DNA of 64,000 nucleotides, taken from positions 56,601,169 through 56,665,168 of the forward strand of contig OX485806.1 of the NCBI GenBank assembly GCA_950295325.1. The letters are read 5' to 3'. Origin of the DNA: Polytrichum commune (taxonomy: Eukaryota; Streptophyta; Polytrichopsida; Polytrichales; Polytrichaceae). Below, piece after piece: positions 1 through 64,000 of the stretch; within the stretch, counting starts at the first letter, position 1; every line of letters starts with the position of its first letter. Made by a program: the position numbers and the translations under genes. The notes under the pieces are model-generated. The model ran no database searches, had not been told where the DNA came from, and was given only the letters and a program-made list of their open reading frames with translations.

Positions 1-435
1 TCTGCTCCCCGTACTCGTATATGATTGCCATATGCATACATGGCCTTGTATGCCTTTGCTTCTCGTCTAGGAGGCAACAACAATGTTAGTACATCCTCAG
101 AGACATCATTCCCCCTCGCCAATGTCTTCGGACACTGCGTTTTGGAACCACGTTTGGGATAATCCGGGCGTCTTCCCTTGCTACGTCTTTGGACGACTTT
201 TCTGGCCTCTTCTCGTCGAGTCATTTCAGTGGCATACCGCCTGCAGTATACACATCACCTCAAGTCTGTTATTTTCCATAAACTGTAGAAATACTACATC
301 ATGTACAGTTTTGTTCGTCATGTTCTTCATAACTGTGACTATACATAGTAGTTTTCTTCATTTTTTTTATTGTTTCATCTGTCTCGTCCTCATAGCTAAT
401 CCTAAAATAAAAAAACAATGACTAGACGTAGTGCT
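1..435 (-). other. Possible 3' exon region of the CACTA transposase gene
   Basis: No complete reading frame is recognised. On the minus strand, bases 1-250 are open and rich in Arg and Lys codons (for example a stretch reading RRPDYPKRGSKTQCPKTLARG near 70-170), which would suit a basic tail exon downstream of the DUF4218 exon. The 250-435 part is AT-rich and looks like intron or 3' sequence. The assignment is inference. Confidence 0.3.
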
Positions 436-1386
436 CTATTTGCCGTATATTACTATGTAACAGTTATATTGCTTAGGTGCATACTCTCTGTAATCTTGAA
501 GTATTTCAGCGTTGTTAAGCACGAACTCATGAATCCACTCTTGCAGTTCCGGAGACAATACGGGCCGTCTCCCCTTCCCTTGTAACACTTCGTCATTTGT
601 ACCTGGCTCCTCTTTGTCGTCCCATACACGGCGTGATGTCATAGTACAATTTTGCATGTACTCGGTGCAGAATCCAAGCGCCTCCTCCATGATATACCCT
701 CTTGCCATCGACCCCTCCGGTTGTGCTCGTTGCCGTACGTAGCCCTTCAACGTTTTCAGATACCGTTCCACAGGGTACATCCAACGTGTGTGAACTGGAC
801 CACAAATGTCTAACTGCTGCACTAAGTGAATCGACAGATGTGACATGACATCAAAAAATGCCGGTGGGAAGACCTTCTCCAACATACACATAGTTACTGT
901 TGTTTCTTCCATCAGGTCTGCCATTGTTGATGGATCCACAGACTTTGCACATAAACGCACAAAGATCCTACTTGTACGAATTATTGTTGCGCGAACTTCC
1001 TTTGGTAGGAGTGTTTGCACACGTAAAGGAAGAATTTGTTGCATCATTATGTGGTAGTCATGTGACTTAAGCCCACGAAGGTCTCCGTCAACGGTTATCC
1101 TCTTCGACAACTGTCCCACGTAGTTGCTGGTGGTCTTCAGGTTGCGGATAGTTTTGATAAATTTTGTCTTCTCCACCTTTGACAGCACATAGGGAGCAAC
1201 TGGTAGTATGATGGTGTCATTTCCACCTGGTTTTGGGTGGAGCTCGGGACGTATCGACGCCTCCTTAAGGTTTAGCCTTACTTTCAATGTATCTTTCAAT
1301 CCCCATATTGTCTTCATGATGTTTTTGCACATGTTTTTTTCGCAATGCATTGGATCCAACACATGGCGGATCATAAGAGCTTGCAT
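436..1386 (-). CDS. CACTA transposase, C-terminal DUF4218-type exon
   Basis: This 316-aa frame is the DUF4218 region that follows the TNP2 catalytic domain in plant CACTA transposases. Diagnostic stretches are the opening DPMHCEKN motif, GLKSHDYHIMMQQILP, FPPAFFDVMSHLSIHLV and CGPVHTRWMYPVERYLKTLKGYV. The frame is open throughout and ends in a stop at 436. It lies downstream of the TNP2 core at 1676-3220 on the same strand. The 290 bp between them carry subterminal-type TGACTA/TAGTCA motifs and are probably an intron. Family identity is very likely. Whether the protein is active is doubtful because the upstream core has a frameshift. Confidence 0.9.
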   Translation of the reverse strand: MQALMIRHVLDPMHCEKNMCKNIMKTIWGLKDTLKVRLNLKEASIRPELHPKPGGNDTIILPVAPYVLSKVEKTKFIKTIRNLKTTSNYVGQLSKRITVDGDLRGLKSHDYHIMMQQILPLRVQTLLPKEVRATIIRTSRIFVRLCAKSVDPSTMADLMEETTVTMCMLEKVFPPAFFDVMSHLSIHLVQQLDICGPVHTRWMYPVERYLKTLKGYVRQRAQPEGSMARGYIMEEALGFCTEYMQNCTMTSRRVWDDKEEPGTNDEVLQGKGRRPVLSPELQEWIHEFVLNNAEILQDYREYAPKQYNCYIVIYGK

Positions 1387-1675
1387 TCAGTGTTCAACCC
1401 ATGTTAGAGCAATTCTACACATCCCCTTACTACGGCATTCTGTATGTAGTCGTACATTTAGTCGTCAAATGTAGTCGTGGGTTTGGTGTTGATGACTCAA
1501 ACTAGTCATATTGTATTTACTGAGTCAGTGGATCCAAACATGTGACTACCAACACTAATTTCTTCACTACATATAGTCATGCGCTGAGTGTAGATAATCA
1601 TGTATTGATCACATATAGTGTTTTGTAGTCATATAGTACAAGAACAATGTAAAAAGGTCTAAGGTCTGGAAATGG

Positions 1676-3220
1676 CTATGGTTCACTAACCTGCCAATAC
1701 GGAAGACGAAACAGGGCTAACAACCTCTTCACTCCAGTTTGGTGCACTGGATCATTGACCCCCCCGTGTCTGTTCTCGTCTGAGGCATTTAGCCATTTCT
1801 CCCTCGCATTAGCATGACACACAATGTCTCGACCAGTAAGAGTGCAAGGTAGTGCTTTATTTTCGTCTTCGCCATCAAATGCTCTTCGGAGTCGTCGATA
1901 CGGGTGATTCCATTTTAGGTATCTCCGATGACCCAAATATACATTTTTGCCCAGTGCAGTTGAGCGACGAGTACTAACATTAGGGCCACATTCAGTGCAT
2001 CCTCTGTAACCCTTTGTCACTTGCCCAAAGACAAGACCATACGCAGGATAATCGTGAATGCACCACAGGACAAAATTCTTGTTTTCACAGTCAGCGGAGA
2101 CATCGACGGCATTCACACCATGCCACAGTTCCTGCAACTCTTCAATAAGTAGGGCCAAGTAGACATCTATATTTTCTGATGTGACGCTTTCTTTTCCAGG
2201 GATTAGAAGAACCAACATTAGAAAAAAAACGTTTCGTGATGAGCCAGGGAGGAAGGTTGTAGTTCAACAATATTACTGGCCACGTTGAGTGACTTAATGA
2301 TTGGTTTGAGTAATGGTTCACACCATCTAGGGCCATCCCTAATCGTATGTTCCTCTCCTCATAGGCAAATTCCGGGTATACAACATAATGTGTTTCCAAG
2401 CTTTTGAGTCTGGAACACTCTCCATATTACCGTCTAGTTCTTTCCATGATGTGTGCCACTTGGTTAACTCTGCAAGCCAGGCACATCGAAACATTCGCAA
2501 CAGTCGGGGTACAAGTGGAAAATGCCTTAGTATCTTCACTGCCCTTGTACTCTTGTCTGATGTGTATCACAACTCCCCACATTTTGGACAGGTCAAGGCA
2601 TCTGCTAACTCTCCTCGAAATAAACAACACCCGTTTCTACAAGCATGGATGGAGTTTTAGGAGAGCCCCAAATGCCGTAGGAATTTCTTCCCTTCCCAAT
2701 GGGATTTTGGCAGTTTATTACCCTTGGGGAGAAGTTCGGTGATCACGTTCAAGATTTCATCTGCACAAGTGTTTGAAACTCCAAATACCGTGAAGCAATT
2801 GAATAGGAAAAACACTGCAACCAAAAGCTTTGTCTGAGAGCCTTCGTATAGTGGAATATTTGATTCCTCAATGACTTTTGTAAGATCTATGTTATTGAGG
2901 TCGTCGTCTTCCAAAGCAATGTTTCTTTTGTCCTCATCAATTCCATCATTGGTAGCGGGAGGGATGTTGTCGTATCTACCAAAGCACTCTGTGACCATCC
3001 GTGTAAACTCAAATTCATCAGAGTCGGTTTGAATTTTCGGGATTTCCCCATGCGCTTCATTGCATTCGTGGAGGTCCTGGAAATTTTGCCCAGTTTCGTA
3101 CAGTATTCCAGACTCCACACAATAGAATAACAACCCCCCAATTATTTTCTGGTAGGTGACATTACTTGCATTGTTTAGGAGAATGTAACAATATTCAATG
3201 AATCTAAATACTAATGTCAT
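1676..3220 (-). pseudogene. CACTA transposase TNP2 catalytic core, frameshifted
   Basis: Read on the minus strand, this is the TNP2 (Transposase_21) region. The order is an N-terminal piece with SNTCADEILNVITELLPKGN and LPKSHWEGKKFLRHLGL (2657-3220), then KILRHFPLVPRLLRMFRC and DSKAWKHI (2339-2539), then YPEFAYEERNIRLGMALDGVN and WPVILLNYNLPPW (2142-2399), then LLIPGKESV, IDVYLALLIEELQELW and a C-x-x-C segment near TKGYRGCTECG (1676-2218). The pieces use different frames. One clear break is a run of eight A/T at about 2222-2229, where the YNLPPW frame and the LLIPGK frame meet. Other joins may be introns. The gene belongs with DUF4218 at 436-1386 and with the N-terminal domain at 4570-4782. 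Confidence 0.88.
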
Positions 3221-3477
3221 CTATTTGGTAACACTGTCTGCAATTTAGTCGTCCACACCATAACAGTGACATCGATTTAGTCATCTGTGCAAAATGAGTG
3301 AGAACGATTTAGTCATCTCTATGAAAACAGTGACTACGATTTACTCATCTATGCAAAAATAATGACTACATGTACTGATTAGAGTGAACTAACACAATAA
3401 GCAATCATTGAGCACTGAAGTATTACAACAATTTTGAGTATTGTTACCGAGTTCCTTGCTGCAATAGAGACGTCCTA

Positions 3478-4395
3478 TCAATTTAGAGGGTAATATGTGA
3501 ATAGTTCTTCTCCCACATCAATGTCACGTGTTGCTATAGTCATGATATACCCCCAAGTTTTTGGATTCCATGGAGTAGGCAATGACACGTATTCCCAAAG
3601 TACATTCCCTAAATGCTCTCTTCCAATAGAACTGTTAATGAACCCTGCTACATTCCCATTCAAAACATCTCCATCCTGATAAACATTTTTCTTCACGTGT
3701 ATTGCATACTTTACAAATCGCACGGGGAGGTCACTTCATTGTCAAGTTGACACCACGTGCGGACAAAGTTTGCTACCCCTATATTACATGCCATATATAA
3801 TTTAAAAATTTACGATATTTTTTCTACATATACATAACCATTGATTGTATCTTTTGTATACTCATTTGAAGTTTTTAGTCATCTTTATTTTTTTTAGTAA
3901 TTTTTTTAGTTCAATTCTGTGTCATTCTAGGTAGAAATGGTATGTTTTATGAAAAAAACAAATCATCAAATTTAGTTACCACTTTTAACTATGTCATAGG
4001 TACTATATATATCTACTCATGAAAAAAAATTGATAAAATTTTGACCCATTTTGGTGGTGCAACTTACCAAAAGAAGATTTTTTTGGTCGCACGTGGTGTT
4101 CAACTTGACAATGGAGTGATCTACCCGTGACAAATTGTTAGTTTGCTTGACACATACTCTTAAATTCTGCCCCTGATAGTTGTTTCCCAACAAATGGCAA
4201 TAACTCATCACCAGTTTTGGTTGCTTCCATGGCATATAGGCCCCATCCCATGTGCGGATGTGTTGACACCCTAACCTCCCACTTTATATCCCAAAATGTG
4301 AAGGGTGTGAATTTTGGGATGGGGCCTATGCGCCACTGCCCATGGTAGCTATCTGTGTGAATAGTATCCATGAACACTTGCTGATTGGGAACCAA
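3478..4395 (-). CDS. SET-like domain module inside the CACTA transposase gene
   Basis: Two minus-strand segments together read like a SET domain. The first (4138-4395) has HPHMGWGLYAMEATKTGDEL then FVGKQLSGAEF, matching the usual SET start, which reads roughly GxGxxA, then GE, then YxGE. The second (3478-3723) has GNVAGFINSS and later ATRDIDVGEELFTYY, matching the SET core GN-x-x-x-F-I-N-H-S and the end motif RDI-x-x-GEEL-x-x-x-Y. SET domains methylate protein lysines, mostly histones. The His of the NHS motif is Ser here, so catalysis is doubtful. The module sits between the transposase-associated domain (4570-4782) and the TNP2 core (1676-3220), same strand. A diverged copy of the first half lies in the same place in the second CACTA element (near 35740-35990). 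Whether it is fused to the transposase or is a separate exon set cannot be told from sequence alone. Confidence 0.68.
3708..4145. repeat. Foldback between the two SET-like segments (possible MITE)
   Basis: About 45 bp near 3716-3765 recur in inverted orientation near 4085-4130. Both arms share CATTGTCAAGTTGA and CACCACGTGCG. The interior (about 320 bp) is AT-rich and non-coding. The structure lies exactly between the two halves of the SET-like module. It could be a MITE inserted in an intron or a foldback made by local duplication. Confidence 0.55.
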
Positions 4396-4569
4396 ACTAC
4401 TCTCTCCGCTCCTTTGAAGCGGTAGAGTAACTGAAATTACTGACTTTAATGCAGTAGTTGCTACGGCCAGTAGAATAGGTCTCTATGTTTCCTACGTGTT
4501 TCATTGCCACAAAGTAAGGCAACCGCATTAGTTCCCCATATTATTCACATCCAACATATCATACAAAAA

Positions 4570-4782
4570 TTATAGATAGCATACCAGGATTGATCTCTTG
4601 AATTCAGGATCTTGCTTGTACTTCTGTAGATGTTTGCGGATGGTTTTCCTTGACAATATTCTTACACCCATGCATTTCTTACATGGGCAAGGGTAACTTG
4701 TTAGACCTTGTCGGTCTGCTTCTTTCTCTTCCATGTCCCACAGTAGCAATTGCAAAAGATCCTCCCGTGATGTCGGATCCAT
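4570..4782 (-). CDS. Transposase-associated N-terminal domain (CACTA)
   Basis: This 70-aa minus-strand frame contains the zinc-finger-like YPCPCKKCMG followed by TIRKHLQKYKQDPEF. That is the pattern of the transposase-associated domain (Cys-Pro-Cys-x-x-Cys then a T-I-x-x-H-L helix) at the start of plant CACTA transposases. The ATG at 4782 opens MDPTSREDLLQL and is the likely gene start. An intron probably follows, since the frame stops at 4570 and the next segments are SET-like. A diverged copy is present at about 36160-36360. Confidence 0.8.
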   Translation of the reverse strand: MDPTSREDLLQLLLWDMEEKEADRQGLTSYPCPCKKCMGVRILSRKTIRKHLQKYKQDPEFKRSILVCYL

Positions 4783-4949
4783 CGGCTAAAATGTGGTCCA
4801 CCTAGACAACATAACCACAATTTTATTAAGAAGCTGCTACATTACATTCAATTTTCTTGATAAGCTGCTATAGTACATTCAATTTTATTGAGGAGCTGCT
4901 ACAGTATAATCAATTCATTGAAATGTTGTAGAATTAGCCATTCAAGTTA

Positions 4950-5474
4950 CGACTACCTTTAGACATGTATCCCAAATCTGACTACCTTTAGTCATGCAGT
5001 CCCAAATCTGACTACCTTTAGTCATGTAGTCACACAAGTCACAAGTCTGACAAAAAATAGACATGGATATACAGTCGGGTACAACATGCTTACAAATTTT
5101 TTGGCCCAGAAATTTCAGCCTAGTATGTAGGAACTTTGAGGAGCTCTAGAAGGTGCAAAAATGAAACCAAAAGTTGCGTTGGAATCACAGAAGAGAGAGC
5201 TTTATAACTTTGATAAATGTGTACATGTACATATGGAAAAGAAAAAAACTGGTTAGAAGCAAATTTTCAAATTAAGCACGGATGCACCACCTAGATTCCT
5301 TGGCTTTATCTTTCAGTTTTGTAGATTTACAACTGATATTACGAAATTATTTCCAACAAAATGCTTCTTAAAAATATTTCATCACCTCCAAATCATGTTC
5401 TGAACACAGTGATCCCTGCGGACACTAAAGATAGTTGCCACCCCTAGTCAAAATTATTCAGATAAAAGTCCTCC
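4950..5474. other. Non-coding spacer with CACTA-type motifs
   Basis: The first 120 bp carry repeated GACTACCTTTAGTCATG units, the same subterminal-type motif seen elsewhere in the element. The rest is AT-rich with no recognisable gene. This would be the upstream region of the transposase gene. Confidence 0.5.
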
Positions 5475-5706
5475 AGCTTCGCCTTGCTAAGGCATAGTTC
5501 ACCACCTTTCGGGTCCCAGGGGGTGTGCTTTCCTGAAACCTTCCACAGAAGGTCTCGATCGGTTGGTCGGTCAACGGGGGGGGGGGGGGGTTATACCTGC
5601 CAACTAGCTCGTGGTTTCGTCGCCTCCATCGCATATGGGACATTGGGGACAACTCGTGGATCCGTCCCCAAGCTCATTCGTCCTTCCCTCCTTCCCTGGT
5701 TCATGC
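5475..5706 (-). rRNA. 25S rRNA-derived fragment (left arm, inverted)
   Basis: The reverse complement reads GGTGAACTATGCC, then upstream a stretch with ACCTTCTGTGGAAGG, which matches the 25S rRNA segment before the conserved GAAGCCAGAGGAAACTC helix. It then runs through a G/C tract (14 G at about 5577-5590) into variable sequence that I take to be an expansion segment. It is an inverted, diverged copy of 6510-6735. It is a truncated pseudo-fragment, not a gene. Confidence 0.75.
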
Positions 5707-5719
5707 AGAACTCAAAGTA

Positions 5720-5798
<79 letters not shown>

Positions 5799-6131
5799 GC
5801 GGCTTAATTTGACTCAACACGGGGAAACATAGTAAGGATTGACAAATTGAAAGCTCTTTCTTGATTCTATGGGTGGTGGTGCATGGCCGTTCTTAGTTGG
5901 TGGAGTGATTTTTCTGGTTAATTCCGTTAACGAACGAGACCTTAGCCTGCTAACTAGTTACGCGAAGAATCCTCTTCGTGGCCAACTTCTTAGAGGGACT
6001 ATCAGCATCTAGCCGATGGAAGTTTGAGGCAATAACAGGTCTGTGATGCCCTTAGATGTTCTGGGCCGCACGCGCGCTACACTAATGAATGCAACGAGTT
6101 TATAACCTGGGCCGAGAGGCCCAGGTAATAT

Positions 6132-6169
<38 letters not shown>

Positions 6170-6182
6170 ATCGAGGAATTCC
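5707..6182 (+). rRNA. 18S rRNA-derived fragment (3' half, truncated)
   Basis: The sequence matches the 18S rRNA 3' major domain: GGGGGGAGTATGGTCGCAAG, GAATTGACGGAAGGGCACC, GGCCGCACGCGCGCTACAC and GATGGGGATAGATCATTGC. Compared with the usual plant sequence it lacks about 13 nt after ACACGGGGAAAC and has an internal deletion just before GAGGAATTCC, where the match ends. No ITS or 5.8S follows. It is joined directly to a 25S fragment in the opposite orientation, so it is a chimeric pseudogene. Confidence 0.93.
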
Positions 6183-6205
6183 ACACTCTGTACGGCATAT
6201 GGATA

Positions 6206-6500
6206 TAAGTCACATACTTAGTAATCAACAAGTATTCAAGCAATCTCACAAAGAGAATGCAAATTGACAATCTGATACAAATTACCTGACCACTTCCTCT
6301 TGGTTGGTGCAATCCAACCAAAGAAAATGCATAAATTATATAGTGATTTCCAAACTTACCGTGACAATGTAAGTGAAGTGTTGGCACTTGCATAGAAGTC
6401 ACATACATCAACAAGCATCATTCAAGCAAGCTCACAAAGAGAATACATATTGATAATCTGATAATACTACACCACTTCCTCTTGGTTTACAGCAATAGGT
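6206..6500. repeat. Direct repeat, period about 190 bp, between rRNA fragments
   Basis: About 105 bp starting AAGTCACATAC at 6206 recur at about 6395 with scattered changes. Shared stretches include CTCACAAAGAGAAT and CCACTTCCTCTTGGTT. It fills the gap between the 18S fragment and the right 25S arm. No coding potential is seen. Confidence 0.75.
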
Positions 6501-6509
6501 CCTTGATGC

Positions 6510-6790
6510 ACGAACCAGGGAAGGAGGGAAGTACGAATGAGCTTGGGGACATCCACGGGATGTCCCCAATGTCCCATAGGCGATGGAGGCGATGGAACCA
6601 CGAGTTAGTTGGCAGGTATAATCCCCCCCCCCCCGTTGACTGACCGACCGACCGAGACCTTCTGTGGAAGGTTTCAGGATAAGCACACCTGCTGGGACCT
6701 GAAAGGTGGTGAACTATGCCTCAGCAGGGCGAAGCCAGAGGAAACTCTGGTGGATGCTCGTAGCGATACTGACGTGCAAATCGTTTGAAC
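6510..6790 (+). rRNA. 25S rRNA-derived fragment (right arm)
   Basis: The last 80 bp read GAAGCCAGAGGAAACTCTGG followed by GCGATACTGACGTGCAAATC, a highly conserved 25S/28S rRNA segment. Upstream are ACCTTCTGTGGAAGG and GGTGAACTATGCC. It matches 5475-5706 in inverted orientation and extends about 55 bp further into 25S. It stops abruptly at about 6790, just upstream of the second CACTA gene. Confidence 0.9.
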
Positions 6791-6953
6791 AACAATTGGA
6801 CATGGGACATTAATTATGAAACCCTAATTCGTTGTTGCTATTGCGATTTTGTAGGTCTTACCTTATAGCAGCAGGGAGGCGGAGAAATGGCAACGTCCAC
6901 AGCCGAACTCCTACTCGCACGTCGTCTTCGTGCCAAGGGGTTGTGCTGTCGCC

Positions 6954-9900
6954 ATGGCCAAGTCAAAGCAGTCCACGGAGAGCAAGAGGTCAAGCTCGAA
7001 GACTACTAAGTCGGCGAGGTCCTCTTTGCAGGAGACGTCCGACGCGGAGCAGTCGAGCGGGGAGTGGGCGAGCAGCAACAACGGCTCCAACAGCGAGGAC
7101 TCCGAGGCGGAGGCGCAGGCGGTGAAGTCCAAGGCAGCTGCGGCTAAGCCGGGATCGGCAAACGCGTACGAGGCGCAGAGACGGGCGAACATCGAGCTCA
7201 ATCTCGCTCGATTTCGGGAGTTGGGCATCAACAACCTGGCTGTAGGGGTGGTGGGCGCAAACCTCTCCAAGCCTCCAAAAACACTTGAGAGAGGGAGAAA
7301 ATGGCGCAGCTCCACCTCTTCCGAGTGCGTACGTGGGCCTATGTGCCTGTGGTACTAAACCCTAATTTTGTTTATCAACTCTTCCTCTAGCTCCAACGTG
7401 TTTTGTTAATGGAGCCAATGCATAATCCCTATAAGCCCTTTGTAGAAGAAATAATGATATTGGTGGCGAACTTTCCAGACGAACGTGTGGAAGAAGTATT
7501 CCAGGGAGTTGCTAGATTGCCACAGATATCGAGTCATGTCTTGAATCGCATGGCAAATGTAATGTCTGACATATTTGCGGACTCCAGGGAGGCTCCCATT
7601 CCACATAACCGGAGGTCCACTTGGCAATCTGTGCGGTGTACACAGCCTTCTAGCCAACCTTCAAGCACGAGGAGATCTGCGAGGATAAGTAGGTCAAACT
7701 CAAAATCAAATAAGGGTGTTGATGATTCGGAGCCTTCTGAAGACGACGAGGACACAGAGTCAGAGGAGAGGGCGTCAGAGGAGGAGGAGGAGCCAGCCTC
7801 GCTTGTGCATCTGCACCCTAACCCAAAGGTAACGCACTATGAGGAAAATTCTTGACATACAATGTTTTTGTAGTCATTCTAGTTGTAGCTTCAAAAAGTA
7901 TGACTATGACTCTGACTACCTTTAGTCACATCTGCCCTCAACTATGACTAGCTGTAGTCACGTAGTCCAAAAATCTGACTACATTTAGTCACGTAGTTGT
8001 AATTGCAATGATCCATTCCAATTAGGTCACGTCTGAGCTAATTGGTAATCAAAGTAGATGGTGCATCTCGAATTCGTTTGGTTTAGGGAGTGAAATGAAC
8101 TTCAACTCGGTTCATTTATGAACTGAAAGGATTGAGGGTTATGCTCCTAATTTACCCTAAAATCCCCTACTCTCTGTTGTTGCTATGCTCCTATGTGGAA
8201 AGCAGAAATCCGAACCGAAGAAGTCGGCACTTCACAAACAAATTTTTGAGGCAGAGCGCACTATAGTGACCACGGTTACTCCGTTGGAGGAGGATGCGCC
8301 AGAACAACTGCTGATCTCGCTGCGAAGAGGAAAGGTAAGCACTTTGTCGGTTCATCATAATGCACGTAAAGCAGATTTATGCTTGTTTCCATAATTGTAG
8401 CAACAAATCCCTACCATTTGTTATTTGTTGTGAAGTCCTTCATTACTCCTGCATGATTTCTGTTTTTCATGTCATGTGCAGGAGCTGAAGACGTCAGAAC
8501 CAGTACAGTGGGCAGTAAAAAAACGTCCTTCTCAATCCACCCCCGAGTTCAGGGTTCCGAAGCGCGTGACCCAAGGTTTGCCACGCCCCACGAGTGCACT
8601 TGCCGTGAAGATGTCGCAGGCATCATGGCCCGGCAATTCAATGGATCATGATTTCTATGAAGAAGAACCTCCACTGGACGATGTGACAATTCCATCTTCA
8701 AATATCGATGATCTCGCTCCTGATTCAGAAGGTGATGAGGACGAGGATGCAGCCATGTCACTGGACCTGGAGATCAAGAAATTGGAGTTGCAGAAGTTGG
8801 AGTTGTTAAGTTCACAACGTCGATGACAAGGTGGATAACACGCGCATGCACAATACTCTGGAGGCAGTGTGCAGCATGGGCATGGACATGGAAGAGATAG
8901 GCTGGAGCGAGACACGGTGATGTGGAAGGAGGACTCAAAGCTACGCAGTCGCAGACGAAAGGTAGAGCTGTAGCAGCAAATGGAAGTTCGGAAAAGAGAG
9001 CACCGTGGCAAGAAGAGGTACACACTGGAGGTTGACATGAAGGGCCATCCCTGCGGTCAAAACAAGCCATTGTGGATGACGTGCATGCGGGGCCATGCCC
9101 AAGATGTGGACTTCAATGTCGACAACTACCACAGGCACAACACAACGATGTTGCTTTCCATCAAGCAACGTGTCGACAACACCTTTGATTACGAGGGGGG
9201 ACTTGGGCGAGTCACCGAGGAAGCCTTCCACTCGTTGTTGAAGAAGCAGTTGAAGACTAAGAGATATCAGCTGAAGAAGGCATTACTAGCTCGGAGGACG
9301 AAGCCTAAGCACATTTGTCAAGAGCATGGGGTGAACCTCTCAAAGCTGATTGTGGAAGAGAGGAAAATAAAGGAGGCGGAGAAGCTAAAAGAGAACCGGG
9401 CACAGTTGAAGAGGCCATCGATATCGACTCGGGACTCAGATGAGATTGCAGCAAATCTCGTAAGTTTTGGACCACCAGCCATTGTTTGAGGCAGTCAATG
9501 TTACATTAATCTTTCATGATAGGATTCAATGATCCACTTTGCAAGGGAAGACTATGTTGGTGCAGGCCATTGAATTGGAGAGGACTCTAACACGACAAGA
9601 ACTTGACTTGTCCATGCGAAAGGAAAGGGAGGCCGTAACTAGGAAGGCAGGTGGCAACCATGTCTCATCCATGTCTCCAGGAGGAAGTAGATTTGATCGC
9701 AGCTCGCCGTCCAGCATGCATTCGAAAATGGTGTCGGATAGAGACATACACAGACGCATGGATGGGTTAGAGGAGAGCATGAAGTTGATATTAACTGCCT
9801 TGAAGATTCCGCAGGTAGACATCGTACCTCCTCCAAATGTACAGCTGGAAGCCGTAGCTGCAAGCAGCTCAGCAGAGAACCTCGACAAAAGATAACATTG

Positions 9901-9979
9901 TCACTGAACCTGGAAGTGACAGCGGAGGGGAGAAAATGAAGAAAGGTTTGAAAGTGCACGATATTGTCTACAGGGGAAA
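6954..9979 (+). pseudogene. Second CACTA gene, 5' part (Transposase_24-like)
   Basis: A multi-exon plus-strand gene. The first exon from ATG 6954 encodes a Ser-rich acidic N-terminus, then NIELNLARFRELGI. The next (about 7391-7830) has NPYKPFVEEI and an acidic tail ending at a GT donor. A short exon follows at about 8205-8336, then 8481-8826, which ends in a stop within a leucine/lysine helix. The core at 8980-9489 has GHPCGQNKPLWMTCMRGHAQ, FNVDNYHRHN and a basic helix, the pattern of the Transposase_24 (En/Spm) domain. A coiled-coil-like exon (about 9555-9979) ends in a GT donor. The gene continues at 24131 beyond the nested MULE. The break near 8826-8980 looks like a frameshift. Proteins of this kind are thought to bind element ends; that role is inference here. 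Confidence 0.75.
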
Positions 9980-10145
9980 GGTATGTTGCATCGATTTGAG
10001 ACGCATAATCATTATCTTGTTTAAGTTGTGGTATTTTTGTGCTCGTTGCCTATGAACCTTAAAGTTCCGAATTGCTTATGACAAGTGCTAGTGAAGTTTA
10101 TGGAGTCTATTACTAAAGTTAGTCACATTCTTGATTATTTTTTAC

Positions 10146-10186
10146 GGGCGAAGCTATTTTGCGAGCGGTGAGCAGTAAGTTTTGGA
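10146..10186 (+). repeat. MULE left terminal inverted repeat
   Basis: GGGCGAAGCTATTTTGCGAG followed by CGGTGAGCAGTAAG. It pairs with the right end at 24025-24089 with few mismatches. Only two GTGAGC-type units are present here, against five on the right. Confidence 0.85.
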
Positions 10187-10622
10187 TTTTTGAGATAAAA
10201 AAATAGATTAGAGTTCATTGAAGATTAAAAAAATCCTATTTTTGCAAATTAATTTCTAATTATAGTCAAATTTAGGACCTATTACCGTGGGAAATTTGTC
10301 CACGGTGATCGTTGCAAAGTTGTTTTTGGGATGTACTTCGAGAGTGGGAAATGATGAAATCTGGTGGTAGCTTGTTAGGGTATGTAAAATGTAATGAGTT
10401 GTAATCAATATTGACAAACATTGTGGTGTATTTCTATGCAACAAAAATCAACTACATTGGCATTTTTTGAGATGGATGAGATTGAAGATTAAGTCAAGAA
10501 AAGTAGAGAAGGTTGTGAGCCACTCAAACCGCTAACGGGTTGAATTAAGGCCCACAATCTACAAAAAAGAAGAAGTTAGTGGTTAGAATTAGTCAATATA
10601 TAGGTGACTGTTAGTTTTTGAA

Positions 10623-10800
10623 ACATCCGCCTGTGGATGCGAGTTGTGTAAGAGACTGGTATTAGGTCTGGACCAACCCGGGTTCGAATCCGGTTGGTTA
10701 CATTGACTGGTGCTATCCCAAATTGAGCTAGTGATAAAGCAGGAATAATCTATAGGCGGATACAGAGAAGGTGTTACTACGCGGTTGTGCGTAGATCCTT
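10623..10800 (+). other. tRNA-like segment, possible SINE remnant
   Basis: GGTTCGAATCC at about 10681-10691 is a perfect pol III B-box, inside a T-arm-like context (ACCCGGGTTCGAATCCGGTT). About 35 bases upstream, GGATGCGAGTTG is a weak A-box candidate. The T-stem has a mismatch and I cannot build a full cloverleaf, so it is not a working tRNA gene. A tRNA-derived SINE is the simplest alternative, but no poly(A) tail or target duplication is clear. Confidence 0.35.
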
Positions 10801-10961
10801 CTCAAATAGTTTTTATCTTTTAGAAACATGTTATTATTTATCCACGTGAAGTAATCAAACCGCTCGCGGTTGGATTAACATTTGTGGCCTAAGTAGAAAG
10901 GAAGTCAGTAAATAGAAATTAGATTTAGATCAATTAGTTAGTATGAAGAAATTTAGACAAG

Positions 10962-11148
10962 GGATGAAGGACAGCGAAAGACATCGTCGGACGGATGAAT
11001 GACAGCGGAGGACGACACCGAATAGGTGAATGACAACGTAGGACGACGTGGAATGGATGAAAGACAACGTAAGACGACGTCGAATGGATAAATGACAATG
11101 TGGGACGACGTTGAATGGATGAAAGACAACGTAGGACAACCCCGAAGG
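10962..11148. repeat. Minisatellite, about 36-bp unit
   Basis: About five imperfect copies of a unit like GGACGACGTCGAATGGATGA followed by AAGACAACGTA. Copies differ by several bases each. All three minus-strand frames stay open across it simply because of the repeat, so the apparent proteins are not genes. Confidence 0.85.
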
Positions 11149-11654
11149 AACCAAGTTTTGAACGAAGTAGTGGACGAAGTTGCCTTGACATCAACATATA
11201 AGCGCGGCTTGAAACTCATACAGAACAAGAAGTTAGAGGGGCTTGTGTATGATCGGAGATGACCAGGTGGTAGATGTGGTGTACGATGAGAGAGGAGTGA
11301 GGTATACCACCATTTATAGGTATAAGTGTACTATTCGTGTCTTGTAAGGATAAACTTGTACGGAGGATGAAGTCAAGAAAGAACTATCACTCTCTCAGTG
11401 TTTGAAGTAGAGTGGATAGAAGAAATTGTCGAAAGAAGTGACCTGCTTGATTTGTTTCTAGTCCAAAAGTGTTTATACACAGTAGCTGTAAGATACCTAC
11501 GGTTTCTAGATTATTAGAATGAAATTAAAATGAAGCTTCCAGTTCAAGAAACACAGTGATACATAAAATATCTTGCAGTGGCCCTTTTAGTCTCACTACT
11601 TCATGATTAAATCAAATGCTGCATACATACGTTTATTTGACGATACACTGAACT

Positions 11655-14600
11655 CTAAGAAGACAAATACTTCAGTAAGCCACTCTCTAAAATTCTCTTC
11701 ACTTCGTTGAAGCTAAAACTAGCTGCGTGAATGAATGTGTCGGATTCTGAATCCAGACCACAAATGACTGTAAACAAATAATACAAGTGCTTACAATTGG
11801 CCCATTGACCCCGCTTTCCAATAGCATTTCTCGACATCTCCTTGAAATACGTGCAAGTGCATGCGGGCGGCTGCGATATGGTTAGGTAGTACTGCTGGAC
11901 TTTCGGAGGTGTGCCCGAATCCAATGAGACGATGCATCCAAGGGCAGGGGCTGGGAGCATGCACAATTTGCGCACGGTGCCTCTGAATGATAGGGCCGAT
12001 GCACAATTATTGGCATGCTTGGTTGACGGGGCCTTCTTGTTGCGCCGAATATTCTTGCCTGACCTGCGGGTGGGAAACTCGTCTGGATATGCCGGAGTCG
12101 TGTAAACTGATAAGTCCATAGATAAAGCTTGGTCCTGAAAGAGTCTTGTAGGGGACATCTCCTTCCGCTGGGGTAGTCTAAAACCTGCATTTTCCAAAGA
12201 CAGGATCTCTTTGCAAGATAAGTTGGTCCCCAACTTAACCGGCCATACCTCTGGAACCGCCGGCCTTGACACCACCCACTTCCATTTTGTGCCCTTGACG
12301 CATCTCTCAATGTCGTCATTGCAGAAGAAGAACTGCATAGACTCCTTCTTATTCTTCTTGTAGTTGTCCATCAAACCCGTGTAGGTTGGAGCGGCAATGC
12401 TCTTCCCATCCTGCACAATCCGTGCGATGCACTTCTTCTTGGTGATTGCTTGTTGAGCAAAGCACGCCTTGGCGGATGTCTTTTGTAGGCGTGCGATATG
12501 CCATTCAGAAGGGTTACATGCTGTCTCCTCAACTGCAGTGACGTGGTAGCGATCAAGCTGCTGAGTAGGGTTGTGTGTTGGAAGATTTAGCTCCTCGTCA
12601 TCGGTAGTTGTAGGAGAATCCGGAACTACCACAGGTGGTGGAGAGTTGTTGTTATTGAGCGCTAATATGGTTTGGACGCGCGGTCTGGATATGCTGATCT
12701 TGTCAGGCCTGTGAGACTCAAGTTCAGAACCAAACGCGGTATCTGGTTTTCGTTTAAGAGAAGCAAATACCTCTTCCCCTTCAAGGTGAGGAGTTATGGT
12801 GCACCACTCGTCGGCGCCAGGCATATTCAAGAAGGCCTCGTGAAGCTGTTTCGAGTTTCCTGTTCGAGCCGCCGACCTTTGAGCACGTCTGAGTTTCAAT
12901 TCCTCCTTTGATGGTCCAGTACCAGGGCGCTCTCCTTTGAGGAATTGGTAATATGCAACACACTGCATGAAGGCACGCACGAAGTCATCCACTGTAGCCA
13001 CAAACAAGTCGCTGCCCCGATCGCCCGATTGTTGTTTCCACTTGTTATGGATAGATTCTGCAAGGTTACAAGATGGCATTTCAGCAAGTTCATCCTCACT
13101 GAGGTCCTGCAATCAAATAATTGTCACAGATTAGCGTAATGGTGGGATACATGTGGAAGTAGTATGCACAATGATGCATAGAAAATAGGTAGAAGAAAAT
13201 AGTGGACTTACCAACTCCATAAATCCACCCCATTGGCGGTAACGGAAATGCCAGAAGGCAAGCCAAAGCTCCAGTCGAGGTAGGCCTTGCTCAGATGCAG
13301 CACCGGATGATGTCCACCATGCTCGAATTGCAAGATACTTAGTCTTAGCCTCCACCATGGACTTGGCATTCTTGTACTATTGGCAGAGTTTTTGATGTTG
13401 GGATTGGAGGTCTTGACGGATGTCGGCCTTGGTGTGCTTTTCCAGGGACTGCGTCCAATGGAAAAGACAAGTCCTCTCTTTATCCACCATCTTCTCAATT
13501 GCATCTCCACTTCCGTATATGATACGAACAACATTCCAATTGGCCTGGGCACTATCGGCCATAAAGCCCTTGAAATTGACTGATTGGACACCGTGACGAG
13601 CCATGACAGCATTCAGATTCTTCCATACAACTGATTGGGCTGCCACGTCCTCCGACTGCGATGGTCATGACCCGGCAATATGTGGAATCGTACACGTGGC
13701 AAGCCATTGTTGTCCAGGACCGGACACGTTTGACATGGTCAAACATTATCCAGGCGTTCTCTAGGTCACCGCCGGCCTGCATTCGCTTGACGAGGTCGAC
13801 TCCACTGCCCGGCCCGACTTCAGACATCTTGAAGACGAAGACCTTGTCCAGATCTTCTCCTTGCCCCGGAAACATGTTCTTCTGAACATAGTTCCAGTTG
13901 CTAGAGCCGCGTAGCATTGTAATGCTATCCATGACACCAAAGCGTCGCATTGCCTTAAATGTTGAGATTGAGTTCCGAATGTTCGGTGAGGTTAGGTGCT
14001 TGCATCGATCAAAAATAGGGATCAGCTGGTCCAGATCCAAGGTCTTGCGTTCTTCACCTTCTTTAGCCAGAAGGAGTGGGCCAAGTACTTCCTTCGCCGT
14101 TTCAAGCACAATGGTGGAACGTGTAGCTGATGGAGTCCATTCGACTTGCTCACCAATCAAGCTCTCTGTCCGCTCGATAAAGTCACGATGATCGCCAGAC
14201 TTCACAGGGTGGTCGTGAGATCCCAAGTGCACACAAGCCCTTGTCATGTGAGGTGCGGCAGTCACGTAGTAAATCTTTGCAGGGCAGACGACAACACAAG
14301 TAGGAGGGACATTACACGTTTTGCAAACAACTGTTGAACCCGTAGGAGGGGTGGACCCAACTTCAAAGACCTTCTCGGACAACCCTTCCCACTCTGTCTC
14401 GTTCACACCGGCCGTTCGATGGTCTCGTCCAAGGTACTCACATGTAACATTGTCACAGCGGAGGTGGCCAAGACATGAGGACATACGAAATAGAAGATTG
14501 AAGTCGTTCCGAATATTAGACGTGATAGTGCGAGACCAAGCATGGCCATCATATCTTCTATCCATTCCACGAAGCTGCTTGGCATTGGAGTTCTGGCCGT

Positions 14601-15288
14601 GGACACCTAAAGGCGGAAACTCAAAGATAATGTCGCCGTTATAACGAGGAGGAAGAAAATCAACCTGCTGGAGTTTCATTGCATTGAAATCAATTCGAGA
14701 TAGAACATTCTTTGACCGTTTACGAGCACTAAGTTTCATCAAAGAATGAACAATGCTGCCAACAGGTTTTGGCACAATATTGGACGGAGTAGAGGTACGT
14801 GATGGACTAACAGGTAGAGTCGCCTCCCGGCGCGTTGCTTGTGGAGAAAGAGCCCTATCGACTTTCCTAACCGGACGTAATAACTCAACCTCATTCTCCG
14901 TGTCATCACTCAATTCATGTATTGTATCAAGATCGGGCTCTACTTTGACCTTGGATAACACCGGGGTCTCAATGCAAACTGTGGACGACTCTCGAGAAGT
15001 TAGAAGTTCAGTAGATGCATCTAGTACTGACTCAGAGACTCCGTACACCCGATACTTCCTTGGATTCAGCAACTAGAACGTCCCCACATCATTCTTTCTG
15101 GACAACTGGCCAACGGCGTGTGAAAGTTCACCGGTTAGATCGTCAAAAACTTCTTCCTCAACGTAGAGAGTGGCTTCACGAAAGTTGAACCTGAGACTAA
15201 GTGTAGTACCAGTAACCATTGCAAGACCATCTTCTCCCAAAGGAAAGGAGACTGGTACGGAATGAAAATCTGCACGAACAAACGCCAT
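11655..15288 (-). pseudogene. MULE transposase with zinc-finger N-terminus and SWIM C-terminus
   Basis: The start ATG is at 15288 (MAFVRADFHSVPVSF). The N-terminal half has C-x-x-C clusters (CLGHLRCDNVTCEYL; CKTCNVPPTCVVVC) and HLGSHDHPV, like the WRKY/GCM or FLYWCH-type fingers of MULE transposases. The DDE region follows: ENAWIMFDHVKRVRSW with the first Asp, then GFMADSAQANWNVVR with the second. After an intron (donor at 13211, acceptor ending 13107) the last exon (13106-11655) ends with a SWIM finger, CTCTYFKEM then WANCKHLYYLF (C-x-C...C-x-H). Lesions: in-frame TAG at 15073-15075, a frameshift near 13650 between the first and second Asp segments, and TAG at 13377-13379. It is probably inactive unless these are sequence errors. 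The family is certain, the exon limits approximate. Confidence 0.88.
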
Positions 15289-15961
15289 TGTACCTCAATC
15301 CAAGTTGAAGATCACTTGCACTTATCAAAAGCGAAGTCAATGAGGGACATGAGAGAAATAACGACAGTATTAGTACTCGAACAGAGAGCGGTTAGAAGAG
15401 GAATTATTGTATGGATTTAGTTACAAGTAATTTCAAGAATTTTAGGCTAGGACTAGTTGATCCGATTAGTAGGGGATTAGATCATAAAGTTGATGTCCAA
15501 TTGAAGGAACTATAAGACGGCTTGTAGATGCATTTAGATGAACTATTAAAGTGAGAGTGTCAGATGTGGATTTGTCTATAAAATTTTAGGAACCAAAAAT
15601 GAAACATTTATAGATACACCCAAATTATAAACACTCAAAAGCTGTTATGCATTTCTAATCCTGTGATAGTGATAAATGGATTGGCGGCCATTCCTACAAT
15701 GTCAGTACTTAATAACGTTCGTCATTATTCATTGGCGGAATACTTCTATAGAGGGAGTTTAGAATCATTCAGATTAGATTGTATCGCCGTTTTACCACCA
15801 GAATAAATAAAATAGGATGTCAGAATTTTCAAACCTGTGGCATCAATATAATCTGCTTTCAAATCTTAGAGTATATGAACATATACAGTGCTCATAGACA
15901 TAGAACCATGTTAGACTTGGTTTTGCATATAAAGGTTCTAGATGGATTAGTTGTGTTAGAG
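15289..15961. promoter_or_regulatory. Divergent intergenic region (bidirectional promoter of the MULE)
   Basis: This 673-bp AT-rich spacer separates the transposase start (minus, 15288) from the methyltransferase-gene start (plus, 15962). No gene is recognised in it. Because both genes point outward, it must hold both promoters. I do not see a convincing TATA box that I would assign. The shared position suggests the two genes could be expressed together; that is inference. Confidence 0.55.
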
Positions 15962-16593
15962 ATGATCACTCGGTCGCGTGCGAGAGCAGAGAGAGAAAAT
16001 AGTAGGACTATTGAGAAACAGAGGCGCATTGAGAGAAAGAAGAGGTTTGCTACTAGAGATAACGTAGTGACCTCGTACAACTTGAGGTCAACCATGGGAA
16101 GAAAAGGGGGTAATTCAACTAAGGCTACTCACAGTCGTTCAAAGCGAAATGTTGAGACATTTGAAAAGGCTGAGGTTGCTCCCATTAGGTTATTCTCATT
16201 AGGAGAGGAAGACACCTCTATGGAAAATGAAGAAATTCAGGTATGCTCTGGTTACATTACATTCAGTTTGAATTTATTCAAATTTTATGAGTCCCCTGTA
16301 TAGTTGGCTTGAAAGGAATCATTATGGCATGAGAGGCAACTATCCTATGCATTCGAGTAATGATATTTTCGATGCTTTGTCGCATCATTGCAAGTTTGGT
16401 ACCTAAACCTGGTCCCGGGCAGAGGCAGCAGCAACTACGAAACGCAACCTCTAGTGCATCTACTTCACAGCACACTGGGCAGAAGGTCATTAGGCAGACT
16501 CAACGCAGCAGGGAGGGTGTGCATTGCGACGAGGACAGCTTGGATCGAGGAGAAGCCAGCATGGAGACGTATGGCGAGTACTCCACCGAAGAG
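15962..16593 (+). CDS. Passenger gene, N-terminal exons 1-2
   Basis: Exon 1 starts at ATG 15962 (MITRSRARAERENSR), encodes 93 codons of very basic sequence, and ends in phase 0 at CAG|GTATGC (16240). Exon 2, best read as 16423-16593, encodes a Gln- and Ser-rich stretch ending ...GEYSTEE before GTAAAT, again in phase 0. No known domain is seen; the basic start could bind DNA or act as a nuclear signal. The 16394 AG is an alternative acceptor but would hit a stop in the required frame. Confidence 0.6.
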
Positions 16594-16624
16594 GTAAATA
16601 GTTACACCGAAACTGGTTGTTAGG

Positions 16625-17130
16625 TTTCCATCTTAGAGTCAGAGGGATCAGTTTTGGCCCCGAAACTGATTTTGAGGGTAGAGTCTGAGTGAGAGGTTTC
16701 GGCCCAAAACCGATTTTGAGCGTGGGAGATTTTTCTTCCGTTTCGAACCCGTCCCCGGGTGTCTAAAAATAGACATCGTTTTGGCCAGAAACTTTAAGGG
16801 AAATGAACGTTTTGGAACGGCCAGGAGGAAATAATACCATTTCGTAAGGGTTGTACGCAAGAGGCACACGGAGTGCAGAGGGAGTCGAACGGGGTGAGGG
16901 TAGAGTCTGAGTGAGAGGATTCGGCCCCGAAACTGATTTTCGAGGTAGAGTCTGAGTGTGAGGGTTTCGGCCCCGAAACTGATTTTGAGTGTAAAGTCTG
17001 AGTGAAAGGGTTTCGGCCTCGCAACTGTTTTTGTATGTTAAGTCTGTGTGAGAGGGTTTCGGCCCCGAAACTGTTTTTGTCTGTAGAGTCTCTATGAGAG
17101 GGTTTCGGCCCCGAAATTGTTTTTGAGCGT
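16625..17130. repeat. Intronic tandem repeat with TTTCGGCCCCGAAA palindromes
   Basis: Imperfect units of about 45-53 bp built from GAGTCTGAGTGAGAGGGTTT followed by CGGCCCCGAAACTGATTTTG. At least six copies are visible, at about 16653, 16706, 16922, 16967, 17010, 17056 and 17105. Each unit contains the palindrome TTTCGG-N2-CCGAAA or a variant. It lies in the intron between exon 2 and the mini-exon array. Confidence 0.85.
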
Positions 17131-17155
17131 GGGAGATTTTTCTTCCGGTTCGAAG

Positions 17156-17707
17156 CATTCGGAGCATTTGGAAGAGGCCTCTTTTGTGTGTCAAGGTATG
17201 TGCTTAAAAAATCAAAATGATATGAGAAAATTTGAATGTTTTTGGCCATTTTCTGTAGTATATATTGCATAAGGAAGAACATTCGGAAGAGGCCTCGGAT
17301 TCGAGGCCTCATTTTTCTAACAAGGTATGTGCTTGAAAACTCAAAATGTTATGTGCATAGTTCAATGCTCTCGGCCATTTTCTGTAGTATATATTGCATA
17401 AGGAGGAGCATTCGGAAGATGCCTCGGATCCGAGGTCTCATTTTTTAGTCTAGGTATGTGCTTAAAAACTTAAAATATTATGTGCATAGTTCAATGCTCT
17501 CGGCCTTCTTGTTTTGGGTAGTGCATGAGTTGGAGCATTGGGAAGAGGCCTCCGATCTGAGGCCTCATTTTTTAGTCAAGGTAGGTGCTTGAAAAGTTAA
17601 ATTGTTATGTGCATGTAAGATTTCTCTCGGCCCTCTTGTTTTGGGTAGTGCATAAGGAGGAGGTATGGGAAGAGGCCTCGGATCCGAAGCCTCTCATTCG
17701 TATGTAT
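17156..17707 (+). repeat. Array of tandemly duplicated 51-nt mini-exons
   Basis: Four segments of exactly 51 nt (17274-17324, 17403-17453, 17530-17580, 17657-17707), spaced 127-129 bp. Each is preceded by AG and followed by GT, mostly CAAG|GTATGTGC or close to it. They encode EEHSEEASDSRPHFSNK, EEHSEDASDPRSHFLV plus stop, LEHWEEASDLRPHFLVK and EEVWEEASDPKPLIRMY. A fifth, shorter relative is at 17156-17195. The flanking exons end and start in phase 0, so each 17-codon unit could be included or skipped without changing frame. The second unit ends in TAG, so including it would truncate the protein. Confidence 0.75.
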
Positions 17708-18087
17708 GTTAGTGCTAGAAATATCAAAATGTTATGTATACTAGAATCTGAGTGAGAGGGATTCGGCACCGAAACTAATTGTTTCGGTCTCATTGTTTAG
17801 GTTTCAGAGAAGTGGAATTCTGTTGTTTTGGTGCCGAAATGATATGTTCACATACTTGGAATGTAATTGTTCAGAGCTGACTTCTTGATAATTTTGTGTT
17901 CCTGCAATCCTGCAACCTTAGGAACTAATGTTCGGGACCGAATGATAAGAAACCTCATCTTGCTCTGCAAATGTTTGTGTTGATTTTCAAATGAACATGG
18001 TCAATATGTTGTTCAGCTAATAGCGTTTATGTGCACTGCCGAGCAAGTGATTCTTACTTTGTTGAAAATGTATTGTCTATATGGTAG

Positions 18088-18985
18088 GTACACGCTGCAT
18101 CTTCGCCACCTACGACACAAGTAATAGAAGGAATGCTGCCAGATTTGGAAATCCTAGAGGACGGGCCTGAGGGAGAAGAAGAGTCACTTGAGGATGATGC
18201 TCATTTTTTGGGTGATGAGGATGAAATTCGGACTCGGCAGAAACTTAATTCGGTGGCCACGATCACAAGCTTGAGATTCCAACCCATCAGTTCCTCGCGA
18301 TTTAGTATTTCCTTGTGCAGAATGCTGGCAATGCCAATGGTAAGGCCAACTCTGGCATCCGATCTTGCTAAGCTCGAGCAAGAGTTTGTCCACGGATACA
18401 GGGAGGGCGCTTCAGTCTTTTATGTTACAACCACCAATGAAGACGGTAAAACACAGGTGGTGCTAGAAGCTGATAATGCTTCTTGGGGTCCTATTTGAAA
18501 CGCCAAAAACGACGTTTTCAACACGTTTCTCCTTTCAGATCCACATTTGGCCCGCTTCACAAATTTGATGTTTTTTGTATGTGACGGAAACCATAGACGT
18601 CAAGCTTGGTTAAATCACATTGACAGACTTCACCGAACTGAGGATTTTTGGCATTATTTGGTGGACTCAATTCTCCTTGACACAAATGACAAAATTGGAC
18701 TTATTATGTAAGTCATGCACAACATTAACAAGTAAGTCCATTTTCTTTTGATATACAATCTTTCATATTAATTTCGACATGGTTTCAAATTCTTTTCATT
18801 GCAATAATCTAATATCTTTGATATGATTTTTGAATTTAGACATACCGAGGACTCTCACGTGAAGACAAACATTGTCCATACCCTGTTTAGGGTTCAGAAG
18901 TATGGTCTAATGTCAATTGACCAGTTCAGAGACATTTTGAGTCCGGCTGACCTCAAAAGATGCAAGAAATCACAAAAAAAGACTT
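18088..18985 (+). pseudogene. Passenger gene, acidic linker and ParB/sulfiredoxin-like domain
   Basis: The exon opens in phase 0 after TAG at 18087. It encodes an acidic linker (EDGPEGEEESLEDDAHFLG), then about 18499-18660 reads VFNTFLLSDPHL, MFFVCDGNHRRQAWLNHI and VDSILLDTND. The DGNHR-x-x-AW motif resembles the G-x-H-R/G-E-R-R box of the ParB/sulfiredoxin fold, which binds nucleotide in ParB proteins. An in-frame TGA at 18496-18498 lies just before this segment. A short intron using GT at 18491 and the pyrimidine-rich AG at 18539 would avoid it but would remove the VFNTFL part. Two GTAAGT donors at 18708 and 18732 keep the same phase. The next exon (18840-about 18985) encodes TEDSHVKTNIVHTLFRVQKY. 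Confidence 0.65.
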
Positions 18986-19211
18986 GATATTCGTTACCAT
19001 TAAATGTGTTTACAAATTTCACATTTCAGGTGATTTACTCGTTTGATTTCTTCATTTTTTAAAGTCATGGAATAATCCTTCTTTTGTGAATCGCAACCAG
19101 GTGATTTCGTGAATCTTCAACTCTTGTTTCGGGTCCGAAACATCATGTCAAACTCTATTTCATTTTCTTCTCACCTTTTGGTTTCCGCATTCTTTTTCTT
19201 CCTTTGTGCAG

Positions 19212-20883
19212 CACGAACTGGGTCTTGCTGCGGACGATGGTGTATGTCAGCTTGTGGAGCAATCAGAAGGAGAAGTCGCAGTTCAGAAGGTAGCTGTGGC
19301 ACTTCGCATGAAGATGGGAAAACTAGTTGTTATGTCAAACCCGGAGCTTACCGACAGTTGGCTTCGTAAGGTACGTACACTAAACCTTTGTCCATATCAA
19401 TCTTTTCAGCTTATCCTTGAGAAGAGGACTTAGGAACTCACAAGCTCTTTGTCACACAGATTGAGCGACATTACACCCTAAATTCACTCTCACCGGAACT
19501 CAACTTAGAGAAGCTGCAGCTCATTGCAACTTCTAGGGCGTCTTCGGCATTCAAAATAAAATGGCTAGAATACTTTAATTCATCTGCTTTCATTCGCGAG
19601 GCCCGCAGGCTACCTCCCAAACCCATCAACGAAGAGAGATTGGCAAATTTCCTGGCTAAAGCAAGTTTCTGGGTAGGAGTAAGTCCACTGATTTTATGAA
19701 TTTTCAGTTAATTGAGTTCCTCGTTGGCATGTATTTTACCTGCCTCACATTCTTAATTTCATTGACGCAATCATGCATTTGTTGTCTTGCTTATGGCATT
19801 GATCCAGCTAATGCTTATTGTCTTGCTTGCCAGATTTATGAGCAGGCCAATATTATTTTTGACGAGACAATGCGTCAAGACCGACTTCCTATCAACATGA
19901 GTGTTGCCAGTGAGCTGATGTTGTTGCCCGTGTATATCGAAGACTGTCGCATGAAGTTATGGGACCATGCGTTCAACACCTATTTCAGAGGACCCGATTC
20001 CTTCAAAAAAATTGACGACTTTGTTGGATTTAATGGATCTAACCTTGTTGTCCGCAGAGTTCTTTTTAGGTACGTCTCAAATCTTGAAGTACTTTTCATT
20101 AATTTCAGTAATTGGTTTAGTTCATATTATGTGATTTGCTAGTTCGAAAGTTCTAGAATGTAATGTTATGTGCTATTTTGTAACACAGGTACTTTAAGTA
20201 CGAGCTTTTGGCCAAAGGAGCTATTTCCAAAGAAGACCTTCCTGTATTCTTGACCACATGGCTTGATAGATCAAACTCAGCTTGCATGTTCTCAGCTCTT
20301 CAACAACGCACGTGGACAACTTCTCACCTTACCGGCGGTGCCTGGTATCTTGATTGCGCTCCAAGTTTTACTCCTTCGTTTGAGACTGAGCTCAGGAAGT
20401 CAAGGGAGGTTGTAGGTGAGTCTGGAATTGAAATGGTGGAATTACAGGGCATTGAAGATGACAATGAGAGGGCAAAGGCAATGAAACGACGCATCGAAGA
20501 GGACCGAAAGAAAGCGCTGAGGGTCAAGGAGGCTGAGGAGAAAGCTGATCAAAAAGAGCAGGAGAAGCTACAGAAGTCACTGGAGAAGTCCACCAAGAAG
20601 GGCAAAAAGGAGATGAACCCCCCCCCCAGAGCCGGAAGGTAAGAGTCCCGTTGCTCCAAGTCCCACATATGAATCTGGTTCTCATGCTCCAACATTTTCT
20701 AGAGGAACAAAACGCGATTCCTCCTACGAGCAGTTGAGTCAAATTCCTATTTTGACATCGGGGGATGAGCTCGATATGCACCTTCAAGAGCTCATTCTCA
20801 ACGCCTCAATGGAGGACGTTCTTGGCGGTGACACGGAGGAATTCACCCCTTCCTACAACGAGTTGAAAAGATTCATGCTTAAG
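19212..20883 (+). CDS. Passenger gene, central helical region and charged linker
   Basis: Exons 19212-19370, 19460-19672, 19834-20069 and 20189-20883 join in consistent phases. I do not recognise a domain. Visible stretches include WLRK, IERHYTLNSLSPELNLEKL, LPVYIEDCRMKLWDHAFNTY and FLTTWLDRSNSACMF. The last exon has a highly charged Lys/Glu/Arg helix (about 20430-20610) that could form a coiled coil. A run of ten C at about 20618-20627 breaks the frame; past it the frame resumes as SPVAPSPTYESGSHAPTF and continues to the GT donor at 20884. The C run may be a real slippage mutation or a sequencing error. Confidence 0.6.
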
Positions 20884-21624
20884 GTACTGTTCTTCCATAA
20901 TTTTCTCATAACATGTTTGCCTTCAAATTTTTGCATTTCAATCTGGTCCAAATTTTTCATTCAGTAGGTATTGCTTTTCATATTTCAGCAATCGGGTTTT
21001 CTTTCGGGACCGAAACATGGATTCTGACAACTAAGGGCTCGAAAGGGAATAGTTAATGCTTTTGTTTCGGGACCGAAAAATCATATGGAGTGCGAGCTGA
21101 GCCCTCAATGGACTCGGCAATTTGTTTTGTGCTTGCAATCGGCCATTTGTTTTGTTATACCATTTCTTTAAAGGACTTCATCGCATTATAATGTGTATTA
21201 TGATCCAACTTAGTTTTGCAAGCCCCTCTTGTTGCAACTCAACAGTAGCTTACAATATTTGTAGTAACTGTGATTGATATCTAGAGTGGCACCACTTTAG
21301 GAGGGTACAAGAATGTATAAAGAATTTGTTTTGCATTCCAGTACTAGGCAATGTACAAAGCAAGGAGGATTCTTTTAATCCTGTTGATAAGGGTCCTCAA
21401 ATTTGTTATTGTCCGACAGTCACTGCTTACAACTTTTTGATCAAGTCACACATTATCAGGGAGATTTATGTCTTGTGTTTGTTGTAGAGGTAGGTAATCT
21501 TCAAAATGATTTAAACTCCTCGTTGAATGGAACTAGTTGAATGTTTGTTCTATTCACCCTAAACCTTGTTTTATTGAAGTCATTTGTCATGTACAAATTG
21601 TGACAATCTCCTTTGATTGTGCAG

Positions 21625-23123
21625 CACTCAAAAGACAAAACCCGGCACTACAAAGGTTCTCCGGAAGACCATCCATGTTTGGACTTGATTCTTGCAGATA
21701 TACCGGAAGGTCTTCCTGTTCCTGGCATATCAAACCCACCATCGTCCATTCCCGCTTGGAATCAAGAATCGAAAGAGTGGTTACAACCACTATTTGACTT
21801 TGCCGACCAACATCTGCATGACGACGGGGCAATTATTTTGTTTCACCTTTTTCGTATGAGTACGAAGTCCAATATTCTTGGATATTGCAAATCGTATGGC
21901 TTTGCAATTCGGAAAGAGTGGTGGGGAATGAACCGCCTTCATCTTACATCCCCAATAAATCCAGCATCAACTGTAAGATAATGCTTAAGTCTTCTTTCTG
22001 ATCACCGCTGCTTAGTACATTCAGTTTCAATTTCATCCTTGAGGTAGTTCTGAGTGTAGACCCACCAAACTATTATACTCACACAGTTGTGTTGTTTACT
22101 TTGTGAAGTAATATTGATCTTTATGTCTTGTACATTGTAGACCATGAGGTTCGGTATTTCATTGGCGGTCAGAAGCGTGTCGGGGTCACCTGCATCGAAG
22201 TTTTCATTTCGCCATGTCCCTGAATTGGATCCTTATGGGGTGGATGTTGCACGGGATGATATTCTCCAGAACTTGGTCTCTCGTGAGGACCAACTAACTA
22301 ATGGATCCACACCATGGCGAGGGCCTCGTGAAAAGTCCGTGCTTCTAATGCAAATGCTAATTGAAGCATGTAGCTCCCCAGGGGATATTATTCTAGACTG
22401 CACGGCAGCGACCGGTAATATGTCTTTGTAATCTTCCATTTCAGTTGGTTAATCGTTAATATTGTTTTGTTCTACAAAATTCATAGTGTTTTTTGTACTA
22501 AGTTTTTCCAACTTCTTTATTTGCAGGATCTTCCATTCATGCCTGCGGTAATGTGCACCGTCACATTGCGGCATTAGAGGCTGATGTAGATATTTTTGGG
22601 GGCTTACTTGCTCCATTGGTTATCTCTAGAGCAGCCTCTGAAGTCACTCTTGAAGACCGTGTCACTTGTGTAGAGGATCCTGAGGGTGAAGATATCCCCG
22701 TTGAGAGGATTGTGAAGAGATCTCGGTTTACTAAATGAGTATGGTCCACAAATTCTCTTACCAGTGTCATGTTTTTTTGTGTCATTTCATCTAAAGTTGA
22801 GTTATGAACATGGTACCATTGGCATTTGCAGATGCGATAAATTGGGCTATCCTATTCACCTGCCTTTTTTTTGTGACCCTGAATTCTATCCCAGGCCTCC
22901 AAAGTCTTGGCAACTTCCTACATACGCAAATGATATTGCTAATCAACTAGCTGGAGGTTCTTATCAGACATTTAGATCTAAATATCATCCGGGAAGAGTT
23001 TTAGAGTTTTTGGATATAGAAGCTTTTGAGTCTGATGGTCAGGCCTCCTCTGATGCAGATATTAGTGATTCTAGAATGTCTTCATCATCAGGTGATCACA
23101 GTGATTCGGATATGATGAAATAG
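21625..23123 (+). CDS. DNA methyltransferase domain (beta class, N4-C/N6-A type)
   Basis: Exon 21625-21972 has CLDLILADIPEG, in the place of motif IV (normally [D/S]PP[Y/W]), then WLQPLFDFADQHLHDDGAIILFH, typical of the segment after motif IV in the N6_N4_Mtase family. Exon 22141-22414 has WRGPREKSVLLMQMLIEACS and SPGDIILDCTAATG, the approach to and first half of motif I (normally K-P-x-x-L...GD-x-V-L-D-P-F-x-G-x-G). An intron splits motif I. Exon 22527 continues SSIHACGNVHRHIAALEADVDIF, matching the GR-x-x-x-x-x-E-x-D stretch. Motif IV before motif I is the beta-class order. The catalytic PPY is changed to IPE, so activity is uncertain. The last exon (22832-23123) has a Ser/Asp-rich tail; using it needs the GT at 22726, otherwise the protein ends at 22738. 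Confidence 0.75.
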
Positions 23124-24024
23124 CTTCATGTGGGTGTCTGTGTACTATCTAATATACCAGTTTTTTTTCCTTTCGTTTTTCATTTTGTGCACTCATTCCG
23201 CATGAAATTCATTGTATTTGTATTACTTTCGGAGTTTATGGGATTGAATATATAAAATTGCAGATTTAAGTTAACTTTTGACTTCATATTTTCTAATATT
23301 GTTTAAAATAATTTCGAACATCACTTGGTTACTTATTAACGTTTGAGTTTACGATTAATTTGATTGTTCATCACTTAATTCTATAATCTTACTATTTGTT
23401 CATACCCTTTTATTTTAAATTTAAGGGTTTCCACTATTTTTTTATTATTGTTTTCATATATTTTTTCAATGATTTCTTACGATTTATTGTTGCTGTATTT
23501 GTCTATGGCTATTCAATTGCAAATGAATTCCGACATAAATTGATGTCCACTTTTTTTCTAATTGTCATTCTTGTTTCTTATCCATGACTAGACAGTGAAA
23601 TAATTTTGGCTTGGTGATTAGTATTCCTAGAACCTAATAGACATTGCACGTGTTTGTAATAACTGAGTAAAATTGCTTTGTAGTGATGGGACGTTATGGT
23701 GGCGACTGATGGGTGTTTGCTTACCATTGTCTTCGCCATGAATTCCTCACCACATTTCGCGTCCCCCCTCTCTCGTTATACTTTGCAAAATGGTATTTAG
23801 GGTTAGATGTTTTCGCCTTAAGTCTGAATATCGGCTGCCTCCACATGCACATGTCTAGAATTTAACATTGAAAGGTGCACCTTGGATTTGGACGAAGAGG
23901 CGCACATTATTTTCCCGCACGCACGGATATAGGCGTCATTACGTCATTATCTTGTAAAAAAATTTAAATTACATCAAAATATCGCGGTCATAGGGTGCGC
24001 ATCACTTGACAAAAATTATCAAAA
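23124..24024. other. MULE right non-coding region
   Basis: AT-rich sequence 3' of the passenger gene with no gene recognised. An AATATATAAAATTG stretch at about 23246 could include the poly(A) region. The last 80 bp grade into the right terminal repeat. Confidence 0.6.
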
Positions 24025-24089
24025 TTACCGTTCACTTACAGCTCACGGCTCACGGCTCACTGCTCACTGCTCACTAAATAGCTTTTCCC
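24025..24089 (-). repeat. MULE right terminal inverted repeat with expanded GTGAGC units
   Basis: Read inward from 24089: GGGAAAAGCTATTTAGTGAG, then tandem 7-mers GTGAGCA, GTGAGCC, GTGAGCC, GTGAGCT and then GTAAG. The left end has only two such units. The repeats lie where the transposase would be expected to bind. Confidence 0.85.
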
Positions 24090-24130
24090 TATTTATTACT
24101 AGGTTTAGTCAGAAAATGCCTTTTACCCTG

Positions 24131-24986
24131 ACTATGACTGTGACTGACTGTGGTTGTCCTAAGGGGTCCAAACAAACCTCTGATAGAAGAGAGGACGTGC
24201 GAATGGAAGAAGTCAGCAAAGGGAAGGAAGAGGTGGACGACGCTGCATTGACGTCCCTGTCGAAGCCTCGTCCACCTGCTGAGAAGAAGAGGAGGATCAC
24301 TAAGATACAGAAGCTGGAAATCATCGGGGGTAACCAGAAAATACCCCGGACGGAGAAGGGTACCACCAGTGAGCAGAGGAGGAAAGACAAGGGGTCCTTG
24401 GACGAGGGGGAGCAGAGCCGGTCAGAGAAGGGATCCCCTGTTATTGAGCAGAGGAAGACACGGGGACAAACTGCAAAACAGAAGCAATCATGCTGTCGTG
24501 GCAATGGATAGAAGAGAAGACAAAATGGGGGCTCACCAGGAGAAGAGCACATGAAAGGTAAGGGGACCCAATGCACTACACATTTGGTGTTTTTTTAAAC
24601 GGTTTGAATAGTCTTACTGGCAGTCTTCATTCCTTTCTTTACAAGTGTTTGTGTTATTGCAGATAAGTGGACAAAAGGATGAAGGTTCATTGACCTCAAA
24701 ATTTTGCAAAGGTGATGTTGTGGAGATCATGGGTGTTGCAGATGGGGAAGAAGAAGAGGTGGCTGGTATTGGAAAAGTGGTTAACTTAGAAGGGGGAAAA
24801 TTGCATGGGGTCACCATCCTAGAAGGGTGTGTCTCCGTGGAGGTGCAGAAGAGCAACCTCGACGAGTACCTTCTCTATTTCAGCGTAGATTTGGACGACC
24901 CTCCCATCACGAAGATGGGACAAGCAGTAGGAAACTTTATATTGTGGCCCACCCAATTCCTTAAGCATCCATATGCACTTAATTAG
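24131..24986 (+). pseudogene. Second CACTA gene, 3' part (DUF8039-like C-terminus)
   Basis: The gene from 6954-9979 resumes here after the nested MULE. The first segment (to 24511) is Lys/Glu-rich. After an intron, 24661-24986 encodes FCKGDVVEIMGVADGEEE, VAGIGKVVNLEGGKLHGVTI, VSVEVQKSNLDEYLL and AVGNFILWPTQFLKHPYALN. That is the small domain found at the end of plant En/Spm-type second proteins (a V-A-x-G-x-V start and a final W-P-x-x-x-L). The stop is at 24984-24986. Without the MULE, splicing from 9979 to here would restore the gene; with it, the intron is over 14 kb. Confidence 0.7.
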
Positions 24987-25430
24987 GTTAAAATAGGGCA
25001 CTATTCAATTTGGTTAGAACAATATGGATATTAGAGCTTGACGTTGATTGTAGTGATCGATTTCTATGAACGGCCTATATGTAGTCATTTAGTGTTTGGT
25101 GAACTTTTTGGATCTGATGAATATATTATGTAACCCAAGCTGACTATATGTAGTCATTAGCTCTAGTCACATTGTGAGCCCAAAATGGTGCCCACATGTG
25201 TTCTTAACCATTTGAAACTATTAGAAGTTATGTTTTGATGTTTTATGATTATTCACAAAAATGTAAAAAAAATGAGGCTTGAGTGAAGTTATGTTTAGAC
25301 CTTAGGTTGATTAGAAGTTTAGCGGTGTGAAGAAAGTTCCTTACTTAGGTGAGCATAGTGTGTAGTGAACCAAGGGTGGCTCCTTGAGTTAAATGTTTGA
25401 ATTAGGATCTATGTTGTTGGTTAAAGAGTT

Positions 25431-25606
25431 GAAGACTTAAAGAATAGGATGAGAGCCTACAAAGTAAGAAATGATCAACAGGTTTATCTTGAGCCTTGGG
25501 GGTGCTCACCTACTCCTTGAAGACTTAAAGGATAGGATGAGAGCCTACAAAGTAGGAAATGATCAAAAGGTTTATCTTGAGCCTTGGGGGTGCTCACCTA
25601 CTCCCT
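25431..25606. repeat. Tandem duplication, 88-bp period, in B1
   Basis: The block starting GAAGACTTAAAG at 25431 recurs at 25519 with only a few changes, through TTGAGCCTTGGGGGTGCTCA. Confidence 0.9.
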
Positions 25607-25947
25607 TTCACCTCACTATATAATCCTCCTTCTCCCCTCTCTCTCTCTCTTTCCTTTGTGCTCATTGGCACCCCACGTATTATGAGTGTGGGTGTGTGGG
25701 AAGCAAGAAAGGAGCACGTGTGTGTGCAAGGTCTCAAGGTGAAGAACCAAGACTAATTAGCCTTGAAGTTAGTTGACACTTGTTAGGAGTAGTCTTTAGT
25801 TTGAGGCATTTAGAGCTTAGCTCGTTGTGTTCAACTTATAGAATTTAGACTTATATCATTTAAATTTATAGTGTTTAGAATTATGACATTTAGAATTGTA
25901 GCATCTAGATTCATGTTAGATTTAAAACATTCAACCTTGTAGGCTTT

Positions 25948-26130
25948 AAGGCGGAGGCCACTTAGGCTAGCTGCTGGTTTGAAGTTGGAGGCAGTCGGCT
26001 TAGTTGCTGGTTTGAAGTTGGAGGCAGTTGGTTTAGCTGTTGGTTTGAAGTTGGAGGCAGTTAAGCTTAGCGGCTGGGTTGAAGAGGGAGGCTAGTTAGG
26101 CCTAGCGGTTGGGTTAAGTAGAGCCAGTTA
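25948..26130. repeat. Minisatellite of about 33 bp in B1
   Basis: About five copies of a unit like TGGTTTGAAGTTGGAGGCAG plus TCGGCTTAGTTGC. The equivalent place in B3 (about 57320-57500) holds related but more diverged GCTAGCTCC-rich repeats in the opposite orientation. Confidence 0.75.
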
Positions 26131-26381
26131 GATTTAGCGAATGGATTAAGGAGGAATCTAATTCCAACTAGTTGTGCACTCCCGAGTCTAAGCTAGATCG
26201 ACAAGCTAAGTGACTACTAGTTAGTGAGGATGATTAATTAGACTAATGAGTTAGGCTAGTTGGTTTAGTGGTTGCATTATGAGATCAAGTTGGGAAGGAT
26301 TTGTGCGGGACTTGTGGAAGAAGAGGTAATGTTAAGTTATATAAATGTTTTTCAACACTTGTATTAGAACTTATGTGCCTC

Positions 26382-26561
26382 ATGGAATCAACACATCATA
26401 GCCTCAGCGAGGTGTCATGCACCAGTGAAGAATCGACAGCCAGAACCAAAGTTGCAAGGGAGAAATCATTGAAGGCATGCGTGGCAAAGGCAATGGGGTG
26501 GACTCTGGAAAAAGCCGAGGATGTATCTATGCACGAGGTTCACACTAATAAAATATCATGA
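26382..26561 (+). CDS. Small conserved ORF in family B element (B1 copy)
   Basis: A frame starting MESTHHSLSEVSC and ending at 26561 contains KSLKACVAKAMGWTLEKAED. The B3 element has a related frame on its opposite strand (56623-56835): MDSTTKPSEELKD with KARNWTLESSKDTS. Shared pattern: M-[D/E]-S-T, then a basic helix, K-A-x-x-W-T-L-E-x-x-x-D. No known domain is recognised. It may be a remnant of a protein-coding stretch captured in the element, or chance conservation by descent. Confidence 0.4.
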   Translation: MESTHHSLSEVSCTSEESTARTKVAREKSLKACVAKAMGWTLEKAEDVSMHEVHTNKIS

Positions 26562-26814
26562 TTTGAATTAAGTTAGAAACTCATCAAGGTAGAACGTACA
26601 TCCCATGTTATTACAAGTTGTTATGTTACACATATGATCTCCAAACCTATTACTAGGACTAGGACGCTTAAGGGTGGTAGGTTTGGCCTCACACACATGT
26701 TTGAAAGCAATGACTACATAAACAAAGGTTGACTTTTCGCAATTTTCCTCAACGTTGTTCTCATATATCGCATCCATATCGGCATATTGTTGGGCGTGAT
26801 CTTTAATGTATCTA

Positions 26815-27470
26815 AAGTTCTGACTACAGTTTCACATACAAAATAGTAACGTAACTAGAAATGATGACTACCAGTGATCAGGAAGCATACGCAAATTTTT
26901 TTAAGTGCATAACTATGAGTAGTCATTTTTCTAGAATGAAAACCGTGGAAAATCAGTCAGAAACCAATATTTTGTTTTTAGGTGTGACTAATTGTAGTCC
27001 CCCGGCATTACTGGATATAATTACGATACCTCGAATGTTTACCAACACATGTGAATGGCTGACGAGCCTTAACAATATCAAAAACAAAATAATGACTAAT
27101 TGTAATCATTACGATCATATTTTGCAACCACTGGCAGTCATGTTATGAGAACCCTAAATTATGACATTTTAGTCATTGAGTTGAAGAAGCTGACTAAATG
27201 CAGTCAAATAATTATGACTAACCCGAGTCACATATTCATGACTAGCAATAGTTACATTTCACGGGCTGCCCAGAATCGAGAAGCCAAAAATCTTTCGGGA
27301 ACGCGCCATTGGGAACGTATGCCCGCAGATATGACCCTAATCATATTTCAAAATATGACTTGTCCATTATGACTGGGTTGATGACTAAAATGGGTAGTAG
27401 TCATAAGGTCACTTTATGCCCATTTTTAGTCACAAAACCCAATCATATTTAGATTATTTTCCTAGTAGTG
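26815..27470. repeat. CACTA subterminal repeat array and right terminus
   Basis: Many copies of TGACTA-N4-TAGTCA or half sites, such as TGACTAATTGTAGTC and GACTAAATGCAGTCA, spaced 20-60 bp, ending in TTTTCCTAGTAGTG. In CACTA elements such repeats are the binding sites of the accessory protein. Similar motifs also occur inside the element (about 1440-1640, 3240-3370, 4950-5060, 7866-7995, 25080-25160). Confidence 0.85.
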
Positions 27471-29640
27471 CATGCAACATGGGGTTGGGGTTTGTGGGAT
27501 TGTTTGTGGCTGCCTGTTTGTGGTTTGAGGATAGGGTGGCCTGCATTTGGAATTGTGTGGCTCCAGTTTATTCTTGTTCCTTTTCTTCTTCCCCATACTA
27601 TCATTTTCTGGGAATTTCACATGTTTCTTCCTCGGATGCTCGAATGGGTGTTGTTGATGTGCAAGATTGGAAGTTTTGGGGGTGTTGGTGGTCTTATGCA
27701 GTTTTTATGACTGCTTGTTGATATTGTTGTTGCCGGCTTCTTACACTACTACTCAGACGATAACTTTTTGGGGAGTTTGGTGTTTGGATTTGTTGGCAGT
27801 CTTTCATCCTTGGTTCCAAAACTATTGTGAGCTTGACAATCCTTCAAGCTTTTGGCAAAGTTAGAGCTCCCCTCTCCTTTTACACTAGAGCTTAGCCTGA
27901 CTTCCACTTTTGGGGAGTTTGGTGTCATCTTTGATGACAAACTTTCCTCCTGAGCTTGGATATTGTAGAAAAGTTCACTAATCTTTCCAAGTTTGCCTGC
28001 TAATAGTTTGAGCAACTGTAAAGTGGCCTTCCGGGCCATATACGTAATCATCATATGGGGATGCTTCTGCAATTTCATAGTCCTTGAAGTAGTGTATGTG
28101 GTAACTCCACATCATCACTCAAATTGCTCAGATACTCTTGACTATTGACATATTGAAAAACTTGACCTTCATGGGCTGAAAAATCTGCCTGTTTTTTCAG
28201 TCTCATTTCCAATTTCTTTCTTCACGGATGTAGTGTGGAAAAGGGGTTTGGAATCGCTGACATATTGCCCGATTGTGAACAGATATCTTCACGGGATCCA
28301 ACAGGTTCATTTTTTTCTATTCTTTGTGCCTTGATGAAACCAAAAAGTCTGCAATTTGTTGCTATATATTGGTCTATGTGAATGTATCTTATGCAGGTTT
28401 TTTTGGAGACTGTGTTTTTGTTCAGGAATATGGGCATGGGGAATCCTGCACCTTTGTCCTTGGAAATGTAAGGAGCAAGTCAATTTGGTGAGTGGGCCGA
28501 AGCTTTCGTGTTCTCCAAGAGTGAGTACTCTGTGTTGTTGTATGTATTTGTCCTTTTCTTGCTCTCGAAGCCAGGCTCCACTAGACAAAGTTCCGGCCTT
28601 GCGTTACAGGTGAACCTGTTGAGATTGCTTATTCCCTATGTTGGCACATAGACAAACATAACAAACAAACTTTTGCACAAAACAATTGAACATGGCAAAT
28701 AGAAACTTTGTCAAGTGGTGTTAGATTATAGAGAAAATTAGAGAGCTTCCATAGTAAAACTCGTGTGCAACTCGTATGCTTGTTCCTTTGGAACAAATAC
28801 TATATGTATTGCCCTTCCTGTTGCCATGAGAAATATTGGCAAATCCTTGCAGACCCTGCTCCAACCTTAAAAACTCCCCCTTGACTTTTGTGTTGCTCTT
28901 TTATTCCACCAGACCGCATCTTCTTGTTGATGTCAAATGGCTTGCAGAATAAAACACACTACCGAGGCGTCATCCTCCTCTTAAAGAAAAAAAACCGATG
29001 CGGAGGAAAGTAGGGAGTATAGAAGCTATCCAATCCATGCAATAGAATTCATCACAGAAATTCCAAAAACTGGATGTATTTGATTGGACTTAGATACATT
29101 GGGATATGGACTGATTAAGCCCAAAAATCTTCCTCCCACAGTGGGAGGCTCATTATTCTTCTTTGTTACTTGTGCCCTGTAGAAACCAAGAATTTTGTAA
29201 TTTCTTACACTTCGTGGGCCAGTGTGAATGTTTCTTGTGCAAATATTTTTGGAAACTCTGCTTCTATTCGGGAATTTGGCTGCACAACGTCTTCCACCTT
29301 GGTCTTTTGAAACCTCGGGAAAAAATTGTTATAGTGAGCAGACTGGTGCTTATTTGTTCTTGGGGAGCAAGTTATCGGAGTTGTTGTGTGTTTAGAAGGC
29401 CATAAATAGATAGCAGTTCGGCCCTCTTGTATGGGAGCAAGTTTTTGCAGGCCAAACAAGTCTGCATATGCATTATCAAGAATGACACACCGCATACAAT
29501 GTTTGTTCACACTCAGCCTTGAATCCAAGAGAAACTGCAAGCATTCATTGGTCCTCCAACTTGCATTACTATATGTGCATATGGAACATACACGGCCATG
29601 CCTTTCATGGTTCTTGGACCATCCGTACATGATTTTTGTT
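27471..29640. other. Unassigned region with a diverged duplication
   Basis: No gene is recognised. The segment at 28340-28560 resembles 29180-29400: TGAATGTNTCTTNTGCA, TTTTTGGANACT and TCNGGAATNTGG are shared, and the plus-strand frames read ECILCRFFWRLCFCSGIW versus ECFLCKYFWKLCFYSGIW. That is a diverged direct repeat with a period of about 840 bp. It may belong to an old transposon between the CACTA end at 27470 and the Harbinger remnant. Confidence 0.5.
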
Positions 29641-30128
29641 TTCCCTAACATCTTCGCACCTTGACTTTAGCGTGATTTCATATTATTCCTTTTCCATGTG
29701 TGTTGATAGGGTTCTTTGTCGAGTGATGGATGACATCGTGGATTTGAGCAAGAACTCACAATGTCCATCAACTCAAGTGCCCATTGACGTGAAATTGGCT
29801 TTGGGTCGGAGTTTTTGGACAACCAAACACTGGCTTCCTTTGTGCCAACCGCCACAAGACGAGGTGAATATGCTAGGGGTGGATCAAACACTGGACAATC
29901 ATTGTTGGTTCCATTGCAATCACAAACTGCACTTCCCCACAAGAAACGAGGGCCCAATTGGACTGAGACATAGATGTTTGTCTTCATTGGCCAAAAACAT
30001 ATAGAGTGGGACGAGAGGCACAATTCCAATCAACCTTCTCTTATCTGTATATGGAACCACGGCATGAAAATAGGTCTTGGCGGGATGCATGAGTGTGGTG
30101 GGTTTCCGGGTTAGGGATGCCGACCAAG

Positions 30129-30827
30129 TAACCAACAACTGGGATGGCTTGATCAAGGACTATAAAAAAATCAAAGAGTACATAGAAGGGACAAGTTCAG
30201 CCAATTGGTGGGGATGAGTAGGGAAAAGAAGCAAGAGTTGTCCAAAAATAGGAAAATGTCGTTGGAATTTAGTGAGTCTATGTACCCAGAAATGAAAGGC
30301 TTCGTTGGGTAAAACAAATTTTTGACTGAACAATGGATGTGGTGGACTCTGATAGGTTGACTCCGTTGGTTGCAAGGCAATTTGGTCTTTCCTCTCCTAT
30401 TCCATGTACTTCTTGTGTTGCAATGGAAAGCATTGTGATTAGTGCCGCAACTGTATCCGAGTCTCCAACGGAAAGAACGCTAGGAGATAACACGTCTGGC
30501 TCAACAAGTCGAAAACGGAATGCTGTGGGCACCGCCAACTTGGTGGACTTTGTCAAGGATTTCAATTACGAATACCTTGCACGTGTGGAGGCACAAGACA
30601 AAGACAAACGCGTTTGGAAGAGTAAAGTGTTGGCATTGGAAACAATATGTGAAGCAAGAATTGCACAAAAAGAGGCACAAATTGTAAATATGGATCAATT
30701 TTTTTATGAATTGGAGGTGGAGAGCACAAATTTTTTGGAAAACATGACTAACGTTTTATTGATGTTGGCGTTGTCTATGAATGCTCTTACAAGTTTTTGT
30801 ATTCTACTTTTCTCCTTTGGATTTTGA
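30129..30827 (+). pseudogene. PIF/Harbinger Myb/SANT-like ORF1 remnant
   Basis: The first part (30129-30310) reads VTNNWDGLIKDYKKIKEY, NWWGMSREKK and FSESMYPEMKGFVG with a frameshift at the NWWG position. This is the pattern of the trihelix/Myb-like protein that accompanies Harbinger transposases. The second part (30333-30827) has a Ser/Thr-rich linker then ANLVDFVKDFNYEYLARV and a long charged helix ending NMTNVLLMLALSMNAL. In intact Harbinger elements this protein helps import the transposase and binds element ends. It converges on the transposase remnant at 30835-31974. Confidence 0.75.
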
Positions 30828-30834
30828 CTTATTT

Positions 30835-31974
30835 TTAAGGCCTTCGTCTTTTTAGGTGTTTTGCTATATAGTTGGCATTTTGGATACATACTAGATAATC
30901 TAATAAATCCTTCCTTGCCATCTTTCCTTCTAGCAAGGTTTTTTCTTCACTCACAAGGCCCATTGGCCTTGGGGGTTGAAAGACATATTTTTCGTCTCTA
31001 TGTGGCAAGTCGTTGTCATCCATTGGTGGGAGATAACAATCTACTAAGATTTCATCGAATGTCCGGTCTTTGCTAGCAAATAGTAAGTTGTGCAGAACAT
31101 AATAAAAATGGACAACCGTAGGAAGAAAATCAAGTTTCAAGGAGGATTTGCCTCAATTTCCTTAAATCTTGCTTTAAGTATGTCAAATGCTCGTTCAACG
31201 TTCATTCGCGTAGTTGAATGCTTCCAGTTGAAACAAACTTCTTCTGAAAAAAACAAACCCATAGACCCTATCTTATATGGTGTAATGCACCAATTCAAGA
31301 ATGGGTATTCACGGTCCGCCACAATGTATGGAGAAAATGAAAGACCCGCCGATTAAGTCAATGGATCATTGTGAAACCCACACATAATTCCCTCTTCTAC
31401 CTTTTGGTATAATTTCATAATTTTGAAATGTGCGCTATCATATAAGGATGTTGACAATCCAATATTGATAGACATGAAATAACATTTTCTATCTACAACA
31501 CCTTGTAGTAGGATTGAAAATCATTTGTATCGTTGCGGTGGTCAAATGCCGCGACGATATTTGATGGTGCCACAATATAAATATGTGACCTGTTTATAGC
31601 ACCAATACAATTGGACATTCATTGCTTAGTTTGAAACGTAGATTTGATTTGAACTAATATTCGACCTATCGGCCAAACAATGAGATGTCCGAAATTCTTG
31701 CTTATGGTCAAACACATTTGTCGAATAATCTCATGGACTGTAGATTTGCTAAGTGTCGCTTTATCTGCAACCAGAGGTATAGAGATACCATGCATAAGCT
31801 TAAATAGCGTGAACACCACTTTCTTCTCCACTCCAATTGGTTGTCTCCAATGCGTTTGTTGTCTTTGTATAAACGGTCAAAGGTTATGTACCAACCTGTC
31901 AAAAATTCTCCTTCACATTCGCAGGATGTCATAAAACATATCCGGGGTGTAAATGTGGGAAAAATACTCTTCAA
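30835..31974 (-). pseudogene. PIF/Harbinger transposase remnant
   Basis: On the minus strand: a helix-turn-helix-like part (31619-31831) with LFKLMHGISIPLVADKATLS and KSTVHEIIRQMCLTI; then 31137-31322 with ADREYPFLNWCITPYK and RMNVERAFDILKARFKEI, which holds the last catalytic acidic residue (the E in VERAF); then a C-terminal part (30835-31140) with VVHFYYVLHNLL. The middle, with the first catalytic Asp, is broken by frame changes. No clear terminal repeats or 3-bp duplication were found. It is too damaged to be active. Confidence 0.85.
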
Positions 31975-34531
31975 ACATATGGATCTAGGTTTAACATACC
32001 ACTTAGCATCTACAACACTACTGTGTCAAGCAAGAAGGTAAAAAATTTGCTTCTCATGTAGGTGCTCTAATGCTTCCTCCTTAGACTCATACCTTTCCAA
32101 TGGTTTATATATTGGGCCAAAAACATCGACCTCAACCCTATTTTTCAAATTTTTTTCTATGTGCAATATGAGCTTCACTTGCCTCCATTGATGTAATGTG
32201 TATGTGCATCATAATTACAAACATGCCAATCATTGTCATCATTATGGGAATAGCAGAGACAATATCTAGTGTGGCCATTGACCTTTGATGCGATGCGAGA
32301 TGTAGGGGGATGTTGGCGGGTCATCCGCAAAAAAATAGTGGTGGAATGCATGGAATCGTTGGTGGTGGCTGAGGTGGAGACCACATGCCAACAAGAAACT
32401 CCTTTGAAAGGACAAAAAATGTCGGCATTGGAGGTAGAGCTGGGATTTCACCCTCACAAAAAAAAATCAAGAGGTGGAAAGTGTAGAGATGGAGGATCTA
32501 GTTCGGAGGCGGATTGAACTATTGCTTCCTCCCGTGATTTTGCAACTTTCAATTACAAAAAATAGGATTAAGATTACATATCAATGTAGATTGGAGCAAT
32601 GTGTATAGCACTATACACAAAATACAAATTATTGTCACGGTGTTGGCATTTTGATTTTGAATAGCATTCAACAGACACGAAAATAAAATTTAATGTGAAA
32701 CCAAATCATAGTTAGAAATGAAAGCCATCTTAAATGTAATTGGAAATAGTATGTTAACTTCAACATTATTTTATGCTATCATGTGAGCTCCCACATGAAC
32801 CTCAATGTCAATTTAAGTTTGAATGTAAAGTTGTTAGATGATACTAGATCAAAACCAATTTAAAAATCATGTCAAATGGCATTCGAATTGAATGTGAAGA
32901 TGTTTATATATTCAAATTGTATGCATGAAGAACAATGCGTTTGCCAATAACATTGCCAATAAAGATGAAAGAAAGGTAATGGTGAGTAAAACAAATATGA
33001 AAGTGTGCAATTTAGAAGAGAAACCTATAACTACGTGCAGTTGTGGATGAAATTTTTGAAATGCCAAATTAACTGCGGCCAACCTCTCCCTAACGACATT
33101 GAAAGGGTTGGGCGGTGCAATGACGTCATCGCGCCACGGCAAACTATCAAAGTCAGTATCATCATCACGGACCATGAACAAAAGCGGCCCAAATCTGGTG
33201 ATTCTAAATCTTGTTTGGAGTTGAACCAAAGCATAAGAACTCGGAGATTAGTGCAATCATTTTTGCAATTCTCACTTGCAGTACATCTCCACAAGAAGAA
33301 GAAGTTGCATTCATGTGGTGTAGATCACATGATGGGAAGGAAAAGACAACCAAATATGACGGCGCCATATAAGTTGCCTTGTGCAAACACAACCATTGCA
33401 AAGACCTTAAAAAACCACACTTAACATCCATGAACACAAGTCTCCAACAAAAAAAAAAATAATAATCACAAACCCAATTTGGATTGTCAAAATTCGGACT
33501 CATGTTGCAACGAGTGTGAATAGTAATCGTAGAAGAAGATCTTGTACCCTTGCCAATAATCCTCGACCCTACACACATATATCTAGAATTTGATAAACCA
33601 AACATTCATACATGTAAGCATGATGAAGCATTTTCAAAGCACGCATACCAACGATCGAGTGATTCCAAATACAGAAATGACGAACCAACCCATGGTATGC
33701 CAACCATTACCTTGTTTGGTCCGAAACAAAATCCACAATGCTTGAAGTCTCAAAAATTGATCTTATTTACCATAGCCACGAATTTCAAAGAAAATACCTC
33801 TCACAGGCTTTCAAATTCAAAGTTTTTTGGAACTATTAATTGCCAAATGAAAGCTAGGCAGGTGCAAGTTGATTCAGTGGAAGTTAAATTTGAACTAATA
33901 TAACATGCCAAATACTACAACTCGAACCACTGTATGCAACCCTTGCTTCCATCAAAATCTAACAATTACAAGTTGTCATCCCTTCCCCATTGACTTCATC
34001 AGTTTTTTGCAAGGAGTAGGGTCTTCACTTGTCGCACAAAAACACAATACACACTTGTTTTGAACCTGCTACTACTTCCATGCAACATGACAATAAGATG
34101 AGTTTGATGAGCTTTAGAAGAATTAGTCACAAATGAGTATTGGCACCAAGATGCTATGTTACATCAACCAATCACAGACGACATTGAACTGTGAATAGAT
34201 AACATTCAGATTTTCCTATATAAGTAGTAACCTTACAAACTATTTCATAACAGCTGAAAGAATAGTTTATGAAGGCTTTTGGCACTTAAATACTGCATAC
34301 AGAGAAGAGTTGTGCTGACACACCTTCACGATTGCAAATGTTACCGAATTTGAACAAAATTTAAGCTTCAATGACATTGCACATATCACCGAAAACATGT
34401 TATAATTGAGAACCATGCAAAACATAAAAGTAGTGTTCAAATTACTTGTGTGAAAGAATATTGCGCCAAATTAATTGTGATCCCATAATGCACCACTCGG
34501 TTGTCGATTGCTCACATAATTTGGGTGTTGG
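31975..34531. other. AT-rich stretch without recognised genes
   Basis: The part up to about 32520 probably holds the 5' region of the Harbinger transposase gene. From 32520 to 34531 I see no motif, repeat or long conserved frame; the sequence is AT-rich. Frames of up to 139 codons exist (33005-33424) but show no family signature. Confidence 0.6.
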
Positions 34532-35389
34532 CACTACAAGGAAAACACAAAAAAATGACTACGGCCATATGACCGGATATGACTATCGGTTTTAAAGTAG
34601 TCATGTTGAATCAAAGTGATGACTAGAAGTGACTTTAGTCATCATATGACTAGGTTTTTAGTTGTATCGGACATGACCTAGATGGGAACTGTGTAGAGAA
34701 TGTGTGGGGGAACATGTTCTCTCAATAATTTTTATTTTCATGATAGTCATAATGAACCATATGACTAAAATTAGTATTTAGCTGACTACGATTTCCAAGT
34801 CCTAATAGTGAATGGTTGTTATATTGCATTTGGACTTTCTTCTTACTTATTCATGTTGTGAGTCCTTAGTCTTTGATCATTTCAGCAAATGTTTTATGGC
34901 AATGGCATTTTTGCTGGTTGTATATTGAATGTTTAGAATACAATCATTTTTTACTTATTTGCAATGCTTTTGAGTTCAATTAATTTTACGCAACATCATA
35001 GTTTATTTCTTGGCTTTACAATATGCAATAACATAGTCCATACGATCCCAAAAAAAATGATATGTGCCTATAGCTACTATCTTTGACATGTGACCTCTCA
35101 TACCTAATGTCAGACAACATCATCTTCCAAATCTGGATCTTCTTCCACAACGTCCAACCCCCGATTCAACGTCTTCCATAGGTAGAGCCCTGCATCCCCT
35201 CAATACATGGGTACCAGATGCTATGTCAATGGAAGTGGTATGGGCCTTGAGCCATGATGTTCTTCGTCCTTGCCTTACTACATACTATGCATTTCAAGTC
35301 TTCTGTCTATTTTTTATGATACTTTTGAGCTTCATGGCTCTCTCCGTAAAATAATATTCCACCCATCTTTTCTCTTGTCATTTAAGAAA

Positions 35390-36360
35390 AAATAATTGTT
35401 GCACATGAAAGGGAAATGCAAATGAGTCTACTGAATAAGGGATCAATTGATCAAATTTGAAGAGTGAATCATTTACACATGTATTTGATACTCCAGAAAT
35501 TGTGAAGTAATTTTAAGAGGAGAAACATTGTAATTAAACGCATTATTCAAGAACCTTGGTATAGTGGATTAATTTATTCCTCTGGGACCTTCGTGAGCTC
35601 TACCTCCTTGAACTCTTCTTCTTCTATGGTAGTGGCATCTTTGTCATCCTCGAGTCCATCATTAATTATGGTAGGGTTGTTGTTGTAGCACATATATTTA
35701 TAAACCATGGGTTTGCTTTGCACATATTTTTGAACTCCATTTTCAAAAGCAATTGCCTTACAAATGACAATAATTCATTCATGGCCTTTGCTGCTTGCTA
35801 TGCAAATACACCCCATCCCATGTATGGATGTGCTAACACTCTAACCTCCCACTTCCTATTCCAAAATGTAAAATGAGTGAGCTTCAGAATTGCTCATAAG
35901 CCCCATCGCCCATAGAAAGTATCTGTCCCAAAATTACATGCCAACTTTTGTTGCTCGCTAAATGAAGTAGGCTCTCTCTTCCTTTGAAGTAGTAGAGTAG
36001 CTGAAATTATAGACTTTAAAAGAACAATTGTTGCGGCCTGCACATAAGATCTCCACATTTCCTACAGGTTTGAATGCAACATAGTAAACTATACACCATC
36101 CCACCTAGATATTGCTTAGAAGAAAAAAAAAACATCAACAATGTCTAGCAAACATATCATGATTAATTTCTTGAATTCAGGATCTTGCTTGTACTCTCAA
36201 AGATGTTTGCGAATGATTTTCTTTGATAGCATTTTGCACCCATGCATTTTTTATATATGCATGCCTAACTTGTGAGTTGTTGTCTATCTGCTTTCTTTTC
36301 CTCTATGTTCCACAATTACAACTGCAAAAGATCCTCTTGTGTTCTCGAATCCATTTCCAA
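35390..36360 (-). pseudogene. CACTA2 transposase remnant with SET-like segment
   Basis: Nucleotide similarity to 2700-4782 is clear in three blocks on the minus strand. The start region at 36160-36360 matches the transposase-associated domain; 35740-35990 matches the first half of the SET-like module (CCCCATCCCATGTATGGATG against CCCCATCCCATGTGCGGATG); and 35390-35700 matches the N-terminal TNP2 part. The second SET-like half is missing. All frames are broken. Confidence 0.7.
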
Positions 36361-36450
36361 ATGTTTTTATGCAATTAAAGGGGATTCAATTCATTTCTTG
36401 TACATGATAGTCATGCGAAGGATGTATACAAGTCCATGAACGACGGTTGG

Positions 36451-38786
36451 TGTGAGCACCAAACCTTCACCCTTATGCGTCCTAGTCCAGGTGAAGGTTT
36501 AGGATTCACCAGTGAATTTTCAACCCTAGTTGCGGGTGCCAGTTTACTACATGTGACCACGGCACAAATAAAAACGCACACACAACTTTACTGCACTGGT
36601 TTTATTTAAAATAACAAGCATTAACAAATGTTTTATACAAGTGGCCCCATCCCTAACCCTCTCTTCCTTAACTACCACAATTCCACCTTAAATCCTTAGA
36701 CTCCTTCTTTGCTTAAGCCTTGGATCCAACCGGCAGCCAGCAGTCATTCGATTGGCTGCTCCTTGTTGCAAGCCGTCAACCCGTCAACTTCAGGGTATGA
36801 ACCCAGGTTAATGTCCTGCCACACTGGCCAACTGCCTCTGTACTTCCAATCGGCAGCAGCTGGCTTGAACCCCTGTGCCCCCTCTCAATCCCTGGAATCT
36901 AACCCCGCAGCTGCATTCGAATAAGCTGGTCCCTGCCAGACTGCCAACCATTCACTCTGCCACCCAATTCCGGTGTGCACTGCCCTTCGCCGCCCTTAAT
37001 CCATCTTCCCCAAAACCCAGCCTCTTCGTGCTGGATTACAATGCCCATTTCCCAAAGAGATCTGACCTTCCTCAGGATCTTTTCCTGTTAATGCCGCAAG
37101 TCTCCCCTTAAAATCCTCGCATTCTCTTCTCCTTACTGAAATCTTACAATCCTCTCCTGGAATCGTCAGGTTGCTCCCAGTCAATCCACACTCCCTTAGA
37201 ACAATCTTGAAGCAGCATGCTACCTATGCAATGTGCACAAGCATTCAATCTTCAACCTCCTTCACCCCTCTGCCGCATTCAATTCCCCTCCACATTCAAT
37301 CTGCAGCCACATTTTTATCCTCAGCCACCCTCAATCCTCAGCCGCAATTTCATCTTCAGCCTCATTCAATCTGTCCTTGTGAAAATTCCCCTACCGCATT
37401 CCAGCAGCTGCTCTCCGCTGCATGTTCTCCGTAGCCGCACCGAGACGTCAAGAGAGAGAGAGAGAGGAGAGCGGACCAGGGGCTTCTCCTTGGTCCCGGT
37501 CCAAAAATTGTTATGTGTCGCGCACCTCTCCATGAGGAGTGGCCGAAACACCATGGGCACAAGGGGGACCCCGGAGTGACACCCGGGACTTGTGGCGCCG
37601 TTGGTGAGAGGGCCCAAGTGATCCTAGTGTGGGTGAGGGCCCCGGGCGTTGGGAACGCCTCCCACCCACGAAGACTAGGAGGCACAAGGGTAAGGCCATG
37701 AGCTATGCGTAGCTCATGGCATGGTGATTCTAGAAAGCTCAAGAACACCTCAATCGGAGGTGTGAGCTAGGAGTTATGGCCATTTGAGTGGGGCGCTGTC
37801 CCGGGACAGCGCCCTGGTACAGCAGTGCCTGGGAGTGATTCCCGGGACTGCCAAGGTTCAAACAGGCATAACTTCCTCAAGACTTGCTCAAATAGGGCAA
37901 GTGAGGAGTCCATCGGCATCTACGTGAAGCGTAGATGAGGATGAAGTGGTTGGTTGTTATGATCAGACATCATACAAGGAAGTTATGATGGTCTGAAGCT
38001 GCTAGGGGGTTCTAGGCCCAGCAGCTAAAGGAAAATGTCCACTTGGCCCCAACTCTTGGTAGAGAGACAAGAGGTTGGTTGGCGGTGGGGTAGGGGCCCC
38101 GCGTGAAGTCCTAGAGGCTTATATGGGTGAGGTGGTGTGGCCTCACCCACCCGAGGCCGAACGGCAAGGCGTCCATGGGCTTTGGCCTATTGTGAGGCCA
38201 TAGTTGCCTAGTATGGTTCGGGTTGTTGTAGTGTTGCTCCGGCAACGCGATGATCAACATAGGATTGGACTTCCATGGATGGAAGTCCACATTGGGGAAA
38301 TGGGTTACCGATTAAGGGGTGAGTCCCGAAAGCAAAGTAGGAGGGTTGGTTCCCTCCTATGAACTATTGGTCCGGGGTTAGAGGAGCTAACCATTAGCAT
38401 GGCGGTATGCGAAGGGTTAGCCACTCGTAACCTTTGCTAGAATTGAAAATTGGCAAGATGGTCAAGGGGGGGCTAGCAAGGGTTGCGACATTATGGGTGC
38501 AGTGCACCCCCCCCCTTAATCAAACACTCGTTAAGCCTAAACCAAACTGGGTTGTAGCCATCCTCCTAACTAACTTCCTACCTACCACTACAATTTAGCC
38601 CTTCCTTCCTACTACCTCGCTATGTCCGACTAATAACCCCCACCATTATAACTTAATGGTCTAAAAACCACACACACATGCTTTCCATTATTTTTATGTT
38701 TTAATATGATCAATGCAAAGTCAAAACACAAGTCTTAATGAATTTTTAGGTTCAATAACCTGTGTGGGCCCATTTTTGGGCTCACA
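36451..38786 (+). mobile_element. Family B element, copy B2 (TSD GTTGG), with nested solo LTR A1
   Basis: Starts TGTGAGCACCAAACC and ends TTTTTGGGCTCACA. GTTGG flanks it at 36446-36450 and 38787-38791. Without the nested A1 and its duplicated TTATG it is 1356 bp. The 5' end carries the family hairpin, with CCTTCACC and GGTGAAGG as stem and GCGTCCTAGTCC in the loop region. No gene is recognised inside. Confidence 0.88.
37516..38490 (+). mobile_element. Solo LTR of family A, copy A1 (TSD TTATG)
   Basis: A 975-bp sequence TGTCGCGCACC...GGTTGCGACA, flanked by TTATG at 37511-37515 and 38491-38495. It matches the two LTRs of the Gypsy element at 46974-59216. It contains several hairpins, including GCGCTGTCCCGGGACAGCGC near 37795 and GTTGCTCCGGCAAC near 38234. 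The conserved open frames in it are products of the LTR sequence, not genes. Confidence 0.95.
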
Positions 38787-38791
38787 GTTGG

Positions 38792-39440
38792 ATTATTTAG
38801 AATTTTACTATGATTGAAGTCGATCACGTCTATACCTAGTCAATTTATGACTAGTTGTAGTGTTCAATAAAACAAATAAATGACTACCAATAGTCATCAA
38901 TGTAGTAAGCAATACAGAAAGACCTAAACCTAACAAAAGATCTATGACTAAGACTAGTCATACATGTAGGACAACCATGACTAAATGTAGTCATTCTCTT
39001 TGTAAACCAATGACTACATGTAGTCATCAAGAATTTCAAAAAAAAATCTAAAACCTACATGCAACGTAAATGACATGTCTACCCTATCCCCATGGGTTAC
39101 CTATCCTATTTCCGAGCGATTTCCTTGTAATTCCATGGCCCAGGTACCTATTTCTGTGGCCGTTTCTTTTTTTGCCCCAGTGTGTTGTTATTCAACCTTC
39201 AATTGTTCTTCGGCATTTTTTCTTTGGTCTAGCGTGCTTTGTCCTCTCTTTCATCTCTTTACTTGAAGTCTTATTGTTACATTGAGGTGTGAAGCTTGCT
39301 TCTAGGTATCTCTAACCTTTGAATCAATTGTTGTCTCAATATTGGTCTTCCTCTCCAAGGAAAATGACTCAAATACCTCCACTATTGGCGTCTTCCTTTG
39401 TATACGTGATACTGAGGTCCATAGCCAATTTATTGGGTGA
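38792..39440. other. CACTA2 non-coding segment with subterminal-type motifs
   Basis: The first 240 bp contain ATGACTAGTTGTAGTG, AATGACTACCAATAGTCATC, GACTAAGACTAGTCA and TGACTACATGTAGTCATC. The rest has no recognised gene. It is bounded by B2 and C1. Confidence 0.6.
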
Positions 39441-39445
39441 GCATG

Positions 39446-42416
39446 TGTGGTACTTTTGGGCCACCCCCTTTCGAGGGAGCCTAAAAGTATCACACAAGCC
39501 CTTCGGTGAAGGTGGCCTGCATTTGCAGGCGCCCAAGCCGAACCCGGATGATAGGTGTATAACGTGAGTAGTTAGATTTTTAAGGGAGATTAAATATGCG
39601 TCGTAGTACCTCCGGAGGTTGGGCCTTAGTTTTTTACTAGTGTGGCTTTAAACTCCACTAACCAATTTCATATCTAGTTCTAACCTTAACCTACAACCTA
39701 TTCTACGCGCAGACGCACCAGCCTTGAAACCAAGGCAATCCTAATTTGTGAATTGGGATGGTTCTAATACACCCAACCGGGTGTGACTCATACCACCCTA
39801 ACTCAACGAACGGAATAACGACAATTTGATGGACCATTCAATTCTTCTTATTTTTTTATTTAGTTTTATTTAGTTTTCTAAGCGGGGGAACTTGGCCTAA
39901 GTCCCACCCTTCACACAAATTCCTTCTTAATTACTTATTTTTGTTTGCACGTCTTAACTCACTACATTAACATATTAGGCATCACCCCTTACCTGGTTGG
40001 TGCACCCCTTACCTCGGAACCTTCTAAGGCCTCGTGCAGGTCCTTTGAAGGTCGAGTAACATCTCAAACCCTTCGGACATCAATGGTTCGAAGGGTGGTG
40101 TCACTCTACCGAGTTAAGTTTCCGATTCGGGTCTCTTGCCAACAAGGGTTTACGATTTATTTTGTATGTTTTGATTGTTAAATGTGTTTACACTGGATAG
40201 ACCACGAAATGCAACTCAATGGGACCAGGGTGACGGGCAACCTGTAGGTTCAACCTGTTGCGCAATCTTCATAAATTGGGGCCATTACTCCCAATTTATG
40301 GGGCCAACAACATAATAGTGGATTTGCGGGTCATTAACCCCACCTTTCCACCAACAACATTCAGAGTGGTCGTGTCGGTGATTAATCCGACTTACCACAC
40401 ACGAAACTTGCTAATAAATGAAGCTACTACCACAAAACATACCAAGGGCCCCGAAAACAATGGAATTGGGTACTCCCTTGGCGGTCAAGTGGTCAAGCCA
40501 CTTGACCTTACGAGATAGGTGAGTGGGTTTAGAGATGCGTACCTTAGCCGTGCTCCCTCCAATCCTAAATGGAAGGCTTAAGGTTAGTTAATTTACCTCA
40601 ATTTTCCTCGGTTGATTTGGGCTTGATGTAGGCCGAGCCGCTACCTCCTTCCTTGCTCCACTTTCCGAGCGTCGACCTTGCCTCCTTCTTTGTAACTAGT
40701 TTGGTAGTAAGCGTACCTTAGTTAACAATTAAAATATAAAGTGTTATTCTGCCCTGTAATTTAATCCTAAGCATAATATTTATACTTAGTGCACCAAATT
40801 ATCTTTCCAATGATCTAAAAATTACTCTAATCGGATAAGAAATGCAAAAGTTATGAGGGTTGGAAGTGTGAGGTCGATTCAACCGACCCTTCCAACCCAC
40901 CTATCTACCTTCTAACTTCAAGAATTCATAGCACATTCCTTACTACTTGGATCTAGGCTTTCCTTATACCATTGGAAAGCTATGAACAAGCTCTAACTAG
41001 AAAAATTATGACATCAGCAGGTTAAGCTAATAGAAATTCAGCGGACTCCTTGTAACACAGCAGTCAATCAAGAAGGCTTAAACTATGTATCTCGCCTTCA
41101 ACAATTCATATCTAATTCAAATTTTAGTCAAATCAAACGTTCTATATGACCCTGGAGAGATATTAAAAATATGTATTTGATAAAAATATGTGATTAGAAA
41201 GGTAAGCCGAAGTGAACCCAGCAGGTCCTCTGTAATGCAGCAGTCAACCAAAAGTTCTCAAATTATGTGTCCCATCTTGCACAATTCATATCTAATTCAA
41301 ATCATGCTCAAATCAAATGTTCTAAGCCATTTTGGAAAGCTACACAAAAGTTCTACTTGGGAAAAATATAATTTCTTGGAATTAAAATTCTTATTGGGCT
41401 CGCAGGTCTGATCCAGCAGCCGCTACCCACAAGACCACCTAGTTTTTCTACTCCATCTTTGAAAATCCATAACTAATTGTCATCTCAACCAAATCACAAA
41501 TGGGAAACGGCTATGGATAGCTATATGAAATCTCTCTAAGAGAAAAATGATAAGTATCTTGTTCTAGCTTTTGAACTAAGCCTTCAGGGCATTGGCAGAT
41601 GAGGTCTATAATGCCTCTACTCAAAACTCTACCATCCAACCTACCTCTACAAAAGAAGGAATAATTTTGTTGGTGTGTTAATAAACACACAACCTAACTA
41701 GGAGAGAGAGAGTAGAGGAGGTTCTCAAGCCTTTCTTTTAGACCATTGAGAATACATGCTAAAGGATTTTTTCCTAACTACATTGAAGCAGGGCTTCGCC
41801 CAAAAACTAGAGAAAGAGAGAGAGCTACAAGGTGGAAGGAGGGGTTTTTAAACCCTCTCACAAAAGGGTTGGACCCCTCCTCCACCGGATCCATTTTTCA
41901 AACCCTTTCCCGAAATTTTGGCTCGGGGGTTTTCCCGGTTGAGGTTGCCATCCTCTCGCCGAGGTGGCTCCGACAAAAAACCTTTAGAAATCTTTCTAAT
42001 TTTTCCGCCATCGAGTTGGCAAGGGGGCAAGTGGGTAAGTATCCCCCTTGCTCTCTTTCTTTTTTGTCTTCAAAATTCTTCACGCCGATTTTATCTTCTT
42101 ACCTAAACCACCTCTAATAGTCTTGTGTGCCTCACACTACTAATAAACTAACACTTGCTTAGCTAGCATTTACTAACATTTGCTTAATAGCTAGCATCTA
42201 CTAATATTTGCTTAGCTAGTTGTTTTTACTAGCTAGCATATTTTTTCTACTTTGCTATCTTCTAGCACTACTTAGTTTCATTTTGACCTTCCTTCTTCTA
42301 GGCTAAATACTAAATGAACTAATTTTTCCTAAATTCCCTATCAATTCTAACTTTTAATGCTAACATTCTAACTAAAAGTGATCCCGCAGAGTGGTGGACC
42401 ACTCAAAGGGTTCACA
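39446..42416 (+). mobile_element. Family C element, copy C1 (TG...CA, TSD GCATG)
   Basis: A 2971-bp unit from TGTGGTACTTTTGGGCC to AAAGGGTTCACA, flanked by GCATG at 39441-39445 and 42417-42421. A second copy is at 50089. TG...CA ends, a 5-bp duplication and no coding domains suggest a long solo LTR. Inside are four imperfect repeats of about 180 bp (40815-41560, sharing AATTCATATCTAATTCAAAT) and a hairpin GGTCAAGTGG-N5-CCACTTGACC at 40483-40507. Removing it rejoins the CACTA2 second-gene sequence. Confidence 0.9.
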
Positions 42417-43301
42417 GCATGTGGAAGAAGTATTCCAAGGAATTGCTATGATACCACAGATATCGATTGTTGTTTTGGATTGAATTTTAAGGTTGTTGTC
42501 TAACATGTTTGAGGACTCTAGGGACGTTCCTATTCTGGGCAAGAGAAGGTCAACTCCTCATAGTCGTTGTTCCAAATCAGGGTGTGGACCTTCTTCCAAT
42601 TGATGTTCAATGTTTGATCCAGTGTTTGATTAAGAAAAGAGGACATGCGCACCAGAGGCAGTGTGGGTGACGACAACAACAAGATGATAGAGTGGGACAA
42701 AGAGCGCATATTGCTGTTGAGTCAACAACCCGCAATAAAGGTACGTAACCCTAAACCCAAAATCCTTAGAGAATATGACTAAGACTAGTTATTAGTTTAA
42801 ACAATATGACTAACACTAATTATTACTTTAAAAAACATGATTAAAACTAGTCATTTCTATAAAAAATGTGACTAAGACTAGTCATCTAAGTCATAGGTAT
42901 GATTAATTATGTCATTATCCTAGAAAACGTTACTACGGCTAGTCGTGTAGTTAGTCATCACTAGTGGTTGTGTATTCACTTGTGAATAATCCATGTGTAT
43001 AGGAAAAACGCCAAATATCATAGCCTCAAATTTGGGAGGTAAGAAGATAACCCTAGACAATGTCGGCAATCCCTTTGGGATTTAGGGTTCCTAAGCCTTA
43101 TTTCCAAACATTGATCATAAAACAATCATACAAGCAAATCAAAATGTTGAAGGAGTCATGACACGATGACGGATCCAACCATGACTACTTGGAAGAGGGA
43201 TGTCAACATACAGTCCACCCTCTATAAATTTTACACCTATAAGTGTTAATCCTCTCTAAATGTTAACTTTCTTCTACTCCCCACATATTGCACACTATAA
43301 A

Positions 43302-44297
43302 TGTCGCGCACCTCTCCATGAGGAGTGGCCGAAACACCATGGGCACAAGGGGGACCCCGGAGTGACACCCGGGACTTGTGGCGCCGTTGGTGAGAGGGCC
43401 CAAGTGATCGTAGTGTGGGTGAGGGCCCCGGGCGTTGGGAACGCCTCCCACCCACAAAGACTAGGAGGCATGAGGGTGAGGCCATGAGCTATGCGTAGCT
43501 CATGGCGTGGTGATTCTAGAATGCTCAAGATCACCTCAATCCGAGGTGTGAGCCAGGAGTTATGGCCATTTGAGTGGGGCGCTGTCCCGGGACAGCGCCC
43601 TGGTACAGCAGTGCCTGGGAGTGATTCCCGGGACTGCCAAGGTTCAAACAGGCATAACGTCCTCAATACTTGTCCGAATGGGGCAAGTGAGGAGTCCATC
43701 GGCATCTACGTGAAGCGTAGATGAAGATGAAGTGGTTGGTTGTTATGATCAGACATCATACAAGGAAGTTATGATGGTCTGAAGCTGCTAGGGGGTTCTA
43801 GGCCCAACAGCTAAAGGAAAATGTCCACTTGGCCCCAACTCTTGGTAGAGAGACAAGAGGTTGGTTGACGGTGGGGTAGGGGCCCCGCGTGAAGTCCTAG
43901 AGGCTTATATGGGTGAGGTGGTGTGGCCTCACCCACCCGAGGCCGAACGGCACGGCCTCCATTGGCATTGGCCTAATGTGAGGCCATAGTTGCCTAGTAT
44001 GGTTCGGGTTGTTGTAGTGTTGCTCCGGCAACGCGATGATCAACATAAGATTGGACTTCCATGGATGGAAGTCCACATCTAAGGATTGGCTACTGATTAA
44101 AGGGGTTGGTTAGCGATTGAAGGGGTGAGTCCCGAAAGCAAAGTAGGAGGGTTGGTTCCCCTCCTATGAACTATAAGGTCCGGGGTGAGAGGAGCTTACC
44201 ATTAGCATGGCGGTATGCGAATGGTTAGCGCTCGTAACCTTTGCTAGGAAATGAAAATTGGCAAGATGGTCAAGGAGGGCTAGCAAGGGTTGCGACA
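43302..44297 (+). mobile_element. Solo LTR of family A, copy A2 (TSD ATAAA)
   Basis: A 996-bp copy of the family A LTR, TGTCGCGCACC...GGTTGCGACA, flanked by ATAAA at 43297-43301 and 44298-44302. It has a small extra segment near 44080-44125, where a GGGGTTGGTTAGCGATTG-like phrase is partly repeated, compared with A1. Confidence 0.95.
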
Positions 44298-44373
44298 ATA
44301 AATGTTAAACGTGTTAATTGTCAACAAAATGGTATTCCCTTCTTTGTAAATTTGACTCTATAAATGTTAACGA

Positions 44374-44604
44374 ATGAAATACAACCATAATATGGATGAT
44401 AAAAACTACACATCCAGTTACATTCCATCTTATAGTGACTTGCAATCTAGTTTTGGTACCATTAGAAAGTACACGGAATCACGTTCATGTGATGTGTCCA
44501 AGTATGTGGGTTTGTTGGTGCAGATTGAGAAATATTTGCAAGTTGTGCATGCAGATGAATCTCACCAAAGAACCATTGATTCTTACTTCACCCGTGATTT
44601 GTAA
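44374..44604 (+). pseudogene. C-terminal tail of a pogo-type transposase
   Basis: A 76-aa frame ending ...SKYVGLLVQIEKYLQVVHAD then HQRTIDSYFTRDL. The final Q-x-T-I-x-x-[F/Y]-F-like tail is characteristic of pogo/Tigger transposases. The catalytic and DNA-binding parts are absent. It lies just inside the right repeat, as expected for an internally deleted copy. Confidence 0.6.
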
Positions 44605-46325
44605 ACTTGATATTGAATAAAGTTTTGATTGGGTTTGCAATTTTATGAATGGTATTCTCTCACAATGACTCTTCATAATTGCTTATATTTATAAATGTTA
44701 AGATTTGTATATTGCTCAAAAAAATAATTTTATAATTGTTAACTGTTAACACCTCTATAAACGTTAACTTTGATCCACTCCCGAGGGTTAACATTTATAG
44801 AAGGTAGACTGTAGATGATCTAGTGATTCCATCTTCAAATATTGACGACCTTGGAGGCGAAACCCCTAGATGTGCAAATAACAAAAGTAGAGTTGGAACT
44901 CTTAACTGCAAAACGAGCCCATTTCCATAAACAAAGCGGATGGGAAGGCCAATCTTCTCTAAGTGCAATTGCGTAGAGAGATGTGTTGTTGTGGAACCAT
45001 GCATCTGAACAACGAAGTCGAAGATGAAAGGTGTCTAAGTAGTAACATTCATGGGTGGCAAAAAAAACAATGCGACAAAAAAATATATTGTCATGGTGAG
45101 GAGGAGATCGTAACAAACATGGTGAGTTCCAAACTCATAACTTTTGTGCGAGTAGTTATAGGCCATATTCTATTATTATCCAACAAGTATTAATCCAACA
45201 AAATAGAATATTATATCAATGTAGGCAATTGAATTGGATAGGGCTCCATCACGTGAAGAGATTGAGATGAAGTCGTAGAAACGAAGGGGGGATGAAACAC
45301 GAAAGGCTAGGACAAACCACATGTCTATTGTTTCCTGTGGAAAAAAAAAATTTGACCGCAACTCTTTATCTAATTGTTTGACAAATATGGGCCGAGACCT
45401 ACACATATGAATAAAAGAATTAGAGAATAATATAAAGTTGATGTTGGATGTTCTCAATATTGTGAGGATAAAAAACACAAAAACTGAAAAATAAAACATT
45501 AAACATATGCTACAAGCAACTTGGCAGAGAACCCAAAAGAAAAACAGTCTCCCCTTGAGTTTGAAAATGAAAGCATGGAAAATGAATTGAAGAAAGACCA
45601 AAAGTTTCAATAAACTGTGAAAAATATAGAATTATTTACAATTATGCTTGCAAAGTAATGCGTAGTTAAGTTTGTGTAGTATATGACTATTAATAGTAAT
45701 GTTTGTGAAGTGCAGAACTAGTAGTAGTCATATTTGTGAAATGTATGACTAGCAATAGTCATCATTTTTTGAAATAGTACTAGACGTAGTTATTAATTTA
45801 ATATTTTTACAACAATTGATGAGGTTGCCCATTTCAAATTATAATTATCACTACACAATCATTGTAAAAAACACCTAAGAAAAAAGATGAGTAAGAAGCG
45901 AACAAATGCAACGAGAAGGAAAACAATGTTGATTTAACATCATAGCATGAGGCCCGTCCAAAAATTTGGAAAAAAAGAAAATGAGTCACGGAGGTGGAGA
46001 AACTCCAAATCAACACAAATTATTATAGAAAACCAATGATAAAGATGGAAACTGCAGGGGAGCAAAGGAGCACTAAGATAAAAATTACAAAACACAAAGG
46101 ACCAAGTACAAATAATGTACCGGATAAAGAGGGTAAGAAAAATGAAGGAGGGAAGAAACAACAAAGAGAAGCCACCAAGAATGTAAACATAAATATGCCA
46201 AATTGTGTGACCATTTAAAATTTCATCAAATCGCATGTTTACTTTTATGGTTTTTCCGTGAGGTTTTGACGTACGTAATCATTGGAACTGTAAGTAGTTG
46301 TAGAGGATAAAGAGGCCCCACCACA

Positions 46326-46973
46326 TGTGAGCATCAATTACCCCCACCCTTCAATTGCGTCCTAGTCCGGGTGGGAAATCAATTACCACATTCTAAGCTT
46401 ACCACTCACATGTGCAAGTACAATTCAAGTGAAGTGGGAGAAGTGGTGTGTATAACACCCTTTTTATTGCCCATGCAAGCACTCACAAATGCTTAATTGC
46501 TACACAATGTCCATTAACAACAAACCCATTAAGCCCCTTTCACTCCCTAATTAATAGCCCTAACTTCCTCCTCTCCATTGAACCCAAGACTCTTAATTGC
46601 AGCCCTACCTTACTACATTGCCTCCCAACTATTGTAGGTTATCCCCCAAGATACCGATTGGTTTCAGTCTAGAGCTAGGAAAACATTAATTATTTGTGCT
46701 CTAAGTTCTCTTCCTGGTGAAGTTCAACACCATCAGGTCATTACTTCCCACTGTTACAGTTGCAGCCCATACAAACGTAGCAAAAACACTACAAGACCTA
46801 ACTAAGCTGCCCATTAGTTTGTAACCAGTCGCGGCAGACTGGCCTAGCCCTCGTTCTCTACCGGTTGAAGCTTCCAACGGCAACCTTCTTCCGCCATTCT
46901 CTTGAATTGGGGGTCCTCGATGGTGTTGCAGCAAGCCACTCCCCCGTCTGTACTCTACGCTGCAGTGCTTCAG
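46326..46973 (+). mobile_element. Family B element, copy B5, 5' part
   Basis: Starts TGTGAGCATCAATTACC and shows the family hairpin: CCCACCC and GGGTGGG around GCGTCCTAGTCC. The likely duplicated target is CCACA (46321-46325), but the other end is not visible. The Gypsy element is inserted at 46974, and B5 sequence probably continues at 59217. Confidence 0.6.
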
Positions 46974-47946
46974 TGTCGCGCACCTCTCCATGAGGAGTGC
47001 CTGAAACACCATGGGCACAAGGGGGACCCCGGAGTGACACCCGGGACTTGTGGCGCCGTTGGTGAGAGGGCCCAAGTGATCCTAGTGTGGGTGAGGGCCC
47101 CGGGCGTTGGGAACGCCTCCCACCCACAAAGACTAGGAGGCATGAGGGTGAGGCCATGAGCTATGCGTAGCTCATGGCGTGGTGATTCTAGAATGCTCAA
47201 GATCACCTCAATCGGAGGTGTGAGCTAGGAGTTATGGCCATTTGAGTGGGGTGCTGTCCCGGGACAGCGCCCTGGTACAGCAGTGCCTGGGAGTGATTCC
47301 CGGGACTGCCAAGGCTCAAACAGGCATAACTTCCTCAATACTTGTCCGAATGGGGCAAGTGAGGAGTCCATCGGCATCTACGTGAAGCGTAGATGAGGAT
47401 GGAGTGGTTGGTTGTTGTGATCAGACATCATACAAGGAAGTTATGATGGTCTGAAGCTGCTGGGGGGGTTCTAGGCCCAGCAGCTAAGGGAAAATGTCCA
47501 CTTGGCCCCAACTCTTGGTAGAGAGACAAGAGGTTGGTTGGCGGTGGGGTAGGGGCTCCGTGTAGAGTCCTAGAGGCTTATATGGGTGAGGTGGTGTGGC
47601 CTCACCCACCCGAGGCCGAACGGCACGGCCTCCATGGGCATTGGCCCATTGTGAGGCCATAGTTGCCTAGTATGCTTCGGGTTGTTGTAGTGTTGCTCCG
47701 GCAACGCGATGATCAACATAGGATTGGACTTCCATGGATGGAAGTCCACATTGGGGAAATGGGTTACCGATTAAGGGGTGAGCCCCGAAAGCAAAGTAGG
47801 AGGGTTGGTTCCCTCCTATGAACTATTGGTCCGGGGTAAGAGGAGCTATCCATTAGCATGGCGGAATGCGAAGGGTTAGCGCTCGTAACCTTTGCTAGAA
47901 ACGAAAATTGGCAAGATTATTAAGGGACCTAGCAAGGGTTGCGACA
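46974..47946 (+). repeat. 5' LTR of the Gypsy element
   Basis: TGTCGCGCACC...GGTTGCGACA, 973 bp. Same family as A1 and A2. It contains the palindromes described for family A. Confidence 0.95.
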
Positions 47947-47948
47947 CT

Positions 47949-47960
47949 TGGTATCAGAGC
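47949..47960 (+). promoter_or_regulatory. Primer binding site, initiator methionine tRNA
   Basis: TGGTATCAGAGC begins two bases after the 5' LTR. This is the standard plant Gypsy/Copia primer site complementary to the 3' end of initiator Met tRNA. Confidence 0.95.
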
Positions 47961-48075
47961 AGGGTTCCAATATTTGAGCTAGCACTTTGAGGGAAGCATG
48001 GCTATCATATAAGCGGGTTATGATGGTGACCCGGGGTTTCCAAAAGGTTGTGAGGCTCAAATTGGAACAAAGATC

Positions 48076-48493
48076 ATGTGTAAATGGAATTTGACCATAC
48101 CATTGGTTCTAATGACAATGGTGGGCATGACGGTGGATTCGGTGAGGAAAATGGAGGAGTGCTTTGAAAAGGCTCCCGCAAACCTCGAAAAGTATTCAGG
48201 GGCTAGAATACCGAATGCACCCAAAACCTTGGAGGGCATTAATGTTGGATTGAAATTTCAATTCGAAATGCTTAGAAGGTGGTGATGTTGAAATGAACTT
48301 GGGGCACATGAGGCACGCGGGGTCTCTTAAGGCGTATATGTGCGAATTTTACACCCAAATGAATGGTACATCTAGGATGGACGAGCTTTCTAAGAAATGC
48401 ATCGTTTTAGGTGGGTTTCAAAAGCGGGTGGTGAAAACCATGTTCAAGACCCCAAAACATCTTGAGGACGTAGTGCGAATCATAAAGATTTGA
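48076..48493 (+). pseudogene. Gypsy gag remnant
   Basis: Two short frames remain. The second (48293-48493) reads RHAGSLKAYMCEFYTQMNG then MDELSKKCIVLGGFQKRVV, the pattern of the Gypsy gag domain (short helices with F...L...M and a G-F/L repeat). The following sequence to about 48880 is gag-like but broken by stops. No CCHC zinc knuckle is seen. Confidence 0.65.
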
Positions 48494-48910
48494 AGAGCAT
48501 TGAAGCCGATGTTCCTAAGAAGAAGTTGGACGGCACATCAATACAAACTGGGTTTAGCCGAAAGAGGCCCCAAGGAAATGAGCGCAAGTAGTTTGGCCCA
48601 TTATACCAAGGCAAATCATGCTAGCTCGTGCCGTGGATGAAATGTGAGAAGGTGGTTTGGTGGTACCAAGCTAGATCATATTTGTGCCACGGACGGAGTG
48701 TTAAAAGTTGGCCTTGTGGACCAAGCCAAACTCATGGTGTTGCCGAAGACCAAATGTTAGACGATGGCTTTGTGGCCAAGGCTAGTAGCCTTAAGCCAAG
48801 GCCAACTATTTTATATCTTGAGGCTCAAATGAATGGGACAAACGTCTAATGGGTTGACAAAGAGGCAAGCCATGCCTTCTTGAGCCCAAAACTCATAAGG
48901 GAGTTGGGGC

Positions 48911-49411
48911 TTGCCGATTGGTAGAGCGGGCAAGCCCACCAAGGTGCGGTTTGGAAAGGGCAAACCGCATGAGACAAAGGAGGCCGCGATGCATGTAACC
49001 TTGCAATGTGGGACATTGGATTTTTGTCAAAATTTCACACCAAGTGAAATAGATAAAATGCATGTCATTGTGAAGGCCGCCTTCTTTGAAACTCACATGA
49101 TAGATGTGAGGTGCAAGCCGGTGTGCTTGCGGTGCATTATGATGTGTCATAATGGCAAAGAATTGAAGTTCAAATTAACAATGACTCCTATGGTAGGAGG
49201 ACCTAAGTTGAATTTGGTCTTAATGGACCGAATAAAAATAAATAAAAACATAATGGTCGTGGTTCAATTGGAGCAACTCCAAGGAACGTATGGGGAGGCT
49301 AGGAAAGATGGGCCTCCCCCAAACAACATTGGTGTGATGTTGGTGAAATACAAGGATGTATTCACCAATGTGTTGCCCAAAAAAAAATTACCGCCAAGAA
49401 GTGAAAAATAA
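48911..49411 (+). pseudogene. Gypsy protease region, pol start
   Basis: The 166-aa frame has LDFCQNFTPSEIDKMHVIV and later GKELKFKLTMTPMVGGPKL, as in the aspartic-protease-to-RT region of plant chromoviruses. It ends with VKYKDVFTNVLPKKKLPPRS, the usual lead into reverse transcriptase. The RT domain that should follow is deleted: within 100 bases the sequence jumps to the RT/RNase H junction. Confidence 0.7.
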
Positions 49412-49499
49412 CTTTGCTCAACGAGAGATTGAGCTCTTGAGGTATGTGGTGATAAATGAAGTTGGTGGACGAACATGAAGAATGTCAAGGCAATCCAAA

Positions 49500-52400
49500 A
49501 GGAGAATTGACCCTTGATTCAAAAGGGCTTAGGTCATTTGTTGGCCTAGCCAATTAGTACCATAACTTCATTCGAGAGTTTTCTAAGGTTGCTAGGACCT
49601 TATTCAACTTATTGAGGAAAATGGCTATCCCAAGAGTGGGATGAGCCTTGTCACCAAGCCTTTGGGGGGCTCAAAAACAAGTTCTCTTCGCCGCCCGTGC
49701 TTAAGTTCGCGGACTTTGACAAACCTTTTGAGGTGCATACGGGGGCGAGTGACTTTAGCATTGGCGGATGTTGAGGCAAAATGGATGGCCATTGTATATA
49801 AGAGCATGAATCTCGATGGTTGTCCGACCTTGTCCAACTTATGCAAGAAATGGCTATCCCAAAAGTGGGATGAGCTTTGCCACCAAGTCTTTAAGGAGCT
49901 TAAGACCAAGTTTTCTTCGCCGCCCGTGCTCAAGTTTGCGAAATTTGACAAACCTTTTGAGGTGCATACGGGGGCGAGTAACTTTACCATTGGCGGATGT
50001 TGATCCAAGATAGATGCCCATTGCATATGGGAGCATTAAGCTCAAAGGTTGTCAAACCTTGTGCGACTTGTGAAAGAAATGGCTATCCTGTGGTACTTTT
50101 GGGCCACCCCCTTTCGAGGGAGCCTAAAAGTATCACACAAGCCCTTCGGTGAAGGTGGCCTGCATTTGCAGGCGCCCAAGCCGAACCCGAATGATAGGTG
50201 TATAATGTGAGTAGTTAGATTTTTAAGGGAGATTAAATATGCGTCGTAGTACCTCCGGAGGTTGGGCCTTAGTTTTTTACTAGTGTGGCTTTAAACTCCA
50301 CTAACCAATTTCATATCTAGTTCTAACCTTAACCTACAACCTATTCTACGCGCAGACGCACCAGCCTTGAAACCAAGGCAATCCTAATTTGTGAATTGGG
50401 ATGGTTCTGATACACCCAACCGGGTGTGACTCATACCACCCTAACTCAACGAACGGAATAACGACAATTTGATGGACCATTCAATTCTTCCTATTTATTT
50501 ATTTAGTTCTATTTAGTTTTCTAAGCGGGGGAACTTGGCCTAAGTCCCACCCTTCACACAAATTCCTTCTTAATTACTTACTTTTGTTTGCACGTCCTAA
50601 CTTACTACATTAACATATTAGGCATCACCCCTTACCTCGGGTCTCTTGCCAACAAGGGTTTACGATTTATTTTGTATGTTTTGATTGTTAAATGTGTTTA
50701 CACTGGATAGACCACGAAATGCAACTCAATGGGACCAGGGTGACGGGCAACCTGTAGGTTCAACCTGTTGCGCAATCTTCATAAATTGGGGCCATTACTC
50801 CCAATTTATGGGGCCAACAACATAATAGTGGATTTGCGGGTCATTAACCCCACCTTTCCACCAACAACATTCAGAGTGGTCGTGTCGGTGATTAATCCGA
50901 CTTACCACACACGAAACTTGCTAATAAATGAAGCTACTACCACAAAACATACCAAGGGCCCCGAAAACAATGGAATTGGGTACTCCCTTGGCGGTCAAGT
51001 GGTCAAGCCACTTGACCTTACGAGATAGGTGAGTGGGTTTAGAGATGCGTACCTTAGCCGTGCTCCCTCCAATCCTAAATGGAAGGCTTAAGGTTAGTTA
51101 ATTTACCTCAATTTTCCTCGGTTGATTTGGGCTTGATGTAGGCCGAGCCGCTACCTCCTTCCTTGCTCCACTTTCCGAGCGTCGACCTTGCCTCCTTCTT
51201 TGTAACTAGTTTGGTAGTAAGCGTACCTTAGTTAACAATTAAAATATAAAGTGTTATTCTGCCCTGTAATTTAATCCTAAGCATAATATTTATACTTAGT
51301 GCACCAAATTATCTTTCCAATGATCTAAAAATTACTCTAATCGGATAAGAAATGCAAAAGTTATGAGGGTTGGAAGTGTGAGGTCGATTCAACCGACCCT
51401 TCCAACCCACCTATCTACCTTCTAACTTCAAGAATTCATAGCACATTCCTTACTACTTGGATCTAGGCTTTCCTTATACCATTGGAAAGCTATGAACAAG
51501 CTCTAACTAGAAAAATTATGACATCAGCAGGTTAAGCTAATAGAAATTCAGCGGACTCCTTGTAACACAGCAGTCAATCAAGAAGGCTTAAACTATGTAT
51601 CTCGCCTTCAACAATTCATATCTAATTCAAATTTTAGTCAAATCAAACGTTCTATATGACCCTGGAGAGATATTAAAAATATGTATTTGATAAAAATATG
51701 TGATTAGAAAGGTAAGCCGAAGTGAACCCAGCAGGTCCTCTGTAATGCAGCAGTCAACCAAAAGTTCTCAAATTATGTGTCCCATCTTGCACAATTCATA
51801 TCTAATTCAAATCATGCTCAAATCAAATGTTCTAAGCCATTTTGGAAAGCTACACAAAAGTTCTACTTGGGAAAAATATAATTTCTTGGAATTAAAATTC
51901 TTATTGGGCTCGCAGGTCTGATCCAGCAGCCGCTACCCACAAGACCACCTAGTTTTTCTACTCCATCTTTGAAAATCCATAACTAATTGTCATCTCAACC
52001 AAATCACAAATGGGAAACGGCTATGGATAGCTATATGAAATCTCTCTAAGAGAAAAATGATAAGTATCTTGTTCTAGCTTTTGAACTAAGCCTTCAGGGC
52101 ATTGGCAGATGAGGTCTATAATGCCTCTACTCAAAACTCTACCATCCAACCTACCTCTACAAAAGAAGGAATAATTTTGTTGGTGTGTTAATAAACACAC
52201 AACCTAACTAGGAGAGAGAGAGTAGAGGAGGTTCTCAAGCCTTTCTTTTAGACCATTGAGAATACATGCTAAAGGATTTTTTCCTAACTACATTGAAGCA
52301 GGGCTTCGCCCAAAAACTAGAGAAAGAGAGAGAGCTACAAGGTGGAAGGAGGGGTTTTTAAACCCTCTCACAAAAGGGTTGGACCCCTCCTCCACCGGAT

Positions 52401-53350
52401 CCATTTTTCAAACCCTTTCCCGAAATTTTGGCTCGGGGGTTTTCCCGGTTGAGGTTGCCATCCTCTCGCCGAGGTGGCTCCGACAAAAAACCTTTAGAAA
52501 TCTTTCTAATTTTTCCGCCATCGAGTTGGCAAGGGGGCAAGTGGGTAAGTATCCCCCTTGCTCTCTTTCTTTTTTGTCTTCAAAATTCTTCACGCCGATT
52601 TTATCTTCTTACCTAAACCACCTCTAATAGTCTTGTGTGCCTCACACTACTAATAAACTAACACTTGCTTAGCTAGCATTTACTAACATTTGCTTAATAG
52701 CTAGCATCTACTAATATTTGCTTAGCTAGTTGTTTTTACTAGCTAGCATATTTTTTCTACTTTGCTATCTTCTAGCACTACTTAGTTTCATTTTGACCTT
52801 CCTTCTTCTAGGCTAAATGCTAAATGAACTAATTTTTCCTAAATTCCCTATCAATTCTAACTTTTAATGCTAACATTCTAACTAAAAGTGATCCCGCAGA
52901 GTGGTGGACCATTCAAAGGGTTCACATATCCCAAGAGTGGGATGAGCCTTGCCACCAAGTCTTTGAGAAGCTTAAGAGCAAGTTCTCTTCGCTGCCCGTG
53001 CTCAAGTTCGTGGAGTTTGACAAACCTTTTGAGGTGCATACGGGGGCGAGTGACTTTACCATTGGCGGATGTTGAGGCAAGATGGATGGCCATGGCATAT
53101 GAGAGCATGAAGCTCGATGGTTGTCCCACCTTGTGCGACTTGTGGAAGAAATGGCTATCCCAAGAGTGGGATGATGTTTGTCACGAGTCTTTGGGGAGCT
53201 TAATACCAAGTTCTCTTCGCCGTTCGTGCTCAAGTTCGCGGAGCTTGACAAACCTTTCGAGGTGCATACGGGGGTGAATAACTTTGCCAATGGTGGATTA
53301 TGTGTAAGATGGATGGCCATTGCATATGGGAGCATAAAGCTCGATGGTTG
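49500..53350 (+). pseudogene. Gypsy RT/RNase H junction with fourfold 229-bp tandem repeat
   Basis: 49525-49620 reads LRSFVGLANYYHNFIREFSK in pieces, the end of RT. Then a unit of about 229 bp encoding the RNase H start (FSSPPVLKFADFDKPFEVHT, then GASDFSIGG) is repeated in tandem: starts at about 49621, 49850, 50079 (split by C2 at 50089-52926) and 53150. The units differ by a few percent and all carry stops. Each repeats ATGGCTATCCCAAGAGTGGG at its start. Confidence 0.85.
50089..52926 (+). mobile_element. Family C element, copy C2 (TSD TATCC)
   Basis: A 2838-bp copy of C1, TGTGGTACTTTTGGGCC...AAAGGGTTCACA, flanked by TATCC at 50084-50088 and 52927-52931. It lacks one 133-bp stretch found in C1 (C1 about 39993-40127). 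The remaining sequence is nearly identical, and the central 2.1 kb shows no difference that I could see. Confidence 0.95.
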
Positions 53351-53690
53351 TCAAAGAAAACAACCAACTCATGACAAAGAACTTCTTTGCCGTAATGCAT
53401 TGCTTGAAGATGTGGTGACATTATATGGGGTCGCACAAAGCAAAGGTCTACATGGACAATGTGTCCTAAAAGTATTTTGACATACAAGCGTAAGTGAACG
53501 CCAAGTCATTGCGGAGGCATGATAGTTTGGCGCTTATGAAGGTGGATTTGATCCACAAACCGGACCGTGGAAATGTGGTGCTGGATGCGCGAAGTAGATC
53601 GGAAGAGTTCCAAGCAATGAGAACCATCCAAACCTTGTGGCTAATGTGTGCCGGCAAAGGAAACTTGTAATGCAAGATACGGGAGGGGTA
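53351..53690 (+). pseudogene. Gypsy RNase H, C-terminal part
   Basis: Pieces read QPTHDKELL, then in other frames LIHKPDRGNVVLDARSRSEEFQ, as in the RNase H end (the usual phrase is H-K-P-G-R-x-N-V-V-x-D-A-L-S-R). Frames change several times. Confidence 0.7.
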
Positions 53691-53696
53691 AATTAA

Positions 53697-54643
53697 CTAC
53701 CCTAAAGCACTAAAGCTTTTAGGTGAGCTTCGCAAGAGCAAGGTGCTCAAAGAGGTTAAGTTGGTGGACGGATTGTTCAAGTGCAAACAAAGTCGGGTGT
53801 ATGTGCCACAAGGCAAGTTGAGGCTATCGGTTTTGAAGGAGGAATATGATAGTCCTATTGCCGGCCATAGAGGAGAAAGAAAAAGCCGCCATAGAATGGT
53901 GTCAAAGAGGTACCATTGGCGGTGCATAAAGGAAGATATAGCCCACTTTGTGAAGGCTTGAATCAAAGTGCCAAGTGAACCGAGCCTCTTACCAAAAGCA
54001 AGGCGGCTTCTTGCAACCGTTGCCTATCCCGTTGGCGCCATGGCATGGTATGTGCATGGACTTGATCACAAGTTTGCCGGAGTCACATGGGTATGATGCC
54101 ATCTTATTGATGGTAGAGCGGTTTGCCAAGTGGGCACACATGGTGCCGATTGTGGGAACCGCCACCGCGTTGGAGACCGCATAGCCTTTTCTCAAAGGAT
54201 GGTTGAGGCACCACGGGTTGCCAAGAGTGATTGTGTGGGATCAAGATCCAAAGTTCACAAGTGCATTTTCAATGCATTTCTCTAAGGAGGTCGGAATGAA
54301 ACTAAGGTTTAGCATGACCTTGCATTCCCAAATGAATGGGAAATCGGAACGTGTGAATGGAGTCTTGAAGCAATACTTGAGGAACTTGGTGGGGGCGGAC
54401 CAAGGAGATTGGGCGGACTATGTGGGTCGAGCGGAGTGTAATTGCAATGTAGCCACGCACTTGGCTACCAAGGGGTGGTCTTTCGTGGTGGCTTATGGAG
54501 TGGATGCGCTCCAACCTATTAACCTAGCTCTCGAGGGGGCACATTCAACACTAGAGTTCAACCAAGATGGTGAGGACTTGGCCAAGAAGCGTGAACAAGT
54601 CTTGGAGATGACCAAGTTGTTGGTGGAGAAAGCCTGAAGGTGC
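53697..54643 (+). pseudogene. Gypsy integrase
   Basis: Zinc-finger part (53743-53961): GKLRLSVLKEEYDSPIAGH, then SKRYHWRCIKEDIAHFV. The second Cys region is broken by a frame change. Core: WHGMCMDLITSLPESHGYD (first Asp), VWDQDPKFTSAF (second Asp) and SQMNGKSERVNGVLKQYLR (Glu). The segment after it resembles the connection to the GPF module. The catalytic residues are kept but in-frame stops occur at 53959 and near 54182. Confidence 0.88.
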
Positions 54644-55160
54644 TACGGAGTGCAAATCAATGCCGGAAGACGCGAAGTGGAGTATGAGGTGGGCCAAAAG
54701 GCGTTGTTGAATGTGAACAACTTCACTTAGCCGGAAGGCCTCACTCCAAAGTTCATGTCCAAAATTGGAGCTTCGTTTTCCATTGTGGAACAAGTGTTCA
54801 AGGACATATATAAGTTGGAATTACCGCCGGAGATCAAAGTGCATCCGACATTTCATGTCTCATTACGAAAGTCATTTTAGGACGACACCTTGTGGCCCGA
54901 TCACAAGCAAGTGATTAGGCCACCTCCCGACCTTGTGGACGTCATTTGGAACATGAGGTAAGAGGGCATCCTCAAGTGTAGGAAGCCCAAGTGAAAAGGA
55001 AAGAAAAAGTACAAAGGAATACTTGGTGAAATGGTGAGGATACCATGAGAAAAAAACCGCTTGGGTGGCGGCAAGAGACATGGTCAACACCAATGAATTG
55101 GTGAAGCACTTTGAAGAAACTGAGGCTAGACATTCCAATAAAAAGAAGCGTAGGCATTGA
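54644..55160 (+). pseudogene. Integrase C-terminal module and chromodomain
   Basis: After a stop at 54635-54637, the frame continues with EYEVGQKALLNVNNF, YKLELPPEIKVHPTFHVSLR (GPF-type module). Then, in pieces, EYLVKW and a GYHEKKTAWVAARDMVNTNEL-like segment, the W-K/R-G-Y...W and N...L pattern of the chromodomain. The chromodomain places the element among chromoviruses. Confidence 0.7.
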
Positions 55161-55957
55161 TGAGGACATCAATCTCCTTTAGTGGGGGAGAGACTCTAGT
55201 AGCAAACATAGCTTCGAGGTTAATTGCTCCACAACATGAACTTGTTCTTTGGCTTGAGGGAATAAAGTCCAAACTTTAGTGGTGCAAAGAGAAAAGTATG
55301 AGATGAGGTCTCAGTTTTGTACTTGTGCTTGGTTAATGGAAGAGGGGGAATAGACATGCCAAACTAGGTTGGGTAAGCCGAGTAATTGGGGCCATGGCTT
55401 GGAGGGGCCTTGGATAAAACCAAAAAACTTCTTAGTTGTGGGCTTGTCCGGGCGGGGACAAGGTGATGGCGCGTGCTCATAAAAGTGCTACCCGCGAGCT
55501 AACGAGAGTTGGCGCATGGGAGTCATGAACCCATGTCTCGAAATAGCAAAGTGGGAACCGAGTCGGGCGGGACTTGGCATCACCCCCGTGCGATCGAGGC
55601 GTGGCTTAACAATGGAAAGCCATCTCGGAGTTGCAACCGAGACAACTTAGTGGAAGCGTTGAGGTCTCGCCTAGATGTGTCATGTTAGGCTAGTGGAGCC
55701 TAACGGGGGAGCCCCAAAGGAGGGGCAACCCAAGTGAGTCCCAAAGTAGGTGGGTCTAGTATAGGTTAGGTCCTTGCATGAGAGATCCAAGGTCGCTAAC
55801 GGACCACCTAGGAACGACACCTTTGGGACCATGCCAAATTTGAAGATGCATTGTGGGGGTCGCGCCCTAAGGTAAACACAATGCCGCACCATAGAGGATG
55901 GCAACTTGAGAATTGGTGTGCCGACTACGAGTATAGTCGATGAGGGCATCGACTCCG

Positions 55958-55972
55958 TTTGGTGGGGGTGAG
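55958..55972 (+). promoter_or_regulatory. Polypurine tract next to 3' LTR
   Basis: GGTGGGGGTGAG lies directly before TGTCGC of the 3' LTR. It is purine-rich and correctly placed for plus-strand priming. Its last two bases, AG, equal the two extra bases found before the 5' LTR at the insertion site. Confidence 0.8.
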
Positions 55973-56600
55973 TGTCGCGCACCTCTCCATGAGGAGTGGC
56001 CAAAACACCATGGGCACAAGGGGGACCCCGGAGTGACACCCGGGACTTGTGGCGCCATTGGTGAGAGGGCCCAAGTGATCCTAGTGTGGGTGAGGGCCCC
56101 GGGCGTTGGGAATGCCTCCCACCCACAAAGACTAGGAGGCATGAGGGTGAGGCCATGAGCTATGCGTAGCTCATGGCGTGGTGATTCTAGAATGCTCAAG
56201 ATCACCTCAATCGGAGGTGTGAGCTAGGAGTTATGGCCATTTGAGTGGGGTGCTGTCCCGGGACAGCGCCCTGGTACAGCAGTGCCTGGGAGTGATTCCC
56301 GGGACTGCCAAGGTTCAAACAGGAATAACTTCCTCAATACTTGTCCGAATGGGGCAAGTGAGGAGTCCATCGGCATCTACGTGAAGCGTAGATGAGGATG
56401 GAGTGGTTGGTTGTTGTGATCAGACATCATACAAGGAAGTTATGATGGTCTGAAGCTGCTGGGGGGGTTCTAGGCCCAGCAGCTAAGGGAAAATGTCCAC
56501 TTGGCCCCAACTCTTGGTAGAGAGACAAGAGGTTGGTTGGCGGTGGGGTAGGGGCTCCGTGTAGAGTCCTAGAGGCTTATATGGGTGAGGTGGTGTGGCC

Positions 56601-58866
56601 TGTGAGGCCAAACCCCCCACCCTTAAGCGTTCGTAGTCCGAGTAGTGGGTTTGGGCTCACATTCCTCCGTGGCATTGGCCTTAGGCTTGGATGTGTCCTT
56701 TGATGACTCAAGTGTCCAATTCCTTGCCTTGTACGCGCAAGCCCAAGCAGATACTCCCTTCTTCCTTTTACCAATGGTTACCTTCACTTCTTTAGGGTCC
56801 TTGAGCTCCTCACTAGGTTTGGTTGTTGAGTCCATAGTGCAAGGATCAACTTTTTAACCTCTACTTAATAATTCAATACACCATGCATGGTATGGAAGCA
56901 TCCAAACACACAAATCTTTATTTGACAATCCAAGTGAATAGTATTAAGAAATACTTTTCTCCAAGGCTTATTGTCTCACAATCAAAGCATCAAGCCCAAC
57001 GAGTCTACTCCTCAAGCTTCCTACCCTACCAATCACTTAAACACAACCACCCCAACCTCAAAAACTTAGGAATGTGGCTCTTGGTCCATCACAATCACCA
57101 AATCCTCATTTTTCTATCTTCCTCCATTTTTTTCATTCAAGGTGAGTAGATTCCCCCATAGAAGAACCCCGACAGTCTCCAACAAGACCCTTCCCGAGGT
57201 CTCAGTCTCAAATCTCCGGGTGTAATTTTGCGTTGTTCTCCAATTGTTCCGCCCGTCATCGCCCGTCACTTTCTTCCTTGAGGCACCTGTTCCCCGCAGA
57301 CAAAGACCAGCTCCTTGTTAGCCCTCCTCTAGTTAGGCTAGCTTCGAATTAGCTAGCTCCTGATTTGATTGGCCTTGATTAGCCAGCTCCTACGTAGCTA
57401 GCTCCTCTCTGGCCTAACTTCAAATAGTCCGGCTTCTAATTTGCCAGCTCCTTAGTTAGCTCAACTCGCAATTAGCCTATCTCCTAATTAGCATGGCTCA
57501 TGATTGGCCTAGATGTCCTTTAAACAATTTGTAACCAACTGCCGGTTCTCCCCGATCATAGCCACCTTTCCCTAATTAGCTGCCGTCTGGTGATTCCTTT
57601 GATCTCAGCTTGGTTAGTGCAGCTCCCTTGATTTAATTAATGCAGTTCCCAGTCTCGGCTTCAGTTGCCACCAACAGTCTCGGCTCAACATTACAAGGTC
57701 ACGGCTCTTGGCTCATGTGTGAAGTGGACCTGACCAGCAACTGCAGCTAACTAGGCCCAGCTGCAGAGCTAATCCTAGCTTACAGCTTACCCAGTCTCGG
57801 ACTCCCAGCACCTTCTCCAAAAGTCCTGCTCCTTCTTCAACAATTCAGGCCTTTGGCCAAATATTAAACCATTCAAAATAAGTACCATCATCTAATACCA
57901 ACTGAGTGCGCCAATTTAATGGTTCAAACTAAGCTCTATAAACTAAATGCTATGAGGTGAACACTATGAACTAAACACTATCACTAAATGCCTTAAGTCA
58001 AATACTATATCTAAGCAATGCAAAACCAATCTAAAAACTAGTTTGCCTCGGTTCTCTACCTAGAACCTTGCACCACACGTGCACCCTTCTTGCTCCACAC
58101 ACACCCACACACACCACATGAGGTGCCAAGAGGGCAAGAAGAAAAGAGAGCCAAGAGAGAGAGATTAACTAACTACATTAATTCACCCCACTAATTTCCC
58201 ACACATTGCCTCTAAGTACAAGAGTTTTTCCTACTAACTAAGTCACATCCTCCTCATGAGCTCTAAGAGCTTCACTTCCTAACATCAACAAGAGAGAGCG
58301 AGAATGAGAGCAATCCCCCACCTTACCTCGGACCCCCTTGGGAGTGCTCAACCCAAACTTAGCCTCCTCCACTTTCCGCCGCCATAACTTTCTCCCCTTA
58401 CCTTCCCAAATTGTCTCTCACCACTTTAATTCAAACCACGATGCTTAAATCGTAATTTGATTGGTGCTTTTAGAATTTGCTTATCCTCCATCTTGCATTC
58501 TTCCTTGGACCTTCCCCATTAAGTGGCCACGATGAGGTGGTCCACTTGTGCGCTCAATGTGATCCTCCATTCATCCCAATTCGAATGCACTTGCTTCTTG
58601 AGTCACTTTGGTTGTCTCCATCCATTGTACTAGCCTACTCACTAACCATTTGATCTAAGCCTTTCCTATCTACCCTACTTCACTCCAATCCTTTTCTAAG
58701 GTAAAAATACAATAACCACTCACATGCTAGCCTCTGACAACATTGTACTTCTAAGGCTAACATTTCACTCTTTTTATATTTTTGTGAAGTGATACACCAC
58801 TTCAACGCACACCAACTAATATTTTCTAACGCTAAGACTAAATGTGGGCACCGCTTTGGGCTCACA
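56601..58866 (+). mobile_element. Family B element, copy B3 (TSD TGGCC)
   Basis: 2266 bp, TGTGAGGCCAAACC...CTTTGGGCTCACA, flanked by TGGCC at 56596-56600 and 58867-58871. The first 60 bp fold as a hairpin (TGTGAGGCCAAACCC against GGGTTTGGGCTCACA), so the 3' terminus sequence is also present at the inner side of the hairpin. It contains the small minus-strand ORF at 56623-56835 and CT-rich, low-complexity sequence from 57200 to 58400. Confidence 0.92.
56623..56835 (-). CDS. Small conserved ORF in family B element (B3 copy)
   Basis: A 70-aa frame: MDSTTKPSEELKDPKE, KVTIGKRKKGVSAWACAYKA and RNWTLESSKDTSKPKA. It is related to 26382-26561 in B1 (see there). The stop falls just inside the hairpin end. 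No known domain is recognised. Confidence 0.4.
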   Translation of the reverse strand: MDSTTKPSEELKDPKEVKVTIGKRKKGVSAWACAYKARNWTLESSKDTSKPKANATEECEPKPTTRTTNA

Positions 58867-59216
58867 TGGCCTCACCCACCCGAGGCCGAACGGCACGGCC
58901 TCCATGGGCATTGGCCCATTGTGAGGCCATAGTTGCCTAGTATGCTTCGGGTTGTTGTAGTGTTGCTCCGGCAACGCGATGATCAACATAGGATTGGACT
59001 TCCATGGATGGAAGTCCACATTGGGGAAATGGGTTACCGATTAAGGGGTGAGCCCCGAAAGCAAAGTAGGAGGGTTGGTTCCCTCCTATGAACTATTGGT
59101 CCGGGGTAAGAGGAGCTATCCATTAGCATGGCGGAATGCGAAGGGTTAGCGCTCGTAACCTTTGCTAGAAACGAAAATTGGCAAGATTATTAAGGGACCT
59201 AGCAAGGGTTGCGACA

Positions 59217-60006
59217 GCTTCAATGCCTCACTCGCACAATGTTTGCAATCGAGTAACATGCGAGGTCCCTAAGTGGCATGTGTGCTCTCTGGGTGCTCCA
59301 ATGGCCAGCTCCATATCCTTCCACTTCTGTGAATTCTTCTCCCTTATGCGACAGCCAAGAGCAGCTAATCACAAGCTCCCGCACTCCCGAGTAGGCCGTA
59401 GCATTGCTTCCCACCTCGCTCAAAACCAACAACAATTCCCTACAGGATTCCTCGGTACAAGGTCTGTGGCCAGGGAGCCACAACAAATCCTTCCTCTCAC
59501 CGTCCACTCATTAATGCACACTCACCATAAAATCCTAAGATGTCCATGAGCTAACAACCGCGCATGCGCGGGAACAATTTATGCTGACCCACAACATAGA
59601 CCATGACACAACTTCCTACCTCAGATTTTTTTTGGTCTCTTTGTTTGCGACATGTTATTAATGCTCAGACACAGAACCCCATAACGGAAATCCAACAGAA
59701 ATCAATGAGCAGGGGTGCAAGCGCAACGACCACAGGAGCAATTCCATTGATCAAACCACAGCTTCCAGCAGCGGGTTTGCCGTAGGTGCGGCTTGCAAAG
59801 GCATTCAACGTCCTGTGCCCTCCATCTTCAAGCACCTAGTAACTGTGGTTCTTGGAAGGACCAGGCTCCATCTACATTGAATACATTGAGCGCTTCCATG
59901 CTAACGGGAAGAGGGACAATCCAAAACCGTTTCCCGTGTAATCGAATTGTCATTCCCTCAGCGCAGGGCACAAACAGCTGCAATCCATGCAGTCACACCA
60001 AGCCCC
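59217..60006. other. Continuation of B5 or its host sequence
   Basis: It follows the Gypsy 3' end (target copy GCTTC at 59217-59221) and therefore continues the sequence before 46974. It is C- and A-rich with no recognised gene, similar in texture to B2 at 36700-37500. B4 is inserted at its end (TSD GCCCC at 60002-60006). Confidence 0.5.
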
Positions 60007-63000
60007 TGTGAGCCAAATACAGTGCCCACATGTGTTCTTACCTCTAAAAAGTAATTAAAATGTAGGTTTGATTTTTATTTCAATTATACAAAAGCATAAA
60101 AGTAGTTGTGGCTTTGGAACATTGATCATAGTCAAGTTAAGCTTGAGTTTGGATTAATTAGAAGGATGTGATTTTAGTTAGATGTGACTTCAGATTAGCA
60201 AGGATTGTAGGGGCATTAAGTCAAGGCTCAGAGGTAGGGTTTTAGAGTTTGAAGTAGGATCCCCCCTGCCCATTTTGGGACGGGGCTAGGCTTAACGGAT
60301 AAGCCCCGAACTCCAAGGACGAGAGCGGCAAGAAAGAAGAGTTTGTCCAGCTCCTCTGAGAAAGGGGAAGCCCCTGGCCGAGGAGGCTCTCTCTCTTCGA
60401 AAAACACACAACAAAGAGGGTCGAGAGCGGCACGAGAGCAGCGCACCTGGGAGAACGAAAAAACCTCTTAATGAGGGGTGGCAGATTGACTGGAAGGTAA
60501 CTGTTGGGCCTGAGAGGGAGGCTAAGGGCTCACAGTGTGAGAAAAAAAAAGCTTCGGCCAAGAGGTCAACAGTGGGTTCGGCTGGGGGAATCCAGCGTGT
60601 AATCAAAGGATGATAAGGAGCACAAGCGGAGAATACCTTATTCAAGGCGCGGGATTTCCAATCAGACAGTGGGTGGAAGGATTCAAGGTCAACCTAGGAC
60701 CTTCACCGCTAATTTGGACATGCCATTAAGGACTTGAAAAATGTTGAGGATCCAGGAAAGAAGGACTGCTCGATGAGGGTGAGGCTCTGAGGAGGCGCTC
60801 AAAGTTGAGCTGAGATCAGGCATTCAACAAGGGCAGGCAAACCAGATGAACATGTTGGGTGGTGGGAAGTGATCTGGAATTCGGTGAGCCAGGGTGCTCC
60901 TTCCATCTCCACTGGCCCACGATGGGATTCCCGAAGGGAAAGGCAGCTAAGGCTGCTGGAATGCGGGCAGAGAAGATCCCGAGCACTTGAGAGAGCTTGA
61001 AGGTGAGCAGAAGCCCTGAGTAGCCAACACACTGGAGCGAGGGGGTCGAGGGATACTTGACGGGCACTGACGGGTGACTCCCCGATATGGACAGCGTAGA
61101 TTTCATAGAAACCAGGCGACACTGAGGGACACTGTAGTAAGTTTTTGCTATGTCTTTTAAAACCAAAAACCCAGGGAACTAAGGTCTCTAGGAAGACTGA
61201 GCTAGTGTCTATACAGGTTATTGTCACATTGGATTAAGGATTAGGTTAACAACTTAGGACAATTCTTACTTTACTCCTTCATTATTCCACTTTATCCTTC
61301 ACTCTTAAGGTTCATTTGTGCCTTTTCCGTAGTGAGTGAGTCCGTCCTATAATAAGGTAGTTTTCTATGTCTCTATGGTTTTGACCTATGTCAGTCGTGA
61401 AGCTCAAAAGCTTGGCAAGTAGTCCTTGGCAATTGGTCGGGACCGAAGTCCGGGGTAATGTCTTTGCATGCCATCACATCTTTCACAACAAGAACTTGAA
61501 CCTGCGATAACTCAAATTAATCCTGTTTAATTCAACTTACAGTCTTTCGGCCATTCTTCTTAAAACTGTAACCATCCTCTTCGTCTCCAACTTCTCTGGC
61601 AACTTATCACCACAAACAACCACAAGGTTATGTCTAATCAATGCATCAACTATTCAGGCAATAATCTTTGATCCAAGCTCAAGATTATTTCCAGCTTAGA
61701 AGGGATACACCCCAGGTAATGTCTCACACCAAGGAACCCACTTCTCTCTCAGGAGAAGGTAATGTCTTTTGCAGCCCATAGCCTGCTACTCAGTATGCCT
61801 TTGTCCTTGCAGTCCTACATAGGCTTCACGCCGGGTAATGTCTTGTAGCTCTACCTAGGCTATTGTCTAATGCACTTGCCTCTCAAGAGCCTTTCTCTCT
61901 CTCTGTCATGACACATGTAAGGGCTATGGTCTAGCCTCTCCTTTCCTCTCTGACTCACTCAACGGTCCCAAAGACTATGGCCTTCCCTCTTCTGGTGATT
62001 GCCTCTCGGTTTACAGGTAGGCGATAGCCAAAGAAACCAGGCGATAGCCTTTCTTGACTACTTGCCCTCACTGATTGCTCTTTCTTTCTCTTTCTTTCAA
62101 CTGTTCTCACTGTTGGCCTATTGCCCTGGTTCTTGACTCTCACCTCACAACTATCTTTCAAACTCACAATTCTCTCGCCTATTTGCCAACACTCTTTATC
62201 ATTCTTGTGACTATTGCCCTTGCTTTCACTCACTGACAATAGCCCCTTGCTTGCACATCAGACTCAAAGACATCTCCTTCTTGTCTATGGCCGTTCTCAG
62301 ATTTTGACCATTGCTCTTACTACAATCTTTCTCTCAACGCTCATCGCCCTCTTGGCGTAGATAATCAATTCCTGACTCAAGACTATTGCCACAATCCGAT
62401 AAACACTGCTTTATTCATCAACAACTTCCATACAACAACTTCTCTCACTTCAAAGACTATTGCACTTCCAAGCTACTTGCTCATTGATCAAAATAAAAGT
62501 TTCATGAGAGTCTGAATCACTCAGCTCTCCGCATTGTCCATTACTGCCAGCCTCTCGCTCGGCATTGCCTATTTGCTAATCGTTAAGCCTCAATCACTGA
62601 GTGCTTGAACGCTCCTAACAGCCTAATTGCTCCTACTTTGAGACTATGTCTGATACTACAATGAAAAATAGCCTGCCTTGACAATGGCCAGCCTCCTCCC
62701 TATCAGCGGAGGAGGAGATGGTGGTTACAACCGCCTGCCCACTGGCTATTGCCCTCGTTCACACTGGCTAATCGCCCCTAAGTGACTATTGCCATTACTA
62801 ATCACTAATTTAATGAGTTGGGCTTCGAAGCCAGGCGATTGCCAAAAAATCGAGCTTACAGACACTGCCGGAACTATTTGGGGCATGTTCATCAAGGGGC
62901 GTAGGCTGGACCACTTATTGGGTGATTAAGGGGGGGGGGGTTAAAGTAGTGGTTTGATGAAGGAGTGATAATATAACTAATAAGTAAGGTGGGGGCACTT

Positions 63001-63271
63001 AATCTACAACCCACTTTGCTTATAATTTAGGCTCAAGTGAATTGAGTGTGGCTTGATAAGCCCATTAGAGGGTTTGTGGGATGGGAAGTTAAATTAGAAG
63101 GAGCATTTGTGAATGCTTGTACCTTGTTCTATGAAATGAAAGTTGTGGGTTCTTGTGACATTTGGGGGGACTTCATACATGCTAAGGGTCTAGTGGACAT
63201 TGGGTAGTTAATGTGAGCCATAGATTCTCACCCGGATTACGACACATAAGGGTGGGGGTTTATGGCTGACA
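60007..63271 (-). mobile_element. Family B element, copy B4 (TSD GCCCC)
   Basis: 3265 bp, TGTGAGCCAAATAC...TATGGCTGACA, flanked by GCCCC at 60002-60006 and 63272-63276. The outer end has one change (CTGACA for CTCACA). On the minus strand the hairpin end reads TGTCAGCCATAAACCCCC, CCCTTATGTGTCGTAATCC, then CTATGGCTCACA. The interior (61440-62860) is rich in short recurring phrases such as GGTAATGTCT and CTATTGCC. No genes are recognised. Confidence 0.88.
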
Positions 63272-63276
63272 GCCCC

Positions 63277-64000
63277 GCATCATCCTCGAAGCAAAGCCAT
63301 CTCACAGCTTACTTCTCTGTTGAGTGGATGAGGCGGATGCTGGATCGTCCACCCTTCCCCCCTAACGATGCAGGTAGCAGACCCAATTGTTTTCCAATCT
63401 AGGGGATGTGATCCCGGCGTCACTCTCTCCTCTTTCGGCTCCCACTCACACCCAACAATTTAACACCGACCGATCCGGATCTAGATGCACCGAGCTCCGT
63501 GGTTTGGTGATCTTCCCCACCTCCATTATACTCCCCCGTCAACACTGCTCAACATTAGGGTAATGCCGGCGACCGCTCTTGCATGGTTCTTTAGAGGTCA
63601 TGACTTCCCACCCTACCTCTCACTCATTCCTATATCTAGTGATGGTCTTTGTCACACCACCATCTCCGCTGCCTTTGACCGGAACAATGCTTCTGCACCA
63701 CCACCTTCTTTCCCGGACATTACTCTCCCCCTTCCCACACAACACTCCCTGTCTGATGAGCGACTAACTCATGGGTCGCATGCAAACACTCCCATGCTCA
63801 CATGAATGCTCTGTTGCATCACCCCTTCGGTGCTCCTTGCTTGGTACCGCTTCCTCCCGCCTAACTTACCACCACACCCTGGGGAGACAATGTTTCCGCC
63901 TCTTAGTCACCTCTCTACCCTCTTCTCCTCTCTACCTCTTCATCAGTTCCCAGTGCGGCAGGGCTTTGTCCCTCTCCTCCCTTCTACCCTCTTCTCCTAT
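63277..64000. other. Unassigned sequence at the right edge
   Basis: C-rich, Pro/Ser-coding-like in all frames. A 106-codon frame (63485-63805) has no recognised family. It may still be B5 sequence or the target into which B5 inserted. Confidence 0.4.

Follow-up and report, generated by a model that had tools for sequence, protein, structure and literature searches.

Positions 10146–24089 of the window (the whole 64,000-nucleotide stretch of Polytrichum commune DNA analysed here) are a 13.9 kb DNA transposon bounded by short terminal inverted repeats. The second gene of this transposon family would encode an accessory protein made up of a putative ParB-like domain, an apparently helical middle part, and a methyltransferase domain. 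Newly found is that the introns of this gene hold TTTCGGNNCCGAAA palindromes in tandem arrays, the units of which differ by subfamily. Judged from the sequences, the most likely reading is a protein that binds palindromes of its own element and acts to modify or shield it.

A MULE-like element with two divergent genes

The ends of the element, the flanking target-site duplication (TSD), and the transposase gene lie as follows:

10136–10145, no strand: left TSD, TATTTTTTAC (9/10 match to 24090–24099)
10146–10179, + strand: left terminal inverted repeat, beginning GGGCGAAGCTATTTTGCGAGCGGTGAGCAG (34 nt, 82% complementary to 24056–24089)
11655–15294, − strand: degenerate transposase gene with a C-terminal SWIM-like CxC...CxH
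24056–24089, − strand: right terminal inverted repeat, pairing with 10146–10179
24090–24099, no strand: right TSD, TATTTATTAC

The terminal repeats are the top of 33 inverted pairs ranked in the window; at 34 nt they fall under the length thresholds of two other repeat searches, and they are absent from a BLAST self-comparison of the window. They gain credibility from the flanking TATTTTTTAC and TATTTATTAC—a duplication with a chance of ~0.0026, as estimated from pairs of window 10-mers with equal AT richness—and from a related end in a diverged relative, the C1 element (window positions 24036–24084 match its left end at 86% over 49 nt). Short tandem GTGAGC units lie inside the terminal repeats. 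The C1 element has a perfect 10 bp TSD (10/10) and the same two-gene layout; in a comparison that left out exons 1 and 2, its matching peptides are 23–48% identical to those of the window element, rising to 59% in one transposase stretch. It also holds open frames with a non-significant resemblance to kinases (E=0.21).

A sequence-only reading of this DNA had placed a Mutator-like element at 15962–23123, with the gene inside terminal repeats and divergent from the transposase. The latter arrangement is confirmed; the element itself is larger than those coordinates. MULE TSDs measure 8–11 bp, and both the window and C1 elements combine terminal inverted repeats with a TSD of 10 bp. The transposase open pieces (15294–15073, 15072–13552, 13658–13185 in another frame, and 13112–11655) are broken first by a TAG in frame at 15073 and then, near 13657, by a change of frame accompanied by a second TAG. 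Three pieces share 38–48% amino acid identity with the C1 element, and across the frame change identity to a 380 aa open frame of that element is 48–59%. With degenerate pieces as queries, no Pfam MULE/Mutator transposase profile was matched at E up to 10 (window) or up to 1 (relative), and the SWIM match in the C1 transposase is below cut-off (E=0.039). We therefore call the family MULE-like, a label that reflects a duplication length that fits MULEs but no transposase profile match; MULE identity is likely.

The accessory gene and its putative ParB-like domain

The accessory gene consists of 11 exons and runs rightwards (+), while the transposase gene runs leftwards (−). Its exons and intron arrays are:

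15962–16240, + strand: exon 1, basic N-terminus (open reading frame and splice sites)
16423–16593, + strand: exon 2
16628–17790, no strand: tandem arrays of intron 2, first 46 bp units with TTTCGGNNCCGAAA palindromes, then 127–129 bp units
16652–21078, no strand: 12 TTTCGGNNCCGAAA palindromes (at most 2 mismatches; 6 exact), 12/12 outside exons
18088–18707, + strand: exon 3, ParB-like layout VRPTL...FYV...CDGNHRRQAW; in-frame TGA at 18496–18498
18840–18984, + strand: exon 4, reading into a TGA at 18985; 37.5% identity to the C1 element
19212–19370, + strand: exon 5; no match in the C1 element
19460–19678, + strand: exon 6; 27% identity to the C1 element
19834–20069, + strand: exon 7; no match in the C1 element
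20189–20883, + strand: exon 8, frameshift at a poly-C near 20617
21625–21972, + strand: exon 9, motif IV region, LDLILADIPEG and DGAIILFH
22141–22414, + strand: exon 10, motif X/I region, SPGDIILDCTAATG; Pfam N6_N4_Mtase
22527–22738, + strand: exon 11, motif II-like GNVHRHIAALEAD, stop codon

The motifs quoted in the sequence-only reading are all present, in exons 3, 9, 10 and 11. Introns are GT-AG and phase consistent except at exon 4, which reads into a stop; no clean splice junction was found between exons 4 and 5. The joined product is 1119 aa long. The window copy is a dead pseudogene, given the TGA in exon 3, the frameshift in exon 8, and the broken transposase. A search of the full-length spliced protein against a protein database gave no match at E up to 1 among the 7998 best word-sharing candidates, and viral contigs scanned with peptide patterns of the gene gave none either. 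By appearance, the middle part of the protein is putatively helical.

In a 58-row alignment of exon 3 the order RP...L..L..F..GY...FYV...DGNHR..AW, which we take to resemble a ParB box, is largely invariant, and CDGNHR occurs in 28 of 30 genomic exon-3 loci. At E up to 1, a metagenome search recovers 451 homologues of the exon. Searches for ParB with Pfam, NCBIfam, PHROGs and PDB sequence profiles and with hhalign gave nothing convincing, and an AlphaFold model of exon 3 alone (one sequence; pLDDT 37) was given no weight. The earlier ParB/sulfiredoxin-like assignment stands at the level of motif layout, and the domain is putatively ParB-like.

Copies in the genome and selection across them

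At least 150 exon-3 matches were found in the genome, on contigs C1–C7, and 51 of 60 loci read are open. Among the 150 matches listed, 90 are followed by the methyltransferase exon, downstream on the same strand and within 20 kb, where the control averages 0.67 and never exceeds 3; the other 60 have no scored exon 9 within that distance. The ratio pN/pS is 0.226 for methyltransferase exon 9 (30 loci) and 0.373 for ParB-like exon 3 (25 loci, five of 30 being left out as shorter than 618 nt), all codons with stops being omitted; the c1-c4 value, 0.53, is not significant (p=0.17). These pairwise counts show purifying selection across copies.

A methyltransferase-type domain with an altered motif IV

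The gene ends in a beta-class N6A/N4C methyltransferase domain, an assignment supported by a profile score over the curated cut-off. The window product matches Pfam PF01555 (N6_N4_Mtase) at E=3.7e-6 (27.5 bits against a cut-off of 26.7, positions 160–210 only), and the C1 copy at E=1.1e-7 (32.4 bits, positions 1–216 of 221). Alignments to phage methyltransferases reach E=1e-5 at best and extend over 90% of the domain, and DpnA is matched over residues 167–231 (E=2.8e-5). Together with the GT-AG introns and the element ends, the PF01555 match bears out the suggestion of a transposon-borne, intron-containing beta-class gene.

The canonical beta-class motif IV is (D/N/S)PP(Y/F/W). It was not found in the 30 genomic exon-9 loci read, of which 29 carry ADIPEG, and thus DIPE, and one NIPE; further variants are ADVPDG in P0001 (aligned), VDIPDG in L004 and VDIPYG in L005. 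Decay of one copy as the source of the non-canonical motif was rejected because 29/30 loci share ADIPEG. Our claim is limited to a domain that reads as methyltransferase-type with an altered motif IV; with DIPE in place of the usual motif, enzyme activity may have changed or been lost.

This bears on the strongest rival explanation, in which the protein binds DNA sequence-specifically, carries a methyltransferase fold that has lost catalysis, and acts in anti-silencing, autoregulation or assistance to the transposase without DNA methylation. The motif IV variants point in this direction, as does motif I, which is DCTAATG in the window compared with the canonical DPFxGSG; moreover, VANC, a transposon-encoded anti-silencing protein, acts without enzymatic activity known to us. 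On the other hand, pN/pS is low in the methyltransferase exon, the Asp and second Pro of motif IV are retained, and L005 still has DIPYG, with motif I reading DLFVGTG/DLSVGTG in L004/L005. We regard a dead enzyme as rather unlikely.

Palindrome arrays

The whole window contains 14 TTTCGGNNCCGAAA palindromes, compared with a mean of 2.27 and a largest count of 8 in shuffled sequences (0/100 reach 14). Genome-wide there are 477 exact sites, versus 20 for the reversed control. Of the 50 sites that were listed, every one on C1, 39 have an exon-3 or exon-9 match no more than 10 kb away (rotated control mean 0.57), and 11 have no scored exon match within 20 kb. These control counts rule out a random origin of the palindromes. 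At least two sites (at most 1 mismatch) occur in 25 of 30 exon-3 loci. As with VANC, non-coding tandem repeats here carry motifs specific to the element.

Tandem units and spacings differ between subfamilies, the same palindrome arms (6–10 bp) recurring at unlike spacings. The window palindrome at 19125 is TGTTTCGG-NN-CCGAAACA, and that of another subfamily TGTTTGTGCGC-NN-GCGCACAAACA; with a spacer of 3 in place of 2 there was one match, under the chance mean of 2.14. The diverged C1/C4 elements have another palindrome, TTGTGCGCNNGCGCACAA (37 genome sites versus 0 in the control). Once duplicate 38-mers were dropped (195 sites reduced to 109), the flanking pair covaried at z=6.5; a distant position, not expected to pair, gave z=6.2, and relatedness among copies may thus explain the covariation.

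The palindromes look like landing sites of the element's own protein. Alternatively, they could be bound by a host protein (e.g., a repressor or CpG-sensitive factor), with the ParB-like protein targeting, for example, the GTGAGC repeats. The palindromes do contain CpG and sit in introns, tandem GTGAGC units are also present in the terminal repeats, and one subfamily (L017–L021; 5/30 exon-3 loci) has no TTTCGG palindrome and no clear substitute despite a ParB-like exon that is still 83–86% identical. However, the C1/C4 pair combines a different palindrome with a much diverged ParB-like sequence, which better suits self-recognition, and we consider host-factor sites unlikely. The earlier idea of an element that reads its own DNA now has new support in the subfamily-specific arrays, many of them in introns of the gene; its companion idea of marking is taken up below.

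Proposed role of the accessory protein

We give about an even chance to the following reading: the window holds a decayed MULE-like copy whose ParB-like domain would bind the element's own palindromes and whose methyltransferase domain would mark or shield the element. Hypothetically, (i) dimers of the ParB-like domain bind the palindromes in the manner of ParB on parS, (ii) binding brings the methyltransferase domain onto the element's own DNA, and (iii) the element is thereby marked or kept open against host silencing; the protein perhaps also controls its own gene. The whole would be a self-recognition system working like VANC and built of prokaryote-type parts. A fuller version, which we advance tentatively, is a self-recognition module of prokaryotic design—ParB-like domain, methyltransferase-type domain with remodelled motif, clustered parS-like palindromes—in which protein and sites co-diversify, so that each subfamily would have an address of its own by which to mark itself epigenetically and evade silencing.

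Transposons often capture genes, and the accessory gene could be passenger cargo, acquired in a single capture from a host or a virus and since multiplied by hitch-hiking, the palindromes being by-products of intron repeat expansion. The kinase-like frames of the C1 element are in keeping with such capture. Against it stand the low pN/pS across copies, the retention of gene and transposase together in two elements with peptides just 23–48% identical (59% in one stretch), and the same palindrome arms at unlike spacings; passenger cargo is improbable. Finally, a host gene in which the window transposon is nested by chance is scarcely credible: its multi-exon structure would fit, but copy number and colinearity (90/150 matches listed) reject it, and the gene lies within inverted repeats and TSDs in 2/2 elements checked on both sides (window and C1; a C4 copy was checked on one side), no homologue being seen as a host gene away from transposon ends.

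Transposon self-recognition and shielding in eukaryotes are best known from VANC. The layout described here points to self-marking or self-shielding of the element's DNA, and the family may be an independent solution to the same problem. Its candidate binding site can be read off the sequence, its two site specificities could be exchanged, many copies are open, and the catalytic motif of every copy examined departs from the canonical one.

Related systems

To our knowledge, VANC has neither a methyltransferase nor a ParB domain. VANC of the Arabidopsis VANDAL MULEs and the window protein are alike as transposon-encoded accessory proteins, and VANC targets are reported to form, in many cases, tandem repeats that differ markedly among related elements (PMC5735166). 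The sites described here differ in being palindromes with 6–10 bp arms, and the protein in having a methyltransferase domain.

A transposon-borne ParB-methyltransferase gene is already published: the report describes, in the brown alga Ectocarpus, a ParB-like plus N4C/N6A methyltransferase gene of 1104 aa opposite to the transposase, and mentions green and red algae (PMC12477816). The window gene, the ParB part of which is putative and at motif level, has the layout and the methyltransferase domain in common with it by description, and the Polytrichum element adds a variant that is MULE-like, with 10 bp TSDs, at least 150 copies, and palindrome arrays. According to a published proposal, accessory proteins of this ParB-methyltransferase kind in algae bind the transposons that encode them; with the present family, simple binding assays could put this to the test.

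Prokaryotic and phage ParB-methyltransferase fusions have the putative domain order of the window gene; they are single open frames with the canonical motif, whereas the window gene has 11 exons and an altered motif IV. One example (L002, on contig C12 of the assembly) is 501 aa long with canonical DPPY, its ParB part being named by eye; hhalign found no match between it and the exon 3 profile. We know of no transposon-borne bdelloid N4CMT. That rotifer enzyme is reported to be a bacterial-type amino-methyltransferase in eukaryotic use (PMC8885841), and the window gene resembles it in this respect while being a transposon gene.

The window copy: two broken genes between inverted repeats

The element carries two divergent genes between a pair of inverted repeats:

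15962-22738, plus strand: ParB-like/methyltransferase (accessory) gene, 11 exons placed within this interval
15294-11655, minus strand: broken transposase gene, left of the accessory gene
10146-10179 and 24056-24089: terminal inverted repeats, 34 nt, 82%, the top of 33 inverted pairs

Exon-by-exon translation of the accessory gene recovered every motif that the sequence-only reading had listed, and the joined product, exons joined as translated, is 1119 aa long. The window copy is broken: exon 3 contains an in-frame TGA, exon 4 runs into a stop, and exon 8 is frameshifted at a run of C. Open copies are present elsewhere in the genome. The transposase gene is interrupted by an in-frame TAG at 15073, and by a frame change near 13657 together with another TAG. 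An open frame 3' of exon 11 (22833-23122, within the 22716-23123 frame) resembles by eye a frame of a diverged relative on contig C1 (L007:8038-8268), and is a possible twelfth exon.

The inverted repeats are bordered by TATTTTTTAC and TATTTATTAC; stricter repeat scans of the window do not return this pair. They hold tandem 7 bp GTGAGC(A/G) units (window 24041-24075 and the element ends), which are a second candidate binding array. CpG observed/expected is 0.90 in the palindrome array, 0.71 in the exons and 0.77 in the transposase, against 0.55 outside the element; the higher values would fit less 5mC decay.

A diverged relative shares the layout

In the genome assembly (407.8 Mb, 64 contigs), the C1 element spans ~15.2 kb and is flanked by a perfect target duplication, TCTGTTACCT. 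Its inverted repeats (56 nt, 79%) are related to those of the window, and its layout is the same: transposase leftward, methyltransferase gene rightward. Eight of the 11 window peptides (from exons 3 to 11) match it colinearly at 23-43% identity, the peptide comparison giving no match for exon 5, exon 7 or the second part of exon 8. The transposase pieces are 38-48% identical, with one stretch at 59%. A copy on contig C4, seen with one end, is 95% identical to the C1 element across 8 kb. Between the transposase and ParB-like exons of the C1 element (L007:2341-3760) lie open frames that look kinase-like by eye; the Pkinase profile gave a non-significant match to them (E=0.21).

The assignment to Mutator-like transposons held in part. 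The ten-base duplications fit the range for MULEs (8-11 bp), and a SWIM finger is weakly indicated in the C1 transposase, at a score below the cut-off (E=0.039), but in profile searches no MULE profile matched the transposase pieces of either the window or the relative. We call the element MULE-like.

The accessory protein

Exon 3 retains the pattern VRPTL..DL.KLEqEFVhGYReGa.VFYV ... FFVCDGNHR..AW across 58 aligned rows (the window plus public-database sequences). This motif layout resembles the ParB box, as the sequence-only reading had proposed, but none of the profile or fold methods applied confirmed a ParB identity. Exon 3 matches 451 database proteins at E up to 1 (the best 120 of which were listed; source labels ena, jgi, lgn and ncbi), some of which may be from Polytrichum commune itself.

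The proposed beta-class methyltransferase domain is supported. The window peptide scores just above the PF01555 cut-off (profile positions 160-210), while the C1 copy matches along the whole profile; phage methyltransferases align over 90% of the domain (21-25% identity, E down to 1e-5), and DpnA aligns to residues 167-231 (E=2.8e-5). Motif IV precedes motifs X/I, which is the beta layout. The sole database relative found with the methyltransferase part, P0001 (444 aa, 38% identity, E=2e-29), appears, from its tail, to read into an intron just past TAATG, matching the end of exon 10 in the window.

Of the 30 genomic exon-9 loci, 29 carry ADIPEG as motif IV, and the remaining one has ANIPEG; L004 reads VDIPDG, L005 VDIPYG and P0001 ADVPDGL. 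Replacement of the canonical aromatic residue is thus a family trait, shared by most copies seen, and does not reflect decay of a single copy. Enzyme activity of the altered protein is putative.

Copy number and selection

Exons 3 and 9 each have at least 150 genomic matches (150 scored of 1197 and 1143 candidates, respectively), and all 300 scored matches lie on contigs C1-C7. A scored exon 9 lies downstream, on the same strand and within 20 kb, of 90 of the 150 scored exon-3 matches (shifted-position mean 0.67), and upstream or on the opposite strand of five. We counted pN/pS pairwise among related copies picked as best matches, rather than on a tree. Exon 9 gives 0.226 (435 pairs from 30 loci; mean pS 0.051) and exon 3 gives 0.373 (300 pairs from 25 of 30 loci; mean pS 0.190). 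Stops occur in 0/30 exon-9 and 9/30 exon-3 loci. For the C1-C4 pair, pN/pS is 0.53, which is not significant. The lower mean pS of exon 9, measured on a different locus set from that of exon 3 (within L012-L071), hints at exchange between subfamilies or at an effect of locus choice.

Palindrome arrays accompany the accessory gene

The palindrome TTTCGGNNCCGAAA has 14 window matches at up to 2 mismatches (shuffles: mean 2.27, largest 8). Of these, 12 fall in accessory-gene introns; the other two lie upstream of the gene, at 15585, and outside the element, at 5099. All six exact sites are in accessory-gene introns. Genome-wide, the exact palindrome occurs 477 times and its reversed pattern, the control, 20 times. 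Of the 50 sites that were listed, each of them on C1, 39 have an exon-3 or exon-9 match no more than 10 kb away and 11 do not; rotated controls averaged 0.57, with 39 reached once in 1000 rotations. When one mismatch is allowed, two or more sites are present at 25 of 30 exon-3 loci, and one or more at 23 of 30 exon-9 loci; five exon-3 loci (L017-L021) have none, though their ParB-like exon is 83-86% identical. Spacing varies by subfamily (about 46, 52, 117, 213, 223, 250 or 257 bp). The 2 bp centre of the palindrome is variable. The base pair just outside the core covaries (z=6.5); since a position far outside does likewise (z=6.2), relatedness of the copies may explain this.

The C1 and C4 elements, which are without TTTCGGNNCCGAAA sites, instead carry a tandem array of TTGTGCGCNNGCGCACAA between the transposase and ParB-like exons. 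Genome-wide, TTGTGCGCNNGCGCACAA has 37 sites in 11 clusters (control: 0), two of which are the C1 and C4 elements. Both palindromes have in common the outer arms GTTT...AAAC and a 2 bp centre. The parS site, TGTTTCACGTGAAACA, has the same outer arms, a likeness that may be due to chance.

The best-supported mechanism among the readings is self-recognition via the palindromes: the accessory protein would bind the arrays of its own element and would act on that element's DNA. A similar proposal exists for algal ParB-methyltransferase accessory proteins (PMC12477816), an account that, in the portion available to us, names no binding site for them. Among the papers that our literature search covered, the one on Ectocarpus alone placed both domains within a transposon; earlier mention in other lineages is possible. 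The class, transposon-borne ParB plus methyltransferase, is already known; what appears to be new is (i) the MULE-like carrier, (ii) the palindrome arrays, and (iii) the shared non-canonical motif IV.

Other sequences

Window 5469-6742 looks like a rearranged rDNA piece: 240 nt inverted repeats (90%) surround a eukaryotic SSU rRNA fragment (5732-6227, E=5.2e-121), and from position 6553 the right arm coincides with an LSU rRNA match. N6_N4_Mtase matches were also obtained on two short contigs, C12 (L002; 61 kb) and C10 (L001 and L003; 47 kb). On C12, a 501 aa frame, by eye a ParB-methyltransferase fusion, adjoins phage-like genes; contamination or an associated phage is the probable explanation.
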